Assembly: GCA_014650475.1 (NCBI GenBank)
Contig: BMVA01000003.1
Span: forward strand, 248,001-312,000
Direction of reading: 5' to 3'
DNA from: Streptomyces albogriseolus
Lineage (GTDB): Bacteria; Actinomycetota; Actinomycetes; Streptomycetales; Streptomycetaceae
Length of the DNA stretch: 64,000 nt
Of the stretch, positions 1 through 64,000 are shown one piece after another (the first letter of the stretch is position 1; each line of letters begins with the position of its first letter). Below the pieces are notes generated by a model. That model was given only the letters and a program-made list of their open reading frames with translations. It searched no databases and was not told where the DNA came from. The translations under genes were made by a program, and so were the position numbers.

Positions 1-24
1 CGTGAAGTAGGACGCAGCGGGTCG

Positions 25-52
25 AAGGGGCCGCCCCGAGGGGCGGCCCCTT
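25..52. terminator. Bidirectional hairpin terminator
   Basis: A perfect 12-bp stem (AAGGGGCCGCCC pairing with GGGCGGCCCCTT) closes a 4-nt loop just beyond the stop of the minus-strand LuxR gene. It most likely terminates that gene and whatever enters from the left edge. Confidence 0.75.
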
Positions 53-61
53 CGGCGTTCC

Positions 62-2950
62 TCAGCCGGCGCGGGCCTCGGGCCCGTACGGGACCGGGGG
101 GAGGGCGGCCGGTAGTTCCGTGCGGCGGGTGATGCCGAGTTTGCGGTAGGCCGCCGTCAGGTGGGTCTCCACCGTGCGGCGGGCCAGGTGGAGGGACGCC
201 GCGATCTCCGCGTTGGTACGGCCCTCGGCCGCCAGGCCGGCTATGCGGCGTTCGCTGTCCGTCAGGGCGGCCGGACCCGTGCGGGGAGCGCCGGGGCGAC
301 GGGCGCCGCCCTCGTGGAGGAGGTCCTCCGCCACGCCGCGCAGCCGCACCGCGCCGAGCCGCTCCGCGTGTTCCACCGCCTCGTGCAGCACCTCCCGCGC
401 TTGGGAGCGCTCCCGGAAGGCGAGCAGCAGCCTGCCGTGCGCGATCAGCGCGGCGATCAGCTCGGCCCCGCCCGGCGTCCCCCGCAGCAGTCCGACCGCC
501 CGCGCCGTGAGCCGCAGGCCCCGCCGGCCGCCCGTCGCCTCGCCCAGCATCCGCAGCGCCCGGCCCCGCACCCGCGCGGTGCCCCACGCCTCGGCGAGCC
601 GTGTCTCCTCCTCCGCCAGCTCCAGCGCCTCGCGCGACCTGCCCAGCGCGAGCAGGCACTCGGCGGCGCCCACCCGCCACGGCGACTGCACGGACAGGTG
701 CGCCTCGCGGGACGCCTGGCGCCGCCCGCACTCCAGGAAGTCCTCCAGCGCCTCGGCCGGCTGCCCGGAGGCCGCCCGCAGCACCGCCCGCGCGTACAGG
801 AAGCGGTGGGTGCGCCAGGAGTCCGGGGCGGTCAGCAGGTCGAAGCCGTCCGCCAGCCGGGCGGCCTCCTCCCGCCGGCCCGTCTCCACCAGCGCGATCA
901 CGGCCTGGGTGTGCGCGCTGGTGGGGCCGGGTCCGGACGACAGGATCCCCGAGGCGCGGGCGCGCGGTTCGGCCAGGACGGCGTCGTAGTCGGCGCGGGC
1001 CGCCGCGACGTCCACCCGCATGTCGGTGAGGATGTGGTGCATCGGGTGCAGCAGGAACGACGCCAGCGGGTCGAGCGCCCGCCGGACCAGCTGCTCGGCC
1101 TCGTCCAGCTCGTCCGCCCAGTGCGCCACGAGCGCGGCCATGCCGTACAGGAACGGCACGGCGAGCGGGTCGGCCGGGCTCCCGGTGAGCGCCCGGACCC
1201 GCTCCATCGCCTCCCGCGAGGAGATCAGCCCCGCCGTCGCCCCGTGCCGCACGGCCAGCATGCGGTACGCCGCGTCCAGCAGGTCGGGCCCCTCGTCGTC
1301 CGGCGCGGGCGGGACCGGCTCGTGGCCGGCGCGCGCCGTGTGCGGGGTGGCGTCGGACAGCAGCACGGTGACCGCGCGCAGCGTCCGCACCAGACCGGGA
1401 CGCCCCGCCAGCCGCCGCTCCTCCTCCCGCAGCATCCGCCGCGCCGCCACGACGTCCCCGCTGCGGGCCAGCGCCGTGGCCAGGGCGACCGTCGCCCGCA
1501 CCCGGTCCCGCGAGCCGCCGGGCAGCCGTACGGCCTGGGCGAGCCGGGGCAGCCCGCCGGACGGGTGGGCGGCGCACTCCAGGGAGCCGAGCTGGATCAG
1601 GACGGTGGCCCGGCGGACGGGCTCCATCGGCTCGTCCAGGGCGCGCCGCAGGAACGCCACGGCGCAGCGCGGCCGGCCGGCGCGGACCTCCTCGGCCGCC
1701 GCGTCGAGCAGCACGTCCACGGCCCACGGCTCGGCCACCGCGGCGCCGTGGTGCAGGTGCCGGGCCACCGCACCGACCGGGGCGCCCTCGCGCATCAGCT
1801 CCTCGGCGGCGGCCCGGTGCGCCTCCCTGCGGCGCCCGCTCGTCCAGCCGCTGAGCACGGCGTCCCGCAGCAGCGGGTGGGCGTACCGGTGCAGTCCGTC
1901 CGTGTCCCGGCGCAGCAGGCCGAGGCGGGTCATCGCGGTGAGCCAGCCGGTGACCCGGTCCGGGTCGGCCTGCGCCATGCGGGCGACGGTCCGCGCCTGG
2001 GCGCCGCGGCGCTCGTCGGGGCAGTACCCCGGGTACCGGTCCCGCCGGGGCCCGGCGCCGTCCCCGGCGGGCTCCGGGGTGCGGGCGGCGGCCGCCTGGT
2101 CCGCCTCCCCGCTCTCCAGCACGGCCAGGCAGCGGGCGACCCGCGCCGTGGCCCCGCCCGCGCCGGCCAGCCACCACGAGACGACGTCCGGGTAGGCGCC
2201 CGGGTACAGCGCAGCGCAGGTGTCGGGCAGCGCGGCCGGCGAGGACTCCGTCCACGACGACAGGTCGTGCAGCAGGGCCCGCAGCAGCAGCGGGTTGCCC
2301 GCCCCCGCGCGCACGCAGTCCGCCACCCGTCCGGGCTCGGCGTCCGGGAACGCGGCCCGCACGAGGTCCGCGGCGGCGCCGTCGCTCAGCGGGGCGAGGG
2401 TGTGGGTGTGGACGAGGGCGGGGGACAGCCCGTGGGCCAGCCCGTGGCCGGCCGGGTCGATGTCGTACTGGCTGCGCTCGGTGACCACGAGGAGCACCGG
2501 CAGGCCGTCGACGAACCGGGCCGCCTCCGTGAGCCAGCGGCGCGAGGACGCGTCGGCGGCGTGCACGTCGTCGACCGCGACGAAGAGCGGGCCCCGTCGC
2601 GCGTACGTCTCCAGCAGCCGCCACAGCAGCGCGCCCTGCGTCCTGCGGTGCTCGGCGGGGGACGCGCCGGGCGCCGGGGGCTCCTGGAGGAAGTCCGCGT
2701 CGGCGCCGAAGAGCTGCCGGACGACGGCCCAGTCGGCGCCGCCGTCCTCCGGGACGCCGCGCGCCCGCAGCACCCGCATCCCCTGCCCGGCCGCCTGCTC
2801 GGCGGCGGCGCTCAGCAGCGCGGTGCGTCCGGTGCCGGTGGCGCCGCGCAGCAGGACGAGCCGGACCGCGCCGGCACGGGCGCGTTCGCCCTGCGCGGCC
2901 AGCAGGCGCAGGGCGTCGTCCCGTTCGCTCAGGGGCTCTGCTAACGGCAC
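62..2950 (-). CDS. Large LuxR-family regulator with N-terminal AAA-type ATPase (LAL type)
   Basis: This 962-aa cytoplasmic regulator has an N-terminal nucleotide-binding domain, a long helical TPR-like middle, and a C-terminal LuxR helix-turn-helix (about the last 65 residues, with LTDSERRIAGLAAEGRTNAE). The GTG start at 2950 is preferred because GGAGGAA lies just upstream; the open frame runs back to 3301 but that extension is low-complexity. The Walker A motif reads GATGTGRT at residues 36-43, with Arg in place of the usual Lys, so nucleotide binding may be weak or altered. The gene is divergent from a second LuxR-type gene and flanks the contractile injection locus, so it is a candidate regulator of it (inference). 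ATP-dependent LuxR regulators of this size are common in Streptomyces. Confidence 0.85.
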   Translation of the reverse strand: MPLAEPLSERDDALRLLAAQGERARAGAVRLVLLRGATGTGRTALLSAAAEQAAGQGMRVLRARGVPEDGGADWAVVRQLFGADADFLQEPPAPGASPAEHRRTQGALLWRLLETYARRGPLFVAVDDVHAADASSRRWLTEAARFVDGLPVLLVVTERSQYDIDPAGHGLAHGLSPALVHTHTLAPLSDGAAADLVRAAFPDAEPGRVADCVRAGAGNPLLLRALLHDLSSWTESSPAALPDTCAALYPGAYPDVVSWWLAGAGGATARVARCLAVLESGEADQAAAARTPEPAGDGAGPRRDRYPGYCPDERRGAQARTVARMAQADPDRVTGWLTAMTRLGLLRRDTDGLHRYAHPLLRDAVLSGWTSGRRREAHRAAAEELMREGAPVGAVARHLHHGAAVAEPWAVDVLLDAAAEEVRAGRPRCAVAFLRRALDEPMEPVRRATVLIQLGSLECAAHPSGGLPRLAQAVRLPGGSRDRVRATVALATALARSGDVVAARRMLREEERRLAGRPGLVRTLRAVTVLLSDATPHTARAGHEPVPPAPDDEGPDLLDAAYRMLAVRHGATAGLISSREAMERVRALTGSPADPLAVPFLYGMAALVAHWADELDEAEQLVRRALDPLASFLLHPMHHILTDMRVDVAAARADYDAVLAEPRARASGILSSGPGPTSAHTQAVIALVETGRREEAARLADGFDLLTAPDSWRTHRFLYARAVLRAASGQPAEALEDFLECGRRQASREAHLSVQSPWRVGAAECLLALGRSREALELAEEETRLAEAWGTARVRGRALRMLGEATGGRRGLRLTARAVGLLRGTPGGAELIAALIAHGRLLLAFRERSQAREVLHEAVEHAERLGAVRLRGVAEDLLHEGGARRPGAPRTGPAALTDSERRIAGLAAEGRTNAEIAASLHLARRTVETHLTAAYRKLGITRRTELPAALPPVPYGPEARAG

Positions 2951-3309
2951 GGGTTCCTCCTGGGCCGGGCGGATCGTGGGCGGGGGACGGCGTCGCCACG
3001 GACACCGGCCCCGGTCTGAAGGACGCGGAAAAGGGCGTACGGGTGCCCCGACGGGCGTACGAGAACGGCCTGTTGAGGCAGAAGTTGGAGCTGAGGTGCG
3101 CATCCGTACCGCGGGTATGGACGCGGGGCAGCGGATCGTGTTCCATGCGCGCAGAACCGTGACCGGGCCACCGAGGGGTGCGCGCCCGCGCGCCCCGATC
3201 TCGTGGTGCCTCTCGTGGTTCTCCACGATTGCCCGCGCCCCACCCGCCACAGGAGTGTGGAACCGCAGCGTCGGACGCGGCCGCCCCCGCGGCGGTCGCA
3301 CGGTCGGGT
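2951..3309. other. Divergent intergenic region between two LuxR-type genes
   Basis: This gap separates the divergent starts at 2950 and 3310 and should carry both promoters. A short direct repeat GGGCGTACG occurs near 3033 and 3053. I see no convincing sigma-70-type hexamers and no gene; open frames crossing it are extensions of the flanking genes. Confidence 0.5.
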
Positions 3310-3996
3310 ATGGGGAATCGGTTGCACAACGCGTCGTTGACAGGCCAGGAGACGGCCGCGCCCGCCGGGCCGGGAAGCCGTATCCCCGTGGTGGTCGAGG
3401 CCCCGGACCCGATCTCCCGGGCCGGCGCGGCCAGCGAACTGCGCCGCCACCCGGTCATCGACCTGGTGGAGGACGGGCGGCCCGGCCCCGGCACCGTTGC
3501 CCTCCTGGTCAACGACCAGCTGGACGAGGGGCTGCTGGCGCGGATGCGCAAGCTGGTCCGCAGCGACGGCAGCCGCGCCGTGCTCGTGGTCGGCGCGATC
3601 CGGGAGAGCGAGCTGCTCGACGTCGTCGAGTGCGGCGTCGGCGCGATCGTCTGGCGCCACGAGGCCACCGCGCAGCGGCTGGTGCGCGCGGTCGTCGCGG
3701 CCTCGCGGGGCGACGGGGACCTCCCCGGGGACCTGCTGGGCCGGCTCATCAACCGGGTGGGCACGCTGCACCGCACGTCCGCCGGTCACGCCGGCGCCCC
3801 CGCGAGCGGGCTGACGGCCCGCGAGGTCGACGTCCTGCGGCTCGTGTCCGAGGGACTGGACACGGGAGAGATCGCAGGGAAGCTCTCGTACTCCGAGCGG
3901 ACGGTCAAGAACGTGTTGCACGGAATCACCACGCGGCTGCACCTCCGCAACAGGGCGCACGCCGTCGCGTACGCCCTTCGGGAAGGTTACATCTGA
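3310..3996 (+). CDS. LuxR-type response-regulator-like protein with degenerate receiver domain
   Basis: The 228-aa product has an N-terminal receiver-like fold (about residues 20-140, with VVVEAPDPISRAG and a later VLVVGA strand) and a C-terminal LuxR/FixJ helix-turn-helix starting at LTAREVDVLRLVSEG. The usual phospho-acceptor Asp followed by a small-residue turn is not evident, so this is probably a pseudo-receiver regulator not controlled by canonical phosphorylation. ATG at 3310 is chosen because upstream sequence in the same frame (from 3178) is Pro/Arg-rich and not protein-like; the ribosome site is weak. It is divergent from the large LuxR gene and directly upstream of the cap adaptor and ATPase genes, so a role in controlling the injection system is likely but inferred. 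Confidence 0.8.
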   Translation: MGNRLHNASLTGQETAAPAGPGSRIPVVVEAPDPISRAGAASELRRHPVIDLVEDGRPGPGTVALLVNDQLDEGLLARMRKLVRSDGSRAVLVVGAIRESELLDVVECGVGAIVWRHEATAQRLVRAVVAASRGDGDLPGDLLGRLINRVGTLHRTSAGHAGAPASGLTAREVDVLRLVSEGLDTGEIAGKLSYSERTVKNVLHGITTRLHLRNRAHAVAYALREGYI

Positions 3997-4153
3997 CCTC
4001 CCGGGCACCTGAGTTGGGGCCCCGCGGGCACCCTCTCGTGCCCGCGCGCCCGCCCCGCCGCCGGGCCCCGCGCGGCACGCCCCCGGCACCATCGACGGGG
4101 CCCGGCGGTGACGCGTCAGGCGGACCGCGCGACGGCAGAGCAGGAGTACGACG

Positions 4154-4798
4154 GTGATCCACGAGGTGGACGAGGTCCTCAAGGGGCTTCTCAAGAGCGG
4201 CGCCCTGGCCGGCTCGGGCGTCGAGGTGTCGCTGGACGCCCCGACCCGGGACTGGGCGGCCCGCCGCAACGCGCCCGTCCTCAACGCCTATCTGTACGAC
4301 ATCTGCGAGGAGGTGTCCCGGCGGGAGCGCGGCACGGTCGCGGTCACCGACGACACCGGCCAGGTGGTGCGGCGCCGGGTGCCGCCGCGCTGGTTCCGCC
4401 TGTCGTACCTGGTCACCGCGTGGACGCGGCAGCCTCAGGACGAGCACCGCCTGTTGTCGGCCGCGCTGGCCACCCTGCTGCCCCGCGAGATCCTCCCGCC
4501 CGCGGACCTTCCGCCCGGACTCGCCGCGCTGGGCCTGTCGGTGACGCTGTCCGTGGCCGGGACGCGGACCGAGTCGCGGTCGCCGGCCGAGATCTGGTCG
4601 GCGCTCGGCAACGAACTCAGGCCCTCCCTGGACCTGGTGGCGCTGGTCCCGTTCCCGTCGTACCCCGAGTACGACGCGGGCCCGCCGGTCACCGAGGGCG
4701 CGGTCGTCCGGGTCCGCTCCGTCGACGGCGCCCAGGACGGCACGCCCGGCCGCGCCCACCGCCCGCACCACGTCGAGCGCGGACGGCGCACCCGGTGA
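4154..4798 (+). CDS. cis16: DUF4255 (Pvc16-type) CIS cap adaptor
   Basis: The 214-aa protein matches the DUF4255/Pvc16_N family, which caps the distal end of the sheath-tube in contractile injection systems. The N-terminus (IHEVDEVLKGLLKSGAL, then LNAYLYDICEE) and the WFRLSYLVTAWT segment are typical. The GTG start at 4154 has AGGAG 8 bases upstream. The stop overlaps the start of the ATPase gene (GTGA), so the two are translationally coupled. Naming follows the Streptomyces CIS convention; the assignment rests on sequence pattern plus context. Confidence 0.85.
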   Translation: MIHEVDEVLKGLLKSGALAGSGVEVSLDAPTRDWAARRNAPVLNAYLYDICEEVSRRERGTVAVTDDTGQVVRRRVPPRWFRLSYLVTAWTRQPQDEHRLLSAALATLLPREILPPADLPPGLAALGLSVTLSVAGTRTESRSPAEIWSALGNELRPSLDLVALVPFPSYPEYDAGPPVTEGAVVRVRSVDGAQDGTPGRAHRPHHVERGRRTR

Positions 4799-6813
4799 AC
4801 CACCCGCACCCCGACCCCGCCGACGCCCTCCTCGCCCGCGTCACCCGGCTCCGCGCCCAAGTCGCCCGGCTGGTGGAGCACCGCTCCGCGGACGACCCCA
4901 CCGCCGACGACCCTCTGCGCGGCCTGTACCTCTCCGAGGCGGCCGTACGCCACCACCTGCACACCGGCCCCGCGCCCCTGCCGGACCCCCCGGACGACGA
5001 GGAGCCCCCCGGCGACCGGCTCGGCCCGCTCGCGCGGCGGCTCGGCCTGCGCCCGCTGGAGGTCACGGTGCTGCTGGCGGCGCTCGCCCCGGACCTCGAC
5101 CGCTCCTTCGAGCCGCTGTACGGCTATCTCAACGACGACGTGGGCCGCCGCCGCGCCACCGCCGGCCTCGCGCTCGACGTGTCCGGCGCGCCCGTGCACC
5201 GGCCCGAGGCGCGCGCGGTCCTCCACCCCTCCGCACCGCTGCGGGCCTTCGCCCTGCTGGACGTCGAGGAGCCGGAACGCCCGTTCCTCAGCCGCTCGTT
5301 GCGGGTGCCGGACCGGGTGGTCGCCCATCTGCTCGGCGACGACACCCCCGACCCGTCGCTGGCCGGACGGGTCCGCCCGCTCACCGTGCCGTCCGAGCTT
5401 CCCGCGGAGGACGGCTTCACCGGACGGCTCGCCGCCCGGCTGAAGGAGGAGCCGCTCACCGTCTATCTGCGCGAGCACCGCGAGGGCGAGGGCCTGGCGC
5501 ACGCGGCCCGGGCACTGCCCGGCGGCGCCCTGCACTACACGCCCCGCGGCCCGCACGGCCAGGAGCCGCCGGCCGCCCTGGTGCGCGAGGCCCGGCTGCT
5601 CGGCCGCCCGCTGGTCGTCACCCTGCCCCCGGACGACCCGGGGGCACTCGTGCGGGCACTGTCGGTGCCCGATGTGCCCGTGGTGTTCACCGGACCCCGG
5701 CCGTACGACCCGCAGTGGTGCGACGACGACCCGCTGGTGCTGGACGCCCCGAGGCTGGGCACGGACGCCGTGCGCGCCTGGGCCGCCGCCCTGCACGAAG
5801 AAACCGGCACGCCGGACCCCGCGGCCCGGACGGGCACACCGGAGGCGGACCTCGGCTTCGACCTGGCCGCCACCGTGGCCCCGTACCACCTGGGCGCCGA
5901 CCGGGTGACGCGGGCGGTCCGGGCCGCTCGGGCCCTCGCCGCGTTCGACGGCGCCCCCCTCGCCCCCGACCATCTGCGGCTCGCCGCCCGCCAGCAGTCC
6001 ACCTCCGGACTGGAGCAGCACGCCCGCCGCATCCGGCCGGCGGTGACCTGGGACGACCTGGTGCTGCCCGAGGCGCCCCTGACGCAGCTGCGTGAACTGG
6101 CGCGGCGGGCGCGGCTGCGGGACCGGGTGCTCGGCGACTGGCGGCTCAGCGCCGGAGGCGGCCGGGGCCGGGGCGTGCTCGGTCTGTTCGCGGGCGAGTC
6201 GGGCACCGGCAAGACCCTGTCCGCCGAGGTCGTCGCCGCCGAACTGGGCCTGGACCTCTACGTCGTACGGCTCTCCTCCGTCGTGGACAAGTACGTCGGG
6301 GAGACCGAGAAGAACCTGGAGCGGGTCTTCTCCGAGGCGGACCGCACCGACGCCGTGCTGCTCTTCGACGAGGCGGACGCGGTGTTCGGCAAGCGCTCCG
6401 AGGTCAAGGACGCCCACGACCGGTACGCCAACATGGAGAGCGCCTATCTGCTCCAGCGTCTCGAGTCCTTCGACGGCATCGCGCTGCTCACCACCAACCT
6501 GCGCGCCAACATCGACGAGGCGTTCACCCGCAGACTCGACCTGGTGGTCGACTTCCCGTTCCCGGACGCCGGGCAGCGGCGCGCGCTGTGGGAGCACTGC
6601 CTGTCCCGGGTGCCGTGCGCGGACGACGTGGACGTGTCGCGGCCGGCGCGGGACTTCGAGCTGGCCGGCGGATCCATCCGCAGCGCCGTGGTCACCGCCG
6701 CCTACGCGGCGGCGGACCGGGACGGCCGGGTCACCACGGGCGACCTGCTGGAGGGGGCGCGGCGGGAGTACCGCAAGGCGGGGCGGCTGGTGCCGGGCGA
6801 GGGCGCCTGGTAG
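4795..6813 (+). CDS. cis15: AAA+ ATPase of contractile injection system (Pvc15/Cis15-like)
   Basis: The 672-aa protein has a variable N-terminal half and a C-terminal AAA+ module. Walker A is GESGTGKT (residues 467-474), Walker B is LLFDEADAVF (Asp525 and Glu526), followed by an N-M-E-S segment and the arginine-finger region EAFTRRLDLVVDFPFP. This ATPase family is present in nearly all extracellular-type CIS loci and is thought to act in assembly or cargo handling. GTG at 4795 overlaps the preceding stop; the frame open further upstream is a shadow of the cap gene. It converges on the ricin-domain gene with only 18 nt between stops. Confidence 0.9.
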   Translation: MNHPHPDPADALLARVTRLRAQVARLVEHRSADDPTADDPLRGLYLSEAAVRHHLHTGPAPLPDPPDDEEPPGDRLGPLARRLGLRPLEVTVLLAALAPDLDRSFEPLYGYLNDDVGRRRATAGLALDVSGAPVHRPEARAVLHPSAPLRAFALLDVEEPERPFLSRSLRVPDRVVAHLLGDDTPDPSLAGRVRPLTVPSELPAEDGFTGRLAARLKEEPLTVYLREHREGEGLAHAARALPGGALHYTPRGPHGQEPPAALVREARLLGRPLVVTLPPDDPGALVRALSVPDVPVVFTGPRPYDPQWCDDDPLVLDAPRLGTDAVRAWAAALHEETGTPDPAARTGTPEADLGFDLAATVAPYHLGADRVTRAVRAARALAAFDGAPLAPDHLRLAARQQSTSGLEQHARRIRPAVTWDDLVLPEAPLTQLRELARRARLRDRVLGDWRLSAGGGRGRGVLGLFAGESGTGKTLSAEVVAAELGLDLYVVRLSSVVDKYVGETEKNLERVFSEADRTDAVLLFDEADAVFGKRSEVKDAHDRYANMESAYLLQRLESFDGIALLTTNLRANIDEAFTRRLDLVVDFPFPDAGQRRALWEHCLSRVPCADDVDVSRPARDFELAGGSIRSAVVTAAYAAADRDGRVTTGDLLEGARREYRKAGRLVPGEGAW

Positions 6814-6831
6814 CCGCCCCTGCGGCCGGGG

Positions 6832-8226
6832 TCAGGGCGTGCGGACCGTCCACTTCTGGTTGGGGGTGCCCCCGCACGTCCACAGGTGCAGCCCGGTCCC
6901 GTTGGCGGTGCCGCTCCACATGGCGTCCACGCACTTGTCGGCCTGCGGGTTGACCAGGTCGGCAGCGCCGCTCATCACGAAGGACTGGGCGGGGTTGCCG
7001 CTGCACCGGGCGAGCTGGATCAGCGCGCCGTCGTCCCGCGACCCCCACGCCACGTCCATGCACATGCCCATGGAGCGGACGGTGCCGTCGCCCCGGAACT
7101 CCCAGCGCTGGTTGGCGGCCTTCGCGTCGCAGTCCTGGATCACCAGGCCGGTGCCGTCCTGCGCCTTGCCCTTCTTCAGCGGGACGGTGACGCACCGGTC
7201 GGAGCCGGTGCCCACGATGAAGTCGCCGACCAGCGGCTCGGACTCGGCCTGCTGCTCCTCGCCGCCTCCGCCGCCGCCCCCGTCGCCGGAGGCCGGCTTC
7301 TCCTCCTTCTCGCCGGAGCCCGCGTCGGCCTCGCCCCCGCCGGAGCCGCCGGGCGCCTCCTGCTCGGGCGGCTTCTGCTCCTGCGACGGCCCGGCGCTCG
7401 GCAGGGTGAGGGGCGCGGACGCCGAGGCGCTGGGCGCGGGGATCGCCCCCGGCGCCGCCTGCGCCGTCTTCTCCGTGGCCAGCGACCGCACGTCCGGCTT
7501 GTACGTCAGCCAGATGACGGCGAACGCGATCGCCAGCGCCACCGTCGTCGCCAGCACCGTGGCGAGCCAGCCGGGCAGGAAGCCCCGCTGCACGAACGTC
7601 CCGTCCACACCGAGTGGATCGACCCCGGAGCGCTGCACCGTGAGCGTGTAGGGCCGCTCCTGCTTGGAGCCGAACCAGATGATCTCCCGGGGCTTCAGCC
7701 GCGCCTTGACGAAGGCCGCGCGCCCCGGCTCGATCTGGACGTTGCCCGGGTCCAGGTCGAAGGAGAGCTGGTCGCCGTTGTCGCTGCCGCCCAGCGAGGC
7801 GGTCACCTTGGTGTTGCCGAGGTTGTCGACCGCGAGCACCGGCTTGCCCCGCAGCCGCCCCTTCACCACCGGCGGCACCAGCTCGGCCCGCACCTCGGTG
7901 AACGGGGTGACCGTCACGTTCCCCTCGGGGACCGTGGTCGCCTCGGGGTGTTCCGTCGGCGTGATCCGGACCGCGTACGGATGCGGTCCCGCGGCCGCGT
8001 CCGGGGTGCGCGGCACGTCGAAGGACACCTCGACGGTCCCCGTGGTCCCGGGGTACAGGCGCAGCGACGGCGGCTCCACCCGCGCGTACGGCGCGAGGTC
8101 GCCCACCGGCTCGAACCGGTACTCGTCCACCACGTCACCGGTGTTGCGCACCCGCAGCCGCACCGTCGTACGGCCACCGGGGTCGACCGTCGCCGACGCC
8201 GGCTCAAGAGAAGTCCAAAGGCTCAC
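6832..8226 (-). CDS. Single-pass membrane protein with Ig-like N-terminus and C-terminal ricin-type lectin domain
   Basis: In 464 residues: an N-terminal beta-rich region (about 1-205) resembling paired Ig/CARDB-like domains, one transmembrane helix (about 219-241, WLATVLATTVALAIAFAVIW), a Pro/Gly/Glu-rich linker, and a C-terminal ricin B-type beta-trefoil (about 335-464) with QRWEF and NQKWTV repeats and paired Cys. No N-terminal signal peptide is seen, so the most likely topology places the lectin domain outside. The GTG start at 8226 faces the sheath gene across a 311-bp divergent gap, inside the CIS locus and opposite to the structural genes. It could tether the particle to the envelope or recognise glycans, but this is inference. 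Confidence 0.75.
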   Translation of the reverse strand: MSLWTSLEPASATVDPGGRTTVRLRVRNTGDVVDEYRFEPVGDLAPYARVEPPSLRLYPGTTGTVEVSFDVPRTPDAAAGPHPYAVRITPTEHPEATTVPEGNVTVTPFTEVRAELVPPVVKGRLRGKPVLAVDNLGNTKVTASLGGSDNGDQLSFDLDPGNVQIEPGRAAFVKARLKPREIIWFGSKQERPYTLTVQRSGVDPLGVDGTFVQRGFLPGWLATVLATTVALAIAFAVIWLTYKPDVRSLATEKTAQAAPGAIPAPSASASAPLTLPSAGPSQEQKPPEQEAPGGSGGGEADAGSGEKEEKPASGDGGGGGGGEEQQAESEPLVGDFIVGTGSDRCVTVPLKKGKAQDGTGLVIQDCDAKAANQRWEFRGDGTVRSMGMCMDVAWGSRDDGALIQLARCSGNPAQSFVMSGAADLVNPQADKCVDAMWSGTANGTGLHLWTCGGTPNQKWTVRTP

Positions 8227-8283
8227 GCGTCGACGCTAGTCGAGCCGCCCCGGACGGTCAGGAGGCTGCGAGGCAGGGCCGGC

Positions 8284-8436
8284 TGCCCGGAAAGGCACCC
8301 GCTTGCCCGGCCCGGTTCCGAGGCGTCCCGCGGGGCGCGTACACCGGGGCGCGAGGAGCGTCCCGCGCCCCTCACCGGCCGGGGAACTCCCGCCCGCGCG
8401 GGGCCCGTCACGGCACGCGTGCTGCCTTTCCGGGCA
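8284..8436. promoter_or_regulatory. Pair of inverted 14-bp elements in the sheath-operon promoter gap
   Basis: TGCCCGGAAAGGCA at 8284-8297 and its exact reverse complement at 8423-8436 lie in the 311-bp gap between the divergent ricin-domain gene and the sheath gene. Two identical, oppositely oriented sites 139 bp apart are a plausible binding pair for a LuxR-type regulator of the locus. Confidence 0.4.
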
Positions 8437-8537
8437 ACGGCGATGCCCCGGACACGGCACTCCCAGCCGTTCCGGCGGGCGCGCCGCGCGCGCGAGGGTG
8501 CGTACAGACCTGACTCGTACCCCGAGGAGAGCAGAGC

Positions 8538-10133
8538 ATGCCGTCCTACCTGTCGCCGGGCGTCTACGTCGAGGAGGTGGCCAGCGGCTCGCGCCCCATC
8601 GAAGGAGTGGGCACATCGGTGGCGGCCTTCGTCGGCCTCGCCCCCTCCGGCCCGCTCAACGAGCCGATCCTGGTCACCAACTGGACCCAGTTCGTCGCCG
8701 CCTTCGGCTCCTTCACGGACGGGTACTACCTGGCGCACTCCGTCTACGGCTTCTTCAACAACGGCGGCAGCGCGGCCTACGTGGTGCGGGTCGGCGGCGC
8801 CCCGGGCGGCGTCGCGGGCGAGGCGTCCGGCACGCCCGCCGAGGTGACGGGAGCCCCCGCGCCGGCCGCCCTGCCCGCCGGGACGCCCGCGCAGCTCGGC
8901 ACCTTCACGGTCACCGCCGTGTCCGCCGGGTCGGGCCCGCTCAGCGTCGAGGTCTCCGACCCCGAGGGCGAGGGCCCCGCCGAACGGTTCCGGCTCACCG
9001 TCAAGGACGGCGACCGCCCCGTCGAGACGTTCGACGTCAGCGCCAAGAAGAGCAGCCGCACTTACGTCGTCACGCAGGTGAAGGAGCGCTCCAAGCTCAT
9101 CACCGTGCAGGAGGCGGCGCCCGCGGCCCAGCTCGCCCGCCCCGACAACCAGACCGTCGCCCTCGTGCCGCCGCCCGCCGCCGCGCCCGCCGTCCCGGCC
9201 GCCGCCGACGACGGCGCCGCCCGCCCGGGCCCGGCCGAGTACGTCGGCGACTCCGCGGACCGCACCGGCTTCGGCGGCCTGGAGGCCGTGGACGAGATCT
9301 CCATGGTCGCCGTCCCCGACCTGATGGCCGCCTACCAGCGCGGCGACATCGACCTGGAGGCGGTCAAGGCCGTCCAGCTCGGCCTGATCGCGCACTGCGA
9401 GCTGATGGGCGACCGGGTCGCCGTCATCGACCCGCCGCCGGGCCTCAACGCCCGCGACATCCGCGTCTGGCGCCAGGAGACCGCCGGCTACGACTCCAAG
9501 TACGCGGCGCTGTACTACCCGTGGATCAAGGTGTTCGACCCGGCCGGCGGCCAGAGCCGGATCGTCCCGCCGAGCGGCCACATCGCCGGCGTCTGGGCCC
9601 GCAACGACTTCGAGCGCGGCGTGCACAAGGCGCCCGCCAACGAGGTGGTCCGCGGCGCCGTCGACCTGGAGCTCCAGATCACCCGCGGCGAGCAGGACCT
9701 GCTCAACCCGATCGGCGTCAACTGCATCCGCGCCTTCCCCGGCCGCGGCATCCGCGTCTGGGGCGCCCGCACCCTCTCCTCCGACCCGGCCTGGCGCTAC
9801 CTGAACGTCCGCCGGTACTTCAACTACCTGGAGGAGTCGATCCTGATCGGCACCCAGTGGGTGGTGTTCGAGCCCAACGACCACCAGCTGTGGGCCCGGA
9901 TCCGGCGCAACGTCTCGGCCTTCCTCGTCAACGAGTGGCGCTCCGGCGCCCTGTTCGGCGCCCGGCCGGAGGAGGCGTTCTACGTCAAGTGCGACGAGGA
10001 GACCAACCCGCCGGAGTCCGTCGACCTCGGCCGCGTCGTCTGCGAGATCGGCATCGCGCCGGTCAAGCCCGCCGAGTTCGTGATCTTCCGGCTGGCGCAG
10101 TTCTCCAGCGGGAGCGGGGAGCTGGAGGAGTAG
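8538..10133 (+). CDS. cis2: Contractile sheath protein
   Basis: The 531-aa protein has the hallmark phage-tail-sheath N-terminus (MPSYLSPGVYVEEV, then TSVAAFVGLA) and the conserved C-terminal sheath domain (YFNYLEESILIGTQW, then NEWRSGALFGARPEEAFYV). It polymerises around the tube and contracts on firing. A variable, Pro/Ala-rich insertion (about residues 95-235) is the usual surface-exposed region. GAGGAG sits 10 bases before the ATG. It is the first gene of a tightly packed structural operon that runs through the baseplate genes. Confidence 0.95.
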   Translation: MPSYLSPGVYVEEVASGSRPIEGVGTSVAAFVGLAPSGPLNEPILVTNWTQFVAAFGSFTDGYYLAHSVYGFFNNGGSAAYVVRVGGAPGGVAGEASGTPAEVTGAPAPAALPAGTPAQLGTFTVTAVSAGSGPLSVEVSDPEGEGPAERFRLTVKDGDRPVETFDVSAKKSSRTYVVTQVKERSKLITVQEAAPAAQLARPDNQTVALVPPPAAAPAVPAAADDGAARPGPAEYVGDSADRTGFGGLEAVDEISMVAVPDLMAAYQRGDIDLEAVKAVQLGLIAHCELMGDRVAVIDPPPGLNARDIRVWRQETAGYDSKYAALYYPWIKVFDPAGGQSRIVPPSGHIAGVWARNDFERGVHKAPANEVVRGAVDLELQITRGEQDLLNPIGVNCIRAFPGRGIRVWGARTLSSDPAWRYLNVRRYFNYLEESILIGTQWVVFEPNDHQLWARIRRNVSAFLVNEWRSGALFGARPEEAFYVKCDEETNPPESVDLGRVVCEIGIAPVKPAEFVIFRLAQFSSGSGELEE

Positions 10134-10205
10134 GGCCACCCCTTCTCCCGCCTCCGGTGAGCTTCGCTCCCCCCTCCTCCTCTTCGCGAAGGAAAGAAAC
10201 GACAG

Positions 10206-10649
10206 ATGAGTCTGCAGCCCGGTGACGCCCTCACGTCACACAACTTCGGCCTCCAGATCGACGGCGTGATGGTCGAGTACCTCGCCGAGGTCAGCGGCCT
10301 CAGCATCGAGCAGGACGTGATCGAGTACCAGCAGGTCTCGGCCCAGGGCAAGCCCGTCACCAAGAAGATGCCGGGCGTGAAGAAGGCCGGCACCTGCACA
10401 GTCGTGCGCGGCATGACCCAGTCCGCCGCGTTCAACCAGTGGATCAACGAGTCGGTCAACGGCGCGATGGCCACGGCCCGCAAGAACGCGACCATCATGG
10501 TGATGGACTACCAGAACAATCCGGTCAAGCGGTACAACATGCGCAACGCCTGGTGCAGCAAGATCGACACCAGCACCGTGAAGGCCGGCGAGGCCTCCGC
10601 GCTGACCGAGACGGTGACCATCACGTTCGAAGAACTGGTCATCGAGTAA
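10206..10649 (+). CDS. CIS inner tube protein (T4 gp19/Hcp-like)
   Basis: The 147-aa protein fits the phage tail tube family: N-terminal LTSHNFGLQIDGVMVEYLAEVSGL and C-terminal EASALTETVTITFEELVIE. It would form the stacked hexameric rings inside the sheath. It directly follows the sheath gene, and its TAA stop shares a base with the next ATG. A second, diverged tube-type gene lies 4 kb downstream, consistent with one copy forming the main tube and the other the initiator ring at the spike. Confidence 0.92.
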   Translation: MSLQPGDALTSHNFGLQIDGVMVEYLAEVSGLSIEQDVIEYQQVSAQGKPVTKKMPGVKKAGTCTVVRGMTQSAAFNQWINESVNGAMATARKNATIMVMDYQNNPVKRYNMRNAWCSKIDTSTVKAGEASALTETVTITFEELVIE

Positions 10650-11149
10650 TGCGACGCTCCACCGCCCGGCCGGGGACCCTCCCGGCCGGCCCGGACCCCG
10701 CGGAGGCGGATCCGGCCGCCGTCGCGGAGCCGGAGGAGGCCGTGTCCGGCGGGCCCGCCTCCCCCGCCGGCGGCGGGACGCTGCGCACCGAGTTCCCCTT
10801 CGAGCTGCCGCGCGGCTACGTCGACGAGGCCGGCACCGTGCACAAGCACGGGGTGATGCGGCTCGCGACCGCCCGGGACGAACTGGTCCCGTTGCGCGAC
10901 GTCCGGGTGCAGGAGAACCCCGCCTACCTGTCGGTGGTGCTGCTCGGCCGGGTCATCACCCGGCTGGGGACGCTCCCGATGGTGCACGACGGGGTCGTGG
11001 AGAACATGTTCGCCTCCGACCTGGCGTTCCTCCAGGACTTCTACCGACAGGTCAACGCCGAGGGCCACACCCGGGCCGGCGTGACCTGCCCCCACTGCGA
11101 GCAGCCGTTCGAGGTCGAACTCGGCGGGAGCCGCCTGGGGGAATCGTGA
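10649..11149 (+). CDS. CIS tail-assembly-type protein with C-terminal CxxC
   Basis: The 166-aa product has a disordered Pro/Ala-rich first 45 residues, a conserved body beginning LRTEFPFELPRGYVDEAG and containing the pattern RDELVPLRDVRVQENPAYLS, and a C-terminal half zinc ribbon (CPHC) about 20 residues before the end. Proteins with this body occur after the tube gene in many phage-like and CIS loci and are annotated as tail assembly proteins. The ATG at 10649 overlaps the tube stop, and the stop overlaps the next small gene (GTGA). Its biochemical role is not established. Confidence 0.75.
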   Translation: MRRSTARPGTLPAGPDPAEADPAAVAEPEEAVSGGPASPAGGGTLRTEFPFELPRGYVDEAGTVHKHGVMRLATARDELVPLRDVRVQENPAYLSVVLLGRVITRLGTLPMVHDGVVENMFASDLAFLQDFYRQVNAEGHTRAGVTCPHCEQPFEVELGGSRLGES

Positions 11150-11304
11150 CGTACGCGACCGACCGGCTGCACGAGGAGATCGCGTACATCGCCTACCACT
11201 TCCACTGGAGCCTGGAGGACATCCTGGACCTCGAACACGGTGACCGCCGCCGGTACGCGGAGCAGATCACCGCGCTCGTCACCCGCGCCCCGGCGGAGGG
11301 CTGA
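11146..11304 (+). CDS. Small CIS protein, DUF6760-like
   Basis: This 52-aa reading frame (GTG start overlapping the previous TGA) is easily missed because of its size. It reads VTYATDRLHEEIAYIAYHF then WSLEDILDLEHGDR, an amphipathic helical protein like the short GpE/DUF6760-type partners that follow tail-assembly genes in CIS and phage loci. It ends 6 nt before the next start, so it is embedded in the operon. The overlap, conserved position and good codon bias support it as a real gene; its function is unknown. Confidence 0.7.
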   Translation: MTYATDRLHEEIAYIAYHFHWSLEDILDLEHGDRRRYAEQITALVTRAPAEG

Positions 11305-11310
11305 CGCGGC

Positions 11311-14300
11311 ATGGGATTCCTCGACCGGTTGCGCCGGAAGGGCGCGGCGCCCGCGGCTCCTGCGGAGCCGGGTCCTGCGGACGCGGGTATTGCGGACGCG
11401 GGTCCCGCGGACGCCGGGGGCGGTACGTCCGTCCCCGGGGCGCCTGTGCGTACGGCCGCGTGGTCCGCGCTGCCGCCGATCCAGCGGGCGACCTCACGGC
11501 CGTCATGGCCGGTCGCCGACGCGGGGTTCGGCGGCAGGCTGAGCACCTGGCAGAACCCGTCCTTCACCGGCACGCTCTCGCACGCCGTGCTGGACGGCGC
11601 GCCCGGAGGGCTGGTCGAGGGTGTCCTCACCGCGTCGGCACGGCCGTCGCCGGGGCTGGACCTGCCCGCGTTCGACCTGCCGGTCGCGGCGCCCGCGGGT
11701 GCGGACGGCGCCGGCCGGCCGGGCGCGGGCGAGGAGCCGCCGGCGGTGCAGCGCGCGGCAGCGATCCGCCCCGCGGGGACGCGGGTCACTCCGGTGTCCC
11801 GTCCGCGCCGGGCCGCGTCCCTGACCCGGACGCCGGAGGTGGCGGGAGCCGTGCAGCGGCGGGCTCTGCCGGTCACGACGGGGACGGTCGGCCCACGGGG
11901 CTCCGGCGCGGGTCCCGCCGGTGTCCCGGCGGTCTCCGAGGCCGGACCGGCCGAGGCGCCGGCCGCCCGGTCCGGCGGAGGCGGTACGTCCACGCCGCGT
12001 CGACGGCCGTTGCTCGGGGCGCCGTTGACGGCTCCGCCGTCGGGGTCGTCACCCGAACCGCGCACGGCGGCTCCCGGTCGTCCGGGGGCTTCGGGGGGCA
12101 CGGGGGCTCCGGTGTCCGCGGGTTCGTCTGTGCCGTTGGGTCCGTCTGTGCAGTTGGGTCCGTCTGTGCCGTCGGGTTCGTCTGTGCCGTCGGGTTCGTC
12201 GGTGCCGTCGGGTTCGTCGGTGCCGTCGGGTTCGTCGGTGCCGTCCGGCTCAGGGATGCCACCAGGTTCGTCGATGCCATCCGGCTCAGGAATGCCACCG
12301 GGTTCGTCAACACCCTCCGGCTCGTCGGTTCCGTCAGCCTCATCGGCCCCGTCGAACTCGGTGACACCGCCCGGCGCTTCCGTGCCCCTGGGGTCCCCGA
12401 TACGGTCCGGCTCGTCGGTGCCCACGGCATCCTCGACTTCCGCGGCCTCCGCGGCCTCCTCCAAGGCGTCGGTGCCCACGGTGTCTCGTGCGGCCGTGCA
12501 GGCTCCGGTGAGCCAGGGCGTCCCGGTGAAGTCCGGTGCCCGGGACTCGGGCAGCGCGCCTGTGCTTCAGCGGGCCGTCCCGGACACGCCGGAGGAAGCG
12601 GCTCCGGCACCGGTGTCCCCCACCGCGGCGCCTCCCGTCCGGCCCCTGACGCCGACCCGTGCGCTGGCTCCCTCCGCTCCGTCCGCGCTGTCGCCGGTGG
12701 CCCCGCACCTCCGTCCCGCACCCGCGGCCGTACCTCTGCGGCGGACCGCGCCCGCCGTGCAGCGACGGGCGGCCCGGTCCGGCGGGGGCTCCCCGGGCGC
12801 ACGGCAGCCCGAGCCCTCCGGTCCGTCCGGCGGCCCAGGAGCGGAGGCTGCCGTGCCGACGGCCTCCGGCGGACCGGCGCACTCGGCGCGTCCGGCGGTC
12901 ACGCCGGGGCCGCCCGGTGTGCCGACGGCCCCGCGACGCGCGCCGGTGGAGACGCCCGCGAAGGCCGCGAGCGCCGCAGGCGGCACAGCCACGCCCGCGC
13001 CGGCCGCTGCTCCGGTGACCCCCGTTCAGCGCCGTGCCCGGACCGGCTCCGCCGTTCCCGTCGCACCACTGCGGCGGTTTCCGACGGCACCGGCACGCCG
13101 GGCCGTGAACGTCCCCGCGACTCCGGGTGCCACGCCGACGCCCTCCGTTCCCGCCGTTCCCCCGGTGACCGACGTCCCGTCCCGACCCGCCCCGGCCCCC
13201 GCGCCCGGCCTGACCGACGTCGCTGCCCGGCCCTCCACGGCCCCCGCCCCCGGCGCACCCCCCGTCCAGCGGACCGACGCGCCCAAGACGGCTCCCTCCA
13301 CGACCCCACCCCGAACCACCGCGCCCGGCCTGACCGACGTCCCGGCCCGAACCGCCACGGCCCCCGCCCCCGACACACCCCCCGTCCAGCGGACCGACGC
13401 CCCAAAGACGGCTCCCTCCACGGCCCCGCCCCGAACCACCGCGCCCCGCGCGGGCGAGCGCGCAGCTCCCGCAACCCGGCCCCGGGCCGCTTCCGTGCCC
13501 GCGGCTCCCCTCGACGCCCCCGCCCTTCAGCGCCGTACGCCCTCCGGGGAAGCGCCGGGGCCTGCGAGCGGCCGTACCGGGCTGCCGCCGCTCGGCTCCA
13601 CCTCCGTCCCCGTACCGAGGCCGGGCGCCGCCGTCCCGTCGCCCGTCGCGCCCGCCCCCGCGGCCACGCCTGTCGGGCCCCCCATCCAGCGGCTCGCGGC
13701 AGGGCGTCCCGCGTCTCCGGCAGTGCCGTCCGCGCCCACCGCGCCCGTGGTTCAGCCCTCCGCGCCCGCCTCCGCGCGGACCCCCCGCGACGGGACGGCG
13801 AGCACTCCCGTGCAGCCCCTCACGCGGCCCGACGCGCCGACGCCCGCCCGCCCGGCCGCCCCCGCACAGCACCGCCCCGCCCCCGCCGCACGCCCCGGCC
13901 TCGGCGCCCCCCTTCAGCGCGCCGGCACACCCGCCCCGGTCACCCCTCTGCCCGCTCCCCAGGCCCCGTCCGTACCGCCGCCGGCCGGCGCCTCCCCCCG
14001 GCAGCTCCCGCCACCGACCCCGCAGGGCCCCGCCCCCACCGGGCCGGGCACCACGCCCGTCCGGGGCGCCGCCGTCCAGCGCGCCGCCGCACCGGCCGCC
14101 CAACGGCCCGCTCCCGCGCCCGCGTCGGCGTCCGCGCGCGCCGAGGTCACGCGGTCCGTCCCGCTCCGCGCCCACGGCACCGCCGTCCCGGTCCTCCCGG
14201 CACCGGCCACGGCGTCCGCGCTCCCCGCTCCCCCCGTGCAGCGCGCGACACCCGCTGTTCCCGCCCCGGCGCCGGCCCCTGCGGCACGCCCGTCGCCCCC

Positions 14301-14571
14301 CTCACCCCCGGTCCAGCGCACTCCCGCGTCCACCACACCGCCCCCGCCCCCGCCGTACGACCCGGGGCCGCCCCCGCCGTACAGCGCCCATGACCCGCAC
14401 CCGGGGCCGGGCGGGGCGCCCGGCGGGCCCCCGTTCGACCCCCGTTCCCTCACCGACGGTCAGCTCGACGAGCTGACGCACCGGCTGATCGGCCCGCTCA
14501 CCCGGCTCCTGCGCACCGAACTGCGCATGGACCGGGAGCGCATCGGCCGGCTCCGCGACCCGCGCGCCTGA
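11311..14571 (+). CDS. Giant Pro/Ala-rich repeat protein in the tape-measure position of the CIS operon
   Basis: In 1086 residues there is a folded-looking N-terminus (MGFLDRLRRKG; then a segment containing LSTWQNPSFTGTLSHAVLDG), a very long low-complexity Pro/Ala/Thr/Ser region with dozens of VQR tripeptides, and a short helical C-terminus (LTDGQLDELTHRLIGPLTRL). It contains a GSSVPS hexapeptide array and a roughly 40-residue tandem duplication (DNA near 13186-13440). No transmembrane segment or HExxH motif is present. Its place between the small assembly genes and the second tube gene is where other CIS loci carry tape-measure or scaffold genes, so a length-setting or lumen role is plausible but unproven. 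The ATG is preceded by GGAGGG. Confidence 0.7.
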   Translation: MGFLDRLRRKGAAPAAPAEPGPADAGIADAGPADAGGGTSVPGAPVRTAAWSALPPIQRATSRPSWPVADAGFGGRLSTWQNPSFTGTLSHAVLDGAPGGLVEGVLTASARPSPGLDLPAFDLPVAAPAGADGAGRPGAGEEPPAVQRAAAIRPAGTRVTPVSRPRRAASLTRTPEVAGAVQRRALPVTTGTVGPRGSGAGPAGVPAVSEAGPAEAPAARSGGGGTSTPRRRPLLGAPLTAPPSGSSPEPRTAAPGRPGASGGTGAPVSAGSSVPLGPSVQLGPSVPSGSSVPSGSSVPSGSSVPSGSSVPSGSGMPPGSSMPSGSGMPPGSSTPSGSSVPSASSAPSNSVTPPGASVPLGSPIRSGSSVPTASSTSAASAASSKASVPTVSRAAVQAPVSQGVPVKSGARDSGSAPVLQRAVPDTPEEAAPAPVSPTAAPPVRPLTPTRALAPSAPSALSPVAPHLRPAPAAVPLRRTAPAVQRRAARSGGGSPGARQPEPSGPSGGPGAEAAVPTASGGPAHSARPAVTPGPPGVPTAPRRAPVETPAKAASAAGGTATPAPAAAPVTPVQRRARTGSAVPVAPLRRFPTAPARRAVNVPATPGATPTPSVPAVPPVTDVPSRPAPAPAPGLTDVAARPSTAPAPGAPPVQRTDAPKTAPSTTPPRTTAPGLTDVPARTATAPAPDTPPVQRTDAPKTAPSTAPPRTTAPRAGERAAPATRPRAASVPAAPLDAPALQRRTPSGEAPGPASGRTGLPPLGSTSVPVPRPGAAVPSPVAPAPAATPVGPPIQRLAAGRPASPAVPSAPTAPVVQPSAPASARTPRDGTASTPVQPLTRPDAPTPARPAAPAQHRPAPAARPGLGAPLQRAGTPAPVTPLPAPQAPSVPPPAGASPRQLPPPTPQGPAPTGPGTTPVRGAAVQRAAAPAAQRPAPAPASASARAEVTRSVPLRAHGTAVPVLPAPATASALPAPPVQRATPAVPAPAPAPAARPSPPSPPVQRTPASTTPPPPPPYDPGPPPPYSAHDPHPGPGGAPGGPPFDPRSLTDGQLDELTHRLIGPLTRLLRTELRMDRERIGRLRDPRA
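12127..12378 (+). repeat. 18-bp coding tandem repeat (about 14 units)
   Basis: About fourteen 18-bp units, best represented by TCGGTGCCGTCGGGTTCG, run in frame and encode repeated S-V-P-S-G-S hexapeptides in the Pro-rich CIS protein. The 5' and central units are nearly identical and the 3' units are diverged, the pattern expected of a minisatellite that gains and loses copies. Confidence 0.85.
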
Positions 14572-14609
14572 CCTGAAACCGCCCCCTGCCCCTGTTGAAA
14601 GGCCCCGCG

Positions 14610-15035
14610 ATGCCCAGCGATCTCGATCCGGGATCCACGATCTTCTTCACCCTCACCATCGACGGCGAGAGCCTCGGCGCCTTCAACGGCTGTGAGGGGC
14701 TCGCGTCGACGGTCGAGGTGGAGCAGTACCAGGAGGGCGGCAACAACGGGTTCGTGTGGCAGCTGCCGACCCGGGTCACCTTCTCCACGATCCGGCTGAC
14801 CCGCCCGCTGACCCCGGACACGTCGAAGGTCGCCGCGTGGATCTCGTCCGTGACGACCGGCGTCACCCGGCCCACCGCCCAGATCTCGGCACTGCGCGCG
14901 GACGGGTCCGAGGTGGCGCGCTGGGGGCTGATCGACGTCCTGCCGGTGAGCTGGCAGGGGCCGTCCCTGGACCCCGCGAACCCGGGCGTGGCCACGGAGG
15001 TCCTGGAGATCGCCCACCACGGCTTCACGGACTGA
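14610..15035 (+). CDS. Second CIS tube-type protein (gp19-like)
   Basis: The 141-aa protein is a diverged tail-tube homolog: DPGSTIFFTLTIDGESLGAF near the N-terminus, then VEVEQYQEGGNNGFVWQLP, and a C-terminus LEIAHHGFTD. ATG at 14610 is favoured over an in-frame TTG at 14595 because GAAAGG lies 7 bases before it. Two tube paralogs are the norm in Streptomyces-type CIS. This one, adjacent to the LysM adaptor and spike, likely forms the ring joining tube to spike. Confidence 0.88.
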   Translation: MPSDLDPGSTIFFTLTIDGESLGAFNGCEGLASTVEVEQYQEGGNNGFVWQLPTRVTFSTIRLTRPLTPDTSKVAAWISSVTTGVTRPTAQISALRADGSEVARWGLIDVLPVSWQGPSLDPANPGVATEVLEIAHHGFTD

Positions 15036-15093
15036 CCGCGACGGACGACACCCCCAGCACACGGCACACGTACCGAGGACGGAGACGAAGGAC

Positions 15094-15831
15094 ATGGCAG
15101 GCAAGGGAGGCAAGGGCTCCACGGGTGGCGCGGGCAAGAGCCTGGTGCGCGCCACGCTCGCCATCCACGAGCCCCCCATCGGCGACAGCACCACACCGGG
15201 CGGTCTGATCAGGACCTTCGACTTCGACTTCAACCCGGCGCAGCTGACGCTGACGCGCCGCGCCCAGTGGAAGAGCACCCCGTCCGCCGCCCTGCGCGAC
15301 GGCCCGCTGCCCGAGTTCATGGGCGCGGAGGGCCGGAGCCTGTCGATGGAGATCTTCCTGGACTCCTCCGGCGACCCGGGCGACAGCAGCGTGCTGAAGA
15401 AGGTCGAGGCGCTGTTCTCCTGCTGCGAGGTGACCGCGAAGTCCATCGCGGCGGACCAGCCGTCGACGCCGTGGGTGGTGTTCGAGTGGGGGTCGTTCTC
15501 GACGGCGCGGTTCACGGCGTACATCGGGAGCGTGCAGGCGACGTACACGCTCTTCGGCACGACGGGGGTGCCGGTCCGGGCGGCCTGTCAGGTGGAGCTG
15601 AACGAGATCCCCGGGCAGACCAAGGGCCAGAACCCGACCTCGGGCGCCCTCACCGCGCGGCGCGTGCACCGGGTCGTCGCGGGCGACACGCTCCAGTCGC
15701 TGGCCTGGCGGGAGTACGGGGACGCGGCGGCCTGGCGGGCGATCGCCGAGGCCAACGACATCGACGACCCGTCCCGGCTGCCGGGCGGCACCGAACTGAT
15801 CCTTCCGGCGGCCGGGGAGGTCGCGTCCTGA
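15094..15831 (+). CDS. cis7: LysM-domain tail adaptor (Cis7-like)
   Basis: The 245-aa protein has an N-terminal tail-protein body (FDFDFNPAQLTLTRRAQWK; FMGAEGRSLSMEIFLDSSGD) and a C-terminal LysM module of about 50 residues (VHRVVAGDTLQSLAWREYGD, ending GGTELILPA). In phage and CIS baseplates this protein connects tube and baseplate; here LysM is a structural module and need not bind peptidoglycan. The start is ATG with GGAGACGAAGG upstream. Its stop overlaps the spike start (TGATG). Confidence 0.88.
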   Translation: MAGKGGKGSTGGAGKSLVRATLAIHEPPIGDSTTPGGLIRTFDFDFNPAQLTLTRRAQWKSTPSAALRDGPLPEFMGAEGRSLSMEIFLDSSGDPGDSSVLKKVEALFSCCEVTAKSIAADQPSTPWVVFEWGSFSTARFTAYIGSVQATYTLFGTTGVPVRAACQVELNEIPGQTKGQNPTSGALTARRVHRVVAGDTLQSLAWREYGDAAAWRAIAEANDIDDPSRLPGGTELILPAAGEVAS

Positions 15832-17741
15832 TGGTCAAGCCCTCTTTCTCCAACATCGTCGACGTCACCTTCGACGGGAAGCCCGTACCGCCGTACTTCG
15901 CGCCGCTGCTGGTCGGCGGCTGGGTGGACCTGGGCGCCGGGGTGCCGGGCGCGTTCCGGGTGACGTTCCGGGACGCGCACGGGCTGGTGCTCGGCAAGCT
16001 CGGCATCCGGTTCGGCACCGAGGTGGTGATCGCGCCCGTCGCCCACGGCAAGGGCGCCGGCGAGCCGCTGCTGACCGGCGAGGTCACCGGCATGGAGACC
16101 GACTACGACGGCACCGGCACCTTCACCGTGATCCGCGGCTACGACCGCGGGCACCGGATGATGCGCCGCCGCCGCGTCGCCGCCTACCGCAACCAGACCG
16201 CGTCCGACATCGCCCGCACGCTCGCCGCCCAGGACGGCCTGACCGTCGGCACCGTGCAGGGCACCAGGACGGTCTACGAGTTCATCAGCCAGGCCAACGT
16301 CTCCGACTGGGACTTCCTGTCCCGGCTCGCCGACGAGAACGACCGGGTGATGTCCCTGGACGCCAAGGGCCGCTTCCAGTTCACCGGCCCCGACCCCGCC
16401 TCCGGCGCGCCCCCGACCAGCACCCCGGGCGAGAAGAGCCCGTACGTCCTCCAGGCCGGCGCCGACGTGCTGCGCTGCCGGGCCGCGGTGACCGCCGCCG
16501 ACCAGTTCGGGCGGGTCGAGGCGCGCGGCTGGGACGTCGTCGCGAAGAAGGAGCTGACCGCGACCGCCCCGACCGCCGCCCACCCCGGCATCGACATCGG
16601 CACCACCCCGCGGAAGGCCGCCTCCGCCTTCGGCACCGTCACCCTCGTCGAGACGGAGAAGCCGTACGACCGGCAGAACGAGGTGAAGTACGCCGCCGAC
16701 TCCCTCGCCGACGACGTCACCTCGTCCTTCGCCGAACTGGAGGTCGTCGTACGCGGCAACCCCAAGCTGCGGCCGGGCGTGCCGGTCACCCTCACCGACG
16801 TCGGCGCCCCCTTCGAGGGCAAGTACACGGTGACGTCCGCGCGGCACGTGTTCGGCGACGGCAAGCACTACGAGACCTGGATCACCGTCAGCGGACGGCA
16901 GTGGCGCTCCCTGTTCGGGCTCACCTCGGGCGGCGCGGGCAGCGGCGCCGCGGCTGCCGCGCCCCGGCTGCCGAGCGTCGCCAACGCCCTGGTCACCGAT
17001 GTGCAGGACCCGCTCAAGCAGGGCCGGGTCAAGCTGCGGTTCCCGTGGCTGGACGACACGTACGTCTCCGACTGGACGCGGACCGTGCAGCTCGGCGGGA
17101 AGCGCGGCGGGGGAATCTTCCCGCTGGACGTGGGCGACGAGGTGCTGGTGGCGTTCGACCGGGGCGCGCTGGACCACCCGTTCGTCGTCGGCGGGCTCTA
17201 CAACGGCGTGGACAAGCCCTCCCCGGTGCGGGACGTGCCGCTGCACGACGGCGTGAAGCGGCGGGCGATCCGGCACACCCTGTCCGACCGCGACGCCAAC
17301 CGCGTCGACCTGCTCAGCCAGACCACCGGCGCCCGCAAGCAGGGCGTCCGGGTCGTCTCCGGCGACGACAAGCTGGTCATCAACCTGGACCGCACCAAGA
17401 CGGAGATCACCGTCGACAGCGAGGGCACCGTCGTCATCAAGGGCGGACGGTCCGTGTCCGTCGAGGCCGGGACCGATCTCACCCTCAACGGGAAGCGGTC
17501 GGTGACCATCAGGAGCGGCGGACCGCTCACCCTCCAGGGGCGCGGCGCGGTCAGCCTCAGCTCGTCCGTCGGCGCCGTGAACGTGGACGCGAAGGGCGCG
17601 CTGTCACTGAAGGCCGCCGGACTGGCCAGCCTCACCGCGATGGGCAGCGTCCAGATCAACGCGGCGGCCAGTGTGGGCATCCGCGCGGCCACCGTGCCCG
17701 TCATGGGGCTGCTCACCGCCAACGGAAAGCCGGTGATCTGA
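15831..17741 (+). CDS. cis8: VgrG-like central spike/baseplate hub (Cis8-like)
   Basis: The 636-aa protein combines a gp27-like N-terminus (about 1-330, including SQANVSDWDFLSRLADEN), an OB-fold gp5-like domain (DVQDPLKQGRVKLRFPWLDD at about residue 385), and a C-terminal beta-helical region rich in short repeats (SVSVEAGTDLTLNGKRSVTI), which forms the membrane-piercing needle. No extra catalytic or toxin domain is fused at the C-terminus. It overlaps both neighbours by one base, so expression is tightly coupled within the operon. Confidence 0.92.
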   Translation: MVKPSFSNIVDVTFDGKPVPPYFAPLLVGGWVDLGAGVPGAFRVTFRDAHGLVLGKLGIRFGTEVVIAPVAHGKGAGEPLLTGEVTGMETDYDGTGTFTVIRGYDRGHRMMRRRRVAAYRNQTASDIARTLAAQDGLTVGTVQGTRTVYEFISQANVSDWDFLSRLADENDRVMSLDAKGRFQFTGPDPASGAPPTSTPGEKSPYVLQAGADVLRCRAAVTAADQFGRVEARGWDVVAKKELTATAPTAAHPGIDIGTTPRKAASAFGTVTLVETEKPYDRQNEVKYAADSLADDVTSSFAELEVVVRGNPKLRPGVPVTLTDVGAPFEGKYTVTSARHVFGDGKHYETWITVSGRQWRSLFGLTSGGAGSGAAAAAPRLPSVANALVTDVQDPLKQGRVKLRFPWLDDTYVSDWTRTVQLGGKRGGGIFPLDVGDEVLVAFDRGALDHPFVVGGLYNGVDKPSPVRDVPLHDGVKRRAIRHTLSDRDANRVDLLSQTTGARKQGVRVVSGDDKLVINLDRTKTEITVDSEGTVVIKGGRSVSVEAGTDLTLNGKRSVTIRSGGPLTLQGRGAVSLSSSVGAVNVDAKGALSLKAAGLASLTAMGSVQINAAASVGIRAATVPVMGLLTANGKPVI

Positions 17742-18199
17742 TGGCCGAGCAGTTCGTCGGCTCCGGCTGGGCGTTCCCGATGCGCATCGGACCCACCGGC
17801 GGCATCGCCCTGGTCAGCGGCGAGAAGGAGATCGAGGAGGCCATCCGGCTCGTCCTGGCCACCGCGCCGGGTGAGCGGCCGATGCGCCCGGAGTTCGGCT
17901 GCGCCATCCACGAGCTGGTCTTCGCCCCCGTCAACGAGGCCACCGCCGGCCGCATCCAGCACGAGGTGTACACGAGCCTCGACCGCTGGGAGCCGCGTAT
18001 CGAGGTCGAGGAGGTGCGGGTCACCGCCGGTCCCGGCGAGGGCGTGCTGCACATCGACGTCCGCTACTCGATCCGCGGCACCAGCAACCCGCGCAGCCTC
18101 GTCTTCCCCTTCTACGTCATCCCCTCCCACGACGAGCCCGGCACGAGCGGCACGGCCGGCGCGGGCGAGTCCGGCCCCCACCCCGAAAGCGACCGCTGA
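17741..18199 (+). CDS. cis9: gp25/GPW-type baseplate wedge protein (Cis9-like)
   Basis: The 152-aa protein carries the gp25-family pattern: GTGW-like opening (GSGWAFPMRI), EKEIEEAIRLVLATAPGERP, then MRPEFGCAIHELVF and a final RYSIRGTSNPRSLVFPFYV. It is the sheath-nucleating wedge component. The last 20 residues (Gly/Ser/Glu-rich) are a lineage-specific tail. Start and stop both overlap neighbours by one base. Confidence 0.93.
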   Translation: MAEQFVGSGWAFPMRIGPTGGIALVSGEKEIEEAIRLVLATAPGERPMRPEFGCAIHELVFAPVNEATAGRIQHEVYTSLDRWEPRIEVEEVRVTAGPGEGVLHIDVRYSIRGTSNPRSLVFPFYVIPSHDEPGTSGTAGAGESGPHPESDR

Positions 18200-20157
18200 T
18201 GGCCCTCCCCTCCCCGAACCTCGACGACCGCCGCTTCCAGCAGTTCGTCGACGACGCCAAGCGCTACATCCAGCAGCGCGCCCCGGAGTGGACCGACCAC
18301 AACGTCTCCGACCCGGGAGTCACCCTGATCGAGGCGGTCGCGCACATGGCCGACCAGATCGTGTACCGCCTCAACCGGGTGCCCGAGAAGAACCACCTGG
18401 CCTTCCTCGACCTCGTCGGCATCACCCGGTTCCCGCCCACCGCCGCGCGCACCGACGTCACCTTCTGGCTGTCCGCGCCGCAGGACGACCCCGTCGTGCT
18501 GCCCGAGGGCACCGAGGCGGCCACCACCCGCACCGAGCGGGAGGAGGCCGTGGTCTTCGCCACCGAACGCGACCTCGTCCTCGTGCCGTGCTCGCTGGGC
18601 AGGATCGCCGTGCAGCAGCAGGGGGAGCCGGTCGCCGACCGCACCGACGACCTCGCCGAGGGCAAGGACGTGCTGTGCTTCTCCGAGGCGCCGAGGCCCG
18701 GCGACTGCATGCTGTTCGGGCTGAGCGCCGCCGTCCCGCACTGCGCCGTCGCCCTGGAGCTCGACAGCCGCGTCGACGGCGTCGGCGTCGACCCGCGCCA
18801 GCCGCCGCTGGTGTGGGAGGCGTGGACCGAGGACGGCTGGGCGGAGTGCGAGGTCGAACGGGACGTCACCGGCGGTCTCAACCGGCCCGGCGAGGTCGTC
18901 CTGCACGTCCCCGGCGGCCACGTGCTGTCCCGCAGCGGCGGCCACGAAGGCGGCTGGCTGCGCTGCCGGGTCACCGAACCCCTCCCCGGCCAGCCCTTCT
19001 ACACCACTTCCCCGTCCGTGCGGGCCGCCGAGGCGTACACCCTCGGCGGCACCGCCTCCGCCGTGCACGCCGAGACCGTCCACGACGAGGCGCTCGGCGA
19101 GTCCACCGGCCTGCCCGGGCAGCGGCTGCGTCTCGCGCACGCGCCGGTCGTCGGCGACACCCCGCCCCTCCTGCTGCAGACCGCCGAGCACGGCGGCTGG
19201 ACCGACTGGGAGGTCGTCCCGCACTTCGCCGGCTCCCGCCCGCACGACCGGCACATCACCCTGGACGCCACCACCGGCGAGATCGCCTTCGGCCCCGCCG
19301 TCCGCGAACCCGACGGCACCCTCCGCCAGTACGGCGCCGTCCCCCCGAAGGGCGCCGTCATCCGCGCCCGCCGCTACCGCACCGGCGGCGGCAGGGCCGG
19401 CAACGTCGCCCGCGGCGCCGTCCGCGTCCTGCGCCGCTCCGTGCCGTACGTCTCCGAGGTCGTCAACCGGGAGGCCGCGCGCGGCGGCGTCGACGGCGAG
19501 ACCGTCGAGGAGGCGAAGACCCGGGCGCCCGTCACCCTGCGCGCCCAGGAACGCGCGGTGACCCTGCGCGACTACGAGGAGCTCGCCCGTCGCGCCGCCC
19601 CCGACACCGCCCGCATCACCTGCCTGGAGGGCGACGAGAGCGAGCACGGCGCCTACGCGGTCCGGGTGCTGGTGGTCCCCCAGGCCGTCCCCGACCCGGG
19701 CGGGCGGCTGCGGTTCGAGCAACTGGTCCCCGGCGACGCGCTGCTCTCCCGCATCACCCGCCACCTCGACGAACGCCGCCTGATCGGCACCCGGCTGGCC
19801 GTCGGCCCGCCGTACTACCAGGGCGTCACCGTCGTCGCCACCGTGCACGCCTTCCGCGGCACCGACACCGACCGGGTCCGCCGCCAGGCCCACGACGCCC
19901 TCTACCGCCACCTCGACCCGCTCACCGGGGGCGCCGAGGGCACCGGCTGGCCCTTCGGGCGGCCCGTGCAGGCCGGGGAGATCTTCGCCGTGCTCCAGCG
20001 CGTCCCCGGCGTCGAACTCGTCGACCAGGTCCTCCTGCACCCCGCCGACCCGATCACCGGCAAGCGCGGCGAGGCCACCGACCGCATCGACCTGTCCGCC
20101 CCGTCCCTGGTGTTCTCCTTCGACCACCGGGTCCGCGTGATCGGGGACACCGTATGA
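18199..20157 (+). CDS. cis11: Baseplate wedge protein (gpJ-like, Cis11)
   Basis: The 652-aa protein begins with a conserved DDRRFQQFVDDAKRYIQQ and DPGVTLIEAVAHMADQIVYR segment and contains the baseplate-J pattern (RAPVTLRAQERAVTLRDYEEL followed by APDTARI) in its second half. It belongs to the large wedge proteins (T4 gp6 family) that form the baseplate ring. It lies between gp25 and the tail-I-type gene, with ATGA overlap to the latter, which matches the standard order in CIS loci. Confidence 0.92.
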   Translation: MALPSPNLDDRRFQQFVDDAKRYIQQRAPEWTDHNVSDPGVTLIEAVAHMADQIVYRLNRVPEKNHLAFLDLVGITRFPPTAARTDVTFWLSAPQDDPVVLPEGTEAATTRTEREEAVVFATERDLVLVPCSLGRIAVQQQGEPVADRTDDLAEGKDVLCFSEAPRPGDCMLFGLSAAVPHCAVALELDSRVDGVGVDPRQPPLVWEAWTEDGWAECEVERDVTGGLNRPGEVVLHVPGGHVLSRSGGHEGGWLRCRVTEPLPGQPFYTTSPSVRAAEAYTLGGTASAVHAETVHDEALGESTGLPGQRLRLAHAPVVGDTPPLLLQTAEHGGWTDWEVVPHFAGSRPHDRHITLDATTGEIAFGPAVREPDGTLRQYGAVPPKGAVIRARRYRTGGGRAGNVARGAVRVLRRSVPYVSEVVNREAARGGVDGETVEEAKTRAPVTLRAQERAVTLRDYEELARRAAPDTARITCLEGDESEHGAYAVRVLVVPQAVPDPGGRLRFEQLVPGDALLSRITRHLDERRLIGTRLAVGPPYYQGVTVVATVHAFRGTDTDRVRRQAHDALYRHLDPLTGGAEGTGWPFGRPVQAGEIFAVLQRVPGVELVDQVLLHPADPITGKRGEATDRIDLSAPSLVFSFDHRVRVIGDTV

Positions 20158-20750
20158 GGGGCTCCGTCGACGGGCTGGGCTCGTCCGCGCCGATCGGCGC
20201 GATGCTGCCCGCGATCTTCGCCGACGACGACCTGGCCCAGCGTTTCGTCGCCGGCCTGGACGAGGTCCTCGCGCCCTTCCTGGTCGTCCTCGACAACCTG
20301 GACGCGTACTTCGACCCGGCGCTCGCCCCGCTGGACTTCACCCGCTGGCTGGCCGACTGGGTGGGCGCCGAGACCGACGGCATCGAACACGACACCGGCC
20401 CGGCGGGCGCCCCCTCGGCGGAACTCCGCCTGCGGGCCGCCGTCGCCGCCGCCGCCCGCCTGCACCGCGTACGGGGCACCCGGCGCGGCCTGTCCGAGGC
20501 CGTACGCCTGGTCTTCGGCGTACCGCCCGAGATCCGGGAGAGCGGCGGCGCCGCCTGGCACGCCCGCCCGCTCGGCCCGGTCCCCGGCGACCGCCGCCCG
20601 CACCTGCACGTCTCCCTCAGGCTGCCCGACCCGACCCCCGCCGACCACCACCGGCTGGACGCACTCGTCGCGGCCGCCCGCCCCGCCCACATGCCGTACA
20701 CGGTCGAGGTCATCGCCGCGACCGTCGCCGAAAGGACCACCGACCGATGA
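20154..20750 (+). CDS. cis12: Phage tail protein I-like baseplate component (Cis12)
   Basis: The 198-aa protein fits the tail-protein-I / gp7-like group: LPAIFADDDLAQRFVAGLDE and LDNLDAYFDPALAPLDF, then TRWLADWVGAE near the N-terminus, and a LHRVRGTRRGLSEAVRLVFG helix typical of this family. It would complete the baseplate wedge with Cis11. The start ATG overlaps the preceding stop (ATGA), and its own stop overlaps the next gene in the same way, placing the zinc-ribbon membrane protein in the structural operon. Confidence 0.88.
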   Translation: MRGSVDGLGSSAPIGAMLPAIFADDDLAQRFVAGLDEVLAPFLVVLDNLDAYFDPALAPLDFTRWLADWVGAETDGIEHDTGPAGAPSAELRLRAAVAAAARLHRVRGTRRGLSEAVRLVFGVPPEIRESGGAAWHARPLGPVPGDRRPHLHVSLRLPDPTPADHHRLDALVAAARPAHMPYTVEVIAATVAERTTDR

Positions 20751-22213
20751 CCAGCCCGTCCTCCGGCCCCGGCCGGACCGCCTCCCGCTGCGCCGAGTGC
20801 GGCACGCCGGCGGAGCCCGGCCAGTCCTTCTGCGACTCCTGCGGAGCGGTGCTGGGGTGGGCCGACGGGGGTCGCGCGGGCCGCTCCGAGCGGACCCGCA
20901 CGGAGCCCGTCCACGCGGAGCCGGCACGGACCGCGGCGAGCGGGGTTTCCGGTTCCGCGGGGGGCTCCGGTTCCGCCGGGGTCTCCGGTTCCGCCGGGTC
21001 GGCCGGAGCGTCCGGTGCCGACGGGCCGGCCAGAGCCTCCGGGTCGGACGGAGCGTCCGGGGGCGCCGGTGCGGCCGGGGCGACCGGTGCGGCCATCGGT
21101 GACGGCGTGGCCGCCCCGGGCGGCGCGGTCGGCGCGGCGCCGGGAGGCGCCGTCCCCGCCGCGGACGACCGCGCCCGGACCTCGGCCGCCGGTCGCCGGG
21201 ACGACCGGGACGACCGGGACCAGGTCACGGCCCCCGAGGACGACACGGAACCCCTGCCCTCCGTGCCGTCCGCAGCCGCCGAACCGCCGCGCGCCCAGGG
21301 GGATGCCGACAGCGACGCGTCCGAGCGGGCCCGCTCCCTCCTCGTCCCCGTCGCCGACAGCGAACCCCGCGAAGGCCCCGAGGACCCCGCCGTCGCCCCC
21401 GTCCTTCCCGGCCGCACGGCCGCCCGCCGCCCCCAGGTCCGCGCCGTGGGCCCGCAGGCGGACGCGGAGGGCGGCGTCCCGTGCCCCTGGTGCTCCACCC
21501 CCAACCGCCCCGAACGGCACTTCTGCGCGCGCTGCGCCATGTCGATGACGCGCGGCGAGGACGCCCCGGGGCGCCTCCCGTGGTGGCGCCGTATGTTCGC
21601 CGACCGCAGCGCCGAGTCGGCGTGGGCGGGTGAACGCCCGCGCCTGCGCCGGGGGTTCGGCCGGGTGTGGAACTGGGTGGTCGGCGCCGTGGTGATCGGT
21701 CTGGTCGTCGCCCTGGTGATGAACCTCGGCGCGATGATCCAGGCCACCCGCGACCACTTCGCCAAACGCGCCCCCGTCGGCCCGTCCGCCGTGAAGGCGT
21801 CCCGCTCGTACACCGGGCACGGCGCGGGTCTCGCCTTCGACAAGCTGAACAACACCTGGTGGGGGCCCGGCATCTCGCAGGCGGCCGAGGGCGAGTGGCT
21901 GGAGGTCACCTTCGACCAGCCGACCCGCCTGCTGGACCTGGTGATCACCCCCGGCACCTCCACCCGCGCGGACCAGCTGTCGGAGTCGGCCCTCCCACGC
22001 CGTATCGACGCGCAGATCACCCTCGCCGACGGCGAGAAGATCACCCGTACCCTCACCCTGGACCAGAGCGCGGGCGGCCAGCGCCGCCCGTTCCGGGTCG
22101 GCGAGGTGACGACCGTGCGCTTCGTCCTGCGGTCGGCCTACAACGCGGGCCCGGAGAAGCAGGTGGCGATCGCCGAGATCGAGTTCTTCGGCCGGTCGAA
22201 CACTACCTCCTGA
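20747..22213 (+). CDS. Zinc-ribbon, single-TM, discoidin-like protein at the end of the CIS operon (CisA-like)
   Basis: In 488 residues: an N-terminal zinc ribbon (CAEC at 15-18, paired with CDSC at 29-32), a long disordered Ser/Gly/Ala-rich stretch, a second ribbon (CPWC and CARC at about 246-266), one transmembrane helix (about 311-332), and a C-terminal beta-sandwich resembling discoidin/F5-8C modules (SRSYTGHGAGLAFDKLNNTW, later IAEIEFFG). It overlaps cis12 by ATGA and ends the operon. In Streptomyces coelicolor the gene at this end of the locus encodes CisA, a membrane factor needed for CIS-mediated cell death; equivalence here is inferred from position and domain layout. Confidence 0.75.
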   Translation: MTSPSSGPGRTASRCAECGTPAEPGQSFCDSCGAVLGWADGGRAGRSERTRTEPVHAEPARTAASGVSGSAGGSGSAGVSGSAGSAGASGADGPARASGSDGASGGAGAAGATGAAIGDGVAAPGGAVGAAPGGAVPAADDRARTSAAGRRDDRDDRDQVTAPEDDTEPLPSVPSAAAEPPRAQGDADSDASERARSLLVPVADSEPREGPEDPAVAPVLPGRTAARRPQVRAVGPQADAEGGVPCPWCSTPNRPERHFCARCAMSMTRGEDAPGRLPWWRRMFADRSAESAWAGERPRLRRGFGRVWNWVVGAVVIGLVVALVMNLGAMIQATRDHFAKRAPVGPSAVKASRSYTGHGAGLAFDKLNNTWWGPGISQAAEGEWLEVTFDQPTRLLDLVITPGTSTRADQLSESALPRRIDAQITLADGEKITRTLTLDQSAGGQRRPFRVGEVTTVRFVLRSAYNAGPEKQVAIAEIEFFGRSNTTS

Positions 22214-22221
22214 CGCCCCCG

Positions 22222-22249
22222 CCCGGACCCGCCTCGGGGTGGGTCCGGG
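22222..22249 (+). terminator. Hairpin after the CIS operon
   Basis: CCCGGACCC and GGGTCCGGG form a 9-bp stem with a 10-nt loop 9 nt after the last CIS gene. There is no T-tract, as is usual for Streptomyces terminators. Confidence 0.6.
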
Positions 22250-22369
22250 GCCGGACCCGGGTACGCCTCCGGGTACTCCCCCTAGGTGATGTCACAGCTC
22301 GGCAGCAAAGCCCGCCCGCGTGGCCGGGGCCCGACACACGGCCGCCCGGGACCAGGTACGTTCGAGGAC

Positions 22370-23287
22370 GTGGCTGGATTCAGGATCGGACGCGGACGGA
22401 ACAACGACGGTGCGCCCCAGGGGCGACCGCCCCACCCCCCGCACGGGCGGCGGACACCGCCGGCGCCGTCGTACGGCTACCCCCCGGCGCCGCAGCCGCC
22501 CGCCTACGGGCAGGGCGCGGGCGGCACAAGCCCCTGGCCGCAGCCGCACGCCGGCCAGGGCGGCCCGGGCGGCTACGGCGGTCACGGCGAGCCGGAGTAC
22601 TTCGGCGACGGCGGCTACCCCGCCGGACCGCACGGCGCCCCGCACGACCCGTACGCGGCCAACAACCCCGGTCACACCCAGGCCTTCTCCATCGACGACC
22701 CGTACCAGCAGGACGACGCCTACCAGCCGCCCGCCGGCCCGGTCGGCCCCCGGCTGCACTGGAAGGCCCTGCTGAAGGGCATCGTCCTGTCGCCGCCGCA
22801 GACGTTCCTGCGGATGCGCGACTACACGATGTGGGGCCCCGCCCTCGTCGTGACCTTCCTCTACGGCCTGCTCGCCGTCTTCGGCTTCGACGGCGCCCGC
22901 GAGGACGCCATCAACGCGACGCTGTCCAACGCGATCCCGATCGTGCTGACGACGGCCGTGGCGATGGTGCTCAGCGCGTTCGTCCTCGGCGTGGTCACCC
23001 ACACGCTGGCCCGCCAGCTCGGCGGCAACGGCGCCTGGCAGCCCACGGTCGGCCTGTCCATGCTGATCATGTCCATCAGCGACGCCCCGCGTCTGGTGTT
23101 CGCCACGTTCGCGGGCGGCGACGCGACGTTCGTGCAGCTCCTCGGCTGGGCCACCTGGGTGGCGGGCGGCGCGCTGCTCACCGCGATGGTGAGCCGCTCC
23201 CACGACCTGCCCTGGCCGAAGGCCCTGGGCGCGTCGTCCATCCAGCTGATCGCGCTGCTGTCGATCGTGAAGCTCGGCACGTTCTAG
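22370..23287 (+). CDS. Yip1-domain membrane protein
   Basis: The 305-aa protein has a Pro/Gly/Tyr-rich cytoplasmic N-terminus (about 125 residues) and a C-terminal Yip1-type domain with five predicted membrane spans (for example ALVVTFLYGLLAVFGF and IVLTTAVAMVLSAFVLGVV). GTG at 22370 (VAGFRIGRGRNN) is preferred to the upstream ATG at 22286; GAGG lies very close before it. It follows the CIS terminator with its own 156-bp leader and is a common Streptomyces conserved membrane gene, so linkage to CIS function is not implied. Confidence 0.75.
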   Translation: MAGFRIGRGRNNDGAPQGRPPHPPHGRRTPPAPSYGYPPAPQPPAYGQGAGGTSPWPQPHAGQGGPGGYGGHGEPEYFGDGGYPAGPHGAPHDPYAANNPGHTQAFSIDDPYQQDDAYQPPAGPVGPRLHWKALLKGIVLSPPQTFLRMRDYTMWGPALVVTFLYGLLAVFGFDGAREDAINATLSNAIPIVLTTAVAMVLSAFVLGVVTHTLARQLGGNGAWQPTVGLSMLIMSISDAPRLVFATFAGGDATFVQLLGWATWVAGGALLTAMVSRSHDLPWPKALGASSIQLIALLSIVKLGTF

Positions 23288-23299
23288 ACCTGCCCGGCC

Positions 23300-23330
23300 G
23301 GCCCCCGGTGTGCACGTCACGCCGGGGGCC
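23300..23330. terminator. Strong hairpin terminator
   Basis: A 13-bp stem with one G-T pair (GGCCCCCGGTGTG against CACGCCGGGGGCC) lies 13 nt past the Yip1 gene. A near-identical hairpin follows the next gene at 26701-26733. Confidence 0.8.
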
Positions 23331-23443
23331 CGCCTCTGCCGCGCCGTGATCACCTCCTGCTACTGTCGCCCCTGCTCGCGCAGGACGAGCGGCGACATCG
23401 TGATACGCCCCCCTGCGCGGCGCCCTGGGGAGGGACTTCACAC

Positions 23444-26400
23444 GTGAATCGTCCGCTGGACAAGCGGGCCGTGCGCCGTCGGCGTGCGCTCGGCCGTACA
23501 GCTCTCACCGTCACGCTCGCCGTGACCGCCGGCCTCGGCGCCGCCACGGGGACGGCCACCGCCGCCGACCCGGCCACCGCGTCCGCCGAACCCGTCGTCA
23601 TCAGCCCCGGCGCCCGCTTCGTGCCCCGCGCCACCCTCGTCCTCAACACCGGCGAGACCGGCTTCCTCACCGCGCAGGAGGGCGACGACCGCCTGCGCTG
23701 GATCGACTACGCCACCGGCGCCACGACCGTCCTCGACCACCGGCTGCCCAAGCCACTCGCCTACGACGTGGACGACTTCCGCTTCGCGCAGCACCCCGGG
23801 GACTTCGGTCACGGCTCCGACACCGTCGCCCTCTACGCGGCGTCCCCGTCCCCGCACGTGACGCTCCAGCAGCGGACGGGCGACGGACCGACGGTCACGG
23901 TCCCGATCCCGGAGGGCCAGTCCTACGTCGCCACCTACGGCGACACCGTCATCACCCGCACCGGCGCCGAGAACGCCGAAACGAGCCTGCACCTGCTGCG
24001 CACGGAGAACGGCCAGGTGCGGGACCAGAAGCTGGAGGGCCTGCCGGAAGGCTGGAACCTCACCATCAGCACCGGCGACTCCCGGTCCGTGGCCGTCCGC
24101 GCGATCAAGTGGGAGGACACCACGATGTACCAGGGGTGGTGGGTCGTCGACCTCGCCACCGGCAAGGTGAAGACGCTCTCCCCCCCACGGCGAGAGCGTC
24201 ACCTTCGACCAGGACACCGTCTTCCACCTCGGCGCCCCGGAGTCCTACGCCGCCCAGGTGTACCGCCGCGACGACCTGGACGCGGAGCCGGTCACCCTCG
24301 ACCTGCGGGACGTCGGCGCGTACGACGACACGATCCTGCCCTTCGCCGACGGCTTCGCCACCGTGTCCCCGCCCAACCCCGGCAACAACCAGTACCGCGG
24401 CAACCCGCTCTCCCTCAGGAACGCCGAGGGCCGCTCGACGACCCTGCTGACCGTCGCCTCCCCCTCGCTGCACCGCACGCCCGACGGCTCCCTCCTGGTG
24501 ACCGGCGCCGAGAAGGACACCGACTACGGCCCGCTCGACTGGGGGTACTACCTCCTCACGCCCGCCGCCGACGGCACCGTCACCCGCAAGCGCGTCGCGG
24601 ACATCGAGGACCGGGAGGCCGAACCGTTCGGCATCTCGCTGGGCAGCGGGATCCTCACCACGGCCGACGACTCCAAGCTGTACATGCCGGGCACCTACGT
24701 CGGCGGCTACCGCAGCACCTGGCTGAAGACCGCCGGGCGCCCCGAGGAGCTGAACTCGACCGTCGACGGCCTCGTCAGCGGCCGTGACATCGACTGCGGC
24801 GACTCCGAGAGCGGCCCCTGCGTGACCATGTTCGCCTCCGGCGACGGGCACCACGGCCGCGAGGCCGGGACCGAGCAGGACGTCACCATGCTCTACCGCA
24901 ACGGCGACTCCGCCTGGGGCCCGCGGGTGACCTCCGGACTCGGCAGCCCCGAACTCGTCGACCTGTCCGGCCGGTACGGCGTGGTCAACCAGGCCTGGGG
25001 CGGCTCGCAGGCCGTCCTGCGCTTCGGGGACGGCGACACCGGCAGCGTCCTCGAGAAGCGGGAGGTCGTCGCGTCGGCCGTCTGGGGCAACCAGCTGTGG
25101 AGCGCCACCAGCAGCTGGGACGACCCGGGCCAGGACCTCCCGACCACGGTGACGGCGAAGAACCTGTCGACGGGCGCCGCGGGCGAGACCTTCGACGCCG
25201 GGTGCGTCCCCCGCGAACTCCAGGCCGTGGGGCGCTGGGTGTACTGGCAGTGCGACGACTCCTGGCCCAACTACCGGGGCGGCGGCGTCTACGACCGGCA
25301 GGCCAAGCGCTCCGTGAAGGTCGGCACCGACAAGGCGCTCCTCGGGGACGGCTACCTGGTACGCCAGTCGGACGCGACCGGCCTCACCCTCGTCGACCTG
25401 CACGAGGGCCTCCAGGCCGGCGCCACCGAGGCGGACCTGCCCCAGCGCGTCATCGTCACCGCGGCGGAGCTGGGCGACCGGACCGTGCCCCGGGCCGGAT
25501 GGACCGTGGACCGCTTCGGCGGACACGTCGCCTACGCGGGCGCGGACCGCCGGGTGCGGATCGTCCCCTCGGGCGTCCCGGCCTCCCGCATCGCCGTCAT
25601 CGACGCCGAGACGTCGTCCGCCCTGGACATCAGGGCCGGGAAGACCTGGACGTCGCGCTGGTGGCTGTCGAAGCCCGCCGCCTCCTGGACGCTGACCCTG
25701 AGGAACAAGGCGAGCGGCAAGGCCGTGCGCACCCTGTCCGGCGGCGAGGCCCGCGGCCTCCTGCCGGCCTCCTGGGACGGCAAGGACGCGGCCGGGCGGT
25801 ACGTCCCGAACGGCGCCTACACCTGGACCCTGACCGCGAAGCCCGCCGACGGCGCCGGCGCCGACCTGTCCGTCTCCGGGACCGTGCCGGTCACCGGAGG
25901 CGCCGCCGTGTGGCGGGACATGGCGGGCGACGACGGCTTCGGCGACCTGCTGGCGACGGACTCCGCCGGGGCCGTGTGGATGTACCGGGGTACCGGGACC
26001 GGCGGAGTGAACTCCCGCACCGCCGGGACCGCCGGGGCGTTTCCCGCCGGCTCGGTGCTCGTGCCCGTCGGCGACGTGGACGGCGACCGGTGCGCCGACG
26101 CACTGGTCCGGGTGGGCAACGAGCTGCGGGCCTACCGCCCCGGCTGCGGCAAGGTCGTCGGCGCCTCGTCGCCGTACACGGTGATCGGCCAGGGCTGGGG
26201 CCAGTACGACCAGCTGACGTCACCCGGCGACCTCAACGGCGACGGCCGCGTCGACCTGATCGCCCGCCAGACCACGACCGGCGACATCTACTTCTACGCG
26301 GGCACGGCGGACCACCGCCTGAAGACCCGGGTGCGGATCCAGGCGAACTGGAAGCTGTACAAGTGGATCACCGGCGCCGGTGACCTGAACGGCGACGGAC

Positions 26401-26678
26401 GCGGCGACCTGCTCGGCCAGGACTCCGCCGGTGTCCTGTGGCGGTACTACGGCACCGCCGCCGGCAGCGTGACCAGGCGGGAGAAGGTCGGCAGCGGCTG
26501 GAACGCCTACTCCGCCCTCGTCGGCACCGGCGACCTCTCCGGCGACGGCCGCACCGACCTGCTGGCCCGCGACACCGCCGGGAGGCTGTGGCGGTACGCG
26601 TCCACGGGAACCGGCACCTACAGCAGCCGGGTGCTGGTCGGCTCGGGCGGCTGGAACACGTTCAAGGGCCTGCACTGA
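23444..26678 (+). pseudogene. Secreted FG-GAP/VCBS-repeat protein, frameshifted at a C7 tract
   Basis: Two overlapping frames form one gene of about 1077 residues. The first (23444 to about 24186) encodes an RR-containing signal peptide (RALGRTALTVTLAVTAGLGA) and a beta-propeller-like start; the second (about 24180-26678) continues with an Ig/FlgD-like segment and four C-terminal FG-GAP/VCBS repeats (DLNGDGRVDLI, DLNGDGRGDLL, DLSGDGRTDLL type). The break is at seven C residues (24180-24186); with six, the reading LS-PHGESVTF continues in frame. A true mutation, slippery-tract phase variation or sequencing error are all possible. The protein would be exported and bind ligands or carbohydrate; no enzyme motif is visible. 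Confidence 0.8.
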
Positions 26679-26700
26679 CCCGAGCGCGGAAAGACGAGGA

Positions 26701-26733
26701 CGGCCCCCGGCGTGCACATCACGCCGGGGGCCG
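26701..26733. terminator. Perfect 14-bp hairpin terminator
   Basis: CGGCCCCCGGCGTG pairs exactly with CACGCCGGGGGCCG around a 5-nt loop. It sits between the secreted-protein gene and the severed 3' end of the minus-strand phosphoribosyltransferase gene and likely serves both. Confidence 0.85.
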
Positions 26734-26756
26734 CCCCGTTCCCGCCGCCGCACACC

Positions 26757-26802
26757 TCAGGCGTCGAGCACCTGCCCGTCCCGGCGCACGACGGGCGGCT
26801 GG
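26757..26802 (-). pseudogene. Severed 3' end of the phosphoribosyltransferase gene
   Basis: Read on the minus strand, the bases just outside the integrated element encode a terminal peptide VQPPVVRRDGQVLDA followed by TGA. Joined in frame to the truncated phosphoribosyltransferase at 30890-31336 through the shared ACGCT core, it gives FPWSVQPPVVRRDGQ, a continuous natural-looking C-terminus. No start or promoter remains here. Confidence 0.85.
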
Positions 26803-26807
26803 ACGCT
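26803..26807. repeat. attL core of serine-integrase element
   Basis: The pentamer ACGCT occurs here and at 30885-30889; it is the only identity shared between both junctions at the crossover point, as expected for a large serine integrase, which needs only a 2-bp identical core. Left flank (CGACGGGCGGCTGG) is host; right flank (TAGGCTGAATTG) is element. Confidence 0.75.
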
Positions 26808-26873
26808 TAGGCTGAATTGACTCCATGACAGTAGTAGCCTGACCTTGCTGCGGAAGGCAGGGGAGGCCGGATC

Positions 26874-28307
26874 TTGGCACGCAGGGTGGGGATCTACACC
26901 CGCATCTCGCGGGACGACGAAGGTGACGCTCTCGGCGTCGCTCGGCAGCAACAGGACTGCGAGCGCCTGGCGGACCTGCGTTCTTGGCAAGCCGTGAAGG
27001 TCTACGAGGACAACGACGTGTCCGCGTTCAAACGCAACGTCGTGCGCGACGAGTTCGAGCTGATGCTGAAGGACCTCCACGCCGGCCTGATCGACGGCAT
27101 CGTGGCCTACGACCTCGACCGGCTCGCCCGGCAGCCGAGGGACCTGGAACGCCTCATCGAGATCTACGACGAGCGCCCGCGGCTCGAGTTCGCCACCGTC
27201 ACCAATGACATCAACATCGGGACGCCGGACGGGCGCACCATGGCACGCATCATGGTCGCCTTCGCCAACAAGTCGTCGCACGACGCGTCGCGCCGCATCA
27301 AGCGAAAGCACCTGGAGCTTGCCCAGCAGGGCAAGGACAGCGGCGGACCGGCGCCCTACGGATGGCGGAAGGATGACCGAACCAAGGTCGACCCCGATGC
27401 GGCGAAGGCGATCCGCGAGGCACAGCGCGAAATCCTGGCCGGCGTCCGCATCGGCACCATCCGCACGAGGTGGCAGGAACAAGGCTTGGGCAACCCCCGC
27501 GAGGGCACCAAGCGCATGGCCCACCACCACGTCGAGCACATCCTTACCACCCCCAGGTTGGTCGGCTACCGGACCTATCACGGCGAAATCCTTCACGGGG
27601 AGGACGGTCAGCCGATCATCGGCGAGTGGGAGCCGATCAACACGCTCGAAGAGTGGGAAGCCGTGCGCGCAGCGGTCGAAGAGCGGAAGCAGAAGCGTCC
27701 CGGAGCGTCACTCGCCCGTAAGTACCTGCTGTCAGGGATCGCCCGCTGCGGACTGTGCAAGTCCAAAATCCGAGGCCAGATCAACCAGCGCTGGACACCG
27801 GAGTCAAAGGCCACCAGGTTCACGTACCGGTGCTCTGTGGTGAACGGCGGCTGCGGCAAGGTCGGTCGCACCGGAGAACCCGTCGACCGGCTGATCGCTC
27901 AACTCGTGCTGGAGGAGCAGCGCGCGCGAGCGTCGGTGACGGGTGTACCAATCGACCAGCGATGGTCGAGAGAAGACGAGTTGGAGCAGATTACCCAGGA
28001 CATTGCCCAACTGGTCGAGGCCGAGCGGACCAAACAGATCACCGTGGCCACCCTCTTGCAGCTCCTGCCGTCGAAGGAACGAGCGCGGGACGAGCTGAAG
28101 TTGGGGAGAGCCCGCTTCTACAAGGAACAGAAGCAGGCCGAGGCGAAGGGCCAGACGACGAACCTGACGGTTGAGGAGTTCTTCGGGCTACCGATCGAGC
28201 GCCAACAGGAGATCGTCTTGCACAGTCTCTCGGCTGTGCTCATCCACCCTGCCGGCCGGGGGAGTCGCAAGTTCGACCCCAGCTTGATCGAGCCGGTCTG
28301 GCACTGA
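26874..28307 (+). CDS. Large serine recombinase (site-specific integrase)
   Basis: The 477-aa protein has the resolvase catalytic domain (residues 1-150; VGIYTRISRDDEGDALGVAR, with the nucleophile Ser in RIS), the recombinase DNA-binding domain, and a zinc-ribbon/coiled-coil C-terminus (CGLCKSKI, then a CSVVNGGCG pair), the layout of phiC31-type integrases. The TTG start at 26874 has GGGAGG 7 bases upstream. It starts 67 bp inside the left junction and is transcribed away from it, the usual att-int arrangement. It would catalyse attP x attB integration at the ACGCT core. The catalytic region appears intact. Confidence 0.92.
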   Translation: MARRVGIYTRISRDDEGDALGVARQQQDCERLADLRSWQAVKVYEDNDVSAFKRNVVRDEFELMLKDLHAGLIDGIVAYDLDRLARQPRDLERLIEIYDERPRLEFATVTNDINIGTPDGRTMARIMVAFANKSSHDASRRIKRKHLELAQQGKDSGGPAPYGWRKDDRTKVDPDAAKAIREAQREILAGVRIGTIRTRWQEQGLGNPREGTKRMAHHHVEHILTTPRLVGYRTYHGEILHGEDGQPIIGEWEPINTLEEWEAVRAAVEERKQKRPGASLARKYLLSGIARCGLCKSKIRGQINQRWTPESKATRFTYRCSVVNGGCGKVGRTGEPVDRLIAQLVLEEQRARASVTGVPIDQRWSREDELEQITQDIAQLVEAERTKQITVATLLQLLPSKERARDELKLGRARFYKEQKQAEAKGQTTNLTVEEFFGLPIERQQEIVLHSLSAVLIHPAGRGSRKFDPSLIEPVWH

Positions 28308-28404
28308 CGATCAGACTCGCCCCTGCAACACGAGTGCCCGACGCACCCACTCCTCCGTCGTCATGACCTTTCGCTCTGTCGCGTCCTCACGGCGCTGCCG
28401 CTCC

Positions 28405-29157
28405 CTAACGCTCGTGCTCATCGAGCACACCTCCTGTCAGCTCCTCGCGGGCGGTGGCGCGGTTGTGCTGGATGTCCCGGCGGATGTTGGCGGCGAGCCA
28501 GGATTCGCCGGGGGTGTGGCCGTGGCCGGCGTAGGCCCGGTGGGCGAGGGTGAGCGTGGTGGCTTCCTCGTCGTCGGGGTCGGGCAGGCCGAGGGCGGCG
28601 CGTTGCTGGGCGGCGCGGTAGTCGGCGCGTGCCTGGCGGAGTTCGCCGAGGGTGGTGGAGTAGCGGCGGGACTTGGTGGAGAAGTGGCCGCGGAAGCCGA
28701 GCATGTGGGCCCAGTCGCGGAGCTTGCGGTCCGGGTAGAGCGGGTGGAGGTCGAGGCAGGCGGCGATGAGCCGGGCCGGGTGCTCGGGGACGTCGAGGAG
28801 GACCAGGGCGTCCTTGTTGCCGATGCGGCGGTCCACGGTGCCGGTCGTCTCAGCCGCCTTGGTGGCGTACTTGGCGACGTAGGAGGCGACCGCCTGCTCG
28901 GTGATGTCCTCGCCGTCGCCGAAGGCCCGGATCGGGCGTACGTCGAGCTGGGTGCCCCATCGCAGGGTCCGGGGCGGTTGGTCCCCGGCCGGGGGTACGT
29001 CGACTTCGACGCGGGCGGCAGCGGCATGGATGGCGTCGGTGAGCAGGTCAAGCCCCGGCTGCGCTCCGCTCCGCCGGGCGCGCTTCCCGGCTCTGGCTGC
29101 GCCCGCGCTCCTGCCTTCGGCCCGCTCGGCGCTGCCGCCGCCGACGCGCGCCCACAT
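28405..29157 (-). pseudogene. Truncated RepSA-type replication initiator
   Basis: From about residue 40 the 250-codon frame matches the C-terminal half of Streptomyces RepSA initiators: LLTDAIHAAAARVEVD, LRWGTQLDVRPI, VASYVAKYATKAAE, then RKLRDWAHMLGFRGHFSTKS. The catalytic N-terminal half normally found in these 450-600-aa proteins is missing, and the first 40 codons are Arg/Gly/Ala-rich sequence without family resemblance. Truncation lies near the 152-bp palindrome. The element probably cannot replicate by itself. Confidence 0.75.
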
Positions 29158-29300
29158 GTGGATAGGGCCGGAAGAGCCATGAGTCGATCACCGCATGACA
29201 CGGCCTACGGTCAAGGCGATGCCTCCGGCGGGGGATCGGCCGGCACCGGGATGGAGGGGGCGCCGTTCCCGGCCGCGGGTCCGAAGTGGCGTGCGCGGGG

Positions 29301-29452
29301 AGCTCCCATCCCGTCCACCATCGACCCAGGCAGAGCCGAGCAGACGCGGCCCATGGCGTCCAGGTCGTTCGTACAGTGGCGCGCTCCACCTGGACGCCAT
29401 GGACCACGCCCGCTCCACGGTGTGTGGGTCGACGGCGGACGGGATGGGAGCT
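29301..29452. repeat. 152-bp palindrome with conserved outer and inner arms
   Basis: Outer arms 29301-29328 and 29425-29452 match in 26 of 28 positions; inner arms CCATGGCGTCCAGGT (29351-29365) and its exact complement (29388-29402) share the same centre at 29376.5. The whole could extrude a long cruciform. It lies in a 330-bp gap without a gene, next to the truncated initiator. Confidence 0.85.
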
Positions 29453-29490
29453 GGGGAGAGTGGTGGTTAAGGTGAGTTGGCCAACGTGCG

Positions 29491-29805
29491 CTATTTACGG
29501 GTTGCTAACGAGGCGAGCAGCCCTGCTCCGACTCCGAGGACAACTAGCTGAACGGTGCCCGGAATACGCCATTGCAGGGCAAGGAGACCGCCACCTGTGA
29601 CGACTGCTCCGCCGACCAGGAGCCACATTCCCCGCAACGCTTCCTTGGGTGCACTGGGCGGATTGTTGCTGTCGTAGCTGTCGGCCCAGCCCGTCATCCC
29701 GTAGCGGATGAACACCAACCAAGCGATGACCATCAGGTCGATGACGAGTAGCGCCACGCTGACACCGATCTGCGGGCCAATCGACGGTTCACTCCCGTGC
29801 TTCAT
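29491..29805 (-). CDS. Small membrane protein of unknown function
   Basis: The 104-aa frame (ATG at 29805; a GTG three codons upstream is the alternative) encodes three likely membrane helices: IGVSVALLVIDLMVIAWLVF, a central GMWLLVGGAVVTGGGLLAL, and VQLVVLGVGAGLLASL. I do not recognise the family. Codon use is less GC-biased than the surrounding chromosome, in keeping with the element. It stands alone between the palindrome and a gene-poor stretch. Confidence 0.55.
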   Translation of the reverse strand: MKHGSEPSIGPQIGVSVALLVIDLMVIAWLVFIRYGMTGWADSYDSNNPPSAPKEALRGMWLLVGGAVVTGGGLLALQWRIPGTVQLVVLGVGAGLLASLATRK

Positions 29806-30273
29806 ACGCACCACTGTTCCGTTTTCGGGTGACAGCCTGTTGATCGCATGTCACTCAGCATGCTGTCGTGGACAGGCACTGCACATGAGCACGGATACTC
29901 AGATGTGCCGCTCTCGTCGGGAGCCGCAGGGATGCGATCGAGTTCTCACCGGCCGGGCCGATGTGGAGTGGTCCAAGTCGTAAGCCGCATAGGGCGCCGA
30001 GTGGAATTCGTCAAGCGGGCCATAGCTCCCTGACACCAGCGGCTGACACCAACAAGCGCGAACAGCGGCGGTCGGCGCCGGACCTCAGTGGACCATCGAT
30101 CAAAGCGCAGCGCCGGTTGGCCGACGTTGTCGCGCCCCCATGATCGACCTGATAAGGATGCATACTTGAAATCCTTGGCCCTCCACGGGCGCCGGCCACA
30201 CCGTCGCCTGGCGCCCGTTACCTCGACCTGGCCATCGGGACTCCAAAGCCCACACGCCCAGCCAGACGAGCGA
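29806..30273. other. Gene-poor stretch inside the serine-integrase element
   Basis: No convincing gene; short open frames here lack ribosome sites and consistent codon bias. The interval holds a 24-bp motif, CTGACACCAGCGGCTGACAC plus CAAC (30030-30053), built of two direct TGACACCA half-sites, which recurs with two changes at 57531-57554. Confidence 0.5.
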
Positions 30274-30795
30274 TCAGATTGACCCATCGGCTCTGCCTAG
30301 ATCGCGCAAGAGTTCCGGCGAGTCTGCTACAGCCCTACGCGTCCGGTCCTTGGCCGCCGCAAGTCGCCTCTTGCGGAACCACCGGGAACGCTGAGGGTGC
30401 CACAGAGCTCGGTAGATCATCTCGGCAGCCTCACTCAGGCCTTGCGAATGATGGGATTCTAGCCATCCACCCCCCTCGTCGGGACCGCCGTGCCGCTCCA
30501 AATTACGACCACTCTGCCTGTAGAAGGCAAGCCTCGTGGTCACATACCAATTCGATAGATCGCGAGATACCCCGGCGATCATCGAGGCTGATTCGAATGC
30601 GTGCAGAGCCCTCCGAAACCGAGGCCAGGCATCAGGTTCATCTGCACGCCAGACAAGCTCATCCAGTTCCGCCATGGCGCTCCGAACGTCGGCACGAGCT
30701 TTACGCCGTTCGGGGCTTGCACTCACGTATTGACCTACAACGCCACCGACGCTGCCCGCACCAAGGAGTTGCAGCCATCCAGCAAGATCAGCCAT
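30274..30795 (-). CDS. Hypothetical protein with N-terminal hydrophobic segment
   Basis: The 173-aa product begins MADLAGWLQLLGAGSVGGVV, a hydrophobic segment that may insert in the membrane, followed by charged helical sequence (ERRKARADVRSAMAELDELV) and an Arg-rich C-terminus. ATG at 30795 is preferred over TTG at 30816; no clear Shine-Dalgarno sequence is present, so it may be leaderless. Family unknown. It is the last element gene before the right junction, in the orientation of the phosphoribosyltransferase it interrupts. Confidence 0.5.
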   Translation of the reverse strand: MADLAGWLQLLGAGSVGGVVGQYVSASPERRKARADVRSAMAELDELVWRADEPDAWPRFRRALHAFESASMIAGVSRDLSNWYVTTRLAFYRQSGRNLERHGGPDEGGGWLESHHSQGLSEAAEMIYRALWHPQRSRWFRKRRLAAAKDRTRRAVADSPELLRDLGRADGSI

Positions 30796-30826
30796 TGGGC
30801 GACGGTAGCAGAGCAATGAGTGCAGG

Positions 30827-31336
30827 CTAGAGGGCTTCCTTGGATCGAGTGGTCGGCTCCCCCGACTTACGTACTACAGGCAAAACGCTCCACGGGAAGT
30901 TGATCCACTCGTCGGTGCGCCTCCACACGTACTCGCACTTCACCAGCGACTGCGACTTCTCGTAGATGACGGCGCTGCGCACCTCGGCGACGGCGTCGAG
31001 GCAGAAGTCGCGGACCAGCTTGAGGGTCTTGCCGGTGTCGGCGACGTCGTCGGCGATCAGCACCTTCTTGTCGGTGAAGTCGATCGCGTTGGGGACGGGC
31101 GCGAGCATGACGGGCATCTCGAGGGTCGTCCCGACGCCGGTGTAGAACTCGACGTTGACCAGGTGGATGTTCTTGCAGTCGAGCGCGTAGGCGAGACCGC
31201 CGGCGACGAAGACGCCGCCGCGGGCGATGCTGAGCACCACGTCCGGCTGGTAGCCGTCGTCGGCGATGGTCTGGGCGAGCTCGCGGACCGCGACGCCGAA
31301 CTGCTCGTAGCTGAGGTTCTCGCGCATACCGCTCAC
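30827..31336 (-). CDS. Purine-type phosphoribosyltransferase with element-supplied C-terminus
   Basis: The 169-aa protein has the type I PRTase fold with the PRPP motif [15 protein letters not shown] (about residues 90-104) and an N-terminal [20 protein letters not shown] segment, as in xanthine/hypoxanthine-type enzymes that salvage bases with PRPP. The last native residues are FPWSV; the following 16 (LPVVRKSGE and on) are read from the integrated element, replacing the severed VQPPVVRRDGQVLDA. The core fold is intact, so it may still work. The start overlaps the dcd stop (ATGA), so the two are co-transcribed. Confidence 0.88.
30885..30889. repeat. attR core of serine-integrase element
   Basis: ACGCT matches the left junction at 26803-26807. 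Element sequence (CTACAGGCAAA) lies to the left and host coding sequence (CCACGGGAAGTTGATCC) to the right. Confidence 0.75.
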
Positions 31337-31908
31337 ACCTGCGTCCGGTGGAAGTTGAGGTAGGACCGCGAGGCCGTGGGCCCGCGCTGCCCCTGGTAAC
31401 GGGAGCCGTACCGCTCACTGCCGTAGGGGTGCTCGGCCGGCGAGCTGAGCCGGAACATGCAGAGCTGCCCGATCTTCATACCGGGCCACAGCTTGATGGG
31501 AAGCGTGGCGAGATTGCTCAGCTCCAGGGTCACGTGCCCGGAGAACCCGGGGTCGATGAACCCGGCGGTGGAGTGGGTCACCAGCCCGAGCCGCCCCAGC
31601 GAGCTCTTGCCCTCGAGGCGGGAGGCGAGGTCGTCGGGCAGCGTGATGACCTCGTACGTGCTGGCCAGCACGAACTCGCCCGGGTGCAGGATGAACGGCT
31701 CGTCCCCCTCCGGCTCCACGAGCCGGGTGAGGTCCGTCTGCTCCACGGAGGGGTCGATGTGGGGGTAGCGGTGGTTCTCGAACACCCGGAAGAAGCGGTC
31801 GAGACGTACGTCGATGCTGGACGGCTGCACCATGGATGCGTCGTAGGGATCGATCCGCACCCGCCCGGCGTCGATCTCGGCCCGGATGTCCTTGTCTGAG
31901 AGAAGCAC
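31333..31908 (-). CDS. dcd: dCTP deaminase
   Basis: The 191-aa enzyme deaminates dCTP to dUTP for thymidylate synthesis. Conserved segments include the N-terminus [20 protein letters not shown], the catalytic region [20 protein letters not shown] with its essential Glu ([10 protein letters not shown]) and the C-terminal [15 protein letters not shown] that closes over the triphosphate. Length matches the bacterial trimeric enzymes. The GTG start at 31908 is chosen by homology; the open upstream frame is not conserved. It is upstream in an operon with the phosphoribosyltransferase, a linkage that suits nucleotide metabolism. Confidence 0.95.
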
Positions 31909-32018
31909 GCCCCGAGAATACGCAAGGCGCGCGCGACGACCGAAACCGGCCGCCCCGCGCGCCCACGCCCTCTGTCTGCGGGTTCCCTGGCGCTCCTGCC
32001 CGGCTGCCCGCTTCCCCG

Positions 32019-32177
32019 CTACCGCTTCATCAACGTCACCGGCACGACGCTGCGAAGCCGCGCACAGCGCGGACACCGCAGCAGCCGGCCGGGGCCGAGG
32101 CGCTCGGCCTGCTGCATCGGGAACGAGGCGGCGGTGAACACGTGCCCATCGGCACAGCGGACGACGGTGCGCTCCAT
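32019..32177 (-). CDS. Small zinc-ribbon-like conserved protein
   Basis: The 52-aa protein starts [20 protein letters not shown] and ends with a CPRC knuckle and [11 protein letters not shown]. It is a short treble-clef-like protein of a kind common next to dcd and tRNA-Gly in Streptomyces (recollection, not searched). ATG at 32177 is chosen because the longer in-frame extension is Gly/Arg-rich; AAGGGA lies about 10 bases before it. Function is unknown. Confidence 0.65.
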
Positions 32178-32353
32178 CAAGTCCAAGAGTCCCTTCCCCA
32201 AGAGCCGCGTCTGGCTTGCTGCCCTGACGACAAAAGCCACGTTACGGGATGAAAGGAACGGTCCTCCAGGCGGCACCCCGGTCGCACGCCACGGCCTCAC
32301 GGTACGCCCCGCCGTGTGCCCGCCGCAGCCGCTTCCACACCCTGAAACACCGT

Positions 32354-32385
32354 CAGGCCCCCGGGTCTTGGACACCGGGGGCCTG
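32354..32385. terminator. Hairpin terminator upstream of tRNA-Gly
   Basis: CAGGCCCCCGG pairs perfectly with CCGGGGGCCTG across a 10-nt loop, isolating the tRNA gene from sequence to its left. Confidence 0.75.
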
Positions 32386-32445
32386 CCATGAGGTACAGTG
32401 AGCGAGCGTCCGGACCACTCCCGGTGGAGCGGTTCTGGATCTTTC

Positions 32446-32519
32446 GCGGGTGTAGTTTAATGGTAGAACATCAGCTTCCCAAGCTGAGAGCGCGAGTTCG
32501 ATTCTCGTCACCCGCTCCA
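32446..32519 (+). tRNA. tRNA-Gly (anticodon CCC)
   Basis: The 74-nt gene folds into a standard cloverleaf with acceptor stem GCGGGTG/CACCCGC, anticodon stem TCAGC/GCTGA around loop TTCCCAA (anticodon CCC, reading GGG), T-arm GCGAG TTCGATT CTCGT, and encoded CCA. It is an integration site: its 3' 46 bp recur exactly at 56044-56089, and a longer copy with one change occurs at 59631-59689. Confidence 0.97.
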
Positions 32520-32524
32520 CGAAG

Positions 32525-32551
32525 AAGGCCCAGATCACCGATCTGGGCCTT
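32525..32551 (+). terminator. tRNA-Gly terminator
   Basis: AAGGCCCAGAT pairs with ATCTGGGCCTT over a 5-nt loop, 6 nt after the tRNA CCA. Diverged versions follow both other copies of the tRNA 3' end, so the hairpin belongs to the attP side of each element. The rest of the 306-bp gap up to 32825 shows no gene. Confidence 0.8.
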
Positions 32552-32825
32552 ACTTGCTGTCTAGTCCAATCAGGGGGCGGCGTGCCCTCGGCGTGCCCTA
32601 AGTCGAGTCCAGGCCGCCACACCAGCGCCATTCGGGTGCCCAGCAGGCATCAACCTGCCCCGGCGTCCCATATCGCGGGACGCAATTCGTGTGACCTGCG
32701 CCACACAGGGCGCAAAGGGTCACCAAGACGCATACGCAAAGGGTGGTTTGCGGGACGGGTGGCGCCCCGGTCTCCGGGCCTGCCTTGACGGGTTTACCTC
32801 GCCGACTCGGCAGTACGGTGAACCC

Positions 32826-33368
32826 GTGACCTCCTTACCGGAAGAATCGCCCTCACTGATCCGTGAAGGCGACCGCGAGGCAGCCGTGCGACGTCTGCAG
32901 GAGGCGTACGCGGAAGGGCTCATCCCACACGAGGTGTTGGACGAGCACCTCCACCAGGTGCTCAGCGCCAAGACGCGGAGCGAACTCGCGTCCGCTCTGG
33001 TCGCGCTCCCGGAGGAGCAACCGGGAAGCACTGCCACGATCGCCGCCGCCGGTGGGCGGATCAAGCGGCGTGGCGCGTGGCGGGTGCCTCGGGTCCTCAA
33101 GGTCGAGTCAGCATATGGAAGGGTGCGCCTGGACCTGTCCCGGGCGGTCATCGAGCACCCGATCGTCGACATCGAGCTGCAACTGGGAACCGGCGGGGCC
33201 CGGATCACGGTGCCCCGGGACGCGGTGGTCGACGTCGAAGGACTGAGCACGGGATGGAAGGACCTGCGCTACAAGATCCCGCGACAGCCCCGGCCCGGCG
33301 GGCCGACGATTCGAATCTCCGGGGTCATGGGATACGGACGCTTGAAGATTCGCCACGCCCTGCGTTGA
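32826..33368 (+). CDS. DUF1707 SHOCT-like domain protein
   Basis: The 180-aa product has an N-terminal DUF1707 module (REGDREAAVRRLQEAYAEGL, then DEHLHQVLSAKTRSEL), a basic linker and a C-terminal beta-rich region (ITVPRDAVVDVEGLSTGWKD) resembling cell-wall-associated regulator C-termini found with DUF1707. There is no membrane helix, unlike many family members. The GTG start at 32826 begins the conserved part. It is the first gene after the tRNA junction and reads into the element; function unknown. Confidence 0.75.
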   Translation: MTSLPEESPSLIREGDREAAVRRLQEAYAEGLIPHEVLDEHLHQVLSAKTRSELASALVALPEEQPGSTATIAAAGGRIKRRGAWRVPRVLKVESAYGRVRLDLSRAVIEHPIVDIELQLGTGGARITVPRDAVVDVEGLSTGWKDLRYKIPRQPRPGGPTIRISGVMGYGRLKIRHALR

Positions 33369-33411
33369 AGCCCCGTCCGGTGCTTCGGCCCCGCCGGCGG
33401 CGAGTGCAGCA

Positions 33412-33891
33412 CTAGGCGGGTACCAGGTCTCCCAGCGCCTCGCGAAGCGCCGTGCCCACGACAGGTCCCGCCACGGCCACCTGTCGAAGCTCGTCGCCCT
33501 TCATGTAGCGGTAGCTCTGCGGAGGGTGGAAGGACCCGGCGGAGCGCAGCGCATTGAGCGATACCGGCTCATCGAAGGAGACAGGATTCTCCATCGTGAG
33601 ACCGCTCGCCTGCCTCGCGCCGCTCATGTAGGCGTCGTACTCCCGCCGGGTGATCCCGGTCTGTCCCCGATGAGCCGACCAGACCTCGCTGGGCGTGGCG
33701 ACGTAGATGGCGGCAATGCGCGCCATGCCCACCACCGCCATGGTGGGCGCGGTCGCGTACAAGAGGACGGGCGTTCCCGGAGGCGCGGCGACGCGCTGGC
33801 GGCGAACCTCCACCGTCTTGCTGCCGGCCAGGATCGCGTTGGCGAAGCGCGGGTGGACGGACAGCAGCATCGCGCGTTCCGGATCGCTCAC
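33412..33891 (-). CDS. ASCH/PUA-like domain protein
   Basis: The 159-aa protein matches the ASCH fold (PUA-like, RNA or modified-nucleotide binding): AMLLSVHPRFANAILAGSKT followed by VEVRRQRV, then PVLLYATAPTMAVVGMARI. The ATG overlaps the stop of the upstream GNAT-PIN-ASCH gene (ATGA), so the two are one operon and presumably one functional unit. No catalytic residues are evident. It converges on the DUF1707 gene. Confidence 0.75.
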   Translation of the reverse strand: MSDPERAMLLSVHPRFANAILAGSKTVEVRRQRVAAPPGTPVLLYATAPTMAVVGMARIAAIYVATPSEVWSAHRGQTGITRREYDAYMSGARQASGLTMENPVSFDEPVSLNALRSAGSFHPPQSYRYMKGDELRQVAVAGPVVGTALREALGDLVPA

Positions 33892-35954
33892 GTCGTTCGG
33901 TGCCCCTCTTGGTAAACCGCCTGGAACAGCTCACTGCTGATCTTGGACAGCGAGATCAGCGAGCCAGGCGACCACGTTAGCCCCCGGCCCCTGGCCAGCG
34001 AGGTCAATCGGCGCAGCGTCACCGGCTTCGGGAAGATCTCAGTGTCCGAGAACCTCAGCGCCATGGCGTGACCGGACGCGTCTGCAGCCCTCTCGACCTC
34101 AGCCCGACCATATACGCCCAGGTGTTCGAATTTCGAGAACAGAACATCCGGAGTGTCGATGAGCACCTCGTCGAGCCGCGAGCTGCCCACCACCCTCTGA
34201 CCCTCTCCCGTGGAGTTGCCGTCGCTGACGTACCAGAGCAGTCGAGCCGGGACGCTCTCTCCTCGACGCTGCGAAGATCGGTAGTAGACGTGTTCCCTGC
34301 TGATGCCCAGGGCGTCGCTCCGCGCGATGAGCATGGCCGGGACGTTGAACAGCTCAGTCGACCAACGCGGCTTGATGGGCACCATGAAGGACGGCAGCTC
34401 GGAGTCGATGACCTTGGCCGGCCACCACGCACGCTCCAGCACGGCGGTCACCTCCGCCGGCATGCCGACGTCGAGCACGGTCGCATCGACAGCAAGCTCT
34501 CGGGCCAACCCGCCGGCCACCACCTCCACCTCGGCGGCGGTCCCGCACACGTTCACCAGGAGCGCGACGAGCTCGCCGTTGTGCTCGAAGAAGCCGTCGT
34601 CACCGGCCGCGGCCCGCGCCGCCTCGGAGGGGTGCGGATCACTGATGCGGACGATCTCGGCCCCGCAATCCCTCCCGAGCCGCTTAAGCAGGAAGAGGAG
34701 CTGCCGGGCCAGGGTCTCTTCCAGGGGGTGGCCAGCTGTGCGAAGGACGGGTACAACCAGGGTTCGGCCGTCCAGCGACCACGCGTAGAGGGCGACCGGT
34801 CGGCCCTGGCCGTCCCGGAGAAGCTCACGACGCCATGCGATCCCGCCCTCGTTCAGCGACCGCAGCCGCTCAGAAAAGGCTGAGCCGTCGTCAGCGCCCG
34901 ACTGCTCGAAGAAGGCGACCAGTTCATCCTCCGCGCCCGGCGCCACCTCCGCGGACCGGAACTCCGTCCCCATCAGGTCAGCCGGGCGATACACCTGGGC
35001 CTGCCGCAGCTCATCGACGTGAAGCGTCACGGTCGACGGTGAGACGACCCGGACGCGAGCCACCTCCCAGGCCACATCTGTCAGGCGAGACAGCAGCGGA
35101 TCACGGGTCGCCAGGACTTGTAGACCAGCACACGAGGTCTCGGCCACATACCGCATGCCTCGCAGAAGTGCTGGGTTGGCAGCCAGGCCGGGAACCGCCT
35201 GCGTAGCGGCTTGCACCAGTTCGCGGGTTCGCTCCTCCACGGCCGCGGAGCCGGTAGAGAGCTTGTGGAGCCCGGTCAGCGCCGCCTGCTGGTGCTGACG
35301 CTCTGCCGTGTCCGTGAGGTCCCGGATCTGATGGACCAACTGCGGGGTGTAGGCAAACTCAACGAGATCCGCCATCCATCCGGCTTCGAGCGCACGGGAC
35401 TCCTCGGCACCGGTGGTGTCCGTGAGGCCGCGCAGATCGGCGAACACACCATGGTCGACCGTCACCACGAGGAGCGCGTCGCTCTCCATCTCCGTGAACA
35501 GGTCCGGATGGCCGAGGTCCAGCCACCAGCCGTCCAAGATCTCCCCGTCACGACCACGCCCACGGACCTCACCGTCCGGAACGAAGCCCAGACTCCTCCA
35601 CATCCCGCTCAGGTCATAGTCCCGACGGCACTTGGCCTTGATCCCAAGGCGTTGTGGATACCGCTCCTTGATGCCCTCCACCAGACGGCCCGCAATTCCC
35701 CGCCCCCGTTCCTCCTCAGCCACACACAGGTGCGCGAGTCGGATACGCGCGCTCCTCTTCGGCAGCCCGAACAGCGCGTAGCCGATCACTTCGCCGGCCT
35801 CGACCGCGACCAGAAGGCCACCGTCCTCAGCTGCCTTCTCATAGGCAGGAGGCGTCAGAAGCCCCAGCGTCTTCGTGTACCGGTCCCCCAGGGCTATGGC
35901 CTTAACGATCAACTCTTCTTGCGCGGGCGAAACGGACACCAGCTTGATCGCCAT
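33888..35954 (-). CDS. GNAT acetyltransferase fused to PIN-like and ASCH-like domains
   Basis: The 688-aa protein has three recognisable parts: an N-terminal GNAT domain (1-155; acetyl-CoA loop RGRGIAG at 83-89), a PIN-like nuclease domain (about 157-340; LLVVTVDHGVFADLRG, then RVRVVSPSTVTLHVDEL), and a C-terminal ASCH-like domain (about 520-688; FMVPIKPRWSTELFNV, YYRSSQRRGESVPARLLWYV). The ATG at 35954 has GGAGGGGG upstream. Acetyltransferase and nuclease modules with an RNA-binding-like domain, coupled to a separate ASCH gene and parked between att site and integrase, suggest a toxin or defence module. That role is inference; no substrate is known to me. Confidence 0.75.
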   Translation of the reverse strand: MAIKLVSVSPAQEELIVKAIALGDRYTKTLGLLTPPAYEKAAEDGGLLVAVEAGEVIGYALFGLPKRSARIRLAHLCVAEEERGRGIAGRLVEGIKERYPQRLGIKAKCRRDYDLSGMWRSLGFVPDGEVRGRGRDGEILDGWWLDLGHPDLFTEMESDALLVVTVDHGVFADLRGLTDTTGAEESRALEAGWMADLVEFAYTPQLVHQIRDLTDTAERQHQQAALTGLHKLSTGSAAVEERTRELVQAATQAVPGLAANPALLRGMRYVAETSCAGLQVLATRDPLLSRLTDVAWEVARVRVVSPSTVTLHVDELRQAQVYRPADLMGTEFRSAEVAPGAEDELVAFFEQSGADDGSAFSERLRSLNEGGIAWRRELLRDGQGRPVALYAWSLDGRTLVVPVLRTAGHPLEETLARQLLFLLKRLGRDCGAEIVRISDPHPSEAARAAAGDDGFFEHNGELVALLVNVCGTAAEVEVVAGGLARELAVDATVLDVGMPAEVTAVLERAWWPAKVIDSELPSFMVPIKPRWSTELFNVPAMLIARSDALGISREHVYYRSSQRRGESVPARLLWYVSDGNSTGEGQRVVGSSRLDEVLIDTPDVLFSKFEHLGVYGRAEVERAADASGHAMALRFSDTEIFPKPVTLRRLTSLARGRGLTWSPGSLISLSKISSELFQAVYQEGHRTT

Positions 35955-36152
35955 TACTACCCCCTCCAGCTGTGGCTGATCGCGACCGGCCACAACTCCC
36001 CTGTCACTGCATACAGGGAGAAGCTGATCTCAGTTGCTGCCATCCCTCAAGGGGGCACGAGGGGCGCACGGTGCTGCGGAGACCGTCGCCTGCCTCCAGA
36101 GTCCGGCCGATGGAACCGTCCCGCCGGACTCGTAGCCCCGATACCGGTCCGC

Positions 36153-37298
36153 CTAATTGGCTTCCGACCGATCGGCACCCGCCTCACGCAAGCGCTCGCG
36201 CACTTCAGTGTCGATCCCCTGGGCCAGCCTCCGCTGGTGCTTGACCGTCGAGTGCTGGTAGATGAGCTGGGCGCGCTCCGAGGACTGGCCGGCGCGCACC
36301 ATGAGGTCCTTCAGCTTGGCGCCGGTGTCGGCGGCGAGGGTGTTACCGGTGTGCCGGAGGTCGTAGAAGCGGAAGTTGTCGGGCAGCCCCACCTTCGTCC
36401 TGGCCTTGCGCCACTTCCGTCCGAACGTCGAGCGGCGGAATGGAGCGCCCTTCTCCCCGACGAAGAGGAGACCATCCGGCTCCTTCTCGGCGAACCACTG
36501 CACGTGGCGTCGCAGCTCGGGCAGGAGGAAGTCGGGCAAGTAAACGGTGCGCTTGCCCGCTCGGGACTTGGGATCGCCGGTGACCCTCCTGCCGTTGGTC
36601 AGCTCCGGTGACGCATGCGTGATCCGCAGGGAGCATTCGTCGAGATCGACACTGCGGCGGCGCAGTTCGGCCAGCTCCTCGGGGCGGAGCGAGGCGAAAG
36701 CGCCGAGCAGGACCATCAGGCGCCAGCGCGGACCCAAGGCGTCGGCAAGCTCGAAGACCTGCTCCACGGTGGCGGTCGGCCGCTCGTCGGCTTCCTCCCG
36801 ACCGGCGCCCTTGATCCGGCACGGGTTGGTCCGCAGGAGGTCGTCATCGACCGCGGTCTGCAGGATGGCCTTCAGCAGCCGGTACGACTTGGCGACCGTC
36901 GTGGCACCCGTTGCCTTGAGCCGCTCGGCTCGCCAGGTGCGGACGGAAGGCGGTGTGATCTCGTCCAGGTCCTTGCTGCCGAAGACCGGCAGGAGGTGCA
37001 GGCGTAGCAGGCCGTCGTAGCGGTCGACCGTGGTCGGGGCCAGACCGCGCTCCTCCATCCAGCGGAGGGCGTACTTCTCGAAGTTGATCGCGCCGGCGTC
37101 CGGGTCACGCCAGTGGTCACGCTCGATGTCGGCGCGGACCAGGTTCAGCCAGTCCTGCGCGTCGGTCTTCGTGTCGAAGGTCTCGGGGGCCTTGTGGCGC
37201 TGCCCGTCCGGGCCCAGGTAGCGGGCCTGCCATCGACCGGACGGGAGCTTGCGTACGGTACCGAACTCCCGACGACGCTGGAGCTTGCGTGTCGGCAT
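36153..37298 (-). CDS. Tyrosine integrase of the tRNA-Gly element
   Basis: The 381-aa protein has an Arm/AP2-like N-terminus (GTVRKLPSGRWQARYLGPDG), a SAM-like core-binding domain (about 70-150), and the catalytic domain with Arg in FASLRPEEL, the FYDLRHTGNTL box and Tyr in LIYQHST. It is full length for actinobacterial integrases. The start shares a base with the excisionase stop. The C-terminal third is clearly related to the integrase remnants at 56558 and 59729, which supports its assignment to the tRNA-Gly site although it lies 3.6 kb from the tRNA. Confidence 0.93.
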   Translation of the reverse strand: MPTRKLQRRREFGTVRKLPSGRWQARYLGPDGQRHKAPETFDTKTDAQDWLNLVRADIERDHWRDPDAGAINFEKYALRWMEERGLAPTTVDRYDGLLRLHLLPVFGSKDLDEITPPSVRTWRAERLKATGATTVAKSYRLLKAILQTAVDDDLLRTNPCRIKGAGREEADERPTATVEQVFELADALGPRWRLMVLLGAFASLRPEELAELRRRSVDLDECSLRITHASPELTNGRRVTGDPKSRAGKRTVYLPDFLLPELRRHVQWFAEKEPDGLLFVGEKGAPFRRSTFGRKWRKARTKVGLPDNFRFYDLRHTGNTLAADTGAKLKDLMVRAGQSSERAQLIYQHSTVKHQRRLAQGIDTEVRERLREAGADRSEAN

Positions 37299-37510
37299 CA
37301 GGCGGCCCGCCCGTACCGAGTGCGGGTGCGCCGGGTCGGCTCGACCGTGCGCGCCTCGATGTACTCGGTGACGGCACTCTCGGGGACGCGCACGGGACGT
37401 CCGAGCTTGACGTAGCGAATGCGGCGCTCGGCGATCAGACGGCGAACGAAGCGTTCGCCGGTACCGAGCTGTTCGGCGGCTTCGGCCACCGTCAGGAGGC
37501 GGTCAGTCAT
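37298..37510 (-). CDS. Excisionase/MerR-type winged helix DNA-binding protein
   Basis: The 70-aa protein begins LLTVAEAAEQLGTGERFVRR, a helix-turn-helix of the excisionase family, followed by a wing (KLGRPVRVPESAVTEYIE). It is directly upstream of and overlaps the integrase, the canonical xis-int order, and would direct excision rather than integration. Confidence 0.9.
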   Translation of the reverse strand: MTDRLLTVAEAAEQLGTGERFVRRLIAERRIRYVKLGRPVRVPESAVTEYIEARTVEPTRRTRTRYGRAA

Positions 37511-37636
37511 GGGCGACCGCCCCCTTTCGGCTGTGCTGCTGAGTGCAACGGGCCGGGGCTATTGCGAGTCGGTGCAACGGTGAGACTTCCTTACCGAGGT
37601 CGAAACTGGAGCGGGCACGGCGGACCGGTGGTGGCT

Positions 37637-37894
37637 TCAACAGGTCGCGGAGTCCTGGAGCAGGGCGCGGGCCGGGACGCGAAGTGCCTGCGCGAGGGTG
37701 AGCAGGTCGTCGACGTCGCAGCGGCGCTGAGCGCGTTCGATGCGGGACAGCATCGTGTTGGACATTGGCCGGCCAAGGGCGGTGACGCGAGCGGCCAGCT
37801 CTCGCTGGGAGAGGCCGCGCTCGGTGCGGAGAATTTCGATCGTGCGGGCGGCCCTTATCCCGGCTGCGCCGATTTCCAGTGAACGTGCTGCCAT
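37637..37894 (-). CDS. Xre-family repressor-like protein
   Basis: The 85-aa product is a single Cro/C1-type helix-turn-helix (IEILRTERGLSQRELAARVT, MSNTMLSRIERAQRRCD). It lies between xis-int and the divergent replication genes and most likely represses one or both; two near-identical 20-bp sites in the adjacent gap (37923 and 38130) are candidate operators. Its final Cys and short tail show nothing unusual. Confidence 0.85.
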   Translation of the reverse strand: MAARSLEIGAAGIRAARTIEILRTERGLSQRELAARVTALGRPMSNTMLSRIERAQRRCDVDDLLTLAQALRVPARALLQDSATC

Positions 37895-37922
37895 GACTCC
37901 AATTCTCGGCTGTGTTCGCCGG

Positions 37923-38149
37923 TTTGGTTAACCGGCGATCGTCGGCTATGTTGCGCCGCCGTGCGTTTGGCAGGCGGGTGGCCATTTCGTCGATGGGTTC
38001 CCTGTGACGGCGGCCCGAGCAGTGCTCGACAGCGTCTCTGACGTGGGGTGTTGTGTTGTAGCTTCGCCACTCACCGGACGTCAACGCCTTGCCGGTGTGA
38101 TCCTTCTGGCTTGACGCCCAGAACAACTATTTGGTCAACCGCCGATCGT
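37923..38149. promoter_or_regulatory. Two 20-bp repeats in the control region between Xre and replication genes
   Basis: TTTGGTTAACCGGCGATCGT (37923-37942) and TTTGGTCAACCGCCGATCGT (38130-38149) differ at two positions. They sit in the 505-bp divergent gap (37895-38399), which also repeats GGCTATGTTG near 37945 and 38251 and contains no gene. They are candidate operators of the Xre protein or element promoters. Confidence 0.5.
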
Positions 38150-38399
38150 GACCTACCGTTTTCACGCCGCCCTCGCCGCCCCGATTCCCGACGGCCTTTC
38201 TGCCGACAGAGATTCGACAGGTCAGGGCTGGACTTGTGCCGCTCGGGTGTGGCTATGTTGACGACACCCCCGGAAAGCGCGACCGGCTCTCAGCCAGCCT
38301 CGCGTCCACGGCCGGCCAACTCCCCCGCCTTTGCCGTCACGACCGACGGTGAGCCATGGGTGCCCGCCCATCGGCCACCGAGTGAGGAACACTCCGCTC

Positions 38400-39356
38400 T
38401 TGGCACGGATCCGCACCATCAAGCCCGAAGCCTTCGTCTCCGAATCCCTCGCCGTCGTCACCCTGACCGCCGAGCGCACCTTCTTCGGCCTGCTCACTCA
38501 GGCCGACGACCAAGGCCGCTATCGCGACCACGCGGCGATCATCGCCGGTCAGCTGTGGGTTCTGCGTCCGGAGCACACTCCCGCCGAGGTCGAGAAGGAT
38601 CTCGCCCAGCTGGCCGACGCCGGCCTGGTCTGCCGGTACAAGGGCCCGGACGACAAGCGCTACCTGCACATCGTCACGTGGCACAAGCACCAGAAGATCA
38701 ACCGGGCCAGCAAGAGCCGCATCCCGGCCTGCCCTCGCCACAACGATCCGAACGGTGCCCCGGGCGGCACCAAGACTGTCGAGGCCGTGGCACCCGCGCC
38801 GTCCGTAACGCACGGAGCCGTCGCGGACCATGCGCCGAACCCTCACGGAGGTGACAGTGAAGGGGCACGGAACCCACACGATCCCTCGAACCAAACGGAA
38901 ACCACCAACAAAACCGCAGGTCAGGAGGCAGTCAGTGAGCCCTCACCTGAACCTCATGGACTCGTGCTTGAGGCCGCGGTGACACCTCACGGTCCGGATC
39001 TAGGACCTAGGATCATGGATCTAGGATCTACCCCTTCGGGGGGCGCAAGCGCCCCCGCGGCAAGCACCGTCTCGGCCAAGCAGCTCATCGCCGAATACAG
39101 CGCGGCATGCGCCCACCGCCCGCCCCAGGACGTCCTGGGCCATCTCGGCCGAGAGGTGCGCAAGCTGCTCGCCGAAGGCATCGCTCCCGACCACATCAGG
39201 GCAGGGCTCGTCCTCCACAGGACCAAGGGCAAGCACCCCAGCATCCTGCCGAGCCTGGTGCACGAGGCCATGAACGCCGCCCTCGCCCAGCCCGTCATCC
39301 ACAGGCCGTGGACAAACCCCGCCGACGCCGAAGCCGCCTACGGAGAACAGCTCTGA
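38400..39356 (+). CDS. Replication-associated helix-turn-helix protein
   Basis: The 318-aa protein has a winged-helix N-terminal region (about 1-110: LARIRTIKPEAFVSESLAVV, then FFGLLTQADDQGRYRDHAAI), a charged linker with Pro/His repeats, and a helical C-terminus (LAEYSAACAHRPPQDVLGH region). Such proteins precede DnaC-like ATPases in phages and actinobacterial elements and resemble DnaD/replisome-organiser types. TTG at 38400 with GAGGAA upstream is preferred to ATG at 38331. It overlaps the following ATPase frame. Confidence 0.7.
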   Translation: MARIRTIKPEAFVSESLAVVTLTAERTFFGLLTQADDQGRYRDHAAIIAGQLWVLRPEHTPAEVEKDLAQLADAGLVCRYKGPDDKRYLHIVTWHKHQKINRASKSRIPACPRHNDPNGAPGGTKTVEAVAPAPSVTHGAVADHAPNPHGGDSEGARNPHDPSNQTETTNKTAGQEAVSEPSPEPHGLVLEAAVTPHGPDLGPRIMDLGSTPSGGASAPAASTVSAKQLIAEYSAACAHRPPQDVLGHLGREVRKLLAEGIAPDHIRAGLVLHRTKGKHPSILPSLVHEAMNAALAQPVIHRPWTNPADAEAAYGEQL

Positions 39357-40045
39357 CCTCCACCCTCACCCGCGAACCCCAGCCCGTCGGCCTGCTCGCC
39401 GACCGTCTGAACGGCATACTGGCGGGCCGCGGCATCGACCCCGGCGCCGTAGCCGCGGAGCCGCCCGCCGAACCCGTCACCGCCTTGGAGCTGGCCGACG
39501 CCCGCATCCCGGCCCGCTACCGCCGCGCCCTCGCCGACCACCCTCAGATCATCACCTGGGCCGACCACATCGCCCATGCCGGACGCCCCGGCCCCAGTGG
39601 GCCCGGCATCGCCGAGGGTCCCTCCCTGCTGATCGCCGGCCCCACCGGCACGGGCAAGACGCATCAGGCGTACGGCGCCGTCCGGGCACTCCTCACCCGC
39701 GGGGTCCGCCTGCGCTGGGAAGCCGTCACCACCGCCGACCTGTACGCCCGCCTGCGTCCCCGTGCCGGCCACGACGCCGAACGCGACCTGCAGACCCTGG
39801 CCCGCAGCCCACTGCTGCTCCTGGACGACCTCGGTGCGGCCAAGACCAGCGAGTGGACCGAGGAGCTGACCTACCGGCTCATCAACCACCGGTACGAGCA
39901 CATGCTCCCCACCCTCATCACGACCAACCTCCCCACCGCCGAGCTGCGCACCACCCTCGGTGACCGCGTCGCTTCCCGCCTCGCGGAGATGACCGACCGC
40001 GTCATCCTCAAGGGCCCTGACAGACGACGTCACCGCTCCCCCTGA
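39353..40045 (+). CDS. DnaC/IstB-like ATPase (helicase loader type), apparent CTG start
   Basis: About 230 residues with Walker A GPTGTGKT, Walker B LLLLDDLGAAKTSEWTEEL, sensor region TLITTNLPTAEL and arginine finger GDRVASRLAEMTDRV: a DnaC-like loader. No ATG, GTG or TTG suits the conserved N-terminus (LTSTLTREPQPVG); an in-frame CTG at 39353 overlaps the upstream stop (CTGA) and has GGAG 7 bases before it, so it may be a real CTG start coupled to the upstream gene. It probably loads a host helicase at the element origin. Confidence 0.8.
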   Translation: MTSTLTREPQPVGLLADRLNGILAGRGIDPGAVAAEPPAEPVTALELADARIPARYRRALADHPQIITWADHIAHAGRPGPSGPGIAEGPSLLIAGPTGTGKTHQAYGAVRALLTRGVRLRWEAVTTADLYARLRPRAGHDAERDLQTLARSPLLLLDDLGAAKTSEWTEELTYRLINHRYEHMLPTLITTNLPTAELRTTLGDRVASRLAEMTDRVILKGPDRRRHRSP

Positions 40046-40105
40046 CGATGGAGGAAGAAGACCGGACGACGGAAGGGCAGTCTGCGAGCGCGCGTCCTTT
40101 CACCA

Positions 40106-40548
40106 GGAGGACCGGCCGCGTGCCGCGTCGAGGACCGAGCGAGGGTGTCGGGGACCAGTCCTCAATGGCCGGGGACCGGATGGCACATGCGAGGACCGAG
40201 CATCCCGGTCCCGGGACCGTGGCCGCCCGAGGTGGGGACCGGTCCTCACCAGACATCGGGGACCGGTCCCGTACGTCTCGGGGACCGGTCCCCGACGGTC
40301 CCGTCGGACACGAAAACGGTCTCCTGGCAAAGCAGCAGGTCACAGCCCCCAGGTGGGCGGAAACAACGGTCCTGCACCGCGAATGACAGTCAATCGTGAG
40401 GGAGGACCGAGCCCTGCCAGGTCCCGGTCCTGCCGAGGACCGAAGACCCGCACAACGCGGCCCGCGGTCCCCAAGCGTGATGCGCAGAGGAAGAGAGGAC
40501 CGGTCCCCGCGGACCGCTCCAACCTGGAGCCCACCCCACACGGTCCCG
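40106..40548. repeat. Iteron-like field of GRGGACCGGTCC repeats
   Basis: At least 15 copies of GGACCG or its complement occur here, several as the full palindrome GGGGACCGGTCCC (near 40233, 40258, 40280, 40496). They fill a 584-bp gap (40046-40629) between the DnaC-like gene and mobC. The position right after replication genes suggests the origin of replication or the initiator's binding field. An open frame across it encodes only repeat-derived Gly-Asp-Arg-Ser peptides and is not counted. Confidence 0.7.
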
Positions 40549-40629
40549 TAACGAGCCCGCCCGGTGCCAGCCGCGCACGGCCGCCGCTACGGGTTCTCAC
40601 CGTGGAACACCCACCCAGAAAAGCGACCC

Positions 40630-41259
40630 ATGCACCAACCACATCAGCACACTCCTGACGACGTGCGTCAGGGGGCCACCATCTCAGCCTCCGACGGAGC
40701 AAGTTGGTGCAAGAGCATTGCTCCCGACGGGAGCAATGCTCTTGCGTCTCCCGCCCCGAGAGCGGCGGGCCCGGAAGCGACCGAGGACGGATCGCAAACC
40801 GGCGGGGAAGAGCTACACGCGAACCACAGCATCGACTGCGCGCGCACCTCTCCGTCGCAGCCCCGCATACAGCAGCGCGAACGCCTGCGCGACGAGAACA
40901 AGCGCCTGCACCAGCCCAGCTGCCGCATGAACGACGCCGAGTACCAACTGCTCGCCCGAGCAGCCGCCACGTGCCACATGAGCATCGCCGGCTTCCTCGC
41001 CCGCTCCGCTCTCGACGCCGCCCACGACCTCGGCCGTACCGCCGCGGACATCGCAGGCGAGCGAGAGATGCTGCACGAGCTGTTCGCGCTGCGGCGCCAC
41101 CTCGGGCAACTCGGCAACAACCTCAACCAGGTCGCCAAGGCGCTGAACTCCGGCGCCGACGCATCGCAGGCAGAGGCGGTCCTCGCCACCGTCCAGCGCG
41201 CCGCCAAGCGCGTCGACGCCTTCACCCAGCACCACTTGGACAACAGGACAGCCGGGTGA
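40630..41259 (+). CDS. mobC: MobC-type mobilisation accessory protein
   Basis: The 209-aa frame carries the MobC domain in its second half: RMNDAEYQLLARAAATCHMS, FLARSALDAAHDL, then LFALRRHLGQLGNNLNQVAK, the ribbon-helix-helix and conserved helix that load the relaxase at oriT. The first 90 residues are not conserved and include the 17-bp inverted repeat, so the true start may lie downstream. Its stop overlaps the relaxase start (GTGA). Confidence 0.8.
   Translation: MHQPHQHTPDDVRQGATISASDGASWCKSIAPDGSNALASPAPRAAGPEATEDGSQTGGEELHANHSIDCARTSPSQPRIQQRERLRDENKRLHQPSCRMNDAEYQLLARAAATCHMSIAGFLARSALDAAHDLGRTAADIAGEREMLHELFALRRHLGQLGNNLNQVAKALNSGADASQAEAVLATVQRAAKRVDAFTQHHLDNRTAG
40709..40745. repeat. 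17-bp-arm inverted repeat, candidate oriT
   Basis: GCAAGAGCATTGCTCCC and its exact complement are separated by only GAC. Perfect arms of this length next to mobC-relaxase are typical of relaxase recognition hairpins; it could equally regulate mobC. Confidence 0.6.
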
Positions 41260-42998
41260 TCCCCCGCGTCCACGCAAGAGGCACGCGCACCATCGGCCTG
41301 CTCCACTACTTGTACGGGCCCGGCACGCACGAAGAGCACACAGACTCGCACCTGGTGGCCGCCTGGGACAGCCTCGCCCCTGATCCCGGGCGCGACTCCG
41401 ATGCCACGTACGGCGATCTCCAGCGGCTGCTCGACCAGCCGGTCAACGCCCTGCCGAAGAACCGCCGGCCCGCCGAGCACGTATGGCATCTGTCGGTACG
41501 CGCTGCTCCTGAGGACCCGGTCCTGTCGGACGAGCAGTGGGGCGAGATTGCGCGCCGAATGGTCGCCGCCACCGGCATCGCTCCCGACGGTGACGACGCC
41601 GCCTGCCGCTGGGCAGCGATTCGGCACGCCGACGACCACATTCACATCATCGCCACCGTCGTACGAGAGGACGGCCGCCAAGCCCGTATCCGCCAGGACG
41701 GTAAGCGTTCCCAAGCGGAAGCCCGCGTGATCGAGATCGACTACGGGTTGCGCCGCCTCGCCACCGGCGATGGCACCGCAGCCCGTCGTCCGACCAGCGC
41801 CGAACGGCACAAGGCCCAGCGGGAAGGCCGGGAGCGCACAGCGCGGGAGGAACTTCGTGAGTCCGTGCGCCGGGCAGTGGCCGGTGCTGCCTCGACGGAC
41901 GAGTTTTTCGACCGCCTGGCCGCCGCCGGTCTGCTGATCCGCAAGCGTCTCGCGCCCTCCGGCGATCTCCTCGGGTACAAGGTCGCCCTCCCTGATGACC
42001 GGAACAAGGACGGCGAGCCGGTCTTCTACTCAGGCTCCAAGCTGGCGCCCGACCTGTCCCTGCCCCGTGTCCGCGAACGCTGGAGCCGGCCCTCGGAGAC
42101 GCCCACCGCCATCGACGGTTCATGGCCGGATCAGCCTGCACTGCCGCCCGTGACAGGCCCCGCGTTCGCGCGGCGGCGGGCCGCGGCTGCCACGTGGCAG
42201 GCCCTGCTGGTGATCGACCACGGCGACGACGGCACCGCAGCAGCCCAGATCGCCGCGACCGGAGAGGTCCTGGACGCGCTGGCCAAGACCTCCGCCGCCC
42301 ACACCCGGGCCGAACTGCGCGAGGCAGCCTCCGCGTTCGAGCGCGCGAGCCGCTCCCACGTGAAGGCGGTACGCGGGCACGACCGGGGCCTGCGACAAGC
42401 CGCCCGTGATCTCGTCCACAGCGGGCCGGTCCTGGGCCGGGGCGAAGACGGCGCCTGCACGGCCATGCTCATCGACATGGCCGTCTTCGTCGTGACCGCC
42501 GCGGCAAAGTGGCACGCCAGGAAGCATCACACCCAGCAGGCCACAGCAGCCCAGCAAGCCGCCGAGCACCTCCGCGCCGCCTACCAGGCCGCCTCAGTCC
42601 AGCCCATGACCGCACTGAGCCAGCGAGGCCGGCGGCTGACTCAACGTGTTCGGCAACAGCAGGCGAACCTGCTCCACCAAGTGCTGCCGGAGCTGGCCGA
42701 CCAGATCCAAGCCGAGTCCGGTTGGCCCGCCTTGGCCGCCACACTGGACGACGCCCGGAGGGCCGGCCATGACCCGGCCGCCCTGCTGACCGAAGCCACG
42801 GCACGGCGCGAACTACGCTCCGCCGGATCCATGAGCGACGTCCTCGTCTGGCGCCTGCGCCGCAGCGCTCACCTGCCCGCACTACCCGACGACCGCAACG
42901 CCACGGCCCTCCGAGCCAACCGGCACACCTCGCACTCGGCGCCCACCACGCAGTCGGTGCCCGGCCCGACAGGGAATGATCCCCGCCGTGGGCGCTGA
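41256..42998 (+). CDS. Relaxase (MobA/Relaxase family)
   Basis: The 580-aa protein nicks oriT and pilots the strand during mobilisation. The histidine triad region reads AIRHADDHIHIIATVVREDG (about residues 125-144) and the N-terminus has GLLHYLYGPGTHEEHTDSHL, typical of actinobacterial Relaxase-domain proteins. The remaining 400 residues are helical and charged without a helicase motif. GTG at 41256 overlaps the mobC stop. With no coupling ATPase in the element, transfer would depend on another conjugative element. Confidence 0.88.
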   Translation: MIPRVHARGTRTIGLLHYLYGPGTHEEHTDSHLVAAWDSLAPDPGRDSDATYGDLQRLLDQPVNALPKNRRPAEHVWHLSVRAAPEDPVLSDEQWGEIARRMVAATGIAPDGDDAACRWAAIRHADDHIHIIATVVREDGRQARIRQDGKRSQAEARVIEIDYGLRRLATGDGTAARRPTSAERHKAQREGRERTAREELRESVRRAVAGAASTDEFFDRLAAAGLLIRKRLAPSGDLLGYKVALPDDRNKDGEPVFYSGSKLAPDLSLPRVRERWSRPSETPTAIDGSWPDQPALPPVTGPAFARRRAAAATWQALLVIDHGDDGTAAAQIAATGEVLDALAKTSAAHTRAELREAASAFERASRSHVKAVRGHDRGLRQAARDLVHSGPVLGRGEDGACTAMLIDMAVFVVTAAAKWHARKHHTQQATAAQQAAEHLRAAYQAASVQPMTALSQRGRRLTQRVRQQQANLLHQVLPELADQIQAESGWPALAATLDDARRAGHDPAALLTEATARRELRSAGSMSDVLVWRLRRSAHLPALPDDRNATALRANRHTSHSAPTTQSVPGPTGNDPRRGR

Positions 42999-43012
42999 CG
43001 ACCGCGTCCTGA

Positions 43013-43759
43013 TCACCTGTACCGGGCCACGGTGTACGCGGTAGGCCCGTGCAAGGTGCCTGCTCCGATCCCGTCGGTGATCTGGAGGACGTCGAAGCCG
43101 GCGAGCGTCGCGTACAGCTCCAGCTCACGCGGCCCGAGAACACGCCGACGGATCACGTCCCGTGTTTCTTCACCAGAGTTGAACACCCACTGCCGACGCA
43201 TGGTGTTCATCTGGGTCCGCAGGTCCCACTCATAGCTGATGGTCACGTGGGCCGTGCCCGATCCGGTCTCGACCTCTGCTTCCTGCGGCTCATCACGCTC
43301 GATCGGCGCTACGGAACAGCAGAGTACAAGGAGCGTCCCGGGACGGGCGTGCGCTGCGAAGGTCCGGAAGACCGCCTGGATGTCCTGGTTGTCGTGCACG
43401 TAGGAGAGGGAGTTTCCCAGGCAGGTCAGCACGTCAGCGGTATGGTCGAGTCGGATGGTGCGCATGTCGCCGAGGCGGATGTCGAGGCCGGGCCGTGTGC
43501 GGCGGGCGTAGTCGACCAGGCCGGGCTGGAACTCGACACCGATGCAGTCGAAGTGGCGGGCCAGCAGCTCCAGGTCTCTCCCGGTTCCGCAGCCCAGATC
43601 CAGCAGAGTGCGGGCGTCCGGGCGGTGCCGATGGACGAGCGCCCGACAGCTGCTCGCGCTGGTGCTGTCAGACTGCACTCTGTCGTACAGGGCGGGGTCT
43701 CGGTAGAAGAGGTTGGAGGCTGCCAGGTGTCTGGATTCGGCGATGTCCAGGCCGCTCAT
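43013..43759 (-). CDS. Class I SAM-dependent methyltransferase in RiPP-like locus
   Basis: The 248-aa enzyme shows motif I LLDLGCGTGRDLELL (about 52-66), an acidic post-I strand (CIGVEFQPG) and motif LTCLGNSLSYVHD, the pattern of small-molecule N/O-methyltransferases with a typical C-terminal GFDVLQITDG. ATG at 43759 overlaps the stop of the asparagine-synthetase-like gene (ATGA), so both are one transcription unit behind the putative precursor peptide. It likely methylates the peptide product, for example at a carboxylate, amide or His; the target is inferred. Confidence 0.8.
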   Translation of the reverse strand: MSGLDIAESRHLAASNLFYRDPALYDRVQSDSTSASSCRALVHRHRPDARTLLDLGCGTGRDLELLARHFDCIGVEFQPGLVDYARRTRPGLDIRLGDMRTIRLDHTADVLTCLGNSLSYVHDNQDIQAVFRTFAAHARPGTLLVLCCSVAPIERDEPQEAEVETGSGTAHVTISYEWDLRTQMNTMRRQWVFNSGEETRDVIRRRVLGPRELELYATLAGFDVLQITDGIGAGTLHGPTAYTVARYR

Positions 43760-45228
43760 GCGAGGCTCCGCAGTCCGACTTCCAGGGCGAGTGTGTCGCA
43801 CAGCAGGTCGGGCACCGCGGGAGTCCGCTCGGCGTGGTCGCGGGCCCGGCTGAGGGCGTCGGCATCAACGTAGCCGAGATCGATCAGCAGGGAATCGGTC
43901 AGCATCTCGTCCAGGAGAGGGAGCCCGTAGGTGCGCAGTCCCGACTCCATGACCGCGAGGAAGTTCTCCGGCTCGGTCGGAGCCGCGACGGACTCGGGCA
44001 GACCCGTCCGCCGAAGTCGGTCGCGGAACATCCTCTTGTCGCGTTTGTACTCGTACGGCAGCTGTTCCATGAAGCGGATCATCCGGGGGTGGACGAGCGG
44101 GGCCACCGGCCAGATACCGAGTCTCACGTACGCCGGATTGTGCAGGCCGAATGCCATGAGCGTCGGCACAGGCAGGACCGGGATGGGAGCGAGGTTCTCG
44201 TTCACCTGGGCCAGCGCCGCGGTGGCCTTGTCGCCGAGCCATGGCACCGGCTCCATCGGCGGGAGTCCGGCTTCCGTACGCGAGTGGTGGGCGTTGACCT
44301 CGTCCCCGCCGCCACCTGTGAAGATCAGCTCGCAGCCGTGTGCGGCCACGTGCCCGCGCACGACGTCGAACGCTTCCTGGTAGAAGGCGCCTGCCGGATC
44401 GTGCGGCCGTCTGCGTTCCCTCACGCCACCAGGCACGAAGGGCGGGTGCTGCATCGCCGGCACGGCGGTGTCCCGCAACCCCAGGTGATCCACCAGTGAG
44501 CGGCGCCGGTCTCGCTGGAGCTGGCCGATCCGGCCGCCCATGAGCAGCCCCATGGTGTGCACGGAGCCGAATCCGGCCGCGACGGCGGACAGTGCCACGT
44601 TGGCCGAGTCCGCTCCGCCTGACACCTCGACGCCGACGCGGCCGGCCGTCGATCGCCACTCGGCCACGGCCTCGGTGAGCAGTGCGTCGAACACGGTCAC
44701 GGGGTCCACTCCGCTACGGAGGCTGCGGGGTTCCAGGACGTGTTGGGCGGGCTCGGGGTAGAGGATGGAGAGCCCTGCCGGCGTGAAGACCGCGGTAGCG
44801 CGTTCGGTGAGTCGGTACACGCCGTCGAAGAGGGTGTCGGTGCTGTAGCGGTGTTGGCGGCTCAAGGTGCGGGCGACCGCTCGTGGATTGAGCTGGTCAG
44901 GTCGCAGGTGCGGCCGGAGGTCGACGATGTCCCAGGACCCGAAGATCTCGTCGCCGACAGCTGTGAGGTACAGCGGGACGGTACCCAGCATTCCCGCCGA
45001 GACCTGGATCTCGTCGGGCCGGACGAGCAGCGACGTGTAGTCGGCTTCACCGTCTCTGTCTTCCCGCACCAGCACACAGACGCTCGATCCGTCGCCCGGT
45101 ATGAGGTCCGCGACCAGGACGGTTGCGTGAGCGGGTCGGATCCAGCTCTCCCCCTTGACCCAGCGGTCTGTGTCCCATCGCCAGCCGGCGTCCCGGGTGT
45201 CTGCCAGTCGCACACGAAACGAGAGCAC
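43756..45228 (-). CDS. Asparagine-synthetase-like ATP-dependent amidotransferase lacking the N-terminal Cys
   Basis: The 490-aa protein has an AsnB-type architecture: an N-terminal region lacking catalytic Cys2 (residue 2 is Leu) and therefore unable to hydrolyse glutamine, and a synthetase domain with the pyrophosphate loop SGGADS (203-208) and a second FTGGGGDE motif. Homologs of this kind form amide bonds by carboxylate adenylation, as in lasso-peptide cyclases. The GTG start at 45228 follows AGGAGGGGAG. Set between a 38-aa precursor gene and a methyltransferase, it is the probable macrocyclase or amide-forming enzyme of a RiPP pathway. It is about 100 residues shorter than lasso cyclases. 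Confidence 0.82.
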   Translation of the reverse strand: MLSFRVRLADTRDAGWRWDTDRWVKGESWIRPAHATVLVADLIPGDGSSVCVLVREDRDGEADYTSLLVRPDEIQVSAGMLGTVPLYLTAVGDEIFGSWDIVDLRPHLRPDQLNPRAVARTLSRQHRYSTDTLFDGVYRLTERATAVFTPAGLSILYPEPAQHVLEPRSLRSGVDPVTVFDALLTEAVAEWRSTAGRVGVEVSGGADSANVALSAVAAGFGSVHTMGLLMGGRIGQLQRDRRRSLVDHLGLRDTAVPAMQHPPFVPGGVRERRRPHDPAGAFYQEAFDVVRGHVAAHGCELIFTGGGGDEVNAHHSRTEAGLPPMEPVPWLGDKATAALAQVNENLAPIPVLPVPTLMAFGLHNPAYVRLGIWPVAPLVHPRMIRFMEQLPYEYKRDKRMFRDRLRRTGLPESVAAPTEPENFLAVMESGLRTYGLPLLDEMLTDSLLIDLGYVDADALSRARDHAERTPAVPDLLCDTLALEVGLRSLA

Positions 45229-45249
45229 TCCGCTCCCCTCCTCTACGGA

Positions 45250-45284
45250 GCGGCGGAGCAGGACGCCAGGCCCTGCTCCGCCGC
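45250..45284 (-). promoter_or_regulatory. Hairpin between precursor and modifying-enzyme genes
   Basis: GCGGCGGAGCAGG and its exact complement form a 13-bp stem with a 9-nt loop in the 69-nt gap between the precursor stop and the synthetase start. Such attenuators commonly keep precursor mRNA in excess over enzyme mRNA in RiPP operons. Confidence 0.7.
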
Positions 45285-45297
45285 GTTCACCGGCCGG

Positions 45298-45414
45298 TCA
45301 GCTGCAGTGGTCGCCGTTGTTGTCGCCGCCGCCGGGCATCTTGTCGAGCAGCGCCGCGTCCATGCTGGGGACGCCGGTGACCAGGTCTCCCGTGAAGAGT
45401 TCGTCGATGATCAT
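45298..45414 (-). CDS. Putative RiPP precursor peptide (38 aa)
   Basis: This short frame starts ATG with an excellent ribosome site (GGAGGAAGG, 9 bases upstream). It begins MIIDELFTGDLVTGVPSMD, an acidic, helical leader-like segment with a repeated L-x-TG pattern, and ends MPGGGDNNGDHCS, a small Gly/Asp/Asn-rich core with a single Cys. It is immediately upstream of the asparagine-synthetase-like gene with a hairpin between. The core allows an 8-membered ring between Gly1 and Asp8 if cleaved before GGGD, leaving a 3-residue tail, too short for a threaded lasso. No RRE (B1) or leader peptidase (B2) gene was found nearby. Chemistry is inference. Confidence 0.75.
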   Translation of the reverse strand: MIIDELFTGDLVTGVPSMDAALLDKMPGGGDNNGDHCS

Positions 45415-45528
45415 GGCTGTTCCTTCCTCCTGCGGAGTGGGTGGACGGGCCCCGCGAGCTGCGGAGCCCGGACCCGTCCCTGCCGCCGGCGTTCACGGCG
45501 AACTGGACGGGAGCTCGTTGGGTGGGGG

Positions 45529-45613
45529 CCCGCTCTGGCCGAGGGGAGAGAGCGGCTGAGCCCTTCCCCGGTGGGGACCGGGTCTTCCCGAGGGCTCGCT
45601 CGGCCAGAGCGGG
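45529..45613. repeat. 15-bp-arm inverted repeat upstream of precursor gene
   Basis: CCCGCTCTGGCCGAG (45529-45543) and its exact complement (45599-45613) enclose 55 nt that include a second imperfect pairing (AGCCCTT against GAGGGCT). It lies in the 233-bp gap between the tiny-gene chain and the precursor and may terminate that chain or form the precursor leader. Confidence 0.6.
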
Positions 45614-45647
45614 AGTCGGTAGGTCCGGAGCGGACCGGTGGTCTCTC

Positions 45648-45773
45648 TCAGTCGGGGGCGAGGTGCCACAGAGCCCAGGCGACCGGGGTAGTAGAGACGA
45701 TGATCAGGGCCGACGGCAGCCACTGCCGCCAGCCATAGGGGCGACCTCGCCTGCTGCGCCGCCGGCTCACCAT
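45648..45773 (-). CDS. Tiny membrane protein, 41 aa
   Basis: ATG at 45773 overlaps the stop of the preceding tiny gene by 7 nt. The product has a basic N-terminus (VSRRRSRRGRPYGWRQW) and one membrane helix (LPSALIIVSTTPVAWALW), an N-in topology. It is the last of four overlapping small genes. Family unknown. The overlap chain and TM pattern are the only support. Confidence 0.5.
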   Translation of the reverse strand: MVSRRRSRRGRPYGWRQWLPSALIIVSTTPVAWALWHLAPD

Positions 45774-45859
45774 CCCCGGGACACCGCCACCACGATCGAT
45801 CCCCCGAGCACCATGACGCACGCGATGTACATGACCTGAGCCGTGACCTGGCCTTTCAC
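45767..45859 (-). CDS. Tiny membrane peptide, 30 aa
   Basis: GTG at 45859 overlaps the stop of the upstream gene (GTGA), and the stop overlaps the next start. The peptide is almost entirely a hydrophobic helix (MYIACVMVLGGSIVVAVSRG). A start at the internal ATG (45832) would give 21 residues. It may be a holin-like or sensor peptide, or simply a coupled leader; function unknown. Confidence 0.4.
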   Translation of the reverse strand: MKGQVTAQVMYIACVMVLGGSIVVAVSRGW

Positions 45860-46005
45860 CGCGCGCCCTGGTCCTTGCCACACTGTTGCCCCACGGTCGG
45901 CGCGAGGCCAGGTCGGCCGACGAAGACGCGTCGTGCTCGTTCCTGGTCGGGCAGGGTGGCGCCGATCCGGCACACCGGCGGCTCGGCCGGGGTTTGGTCA
46001 GCCAT
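45856..46005 (-). CDS. Small Cys-containing protein, 49 aa
   Basis: ATG at 46005 overlaps the end of the 123-aa gene by 8 nt. The peptide (MADQTPAEPPVCRIGATLPD at the N-terminus, two Cys in all) is hydrophilic with no TM. It ends in an overlap with the 30-aa membrane peptide. I do not recognise it. Consecutive overlaps argue that it is translated. Confidence 0.45.
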   Translation of the reverse strand: MADQTPAEPPVCRIGATLPDQERARRVFVGRPGLAPTVGQQCGKDQGAR

Positions 46006-46369
46006 CGTTCTGGTCCTTCTTCCGGGTCGCGCGGTAGACGTCGGCGAAGCGTCTGGTCAGCGCGCCGACGTCGCGCATGTACTGGTAGGCGATGAAGTGG
46101 GGGGACTGCTCCGTCGGCCGACGCGTCAGGTCGAGGACCCGGTAGCCCTCCCGGAACAGCGCCTGGACGGCCGGGTCCTCGTCAAAGCCGAGTTCCTCGG
46201 CCATCAGCACTCTCAGGTGGCTGACCAGGTCTCGGGTCGTGGCGTCGATCACCGGGCGCTCGGGCATCGACAGCCGGATGGCCAGCGCTGTCTCCACGGC
46301 CTCGTCGACCGCCTCCAGGACAATCGACGCTCCAGCCACCTCGGACGACGTGACGCTTCCTGCTGCCAT
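45998..46369 (-). CDS. Hypothetical cytoplasmic protein, 123 aa
   Basis: ATG at 46369 has GGAGAAGGGG upstream. The protein is acidic and helical: ASIVLEAVDEAVETALAIRL, then LRVLMAEELGFDEDPAVQ and a basic C-terminus (TRRFADVYRATRKKDQ). No family is recognised. It is divergent from the Xre/TPR regulator, with a palindromic site between, and heads the chain of small genes that leads to the RiPP-like locus. It may be part of that locus or separate. Confidence 0.7.
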   Translation of the reverse strand: MAAGSVTSSEVAGASIVLEAVDEAVETALAIRLSMPERPVIDATTRDLVSHLRVLMAEELGFDEDPAVQALFREGYRVLDLTRRPTEQSPHFIAYQYMRDVGALTRRFADVYRATRKKDQNDG

Positions 46370-46395
46370 GTCCGCACCCCTTCTCCGGCCTCCAC

Positions 46396-46415
46396 CGTTG
46401 TCGTTTCTGACAACG
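46396..46415. promoter_or_regulatory. Palindromic operator candidate
   Basis: CGTTGTC and GACAACG flank a 6-nt spacer midway between the divergent starts at 46369 and 46536, a natural place for the Xre/TPR regulator to bind. Confidence 0.5.
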
Positions 46416-46535
46416 TCCAGAAAAGCGGCTCGCGTTGGCGCAGACCACGGCATCCACGGGCCAGTCCTGGGACACTTCTGGGACAGCCCGGTGCCGTCGG
46501 GTTAGACGCGGGTTGATGCGTGGAAAGGGGGCGGC

Positions 46536-47792
46536 ATGGGGCTTGCGGAGAGGCGCAGGGCGCTGGGCTACAGTCAGGAAGAGCTCGCGCACGCCCTCGG
46601 CGTGGACCGACGAACCGTCGGCCGCTGGGAAGGCCGCACCACCACGCCGCAGCCGCCGCTGAGACCACGGCTGGCCGAGCTGCTCCACCTCGACCTTGAC
46701 GAACTCGACGCGTTGGTGGGACAGCCACGAGCAGCCCGACCGGACTCGGCAGGGCCGCCGCCTCGCGACCACCACGGCTCAGGGGACCTCGACGACATGA
46801 TCCGACGCCAGTTCCTGCGCGCCATCACCGTCACCAGTGCCCTGGTGGCCCTACCTCCCGACGAGGGCGCAGCCCTCGCGGAGGGCGCGCTGCGCGGGAT
46901 GTCCGACGATTTCCTGCGCATGAACGGGCACCTGTGGCAGGTCTACCAACTCGCCCGCGCCAAGCGTTCCGTCTACCCGGTCGTCCGCGACCAGCTCACC
47001 GCCCTGAACGAGACCCTCGGCGGACGGCCCGAGGTCGAAGCACAGGCCCTGTGCGGCGCGGCCGGTGACCTCTTCCAGCTCGCCGGAGAACTGGCCTTCG
47101 ACGGCAACCGCTACACCGACGCCGCCGCCTCCTACACGCTCGCCGCCTCTGCCAGCCAGGAGGCGAAGTCCTACGACCTGTGGGCGTGTGCCCTCGTCCG
47201 CCACGCCTACGTCGATCTGTACGAACGCCGGTACGCCGACGCGGTCGGCGCGCTGTCGGCCGCAGAGAAGGTGGCAAGGCGCGGGGACGGTTCCCTGTCC
47301 ACCCGCTACTGGGTCGCTGCCGTCCAGGCCGAGGCGTACGCCGGCCTCGGCGACCTCTCCGCCTGCGAACGCGCCTTGGACGAGGCGGAGAAGGTGACCG
47401 GCCTGAGCGGGGCGGCCCACAACGGTGGCTGGCTGCGTTTCGACGGCTCCCGCCTCGCAGAAGAGCGTGGCGCGCGCTACCTCCAGCTCGGTCGGCTCGA
47501 CCTCGCCGAGAAGGCACTCAGCAGCGCGCTCAGCCAGGACATCCTCGCTTCCGGCCAGTCCTTCCGCCGACGCGGTGCGGTCCTGACCGACCTCGCGGCC
47601 GTCGGCGCCCGGCGCCAGGACCCCGACCAAGTAATCGCCTACGGCGGGGAGGCGCTGCGACTCGCCCGCACGACCTCCTCGGGTTACGTCGCCCGTAAGC
47701 TTCTGGGGTTACGAACCGACCTCGGCCCGCTCACCCGCGACGCTCGTGTGGCGGAGCTGGGCGCCGAGATCGACGCACTGTGCACGACGTGA
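46536..47792 (+). CDS. Xre-family regulator with C-terminal TPR-like domain
   Basis: The 418-aa protein has a Cro/C1 helix-turn-helix at residues 5-60 (RRALGYSQEELAHALGVDRR) and a long helical repeat region (about 120-418; for example DAAASYTLAASASQEAKSYD, AYAGLGDLSACERALDEAEK) of the TPR type that in such regulators binds peptides or small signals. Proteins of this design are abundant in Streptomyces and often control adjacent divergent genes, so it is the likely switch of the small-gene/RiPP-like locus. It is followed 14 nt later by the 121-aa repeat protein. Confidence 0.88.
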   Translation: MGLAERRRALGYSQEELAHALGVDRRTVGRWEGRTTTPQPPLRPRLAELLHLDLDELDALVGQPRAARPDSAGPPPRDHHGSGDLDDMIRRQFLRAITVTSALVALPPDEGAALAEGALRGMSDDFLRMNGHLWQVYQLARAKRSVYPVVRDQLTALNETLGGRPEVEAQALCGAAGDLFQLAGELAFDGNRYTDAAASYTLAASASQEAKSYDLWACALVRHAYVDLYERRYADAVGALSAAEKVARRGDGSLSTRYWVAAVQAEAYAGLGDLSACERALDEAEKVTGLSGAAHNGGWLRFDGSRLAEERGARYLQLGRLDLAEKALSSALSQDILASGQSFRRRGAVLTDLAAVGARRQDPDQVIAYGGEALRLARTTSSGYVARKLLGLRTDLGPLTRDARVAELGAEIDALCTT

Positions 47793-47806
47793 CGAGAGGG
47801 GAAGGC

Positions 47807-48172
47807 ATGTCGCAGTCCGAGGGCGCCCGACTGTTCCGCGAGGCTTGGATCACCGGAGTGCGCAAGCACTTCCCCGGCGAGCCCAAGCCCGGTTACGTCA
47901 CCCCCTGGGAAGAGACACCCGAGTGGGAGCGCCAGGCCGCCGGCGCCGTCCACGACCAGGTGCGCCAGTTCCTCGACCTCAGCGACCGCCACGCCTCCCG
48001 CCTCACCCGCGAGCAGAAGAGCCGCTTTGTCGCCACCTGCTGGACCGCGCAGATGTACAAGCACTTCGAGAACCCGAAGCCGGGCTATGTCGCCGACTGG
48101 GCTGCCCTGCCCGACTGGCAGAAGGAGACCGACGCGGACATCTTCGAGGCGATCGAGGACGCTCTGAAGTAG
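47807..48172 (+). CDS. Hypothetical protein with two internal KPGYV repeats
   Basis: The 121-aa protein contains two copies of a 25-30-residue unit: HFPGEPKPGYVTPWEETPEW near residue 22 and HFENPKPGYVADWAALPDWQ near residue 85, separated by a helical stretch. The ATG at 47807 has GAGGGGAAGG 2-3 bases before it. It is coupled to the Xre/TPR regulator, so it may be its partner or modulator. No enzyme motif is visible and the family is unknown to me. Confidence 0.7.
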   Translation: MSQSEGARLFREAWITGVRKHFPGEPKPGYVTPWEETPEWERQAAGAVHDQVRQFLDLSDRHASRLTREQKSRFVATCWTAQMYKHFENPKPGYVADWAALPDWQKETDADIFEAIEDALK

Positions 48173-48372
48173 TCGCACGGGACTGCCATTCAAGTCGGCC
48201 TGCGCAACCGCCGGGCTTCCTACGGCGTCGATCGGCCCTCCCTTCGCGGCTCGTTTCCGACCGCCGCGTCACGGTTCAGCTCCTGTGGGACCGGCGCGGC
48301 GAGGGGGCCGGACAGCGGGCGGATCCTGCTGAGCATGCGCGCGGCTCCGAACTGTTCTGCGGGGTTTCTGGT

Positions 48373-48437
48373 TGTCCCTTTTCGGGACGGGCGTCATGTC
48401 CCGACTCGGGACAAACCTCTTGTCCCGACTCGGGACG
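48373..48437. promoter_or_regulatory. Three tandem TGTCCCGA-N-TCGGGACA palindromes
   Basis: One imperfect (48373-48388) and two nearly perfect palindromes (TGTCCCGACTCGGGACA at 48397-48413; a copy with one end change at 48421-48437) are spaced 24 bp apart. They sit in a 738-bp gap (48173-48910) upstream of the SpoIIE-type phosphatase. A minus-strand frame (48276-48575) covers the array, but its residues there are repeat-derived, so I do not call it. Confidence 0.6.
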
Positions 48438-48910
48438 GGCTTCCTCCCCCACGACCGCCGAGGCTTTGACTGTCACCATCGTGGCCAGCCCGTCAGCCGC
48501 TGCAACACCGTCGTAGCCGTAAACAGTGTGCTCGCCGTCCTGACGGTCGGCGACGACGCCTTCATCGAGCAGCATCCCGGGGATCCCGCCACCTGCTGGC
48601 CTCGCCGTCCTCGTCACGGTCCTGGCCGCGTCCGTGGTCCTGAGCATCCGACGCCCGTGCCCGGGCGGAGCTGCGCTCCTCGCGGACCGGGGCGAGGACG
48701 GCGCTGAGTACGGCTCGCCGGAGACGAGCCGACCAACCGCCCGGGAGACACTGCGTCTGGACAGACAGCGGGATGACGACTGCCCCTGGTCCGGACATAC
48801 CTGGCTGGCCCGTGGGCCGTGCCCGCGCGGTGTGCGCCGACTGCCCCGGTGCCGTGCGAGCAGGGCCGCGTCGGAGCACCATCGACGGGAAGGCAGCCAC
48901 TGGAGGGTCC

Positions 48911-50638
48911 GTGCGCGATGCGGTGGGTGATGACGTGGGGCCGTGGCCGGCGGACGAACCGGGTTTCTGGCGGCAGGTCGTCGAGCGGCTGGGCACGGCG
49001 GTGCTGGTGCTGGACACAGCCGGACGGGTGATCGCCGCGAACCCGGCGGCCGAGCGGCTGCTGGGCCGCACCGCCGCCGCGATGCGGGGCGCCGACGCAC
49101 ACGATCTGCTGCACCGGGACGCGGACGGCAACAAGGTGCCGCGAGACCGGTGCCCACTGCTCCACGCGCTGGCCGAGGGGCAGGGGGCGCGAGGGGAGGG
49201 CGGCACGTATCTGCGCGGTGACGGTCGTCTGCTGGCTGTCTCCTGGTCCGCGTCCCCCTTGACGGAGGACGGCTCCGTGCAAGGCATGGCATTGCTGTTC
49301 ACGGACGCCACGGGGGACCGCCGCGTCCATCGGGAGCGAACGGCGCGCACGCGCGCCTTGGAGGACCTCAACGAGCGGCTGTCCCTGGTCGCGGAGATCA
49401 CGGACGTCCTGGGGCAGACTCTGGAGACCGACGAGGCGCTGGCCCGCCTGGTGCGGCTGCTCGTGCCCCGTCTGGCCGACTGGGCCGCGGTGGACCTGCG
49501 GACCGGTTCCGGCGAGGTCCACCGGGTGACGGTGACCGGTCCGGAGGGACGGGACGCCGGATTCCAGGGCCGGAGCGTACTCGGCGCGGAGGGAGCCGGT
49601 GAGGGGGAGGACTCGCCGCTGGGCCGTGCGCTGACCGGGGGCGAATCCGTGCTCCAGGACCGGGTGGCTGCCGTCACCCCGGCCGCCGCACATCCGCCTC
49701 TGGTGGCTCTCCACAGTGGCTTCCTGGCCGCGGTGGGTGCGCGCTCCGCCATCACGGTGCCGCTCGGCGCGCGGGACCGGATCACCGGGGCGCTGACGGT
49801 GGTGCGCACCGACCCGGCGCATCCCTTCGACGAGGACGACCTGGCGGCAGTGAGTGACGTCGGCCGCCGGGTCGGCGTGGTCATCGACAACACCCGCCGC
49901 TACGGCCGTCAGCGCGCCGTCGCCGAGGCGATGCAGCGCAACCTGCTCGCCCCGCTGCCGCAGCACGGCCATCTCCGGCTGGCCGCCCGCTACCAGCCCG
50001 CACCTGCGGGCTCGCAGGTCGGTGGGGACTGGTACGACGCCTTCATCCTGAAGGACGGCGCGCTCGCCCTGGTCATCGGTGACGTCGTGGGCCACGACCT
50101 GACCGCGGCGGCCGGTATGGCCCAACTGCACGGCATTCTGCGTTCGCTGGCCTGGGACCACACGGGACCGCCCGGCGCCGTCGTCGACCGCCTCGACGCC
50201 GCCATGCCGGTCATCACCTCCGTCCCGCTGGCCACCCTGATCCTCGCCCGCGTCGAGGGCGACCCGGACACGGGACCGTGGACGCTCCGCTGGACCAGCG
50301 CGGGGCACCCGCCCCCGCTGCTCCTCTCCCCGGACGGCACCGCATGCTTTCTTGAAGCCGGCCAGGGGCTGCTCCTCGGCACCGGATCCGTCGGCGACGC
50401 GGACCGACCGGACGCCACGCATCCCCTGAAGCCCGGCTCCACCCTGCTGCTGTACACGGACGGGCTCGTCGAGACACCGGGCAGCGACCTCGACACGGGC
50501 CTGGACCGGCTGCTCCGGCACGCCCTCACTCTCGTCCACGAACCGCTGGACAGGCTGTGCGGAAAGGTCCTCGCCCACCTGCCGCCCGGCAGCACCGACG
50601 ACGTGGCTCTGCTCGCCCTGCGTGTACCGCCGCCATGA
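48911..50638 (+). CDS. SpoIIE-family serine phosphatase with PAS and GAF domains
   Basis: The 575-aa protein has a PAS domain (about 15-125; VLVLDTAGRVIAANPAAERL), a GAF domain (about 140-330) and a PP2C/SpoIIE catalytic domain (about 345-575; metal ligands in QVGGDWYDAF and VIGDVVGHDL, then TDDVALLALRV). It would dephosphorylate an anti-sigma-factor antagonist in a stress cascade. GTG at 48911 with GGAGGG upstream is chosen over ATG at 48773. No kinase or antagonist gene adjoins it; the nearest anti-sigma-type ATPase is the broken gene at 56816. Confidence 0.9.
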   Translation: MRDAVGDDVGPWPADEPGFWRQVVERLGTAVLVLDTAGRVIAANPAAERLLGRTAAAMRGADAHDLLHRDADGNKVPRDRCPLLHALAEGQGARGEGGTYLRGDGRLLAVSWSASPLTEDGSVQGMALLFTDATGDRRVHRERTARTRALEDLNERLSLVAEITDVLGQTLETDEALARLVRLLVPRLADWAAVDLRTGSGEVHRVTVTGPEGRDAGFQGRSVLGAEGAGEGEDSPLGRALTGGESVLQDRVAAVTPAAAHPPLVALHSGFLAAVGARSAITVPLGARDRITGALTVVRTDPAHPFDEDDLAAVSDVGRRVGVVIDNTRRYGRQRAVAEAMQRNLLAPLPQHGHLRLAARYQPAPAGSQVGGDWYDAFILKDGALALVIGDVVGHDLTAAAGMAQLHGILRSLAWDHTGPPGAVVDRLDAAMPVITSVPLATLILARVEGDPDTGPWTLRWTSAGHPPPLLLSPDGTACFLEAGQGLLLGTGSVGDADRPDATHPLKPGSTLLLYTDGLVETPGSDLDTGLDRLLRHALTLVHEPLDRLCGKVLAHLPPGSTDDVALLALRVPPP

Positions 50639-50730
50639 GACGTGGTGGCCGTCGGACCGGGCCGGTGCCGCGGAGGCGCCCACCATCTGCCACGCCACTG
50701 ATGACCTGCTGTCACGCCGCCTTTACGCGC

Positions 50731-50750
50731 CGAGGAGTAGTCTGAGGAGA
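50731..50750 (+). promoter_or_regulatory. CGAGGAGTAG motif, copy A (upstream of first DUF5994 gene)
   Basis: CGAGGAGTAGTCTGAGGAGA lies about 280 bp before the DUF5994 gene at 51032. Similar sequence precedes each of the other three DUF5994 genes in the same orientation as the gene. The rest of the 393-bp gap 50639-51031 shows nothing else notable. Confidence 0.45.
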
Positions 50751-51031
50751 CCGAGGGCATCAGGCACGCCGGTGGCGGACCGGCTCCACCCCGGTATCCA
50801 CCGGCGTTCGTCACGCGGAAGGGTCTCCCCCTTCACCCCGCATACGCCCGCCGACTCCCTTCCCGCGAACTCGCGGCGGTCGTCGGCGTTTTTTTCCGGC
50901 AAGAGCGGCCAGGCACGACCTCCAGCACCCGGATCCACCGGCCACGTCCGGCGCTGCCCGACAGCCCGCGGACCGTCGGCCGCCGTGCCCTGCCGAACCG
51001 GCCGGCAACCACCTCGTCAGAAAGAACCCAC

Positions 51032-51553
51032 GTGATCACCACAGTCCCCACCGCACCGTCCACCCCGCCTCCGCCCCCGCCCCTGCCCCTCGTCCGCCTG
51101 CGTCTCGCGCCACACGGCGCGCTGCCGCGCCGGATCGACGGGGTGTGGTGGCCGTACTCCCGCGATCTTCTGACACAGCTCCCGAAGATGCTCGCCGCGC
51201 TGCCGAGAGCGTGGGGCGACATCACCGGCGTCACCGTGGACGCCGCGGCCTGGTCGGCGGCACCGGGGCGCATGTTCGTCGCCAACCAGGTCGTCCGCCT
51301 GCACAAGGCCCCCGCCTCTCCGCACGCTCCGGACCGGGTCGTCCTGCTCTCCCCCGGGCTCGGCCGTTGGGATCTGCAGGTGATCCCGCCGGACGCGACG
51401 GAGGAAGCAGCCGCTCTCCTCACGGCCGCCGCCCTGGACGACCGGCGGCCCGGCGCCGACGGAGAAGCCCGGCCCCCGACCCCGACGGCGGCGGCAGGTC
51501 CCCACGGCCGTGTGGGGCCCACCGGGCGGGGCACCCGGGCCCCTCGGTGGTAG
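51032..51553 (+). CDS. DUF5994 family protein (first of four)
   Basis: The 173-aa protein has the DUF5994 pattern: RLRLAPHGALPRRIDGVWWP, YSRDLLTQLPKMLAAL, then VVLLSPGLGRWDLQVIPPD, with a Pro-rich N-terminus and disordered C-terminus. Function of the family is unknown; members are soluble, about 130-200 residues, and often clustered in Streptomyces. GTG or ATG upstream alternatives exist, but ATG-like start at 51032 gives a family-length product. It precedes the desaturase by 100 nt. Confidence 0.75.
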   Translation: MITTVPTAPSTPPPPPPLPLVRLRLAPHGALPRRIDGVWWPYSRDLLTQLPKMLAALPRAWGDITGVTVDAAAWSAAPGRMFVANQVVRLHKAPASPHAPDRVVLLSPGLGRWDLQVIPPDATEEAAALLTAAALDDRRPGADGEARPPTPTAAAGPHGRVGPTGRGTRAPRW

Positions 51554-51653
51554 GAGCCGCCGCGGGCACGTCCATGTACGCACCCGCTCCCCGCGCCCAA
51601 CTCGCCCTGGGGCCGCCCCGAGTCATCCGCCCGCTTCTGAGAGAGACGTCCTC

Positions 51654-52694
51654 ATGACCATGGCCACCACCACCGCCACGCGCTCCGACACTCCCGGCAG
51701 CGACTTCGCCCGGCTGTCGAAGAAGATCGCGGACGCCGGACTGCTGGGGCGCCGCCCCGGCTACTACACGTTACGCATCACCGCCGTGACCGGGCTCTAC
51801 GCCGCCGGATGGGCCGCGTTCATCCTCGTCGGCGCCTCCTGGTGGACACTGGCGATCGCCGCGTTCCTGGCCGTGATGTACGGGCAAGTCGCCCTGGTCG
51901 CCCATGACATGGCCCACCGGCAGGTGTTCCGCCGCCGCCGGGCCAGCGAGTTGTCCGGACGGATCGCCGGCGCGTCGATCGGCATGAGCTACGGCTGGTG
52001 GCAGGACAAGCACACCCGTCACCACGCCAACCCCAACACCGAGAACCTCGACCCCGACATCGGACCCGACCTGCTCGTCTGGTCCCCGGACCAGGCCCGC
52101 GCCGCCACCGGACTGCCCCGCCTGCTCGGCCGCTGGCAGGCGTTCCTCTTCTTTCCCCTGCTCACGCTGGAGGGCTTCAACCTGCACGTGGCGAGCTGCA
52201 GGGCCATGGCCAACCGCCGGCTCAAACGCCGGGCGGTCGACGGCGCTCTGCTCCTGGGGCACTGCGCCGTCTACCTGGCCGCCCTGTTCTGGGTCCTGCC
52301 GCCCGGGATGGCGATCGCCTTCCTCGCCGTCCACCAGTGCCTGTTCGGCGTCTACCTCGGTTCGGCCTTCGCACCCAACCACAAGGGGATGCCGATCCTG
52401 ACGGCCGACGACCGCCCCGACTTCCTCCGCCGCCAGGTGCTGACCTCACGCAACGTCAACGGCGGCCGGTTCACCGACCTGGCGCTCGGCGGCCTGAACC
52501 ACCAGATCGAGCACCACCTGTTCCCGAGCATGCCCAGCCCCAACCTGCGCAAGGCCCGCGCCATCGTCCGGCGGTACTGCCGGGACCTGGGCGTCGACTA
52601 CGCGGAAACGGGCCTGGTCGCCTCCTACCGGTTGGCACTCACCAGCCTCCACGACGCCGGCGCCCCGCTCCGACGGACCCGCGTCCCCACCTAG
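51654..52694 (+). CDS. Membrane fatty acid desaturase
   Basis: The 346-aa di-iron desaturase has all three histidine boxes: HDMAH (about residue 84), HTRHH (about residue 121) and NHQIEHHLFPSMPSPNLRKA (about residue 283), and four hydrophobic spans (for example LYAAGWAAFILVGASWW). It would introduce a double bond into membrane acyl chains using an electron donor. ATG at 51654; a second ATG two codons on is possible. Its stop region overlaps convergently with the small membrane gene at 52691. Desaturase and DUF5994 genes together suggest a stress-related membrane cluster (inference). Confidence 0.92.
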   Translation: MTMATTTATRSDTPGSDFARLSKKIADAGLLGRRPGYYTLRITAVTGLYAAGWAAFILVGASWWTLAIAAFLAVMYGQVALVAHDMAHRQVFRRRRASELSGRIAGASIGMSYGWWQDKHTRHHANPNTENLDPDIGPDLLVWSPDQARAATGLPRLLGRWQAFLFFPLLTLEGFNLHVASCRAMANRRLKRRAVDGALLLGHCAVYLAALFWVLPPGMAIAFLAVHQCLFGVYLGSAFAPNHKGMPILTADDRPDFLRRQVLTSRNVNGGRFTDLALGGLNHQIEHHLFPSMPSPNLRKARAIVRRYCRDLGVDYAETGLVASYRLALTSLHDAGAPLRRTRVPT

Positions 52695-52972
52695 CGGGGC
52701 GAGACGCCGCCGTGGGTACGGCGGCGTCCAGGACGCAGCCGTCCGCGTCCGCCGTACCAGGAGCCCCGGCGCTCGCCGCCGTCGTTGGCAACCGGGGACC
52801 GTCGGCGTACCGCCGGCCCTTCGTCGGTCTTCCGGTCTGGTGCGACGACACCGCTGCGGCCGTAGTGGAAGGCGGCGCTTCTGTCCCCGTGCTGAGAGTT
52901 CAGCCGGTGGATGAGGAACGCGCCTGCCGCGATCACCGCCAGCAGCACGAACACCGTCACCAGGATGTCCAT
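52691..52972 (-). CDS. Small single-TM membrane protein
   Basis: The 93-aa product starts MDILVTVFVLLAVIAAGAFL, an N-terminal membrane helix, followed by an Arg/Gly-rich cytoplasmic tail (RRRSPVANDGGERRGSWYGG). ATG at 52972 is 5 nt after the stop of the DUF5994 gene, with GAGG just before it, so the two form an operon. It converges with the desaturase by a 4-nt overlap. Unknown family. Confidence 0.65.
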   Translation of the reverse strand: MDILVTVFVLLAVIAAGAFLIHRLNSQHGDRSAAFHYGRSGVVAPDRKTDEGPAVRRRSPVANDGGERRGSWYGGRGRLRPGRRRTHGGVSPR

Positions 52973-52977
52973 GGCCC

Positions 52978-53568
52978 TCACACCCTTTCCGGCCGGTCCT
53001 CCGGTGTGGCGACGGCGACTCGAAGCCATGGAGAAGTGACGGAAGCACCGGCTCCATGTCCTCCTTCGGACTCCCACACCGCTTCCCTGGTGCGGTCGGC
53101 CTCGGCGGTCACCGTCAGACGCGCGGCATCCGCCAGCAGGCTGCTCGCGGTCGCTATCCGGCGCGGGTCGCTCGCAGCGGCCATCAGCCAGGCGGCCGCG
53201 GCCGGAGGCGTCTGCGGGGGAACGACCAGCAGGTTCCAGCGGCCCACGTGGTAGGAGAGCAGCAGCAACTCGTGCTCGTCCTGCTCGAAGCGGAACCAGC
53301 CCACCTTCACCACGTGCCCGGCGACAGGCACCTTGCGCGGGACGACCGGCCACTGGGCGGGGTTCACCGTGACCCGGGTGACCCGCCCCCACAGCGGATC
53401 GAGAACGGACGCCAGGGCAGGCAGTTCGGCGGCGAGATCACGCGAGCGTGGCCACCAGGCGCCGTCCAGCAGAAGCGGTGCCGAACCGGCGGGAGCGAGC
53501 GAGAGGCGTACGGGGGACATGGGACGCCGGTCTTCGGACGTCGTCGGAGGGGAGACGGTCGCAGTCAT
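52978..53568 (-). CDS. DUF5994 family protein (second of four)
   Basis: The 196-aa protein shows the strongest family pattern: PVRLSLAPAGSAPLLLDGAW followed by WPRSRDLAAELPALASVLDP, LWGRVTRVTVNPAQWPVVPR, and LLLLSYHVGRWNLLVVPPQ. A Met at residue 17 is an alternative start. It leads a two-gene operon with the small membrane protein. The C-terminal 60 residues are less conserved. Confidence 0.78.
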   Translation of the reverse strand: MTATVSPPTTSEDRRPMSPVRLSLAPAGSAPLLLDGAWWPRSRDLAAELPALASVLDPLWGRVTRVTVNPAQWPVVPRKVPVAGHVVKVGWFRFEQDEHELLLLSYHVGRWNLLVVPPQTPPAAAAWLMAAASDPRRIATASSLLADAARLTVTAEADRTREAVWESEGGHGAGASVTSPWLRVAVATPEDRPERV

Positions 53569-53670
53569 GACGCGAACCCTGCCCCGGGCGGGCCTGAGCC
53601 GACCCGGCGTATTCGATCACCGAAAACGGCACAGACGCGAAATGTCCGTGCGCGGAGTGTTCCCGGTACC

Positions 53671-53776
53671 TCCAGCCTACTCTTCGCGGCGCCCGAGCAG
53701 GCCGTACGCCGGGAGCAGCCCACCCGATGAGGCCGAAGCCTCTCGTCGGGGCTCGTCGAGGAGTAGCCTGAGGACT
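53671..53776. promoter_or_regulatory. CGARGAGTAG motif, copies B and C in divergent DUF5994 promoter gap
   Basis: The 309-bp gap between the divergent DUF5994 starts (53568 and 53878) holds one copy for each gene: CGAAGAGTAGGCTGGA on the minus strand (53686 to 53671) and CGAGGAGTAGCCTGAGGACT on the plus strand (53757-53776), each roughly 100-120 bp before its gene. Confidence 0.5.
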
Positions 53777-53877
53777 TCGAGGGCTTTCGTGCACCGGCGC
53801 CGCCGGTCCCGTCCTCGGTCACCCAACCACCGGGCGCTCCGTCAGCCAGCGCAGGCCCGCAGTCAGGCTTCTTCCTC

Positions 53878-54279
53878 ATGATCATGAACTCCACTCAGCT
53901 GCGTCCGCACGCGGCACCGTTCCGCTCACGTGCCGCGCGCCTCGTCCTCGGATCCGCCAGCCGTTTCGGCCGTCCGGACGGCGCTTGGTGGCCACGGACC
54001 CGCGACCTGGCACGAGAACTCGGCGAACTGGCCGACGTGATCGATCCGCTGTGGGGCCGGCTCACCCACGTGGCCGTCAATCCCCGCCACTGGCAGCCTC
54101 TCCCGCACGGCCTGGTCGTCGTCAACGGCTACGAGGTGGCGGTCGACCGATTCACCGAGGTGCTCAACCCGCACAGGATCCTGCTGCAGTCCTACACCGC
54201 GGGCCGCTGGGATCTCCTCGTGGTGCCGCCCCCGACGAGCGCGTCGTCAGCAGCCCGGCTCATGGCGGCCGTGGCGTAG
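53878..54279 (+). CDS. DUF5994 family protein (third of four, short)
   Basis: The 133-aa product has the compact core of the family: LVLGSASRFGRPDGAWWPRT, RDLARELGELADVIDPLWGR, then LLQSYTAGRWDLLVVPPPTS. It ends right after this core, so it represents the minimal domain. Its 3' end overlaps the tail of the convergent fourth DUF5994 gene by 33 nt. Confidence 0.75.
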   Translation: MIMNSTQLRPHAAPFRSRAARLVLGSASRFGRPDGAWWPRTRDLARELGELADVIDPLWGRLTHVAVNPRHWQPLPHGLVVVNGYEVAVDRFTEVLNPHRILLQSYTAGRWDLLVVPPPTSASSAARLMAAVA

Positions 54280-54780
54280 CGCAGCGGCGCGTGCATGCCC
54301 CGGACCCACACGCTCCGTGCCGGTGTCGATGAGGATCTGTTCCGCCGACGTCTGACTGCCGGCGCGCACGGCCGCGGCCATGGCCGCGCGGGCCGCGTCG
54401 GCCGCGGTGTGCGGCGGAACCACCAGCAGCGAAAAGAGATCATTGCTGCCCCGAGTGATGAGAACGGTGTCGTCTCCGACCGGGAAGGAGTCGATGCGGA
54501 CGACACGACCGTCGATCGTCAGCCGCGTCGGCAGCTCGTCCCAGGCGTCGGTGTCCAGACCGACACGTGTGATCGGCCCGAGGTACTCGGACAGCGCGGA
54601 GACGAGGCCGGGCAGTTCACCGGCGATGTCGCGGGAGCGGGGCCACCACGCCCCGTCGAGCGCACCCTTCCGGTCATGCGTCGTCTCAAGCCGCACCACC
54701 GCGGTTCCAGGTCGCGAAACCGCCTGATGCACAGCGTCGGGCAGGAGCCTGCTCACCCGCGGGGGGTCGGGGTCGGACAT
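54247..54780 (-). CDS. DUF5994 family protein (fourth of four)
   Basis: The 177-aa product is more diverged: VVRLETTHDRKGALDGAWWP, then RSRDIAGELPGLVSALSEYL, GPITRVGLDTDAWDELPTR, and LITRGSNDLFSLLVVPPHTA. ATG at 54780 is chosen over ATG at 54831, which lies in the motif region. It overlaps the third gene tail-to-tail, so antisense effects between them are possible. Confidence 0.72.
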   Translation of the reverse strand: MSDPDPPRVSRLLPDAVHQAVSRPGTAVVRLETTHDRKGALDGAWWPRSRDIAGELPGLVSALSEYLGPITRVGLDTDAWDELPTRLTIDGRVVRIDSFPVGDDTVLITRGSNDLFSLLVVPPHTAADAARAAMAAAVRAGSQTSAEQILIDTGTERVGPGHARAAALRHGRHEPGC

Positions 54781-54822
54781 CGCACTCGCCTGCCTACCGG
54801 GGACGGCAAACCGAAAGCCTCC

Positions 54823-54842
54823 TGGTTTCACGGTACTCCTCG
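54823..54842 (-). promoter_or_regulatory. CGAGGAGTA motif, copy D
   Basis: On the minus strand CGAGGAGTACCGTGAAACC lies about 45-60 bp before the fourth DUF5994 gene; it keeps CGAGGAGTA and the following TGA of the other copies. Confidence 0.4.
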
Positions 54843-54970
54843 GCCGACGACGGCCGGGATTCCACGATCACCGGGGCACTCACCGTCACCGCCGCATACG
54901 CGTAGAAGAACAAGGTCGAGCTGTGCTTCCTCCCCCACCCACCACCACCGCAGCCGCCCCGCGACAAACC

Positions 54971-55053
54971 CAGGCACTGCACCGCTACCTGCGTCGGCGC
55001 AATACCAACGCCCGCCACCACGACGTACTCCCCCCACCGCAAGGAACGCGCTG
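54971..55053 (+). pseudogene. C-terminal fragment of an IS630-type transposase
   Basis: The frame QALHRYLRRRNTNARHHDVL followed shortly by a stop resembles the end of IS630-family DDE transposases (RYLRWRNANARHPDVLAAQR type). Nothing of the catalytic domain precedes it. It marks insertion-sequence decay next to the monooxygenase remnant. Confidence 0.45.
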
Positions 55054-55094
55054 ACCAACCGCGGACCGCAGCCCCGCGCCGAAGGCGGCAACCG

Positions 55095-55400
55095 CGCGTG
55101 CCGCGCAGACCCAGGGGTGGCAAGTGCGAGAGGGCAGGCCGGTAACCGGTGCACCAAATTACGGCGTCGGCGGGCGCGCGCGTGCCGTCGGCCCAGGCGA
55201 CGCCGTCACGGTCGATGCGGGCGAACATGGGCGACGCTTTGAGCCGCCCGGCCTCCCGTGTCGGTGCGGCCCTCGCCGAGGGCACGGCGTCGGGCGGTGG
55301 CCGCGTCGAACAGGGCGCGGCCGTCGATGTCGTCGGCAAGGTACCGGGGCGGACGCTGGGTCACCCAGGTCAGTTCGGTGTCGTGGGCGAGGTCGGAGCG
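55095..55400 (-). pseudogene. Frameshifted remnant of an FAD-dependent monooxygenase/oxidoreductase
   Basis: Two frames carry consecutive parts of a CzcO/ArsO-like flavoprotein C-terminal region: ELTWVTQRPPRYLADDIDGR, then after a shift near 55255 AGRLKASPMFARIDRDGVAW and ADAVIWCTGYRPALSHLPPL. The N-terminal FAD-binding GxGxxG region is missing. A living homolog-like flavoprotein lies at 62814. Confidence 0.6.
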
Positions 55401-55487
55401 CGATCTTCGTCGTCGACCGTCACACCGGTACCGTCCACCACGCGAAGACGGGGCCGCTCAGACCGACCATGGCATCACGCTGATCGT

Positions 55488-55805
55488 CTACCTGAGCCTA
55501 CGCAAGCGCCTCGGAGCCTCTGCGACGCCGGAACACCGATAGCGGGCAGCGCAGCATCCACCCCCTCGGCCCGCCTTGCTGCCGATACTCGACAAAACCT
55601 CGGTCCACGCACACACCAAGTCACCGATGTCCAGCAACAGCCCCCGGACCTGCCGGAGCAGAACGCGCAGGACCACAACACCCGCGACGCTTCCGAGCCC
55701 CATCCCGATCCACCACATCGGCCGCCTCCTCGCCCAGAACCCCAGGCTGCCTGCGGCGAAGATCGAAGTCTGTACCCAAAGAGACGCTTTTTGTGATCTT
55801 GGCAT
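55488..55805 (-). CDS. Possible small membrane protein
   Basis: The 105-aa frame begins MPRSQKASLWVQTSIFAAGS and contains a hydrophobic stretch (PMWWIGMGLGSVAGVVVLRV). The C-terminal 25 residues are Arg/Cys-rich and unlikely to be native. No clear ribosome site is seen. It lies in a decayed zone of IS and pseudogene fragments, so it may itself be a remnant. The sequence from 55806 to 56043 contains no gene. Confidence 0.3.
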   Translation of the reverse strand: MPRSQKASLWVQTSIFAAGSLGFWARRRPMWWIGMGLGSVAGVVVLRVLLRQVRGLLLDIGDLVCAWTEVLSSIGSKAGRGGGCCAARYRCSGVAEAPRRLRRLR

Positions 55806-56043
55806 CCTCGGTTAGGAGTGTGCACACGCAAGTCACCGTGGCAGCAGTGCTCCCCCGCCAGGCATTCCTCATCGCCAAGTGCCCAGCGGCCCTCCGCGAA
55901 GCAGCGCCGACCAGCCTCGTGCCCACAGCGTGCCCATACGACCGGACAACAACGGTAAACAGCGGCGCGGAACAGGTAGCCGAAAGCCCGCTCCAGAATA
56001 CGTAGCCGCAGGTGAGAGGTGGTCTCACCCGTGAAGCGCCCTC

Positions 56044-56089
56044 GCTTCCCAAGCTGAGAGCGCGAGTTCGATTCTCGTCACCCGCTCCA
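56044..56089 (+). repeat. Second copy of the tRNA-Gly 3' end (att site)
   Basis: These 46 bp equal 32474-32519 of tRNA-Gly exactly, from the anticodon stem through the CCA, and the following GAAGAAGGCCCAG is also shared. It is the right-end att site of the 23.6-kb element and the left end of the next one. Confidence 0.9.
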
Positions 56090-56094
56090 TGAAG

Positions 56095-56124
56095 AAGGCC
56101 CAGGTCGGAGACCCGGGCCTTTTT
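56095..56124 (+). terminator. att-linked hairpin with T-tract
   Basis: AAGGCCC and GGGCCTT pair around an inner loop and are followed by TTTTT. The same structure follows the third att copy. Confidence 0.7.
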
Positions 56125-56199
56125 GCTGTTCATGCTGATCACTCGTCGCGTGCCAGATCCGTGCCAGAAAACTGATCGCCTGGATCGCTGGGGGAGGAC

Positions 56200-56511
56200 A
56201 TGAGCAAGCAGATTGACGGATGGATCATGGATCGCAACCTGCGTGCCTTCCTGGAGCTGCTGTCCCGCTACATCGACTACGCATTCGATGACACCGACTG
56301 GGACACCATCGAAACCGGCGTCCGGGACACCGACGACGAGAAATCCGACGGCTGGTACTCGTATCCGCTCGTCGGCACGAGCGCCACCCTGGAAGTCGGC
56401 CTGGCCCGCTCTGTCGGCAGCGAGGTGATGTCCGTCAGCGTCACCGGGGTCGAGACGCTTGAGCTCCAGCTCCGAACCGACACTCTGCTGTCCGCATTCG
56501 CCGGCATCTGA
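56200..56511 (+). CDS. Hypothetical protein, 103 aa, between att site and integrase fragment
   Basis: The ATG at 56200 follows a very good ribosome site (GGGGGAGG). The acidic protein (DRNLRAFLELLSRYIDYAF, later LVGTSATLEVGLARSVGSE) resembles orphan immunity or small regulator proteins in composition, but I cannot assign a family. Its GC is lower than its surroundings. It seems to have been inserted within the 3' end of the integrase: codons equivalent to the integrase C-terminus lie on its left (near 56146-56172) and the rest on its right. Confidence 0.65.
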   Translation: MSKQIDGWIMDRNLRAFLELLSRYIDYAFDDTDWDTIETGVRDTDDEKSDGWYSYPLVGTSATLEVGLARSVGSEVMSVSVTGVETLELQLRTDTLLSAFAGI

Positions 56512-56557
56512 CTACCGTCTTGTCCCCCAGGCGTCCGAAACCTTGCCCCTTGGCGAG

Positions 56558-56815
56558 TTAGCGCTCTTCTGACGTGTCTGGCACGGCAGCAGCTTCCCGT
56601 GCAGCCTGACGTACCTTGCGGACAGTCGCGTCGAGTCCTGCAGCGACTTCCTGCTGTCGCTCGTCGTCGGAGTGCTGGTAGACCAGCGCCGCCTGCTCGG
56701 AGGACTGGCCGGCGCGGACCATCGTGTCTTGAGCGTGGGCCCGGAGCGCGTGCAGAGCGTGTGCCCGGTGTGCCGTAGGTCGTAGAACCGGAAGCCCCCA
56801 GGCAACCCGACGACA
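56558..56815 (-). pseudogene. Integrase C-terminal fragment
   Basis: On the minus strand: GFRFYDLRHTGHTL, then after a one-base deletion DTMVRAGQSSEQAALVYQHS with the catalytic Tyr, ending at a TAA at 56558. It is the last third of a tyrosine integrase related to the intact one at 36153, and begins right at the stop of the ATPase gene, showing a deletion junction. Confidence 0.8.
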
Positions 56816-57252
56816 TCACGCCGGCCAGGCATCGGCGACCACGAAGGAGACGACCGTCCCGCCGAGGTAGCTGGGCCCGGAGTGCCAGGAGTGGCGATGG
56901 AGTCGACCAGGAGCAGCCCCCGTCCGTGGGCGTCGTTCGCCTCCGGGTGCCTCAGTCGCACGTTCGCCGGGAAGCCCGGGTTGTGCACGTCGACGCGGAG
57001 CGAGGTTCCCTCGCGGTACCACTCGATCCGCACCACCCACGAGTCGTCCGACCGGCCGTAGCGGATGGCGTTGGTCACCAGTTCCGAGATCATCAGCGTG
57101 CAGTCGTCGATCGAGCAGGCCGGGTTGTACGGGGCGATGAACTTCCGGAACCAGCGCCGGGCGCGAGGGACGGACTCGGGCTCCGGATGCAAGGTCATCG
57201 CTCCGAGCCGCGGTGAGTCCTCACAGGGGTGGCGGTCGATCGTGTAGGCCAT
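56816..57252 (-). pseudogene. Anti-sigma-type HATPase (RsbW-like), frameshifted near its C-terminus
   Basis: The frame from ATG 57252 encodes a GHKL ATPase of the RsbW/SpoIIAB type: TLMISELVTNAIRYGRSDDS (N-box), then ANDAHGRGLLLVDSIAT (G-box). A one-base loss near 56895 shifts the frame; the alternative frame continues SWHSGPSYLGGTVVSFVVAD to a natural stop at 56816. As it stands, translation would run on into the integrase fragment. The intact form would phosphorylate an anti-sigma antagonist. Confidence 0.75.
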
Positions 57253-57258
57253 GCGTGC

Positions 57259-57432
57259 TCACTCCGTGCCGCTGCCGTCGCAGTCGAGGCAGCGCCGCTT
57301 CGACGTGGCACGGTCGCGGTCGTTGGCCGTGGAGAGCGCCAGCGCCGTTCCGGAGCCGACGCGCTTCCAACCACGCCCCCAACCCCTCCGGCACGCTAAC
57401 CGCGCATCCTGCTCCGGCCGCCGACTCGTCAC
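57259..57432 (-). CDS. Small protein with C-terminal CLDCDGSG motif
   Basis: The 57-aa frame begins with GTG at 57432, preceded by AAGGGGGG, and ends 6 nt before the ATPase start, so the two are a unit. The C-terminus KRRCLDCDGSGTE looks like half of a DnaJ-type CxxCxGxG zinc motif. Family unknown. Confidence 0.5.
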   Translation of the reverse strand: MTSRRPEQDARLACRRGWGRGWKRVGSGTALALSTANDRDRATSKRRCLDCDGSGTE

Positions 57433-57922
57433 GTCGTGCCCCCCTTGTATCACGCGGCCACGGCACCGCTCTCCGCTCTTTTTCGCCCGGAGCTACGTCG
57501 CCGAACCGGGGTCTAGCGGACCACCGGTCTCTGACATCAGCGGCTGACATCAACGCCGGTGGTCACTAGCGACCAGGACGCCTCTTGAACAGGCGGTCCA
57601 TGTGGATCATCGTTTCGCGCTGGGTGGGTGGTCGGCGTCGTGGAGCTGGATAACGCGGAGGCTGGCGGACTGGGCGACGCGGCTGATCGTTGCAGCAGGG
57701 GAGTGCGACGCAGTCGCCCCCGCGACGCTTGACGCCGCCTTGTAGGGCCACGACGACCAGACGGCCGACTACCGGACCCCAGGGAACATACACTTTCGTC
57801 GCATTCGGTCACGTTCACCAGCATTCAGACCGGTCCGGGGTCCCTCTCCGCCTCGGTCGGCAGTCACCCAGCGCTTGTCGAGCAACGTGCGTCGTCTGCG
57901 GTACGGCCGCTCAGTCGCCGCT
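57433..57922. other. Gene-free interval with a repeated 24-bp motif
   Basis: No supportable gene. It contains CTGACATCAGCGGCTGACAT plus CAAC (57531-57554), the second copy of the motif at 30030, here enclosed by GACCACCGG (57519-57527) and its complement (57556-57564), making a hairpin. Confidence 0.5.
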
Positions 57923-59275
57923 TCACGCGATGCGGGCATCCTCACCGTAAACTCGCTGGGCAATCGGGCGCAGCAAAGGCACTGCCTCCTTGGCGAGGCG
58001 GAAGCCGCTCGCCGAAACCGCATCGAATGCGGGATCGTAGACCGCTACGAGCAACGTGTCGGCGTCTCCGGTTGCAATGCCTTGCTCCTGGAGTCTCTTG
58101 GCCGCGGTCTTCACCGGCCGTGTGAATCCACGGAGCATGCGCGTCTCGTCGTATCCGCCGATCTCGTACACGGTGGCGCGACTGACGAATCCCTCGTTCT
58201 GTGCGGCATCCAGCATGGCGTACGCCTGCACACTCGCCTGTCCGAGCAGCAGGTCCACAAGCGCTTCGAGCGCCTCGGAGGTCCACTCGTCCTTGCCGCT
58301 GGACTCCGCTGTCTGCAATTGCTCCAGGTCAAGAACCGATGACGTCTCCACCTCAAGCTCCAGGACTTGTCGAGCCTGTTCGAGCAGCCCACTGGGTTGC
58401 AGCATGAAGAGTCGACACCCGGTCCTATGCACCATCTCCCGGACAAGTTCGGGACGGGGACGCGCGGGGATGACCCCGTTCCTCTGCTTCCACCAGTCTT
58501 CTTTACTGTCTCCGGTCACGAACAGCACATCGGATCCAACACGCTCGGCTTCCTTCAGAGTCTGTTCCCAGACGAGGTAGTCTCCGGCTGCCTGCTCAGC
58601 GGGTTTGCTCTTGAAGTCTTCGTAGCCCGGCGGAACTTCGGCCTGACCCCGGCGGTTCGCCTCCTGCAACGCCTCCGCGTACTCCTGCTCAGCGAGGGGC
58701 GGGCCGATTCGCCCTTCAAGGATGGGCTCCAGCCGGGCCAGTACCGGATCAGCATTTGTATCGGTTGCGTCAGCGATCACGTCCTTGTCTGCTTGGCGCT
58801 CAATCAAGGACTGAAGCGCGAGCAGCACTTCGTCAAGTTGCTCTCGGTGGCCGGCGATCGCGCTGTTGATCTCAGCGTCGTCGCCGACGTGCACCTGCTT
58901 CAGCCATCGGTCGAGTGCATCACTGGCAGACCGCCCAGCCTTGGCCAACGCCTCGCCAGCCTCCTTGGCTCGAGCGCGGTGGTGGCCAAGAACGGAGGTT
59001 TGTTCGCGGTTGCGCCAGAACTCGGCAAGCACCTGGTGCGGCACCCAGAGACGCTCGCGCAACCTGTCCAGGACAGTCAGCAGGTCTTCCCGTGTCCGCT
59101 GATTCGACCGGTATAAGGTCAACAGCACGTTGGTATCCACGACGACCAGCCCAGAGCTGAACAACCGCTGGTAGTCCTCCACGGAAGGTGTTCGATACTC
59201 GGCGAACCCGTCAAACATGCCCCGTGGCTTCGGCGAACGTCCCTCGGCCAGCGGGCTTGCCTCTGTCCCTGTCAT
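57923..59275 (-). CDS. Large PIN-like domain protein (PIN_8/DUF4935 type)
   Basis: The 450-aa protein carries an N-terminal PIN-like nuclease domain: LVVVDTNVLLTLYRSNQRTR (first acidic residue), a WVPHQVLAEFWRNREQ helix, an AGDYLVWEQTLKEAERVGSD segment and FVTGDSKEDWW (later acidic cluster). A C-terminal helical domain (about 310-450) has no assigned function. ATG at 59275 has GGAAGGG upstream. Such proteins occur as stand-alone antiviral or stress RNases; target unknown. Lower GC than neighbours marks it as imported. Confidence 0.78.
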   Translation of the reverse strand: MTGTEASPLAEGRSPKPRGMFDGFAEYRTPSVEDYQRLFSSGLVVVDTNVLLTLYRSNQRTREDLLTVLDRLRERLWVPHQVLAEFWRNREQTSVLGHHRARAKEAGEALAKAGRSASDALDRWLKQVHVGDDAEINSAIAGHREQLDEVLLALQSLIERQADKDVIADATDTNADPVLARLEPILEGRIGPPLAEQEYAEALQEANRRGQAEVPPGYEDFKSKPAEQAAGDYLVWEQTLKEAERVGSDVLFVTGDSKEDWWKQRNGVIPARPRPELVREMVHRTGCRLFMLQPSGLLEQARQVLELEVETSSVLDLEQLQTAESSGKDEWTSEALEALVDLLLGQASVQAYAMLDAAQNEGFVSRATVYEIGGYDETRMLRGFTRPVKTAAKRLQEQGIATGDADTLLVAVYDPAFDAVSASGFRLAKEAVPLLRPIAQRVYGEDARIA

Positions 59276-59630
59276 CGCGGTCGCCCTTCCTCGGGCCGGT
59301 GAAAGAGTCCGACTCGACGCCGATCCTTCCGGACGGACGTCACTCGTGTCTTGGGTATCGCGGATCACGTGTTGGTCTTCGTCTAGGTGCGCAACCAAGT
59401 TGTCTGGTCACCTATCTACGCGGTCTCGGGAACGCTGGACAAGACGCTGAGTGAGATCTTCACGCCGGACCATGGCCCACGGCTTCAAGCGGCTGAGCAA
59501 CGCCTCCGCACCACAACCGCACCAGATACAGCGGGGAACAGCGGGGAGTCACGGTGAAAGCAGCCGAGCCCGAGGAGGCCACGGCACGGCCGTTCGTACA
59601 GGTCAACGCCCCAACAGGCATCGGAAGGCC
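59276..59630. other. Gene-free interval before the third att copy
   Basis: No supportable gene, promoter motif or repeat seen; short frames here lack ribosome sites. Confidence 0.4.
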
Positions 59631-59689
59631 TCAGCTTCCCAAGCTAAGAGCGCGAGTTCGATTCTCGTCACCCGCTCCATGAAGAAGGT
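59631..59689 (+). repeat. Third copy of the tRNA-Gly 3' end (att site)
   Basis: Matches tRNA-Gly from TCAGCTTCCC through the CCA with one G-to-A change in the anticodon stem (CAAGCTAAG). It is followed by the same T-tract hairpin and an integrase remnant as the second copy. Confidence 0.85.
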
Positions 59690-59728
59690 CCAGGTCGGAG
59701 ACCCGGGCCTTTTTGCTGTCCGCTGCGA

Positions 59729-60057
59729 TCACTCGCCGCGTGCCAGATGCGTGCCAGAACGCTTCTTGGCGGCCTCCCGCGCAGCGGCGGACCGAGCCTT
59801 CCGGACGGTCGCGTCGAGGCTGGCGGCGGCCTCTTCCTGACGCTCCTCGTCGGAGTGCTGGTAGATCAGCGCGGCCTTCTCGGACGCGGACCATCGTGTC
59901 CTTGAGGGTGGCCCCGGACCGGGTGGAGAGAGTGTGCCCGGTGAGCCGGAGGTCGTAGAACCGGAAGCCATCGCGGCATGCCGACGGCCTCCCGCGCCTT
60001 GCGCCACCTCCGACCGAAGGTACTCCGTCAGAAGGGCGCCCCCTTCTCTTCGGGTGC
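59729..60057 (-). pseudogene. Decayed tyrosine integrase next to third att copy
   Basis: On the minus strand in shifting frames: EKGAPF followed by a stop, then GFRFYDLRLTGHTLSTRSGA (catalytic box His changed to Leu), a deletion, then EKAALIYQHSDEERQEE with the catalytic Tyr and a basic C-terminus. The stop lies 40 bp from the att copy, the ancestral int-att spacing. Only the last third survives. Confidence 0.8.
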
Positions 60058-60199
60058 CGCGTGCCCGCTCGGCCGGGGGCGGGGGGTGAGCCACGGGGAA
60101 CGAGAGTGACGAAGCCGCTCCCCTACAGGTCAGCGAACTGGCAGGTCAACAGGAATCCACGTACGGAATCTTCCAGACCTGGTCCCGGGAACCCTGACG

Positions 60200-60664
60200 C
60201 TAGTCCTGAAAGGCTTCCGCAGTGGGCCGCAGGCCATCTTTCCGCGTACTCGTCCAGACGCCATTCGCCAACAACGCCAGGCCGACGAAAACCATCAGGT
60301 ATCCGGAAAGGCCGGCCAACCCCGCTATGGAGATCTCTCCATCCGGATCGCCAACGCCACCGGGGGTCGGCTCGGTGCTGAGCCAAGTCACCGCTGCCTG
60401 CGACTGGGTCACCACCAGAACGCCCAAGGCCATGAGCAGGGAGCCCAGGGAAAAGTCGTAAAGGCGAATCGCCCCTTCTTTCCGTGGCCGCGCCCAGACG
60501 GCCCCGCCCAGCAGTGAGACCGGGACCGTGAGGAGCTGACCGACGAGCAACCCCATCAGCAGGGCGAGACGCAGGTGGTCGAGTCCCTCACCTCTGGGGT
60601 CGAAGATCAGGGCTCCTGCACCCCCGGCAAGAAAGCCGATCGCCACCGCACGGATCAATGTCAC
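60200..60664 (-). CDS. Multi-pass membrane protein of unknown function
   Basis: The 154-aa protein has four probable membrane helices (RAVAIGFLAGGAGALIF, LALLMGLLVGQLLTVPVSLL, SLGSLLMALGVLVVTQSQAA, IAGLAGLSGYLMVFVGLALL). GTG at 60664 fits the first helix; the open frame upstream to 60805 is not convincing. I do not recognise the family. The region from 60665 to 60936 has no other gene. Confidence 0.6.
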   Translation of the reverse strand: MTLIRAVAIGFLAGGAGALIFDPRGEGLDHLRLALLMGLLVGQLLTVPVSLLGGAVWARPRKEGAIRLYDFSLGSLLMALGVLVVTQSQAAVTWLSTEPTPGGVGDPDGEISIAGLAGLSGYLMVFVGLALLANGVWTSTRKDGLRPTAEAFQD

Positions 60665-60962
60665 GCCGGACAGGATGCCGAAGGAGGCGCCCCGTTGGGG
60701 ACACGGGCAGGAAATCGACTGCCCAACGGGGCTGGCAGACCCCGAACGACTGGCGCCCGTAGTTCGCGACGAGGGGCCCAAGGCACGCGCCCGTGGCCGT
60801 GCCAATCTCGTACCAGAGCGGACGGGGACTCATGGGGAACCGGGGTCCGCAGGGGTGAGTTCGGCGGACTCTGCCCAGGGCTTCAAGATCGACCCTGCGT
60901 GCGGCCTTCGCCGCCGGGCTGCCCGCGCGAAGGCCGTCAGGCTGGCCGGGCCAGACGGTCCG

Positions 60963-61394
60963 TCAGGACACAGGCCCGGGCCCGCTGGACCGCTCCCGCC
61001 TGGGAGGCGGCGAACCGCAGCAGGCCTGGGGGCGTCCGCAGGTGCAGGGTGTTGTGACGACGCTGCCGGCCTCGTGGCGATCGATGGCGAAGCGGTAGCT
61101 CATGCGGACCCGGCCGGGGCTGCGGACCTCCCCGGAGATCTCGGCGGAGTGCGGGAGGCCGTCCGGGACGGCGACGAGCGTGACGTCGATGATGTTGTCG
61201 TGCCGCAGGACGCCCAGGAAGCGGAAACGCTCCACGGCCGTGTAGTTCACGGTGCCGCCGTTGCGGCGCACGTCACGGACGGCGACGACGAGCGGCGACA
61301 GGCCGACGTAGTGCAACGGTTCGGCCAGGTGCGCGAAGACCTCCTCCGGCGGCGCGGCGATCTGAAACGTGTGCTTCAGCTCGGTGGACGGCAC
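60963..61394 (-). CDS. SRPBCC (polyketide cyclase/START-like) protein, C-terminus frameshifted
   Basis: The GTG at 61394 follows GAGGAGGGGG. The product (STELKHTFQIAAPPEEVFAH; later SYRFAIDRHEAGSVVTT) is a START-like ligand-binding protein of about 145 residues. After SVVTT the frame becomes Cys/Arg-rich, while the alternative frame continues LHLRTPPGLLRFAASQAGAV to a stop at 60937. A one-base deletion near 61048 is the simplest reading, so the gene is probably a recent pseudogene or carries a sequence error. Confidence 0.7.
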   Translation of the reverse strand: MPSTELKHTFQIAAPPEEVFAHLAEPLHYVGLSPLVVAVRDVRRNGGTVNYTAVERFRFLGVLRHDNIIDVTLVAVPDGLPHSAEISGEVRSPGRVRMSYRFAIDRHEAGSVVTTPCTCGRPQACCGSPPPRRERSSGPGPVS

Positions 61395-61525
61395 CTCGGC
61401 CCCCTCCTCGATACGACGCGCCGGCACGGTGATCCTCCCACCGCCAGGGCGGAACGTTCCCGTCCCCCGGCGGTAGGGCGGCCGACCCCGTCGGCAGGTC
61501 ACCACTTCCCTCAGGTGACAAGCTC

Positions 61526-61554
61526 ATATATCTTTGATAGCACCTTATATATCT
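61526..61554. promoter_or_regulatory. AT-rich direct repeats before vapB
   Basis: ATATATCT occurs at 61526-61533 and 61547-61554, exactly two helical turns apart, in a strongly AT-rich patch just before the vapB ribosome site. It likely combines the promoter with the VapBC autoregulation operator. Confidence 0.6.
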
Positions 61555-61569
61555 ACGGAGGTGCACTCG

Positions 61570-61785
61570 ATGACTCGCACCGTGATCGACCTCGACGACC
61601 AGCTGCTCGCCGAGGTGGCCAAGGCCCTGGGTACCGGCACCAAGAAGGAAACCGTGAACACCGCGTTGCGCGAGGTGCTGGAGAACCGACGGCGAGCTCT
61701 CGCCCTCACCCGCCTGCGGGCGGCGGCGGCCGAGGGCGCCTTCGACCTCGATCTCCTCGAAGACAAGGGGAACTACCGTCGGTGA
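61570..61785 (+). CDS. vapB: VapB-type antitoxin
   Basis: The 71-aa protein is a ribbon-helix-helix antitoxin (TRTVIDLDDQLLAEVAKALG, TKKETVNTALREVLENRRR) with a C-terminal toxin-binding tail (AFDLDLLEDKGNYRR). ATG at 61570 has CGGAGG 8 bases upstream. It overlaps the toxin start (GTGA), the standard order and coupling of VapBC systems. Confidence 0.9.
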   Translation: MTRTVIDLDDQLLAEVAKALGTGTKKETVNTALREVLENRRRALALTRLRAAAAEGAFDLDLLEDKGNYRR

Positions 61786-62204
61786 ACGCCGCACAGTTCC
61801 TGATCGACACCAGCGCGCTCGCCCGCATGCTGCGCGGCGACGCCGAGCAGTACGGGTGGGACCGGGCAGCGGCGGCCGGGCTGATCGCGACCTGCCCCAT
61901 CACCGAGTTGGAATTCTTCTACAGCGCACGCTCCACCGCCGACCGCGCCCGAGGCATGGAGGACGTGCGTCTGCTCTTCGGCTGGGTTCCGGTCGACGAC
62001 CGTGCCTATGACCGCGCCTGGCAGGTCCAGGAAATCCTCACCGAGCGCGGACAGCACCGCAGTGCCGGAGCCGTCGACCTCGTGGTCGCCGCCACGGCCG
62101 AGTTGCAAGGGCTGACCCTCCTGCACCGCGACCGGGACTTCGAGTGCATCGCCGCCGTCACCGGCCAGGCACTTCAGTGGTACGGACCGGACGCCGGCAA
62201 GTGA
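61782..62204 (+). CDS. vapC: VapC-type PIN ribonuclease toxin
   Basis: The 140-aa PIN-domain RNase shows LIDTSALARMLRG (first Asp), TELEFFYSARSTADR (Glu), and GAVDLVVAATAE then LLHRDRDFECIA (later Asp residues). All four acidic residues expected for metal-dependent RNA cleavage are present. GTG start overlaps vapB. Confidence 0.92.
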   Translation: MNAAQFLIDTSALARMLRGDAEQYGWDRAAAAGLIATCPITELEFFYSARSTADRARGMEDVRLLFGWVPVDDRAYDRAWQVQEILTERGQHRSAGAVDLVVAATAELQGLTLLHRDRDFECIAAVTGQALQWYGPDAGK

Positions 62205-62258
62205 GACGGGACAAGTGACGACTGCAGCTGGTGATGACGCCGGGCGGGCAGCGAGGCG

Positions 62259-62297
62259 CGAGGCCGTGACCGGTCCTCCGTTCCGGTCACGGCCTCG
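62259..62297. terminator. Bidirectional hairpin between vapC and arsI-like gene
   Basis: CGAGGCCGTGACCGG and its exact complement form a 15-bp stem with a 9-nt loop between the two convergent genes. Confidence 0.85.
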
Positions 62298-62324
62298 CCG
62301 GTGTGCGGGTCGGCCGTCGGCGGG

Positions 62325-62786
62325 TCAGCAGCAGCCGGCGGCGTCGGCCGGTCCCTCGGCACCGGCGTCGGCGTCGGCGTCGGCGTCGGCAGAGCCGGCG
62401 CTCCGCTTGGTCAGGGTGTCGGCGTCGGCCTTGACCACGTAGACCTCCCAGGGTTCCTGGCCGGGGCCGTGGACCCAGACCTTGTCCTGGAGGGCGTAGC
62501 AGCAGGCCGTGTCGTTCTCCTCGGCCGTCGCCAGTCCCGCTTCGCTCAGCCGGGTGGTGGCCGCGTGGACGGCTTCCGTGCTGTCGACCTCGACCCCGAG
62601 GTGATCCATACGTGTCGCCGTGCCCGGCTCCCCTTCGATCAGGACGAGCTTGAGCGGGGGTTCGGCGATGGCGAAGTTGGCGTAGCCGTCGCGCAGTTTG
62701 GCGGGTTCGACGCCGAAGAGCTTGGTGTAGAAGGCGAGGGAAGCGGAGAGATCCGGGACCCGTAGGGCGAGTTGCACGCGGGACAT
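62325..62786 (-). CDS. arsI: ArsI-type C-As lyase / CadI-like VOC protein
   Basis: The 153-aa VOC-fold protein starts MSRVQLALRVPDLSASLAFY and contains the vicinal cysteines in NDTACCYALQDKVWVHGPG, typical of ArsI/CadI dioxygenases that cleave methyl-arsenic bonds with Fe(II). The metal ligands would be His (about 62 in RMDHLGVEV), His and Glu in the KVWVHGPGQEPWEVYV region. The C-terminus adds an Ala-Asp repeat and a final CC pair. It lies 27 nt downstream of the flavoprotein, so both form an arsenic operon. Confidence 0.88.
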   Translation of the reverse strand: MSRVQLALRVPDLSASLAFYTKLFGVEPAKLRDGYANFAIAEPPLKLVLIEGEPGTATRMDHLGVEVDSTEAVHAATTRLSEAGLATAEENDTACCYALQDKVWVHGPGQEPWEVYVVKADADTLTKRSAGSADADADADAGAEGPADAAGCC

Positions 62787-62813
62787 GGTGAACCTCCTGG
62801 AGGGGAGTGGTTG

Positions 62814-64000
62814 TCAGCAGCCGCCGGAGGCGGCCGGGGCGCCGGTGCCGATCTGCAGGGTGGCCGGGGCCGCGCAGCAGCCGCCGCCCTCGTCGCTCTG
62901 CGCGGTGCCGGGTTCGTCGAACAGGCCGGCGCCGCCGCACACACCGGTCTCCGGCAGGGTCAGCTCGACGCGCTCGGCGGCCTCGTGGTCGCCGGCCAGG
63001 GCGGCGGTGATGGAGCGGACCTGCTCGTACCCGGTCAGGGCGAGGAAGGTGGGGGCGCGGCCGTAGGACTTCATGCCGGCCAGGTAGACGCCCTGCTCCG
63101 GGTGGGACAGCTCCTTCACGCCGTGGGGGTAGACCGTGCCGCAGGAGTGGACGTTCGGGTCGATCAGCGGGGCCAGCGCGGTCGGGGCCTCAAGGCGCTC
63201 GTCGAGACCGAGGCGGAGCTCGGAGAGGAAGGAGAGGTCGGGGCGGAAGCCGGTCAGGACGATGACCTCGTCGACCGGGTCCAGGCGCCGGCCGTCCTCG
63301 GCGACCAGGACCAGCCGGTCGTCGTCCCGTTCGACGGCCTCCGTGCGGAATCCGGTGACGGCGCTCGCGTGTCCCTCCTCGACGGCCGCCTTGGCCCGCA
63401 GGCCGAGTGCGCCGCGGGCCGGGAGCTGGTCGGCCTCACCACCGCCGTACGTGGCCTCGCCGATGCCCCGGCGCAGGATCCAGACCGCGTGCGTGCCCGG
63501 CTCCTCCTTCGCCAGGTCGGCCAGCAGGGCGAGCGCGGTGAAGGCGGAGGCGCCGGAGCCGACGACCGCCGTGCGCCTGCCGGCGTACCGGGCCCGGACC
63601 GCCGGGTCCTTGAGGTCCGGGACGCGGTAGGAGACGCGGTCGGCCGCCGTCCTCTCCCCCAGGGCGGGCAGGCCGTTGGCGCCCATCGGGCCGGGGGTGG
63701 ACCAGGTGCCGGAGGCGTCGATGACGGCGCGGGCGGTGATCCGCTCCTCGCCGCCGTCCGCCGTCCGGATGTGCACGGTGAAGGGCTGCTCCTCGCGGCC
63801 GGAGTCGACGATCCGGTCGCGGCCGGCCCGGGCCACGCCGGTGACGGTGGCCCCGTAGCGGACCTGGTCGCCGAGGGCGTCGGCGAGCGGCTGGAGGTAC
63901 TGCCCGGCCCAGTCGCCGCCGGTCGGGTACGTCGTCCCGTCGGGGCGTGTCCAGCCGGTCGGGGCCAGCAGCTTCTCGGCGGCGGGGTCGGTGACCTCGG
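62814..64000 (-). CDS. FAD/NAD(P)-dependent flavoprotein of arsenic operon (5' end outside window)
   Basis: About 395 residues are visible; the N-terminal FAD-binding part lies beyond the right edge. The NAD(P)-binding GxGxxA motif is RRTAVVGSGASAFTALALL, followed by EVIVLTGFRPDLSFLSELRL and a Cys-rich C-terminus (VCGGAGLFDEPGTAQ, GGGCCAAP). Flavoproteins of this kind accompany arsI/arsR/acr3 in Streptomyces and are thought to act in arsenic redox chemistry; the exact reaction is not established. The Cys pairs at the C-terminus may bind arsenite (inference). Confidence 0.82.
   Translation of the reverse strand, partial: EVTDPAAEKLLAPTGWTRPDGTTYPTGGDWAGQYLQPLADALGDQVRYGATVTGVARAGRDRIVDSGREEQPFTVHIRTADGGEERITARAVIDASGTWSTPGPMGANGLPALGERTAADRVSYRVPDLKDPAVRARYAGRRTAVVGSGASAFTALALLADLAKEEPGTHAVWILRRGIGEATYGGGEADQLPARGALGLRAKAAVEEGHASAVTGFRTEAVERDDDRLVLVAEDGRRLDPVDEVIVLTGFRPDLSFLSELRLGLDERLEAPTALAPLIDPNVHSCGTVYPHGVKELSHPEQGVYLAGMKSYGRAPTFLALTGYEQVRSITAALAGDHEAAERVELTLPETGVCGGAGLFDEPGTAQSDEGGGCCAAPATLQIGTGAPAASGGC

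Follow-up and report, generated by a model that had tools for sequence, protein, structure and literature searches.

What does an asparagine synthetase-like enzyme act on when the gene immediately before it encodes a peptide of only 38 residues? Such a pair lies within the window, by which we mean the whole 64,000-nucleotide stretch of Streptomyces albogriseolus DNA that was analyzed. An earlier note on this DNA described an unrecognized RiPP locus in which a precursor-like open reading frame (ORF) with a strong ribosome site precedes an AsnB-like enzyme and a methyltransferase coupled to it by ATGA, and reading of the sequence confirmed that arrangement. The ORF (45298 to 45414, minus strand) encodes the 38-amino-acid product MIIDELFTGDLVTGVPSMDAALLDKMPGGGDNNGDHCS, as had been observed, and its ribosome-binding site AGGAGGAAGGA (45421 to 45431, minus strand) ends 6 nucleotides before the ATG. 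Residues 1 to 24 form a leader-like part containing ELFTGD...GVP (45343 to 45414, minus strand), and residues 25 to 38 form the core, KMPGGGDNNGDHCS (45301 to 45342, minus strand). The core contains K25 (codon 45340 to 45342) and D31 (codon 45322 to 45324), the putative partners of an isopeptide bond, as well as GDHC (residues 34 to 37; 45304 to 45315), a motif that co-occurs with a methyltransferase, all on the minus strand. The next ORF after the precursor encodes a stand-alone AsnB-like enzyme of 490 amino acids with a GTG start (43756 to 45228, minus strand). It is followed by a methyltransferase of 248 amino acids (43013 to 43759, minus strand), counted from its ATG, which overlaps with the stop codon of the enzyme as ATGA; a longer methyltransferase frame opens at GTG 43801. 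The window precursor belonged to no known family in Pfam or NCBIfam, and none of four precursors compared with NCBIfam matched a family there.

Conservation of the precursor and its neighborhood

A scan of one genome per species with the window enzyme gave 47 loci, all of them in Streptomyces. At an E value of 1e-20 the enzyme was matched in 41 of 392 Streptomyces genomes, 22 of which had at least 61% identity over most of the enzyme, and the host genome gave a single match to the window enzyme at an E value of 0.001. The full-length enzymes fell into two clades, clade A (77 to 100% identical to the window enzyme) and clade B (59 to 64%). The core was present in all 37 loci in which the enzyme was intact and 250 nucleotides or more of upstream sequence were available, and it was part of a complete ORF in 35 of them; L006 and L030 contained the core and lacked a start codon in frame. 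Among nine loci with a broken or partial enzyme, one of which (L043) ends at a contig edge, the core was found in two (L037 and L044), and in the 47th locus (L028) the enzyme lies at a contig edge with no upstream room. The earlier note had staked its reading on a conserved small ORF at homologous loci, and this check came out in its favor.

Precursor residues 24 to 37 (DKMPGGGDNNGDHC) were identical in 36 of 36 aligned rows, which had been preselected for the KMPGGGDNNGD register and which comprised 27 distinct DNA sequences. Synonymous changes within this segment were confined to P27, G28, G29, and G34. Four loci fell outside this selection: L037 lacks one Asn, L020 has a longer leader, and L006 and L030 are without an in-frame start. 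Variation among the Streptomyces precursors is found in the leader and at the C-terminal end, which reads S, SK, or K. Because residues 24 to 37 are identical despite the divergence between clade A and clade B enzymes, and because the changes are synonymous, we conclude that the peptide itself is under selection. Moreover, a conserved small gene with a leader and a core lies beside a modifying enzyme, which is the general plan of a RiPP locus.

Several copies of the cassette are decaying. The peptide of Streptomyces cellulosae JCM 4462 (L037) is one Asn short and its enzyme frame is broken, and the enzyme frame is shortened or partial in L038, L039, L042, and L046 to L048. Streptomyces sp. SM11 (L020) has a leader in which GDLIT is tandemly repeated and a core that is unchanged.

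Other genes accompany the cassette in part of the set. An ORF upstream of the precursor (45998 to 46453, minus strand), with a weak DUF6415 likeness below the cutoff, is conserved in clade A, as is a 130-amino-acid protein of no assigned family (47780 to 48172, plus strand; 11 of 47 loci) that is encoded downstream of a divergent regulator discussed below. Between the regulator and the precursor lies a small ORF with a C-terminal hydrophobic stretch (45648 to 45881, minus strand), and hydrophobic-ended small ORFs occur in this gap in part of clade A and most of clade B. By a loose pattern, a similar ORF occupies the corresponding position in 28 of the 47 named loci (29 with L028, which was excluded as an edge artifact), and ORFs of this type might encode a membrane peptide of the pathway. 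A relaxase-like protein (PF03432; window positions 40704 to 42998) faces the cassette, and similar relaxases lie near cassettes of the KK type described below, with 62% identity in L089 and 43% in L086. Relaxases near cassettes hint at carriage by mobile elements. Phage carriage was rejected, as there were 0 matches in 50,697 phage records and alignment A1 of the enzyme family found 0 relatives in viral contigs. Downstream gene family 3 was set aside because it lies on the opposite strand, inside the methyltransferase gene.

Weaker relatives of the enzyme (30 to 42% identity) from the genus and from other actinobacteria gave 28 loci (L078 to L096 and L109 to L117), and a small ORF of the same plan was found upstream in 24 of them, including L085, where the core is intact and the leader is out of its frame. 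The plan consists of a leader with an LFTG- or VFAG-like motif, followed in many cases some residues later by VP or VQ, and then a short acidic core. A precursor was not seen in L090, L096, and L117, which are partial enzyme matches, or in L114, where the upstream stretch is masked. Plasmid records contained further homologs with an upstream small ORF in Rhizobium, Mesorhizobium, Bradyrhizobium, and Xanthomonas sacchari. These records label the enzyme asparagine synthase-related and annotate part of the small ORFs as hypothetical proteins, and the actinobacterial leader is not common to the proteobacterial precursors.

The AsnB-like enzyme and its distance from lasso cyclases

The 490-amino-acid enzyme matched PF00733 (Asn_synthase) at 30.1 bits against a cutoff of 21, and PF00733 was its only Pfam match at an E value of 0.1. 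Cys 2 is the glutaminase residue in AsnB, and position 2 of the window enzyme is not Cys, which indicates that the glutaminase residue is absent. Scores against more specific models fell far below their cutoffs: 23 bits for TIGR01536 (asparagine synthetase; cutoff, 267.1), which places the enzyme outside that family, and 24.6 and 18.9 bits for the lasso cyclase models NF033535 (cutoff, 525) and NF033561 (cutoff, 300). Both ATP-site motifs are retained as SGGADS (residues 203 to 208; 44605 to 44622, minus strand) and GGGGDE (residues 305 to 310; 44299 to 44316, minus strand). The patterns [ST]GGxDS and GxGGDE occurred together in 39 of 41 family enzymes, with the former missing by pattern from L110 and the latter from L124, and the core residues of both motifs were invariant in 23 of 23 rows of alignment A1, the numbering of which is the full-length numbering minus one.

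A tree of the synthetase half, which has long branches and an outgroup of one lasso cyclase and three AsnB proteins, placed 36 family members on one side and the three AsnB proteins and the lasso cyclase of the host on the other (100/99). The methyltransferase-bearing clade, including the window enzyme, formed one group in the same tree (100/100), which omits five actinobacterial rows, L079, L087, L093, and L120 (partial) and L110 (no SGGxDS match). Beta-lactam synthetase was the only find in a profile search of the PDB at an E value of 0.01 (27.9 bits over part of the protein), and a PDB search with the enzyme as a single sequence gave no match. The AlphaFold model of the enzyme was poor (mean pLDDT, 58.9), and its fold ranking is of supporting use only, with beta-lactam synthetase first, followed by the hydroxyamidotransferase TsnB9, carbapenam synthetase, and asparagine synthetases, at TM-scores of 0.3 to 0.4.

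Model-based searches for this family can miss members, as a PF00733 search of the host genome returned five loci and missed the window enzyme. A search of the phylum with alignment A1 at an E value of 1e-60 matched 2 of 396 genomes, namely the host and one congener; because relatives found otherwise score lower, this result reveals little about how widespread the family is. An NF033535 search of 98 genomes of the class at 1e-60 returned nothing and was not used as evidence.

The earlier note had seen no lasso B1 or B2 partners, and this was borne out. PF13471 (B2) and PF05402 (PqqD-like RRE) had no match near the cassette in 20 of 20 cassette-bearing genomes, although some of the cassettes lie on short contigs that put far neighbors outside view and such searches can miss members, as the PF00733 search did. 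Matches anywhere in the genome were found in nine and eleven of the 20, respectively, and the nearest on the contig of a cassette was about 200 kb away, in the host (G000) and in G104. The host has a lasso cluster near 90 kb (L140; G000:C3, about 89986 to 92640) with a precursor, cyclase, B1, and B2, and the core of that precursor, CLGIGSCNDFAGCGYAIVCFW, resembles the siamycin type. Since the host cluster was found by the B1 and B2 searches, these searches detect a lasso cluster when one is present. Lasso leaders have Thr at the penultimate position as a rule, and the title of the paper that states this names an exception, Ile (PMC10368454). With a core start at Gly28, the corresponding residue of the window precursor, residue 26, is Met. 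We rejected lasso membership because the cyclase scores are far below cutoff, the enzyme belongs to a separate clade, and no B1 or B2 was found near the cassette in the 20 genomes searched.

A fixed Lys-Asp spacing and the predicted ring

Precursors from across the family share one spacing. A Lys and an Asp six residues apart were found in 40 of 40 precursors and in all of the 14 groups into which we sorted them, and the window pair is K25 and D31; the next-best Lys-Asp spacing occurred in 22 of 40. When one representative per group was shuffled 20,000 times, the best spacing was found in 14 groups 0 times, with a maximum of 10. The precursors of L130 to L132 had been picked among several ORFs as the nearest to the enzyme, and for that reason the rule, K-x5-D, was fixed in writing before new loci were fetched. 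A small ORF with K-x5-D lay within 450 nucleotides upstream in 17 of 18 new loci, and the sole exception, L187, has a truncated enzyme and is on the same contig as L038. A strict form of the rule, restricted to the nearest small ORF, held in 13 of the 18; in four more, a different small ORF ends closer to the estimated enzyme start. The motif was rare in other small ORFs (1 of 27 within 900 nucleotides and 0 of 15 within 450 nucleotides). There was redundancy among the new loci, as L188 is the contig of L035, the L144 precursor is that of L132, and the L178 precursor is that of L177; 14 new distinct precursors were left after removal of repeats, and all had the motif.

When 25 representatives were aligned on the motif, K0 and D+6 were shared by 25 of 25 by construction, and the next best shared position was a Gly at K+3, in 16 of 25. 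In the actinobacterial cores that were read, a second Asp follows the first at a distance of 4, 5, or 6 residues, and this Asp is absent from most proteobacterial cores. A ring made from two side chains would require a fixed distance with five variable residues between, as seen. The earlier note had offered either a macrolactam between Gly1 and Asp8 of the core, counted from Gly28, or another amide linkage. Neither that Gly nor the distance to the second Asp is conserved, and we therefore rejected the Gly1-Asp8 ring as the main reading in favor of the family-wide K25/D31-type spacing. The looser clause came nearer the mark, with the bond itself being a prediction.

The type of core also tracked the tailoring gene. 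When genes up to 3.5 kb from the enzyme were considered, GD[HY]C cores had a methyltransferase in 43 of 43 loci, KK cores had a GNAT acetyltransferase in 26 of 26, and DQG cores had an ABC exporter in 8 of 9 (none in L182), in a set that holds duplicate contigs and for core types that were defined after the sequences were seen. Ten loci with a tailoring gene and without a readable precursor (seven methyltransferase and three GNAT) were left untyped. A GNAT gene was present in L109, which has a single Lys, too. A phosphotransferase was found in four alphaproteobacterial loci (L122, L131, L141, and L142) and is also annotated in the L130 record, and five Rhizobium rhi-type loci had no methyltransferase, GNAT, ABC exporter, or phosphotransferase within 3.5 kb. 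L185 and L186, which come from another family within the order, are of the methyltransferase type, with K[SA]PGDxDGEDKGD[HY]CS cores and methyltransferases 39 to 40% identical to that of the window. It is plausible that the GD[HY]C tail is the place of the methyl group and that the additional Lys in KK cores serves as an acetylation site. The window methyltransferase matched Methyltransf_25/11/23/12/31 and MetW in Pfam and no PIMT family. Its closest solved relatives were CalS10 (70.3 bits), sugar N,N-dimethyltransferases (about 62 bits), and the cypemycin methyltransferase (50.7 bits), and its match to the daptide methyltransferase model was weak (36.7 bits; cutoff, 175). The precursor conservation and the agreement between core and tailoring gene support the earlier description of a RiPP-like locus with an AsnB-type enzyme and a methyltransferase.

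AsnB adenylates the beta-carboxylate of Asp, AsnB-type enzymes use ammonia, and lasso systems need a protease to free the N terminus. We propose that the 38-amino-acid peptide would be the substrate of a two-enzyme RiPP pathway. The leader (ELFTGDxxTGVP) would probably be bound by the AsnB-like enzyme itself, such that a separate RRE protein would be unneeded. The enzyme, with ATP, would adenylate the side-chain carboxylate of Asp31, and the side-chain amine of Lys25 would then attack in place of ammonia or a freed N terminus. The predicted product is a seven-residue isopeptide ring, K25-M-P-G-G-G-D31, formed with a loss of 18 Da, and because Lys would supply the amine, no leader protease would be needed before ring closure. 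The coupled methyltransferase would then probably methylate this product, for a gain of 14 or 28 Da, with the GDHC tail or its vicinity as a possible site. Lasso cyclases are described as adenylating a core Asp or Glu that is then attacked by the N terminus (PMC13352647). Activation of Asp31 and attack by Lys25 would together explain the missing protease and the fixed spacing. We infer from sequence, with a probability of roughly two in three, that these loci represent a class of RiPPs whose Lys-Asp isopeptide ring (K25-D31 in the window) is made by a stand-alone AsnB-type enzyme without a prior RRE or protease step.

Other products of the same enzyme can be imagined. If a host protease cut before GGGDNNGDHCS, the freed Gly28 could be joined to Asp35, and both the membership of the enzyme in the PF00733 superfamily, shared with lasso cyclases, and the Gly at K+3 in 16 representatives would suit such a ring. 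In the KPQESSD and KAAETSD cores, however, that position is Glu, and the proteobacterial cores that were read have no Gly there; moreover, the distance from the Gly to the second Asp varies, the tail would be three residues only, no B1 or B2 was found near the cassette in 20 genomes, the lasso cyclase score is 24.6 against a cutoff of 525, and the K-x5-D rule would be left unexplained. We consider a ring from a freed N terminus very unlikely. The enzyme might instead close a different ring, from Lys25 to Asp35 or to the C terminus, or two rings in cores with two Asp residues, and here a second Asp within six residues in actinobacterial cores and a GDHC that is unchanged in 36 of 36 rows would both make sense. 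That second Asp lies at a varying distance and is missing from most proteobacterial cores, and we find these arrangements quite improbable.

The recurring Asp fits adenylation, and AsnB-type use of ammonia suggests that an outside amine (ammonia, an amino acid, or a small amine) could be joined to activated Asp31 while Lys25 only positions the substrate. Such a reaction is unlikely in our view, as position 2 of the enzyme lacks the Cys with which glutamine would be hydrolyzed and as the reaction gives no account of a Lys exactly six residues before the Asp with five varying residues between. The Lys and Asp could also be needed for recognition instead of bonding. Lastly, a short ORF that lies just upstream, as that of an attenuator peptide would, and has a core that barely varies might not belong to a RiPP pathway and might instead encode an unmodified product, either a regulatory leader or a small protein that partners with the enzyme. 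Conservation is in amino acids and not in DNA, however, with synonymous changes, the leader/core plan occurs in two phyla with changing loops, and the core type tracks the tailoring genes, all of which leaves an unmodified peptide hardly credible. We retain the Lys25-Asp31 ring as the preferred reading.

Regulators, signaling, and known systems

The gene divergent from the cassette (46536 to 47792, plus strand) encodes a 418-amino-acid HTH-TPR regulator of the NsdA family (NF053720, 155.1 bits; cutoff, 75). NsdA reportedly represses development and antibiotics in Streptomyces coelicolor. A homolog of the window regulator was found in 10 of the 47 named loci and another regulator family in 28 of 47, one of which (L010) has it as an additional copy on the far side. 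A different NsdA-family protein occupies the same divergent position in clade B (450.9 bits in the tested member, L015), as one also does in L082 (DQG type; 387.3 bits) and L080 (302.1 bits); the regulators of L086 and L095 belong to other families. The NsdA family has 9 to 34 members per genome in 20 genomes, which makes adjacency by chance unlikely, although one ancestral linkage per clade would suffice. Elsewhere in the host genome (G000:C38:7197-11332), an NsdA-family regulator neighbors a protein of a different kind that matches PF00733 weakly (39.8 bits). The scant variation of the cassette peptide, together with the NsdA-family TPR regulator encoded divergently from the cassette, suggests that the product is a signal or regulatory molecule and not a diversifying antibiotic, a role that we infer.

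On Rhizobium plasmids, an AHL synthase gene is followed by a 52-amino-acid ORF with the core IKGGKPGDMDKLDV and by a gene for an AsnB-like member of the enzyme family (ORFs at L127:2655-2813, L128:2515-2673, L129:2475-2633, L133:2481-2639, and L123:4329-4487). In 4 of 5 Rhizobium rhi-type records the peptide gene has the AHL synthase gene on one side and the enzyme on the other, and in the remaining one, L123, the AHL synthase is nearby on the opposite strand with three annotated genes between. nifH lies beyond the cassette in L127 and L133, and the annotated enzyme of Rhizobium johnstonii 3841 (L133) is shorter. The location of the peptide gene beside the AHL synthase gene is no more than suggestive of a signaling link. 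An extended proposal, which could go either way, is that the class spans Actinomycetota and Pseudomonadota, with leader-recognizing stand-alone AsnB-type enzymes that would make a Lys(i)-Asp(i+6) ring and with interchangeable methyltransferase, acetyltransferase, phosphotransferase, and exporter modules. The methyltransferase-type peptide of Streptomyces would then be a signal read by the NsdA-family TPR regulator, and on the symbiosis plasmids of Rhizobium a peptide gene of the same kind would be flanked by the genes for the AHL synthase and the enzyme.

If true, such a class would be missed by RRE-based searches, as neither an RRE nor a leader protease was found, and the K-x5-D rule would provide both an immediate means of finding members and a clear chemical prediction. 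AsnB-type ring closure that is independent of a free N terminus would, if right, be of interest to peptide-ring engineers. Because the near-invariant peptide of Streptomyces adjoins a TPR regulator and its Rhizobium counterpart an AHL synthase, a signaling role can be tested directly. Searches of the open-license literature, with subscription papers outside the scope, found neither the core strings of the precursor nor anything on the Rhizobium version, and titles and the beginnings of abstracts there gave no description of an AsnB-type stand-alone RiPP class. The word "asparagine" is absent from the main text of the decRiPPter paper, and two other papers treat PF00733 or asparagine synthetase domains as lasso cyclase (PMC12710340 and PMC7533575).

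The cassette resembles lasso systems in having a PF00733-superfamily enzyme with an ATP site and without the glutaminase Cys, a small leader/core precursor, and an acidic side chain as the likely acceptor. It differs from them in that no B1 or B2 was found, the enzyme belongs to another clade, the likely donor is a Lys side chain and not the N terminus, and the tail, with three residues after Asp35, is too short to thread. Graspetides are made by ATP-grasp enzymes, whereas the window enzyme matched PF00733 only (Pfam, E value of 0.1). The graspetide corallotide has an enzymatic Lys-Asp isopeptide in KIVAD, with the Lys and Asp four apart, and a ring that made the peptide trypsin resistant (PMC13097080). 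The bond predicted here would likewise join a Lys side chain to an Asp side chain but across six residues rather than four and by a PF00733 enzyme. Aspartimide RiPPs are defined by a PIMT-like methyltransferase (PMC13001092), and the window methyltransferase has no PIMT match. That methyltransferase fell below every NCBIfam cutoff compared, and although CalS10, the sugar N,N-dimethyltransferases, and the cypemycin N-terminal methyltransferase are its closest solved relatives, the neighbors and substrate are different here. The divergent gene of the window is a member of the NsdA-family TPR regulators of Streptomyces. Among the nearest solved structures to the AsnB-like enzyme, by a remote match, are beta-lactam synthetase and carbapenam synthetase, relatives of AsnB that close a ring within one molecule and whose substrates are small molecules and not ribosomal peptides.
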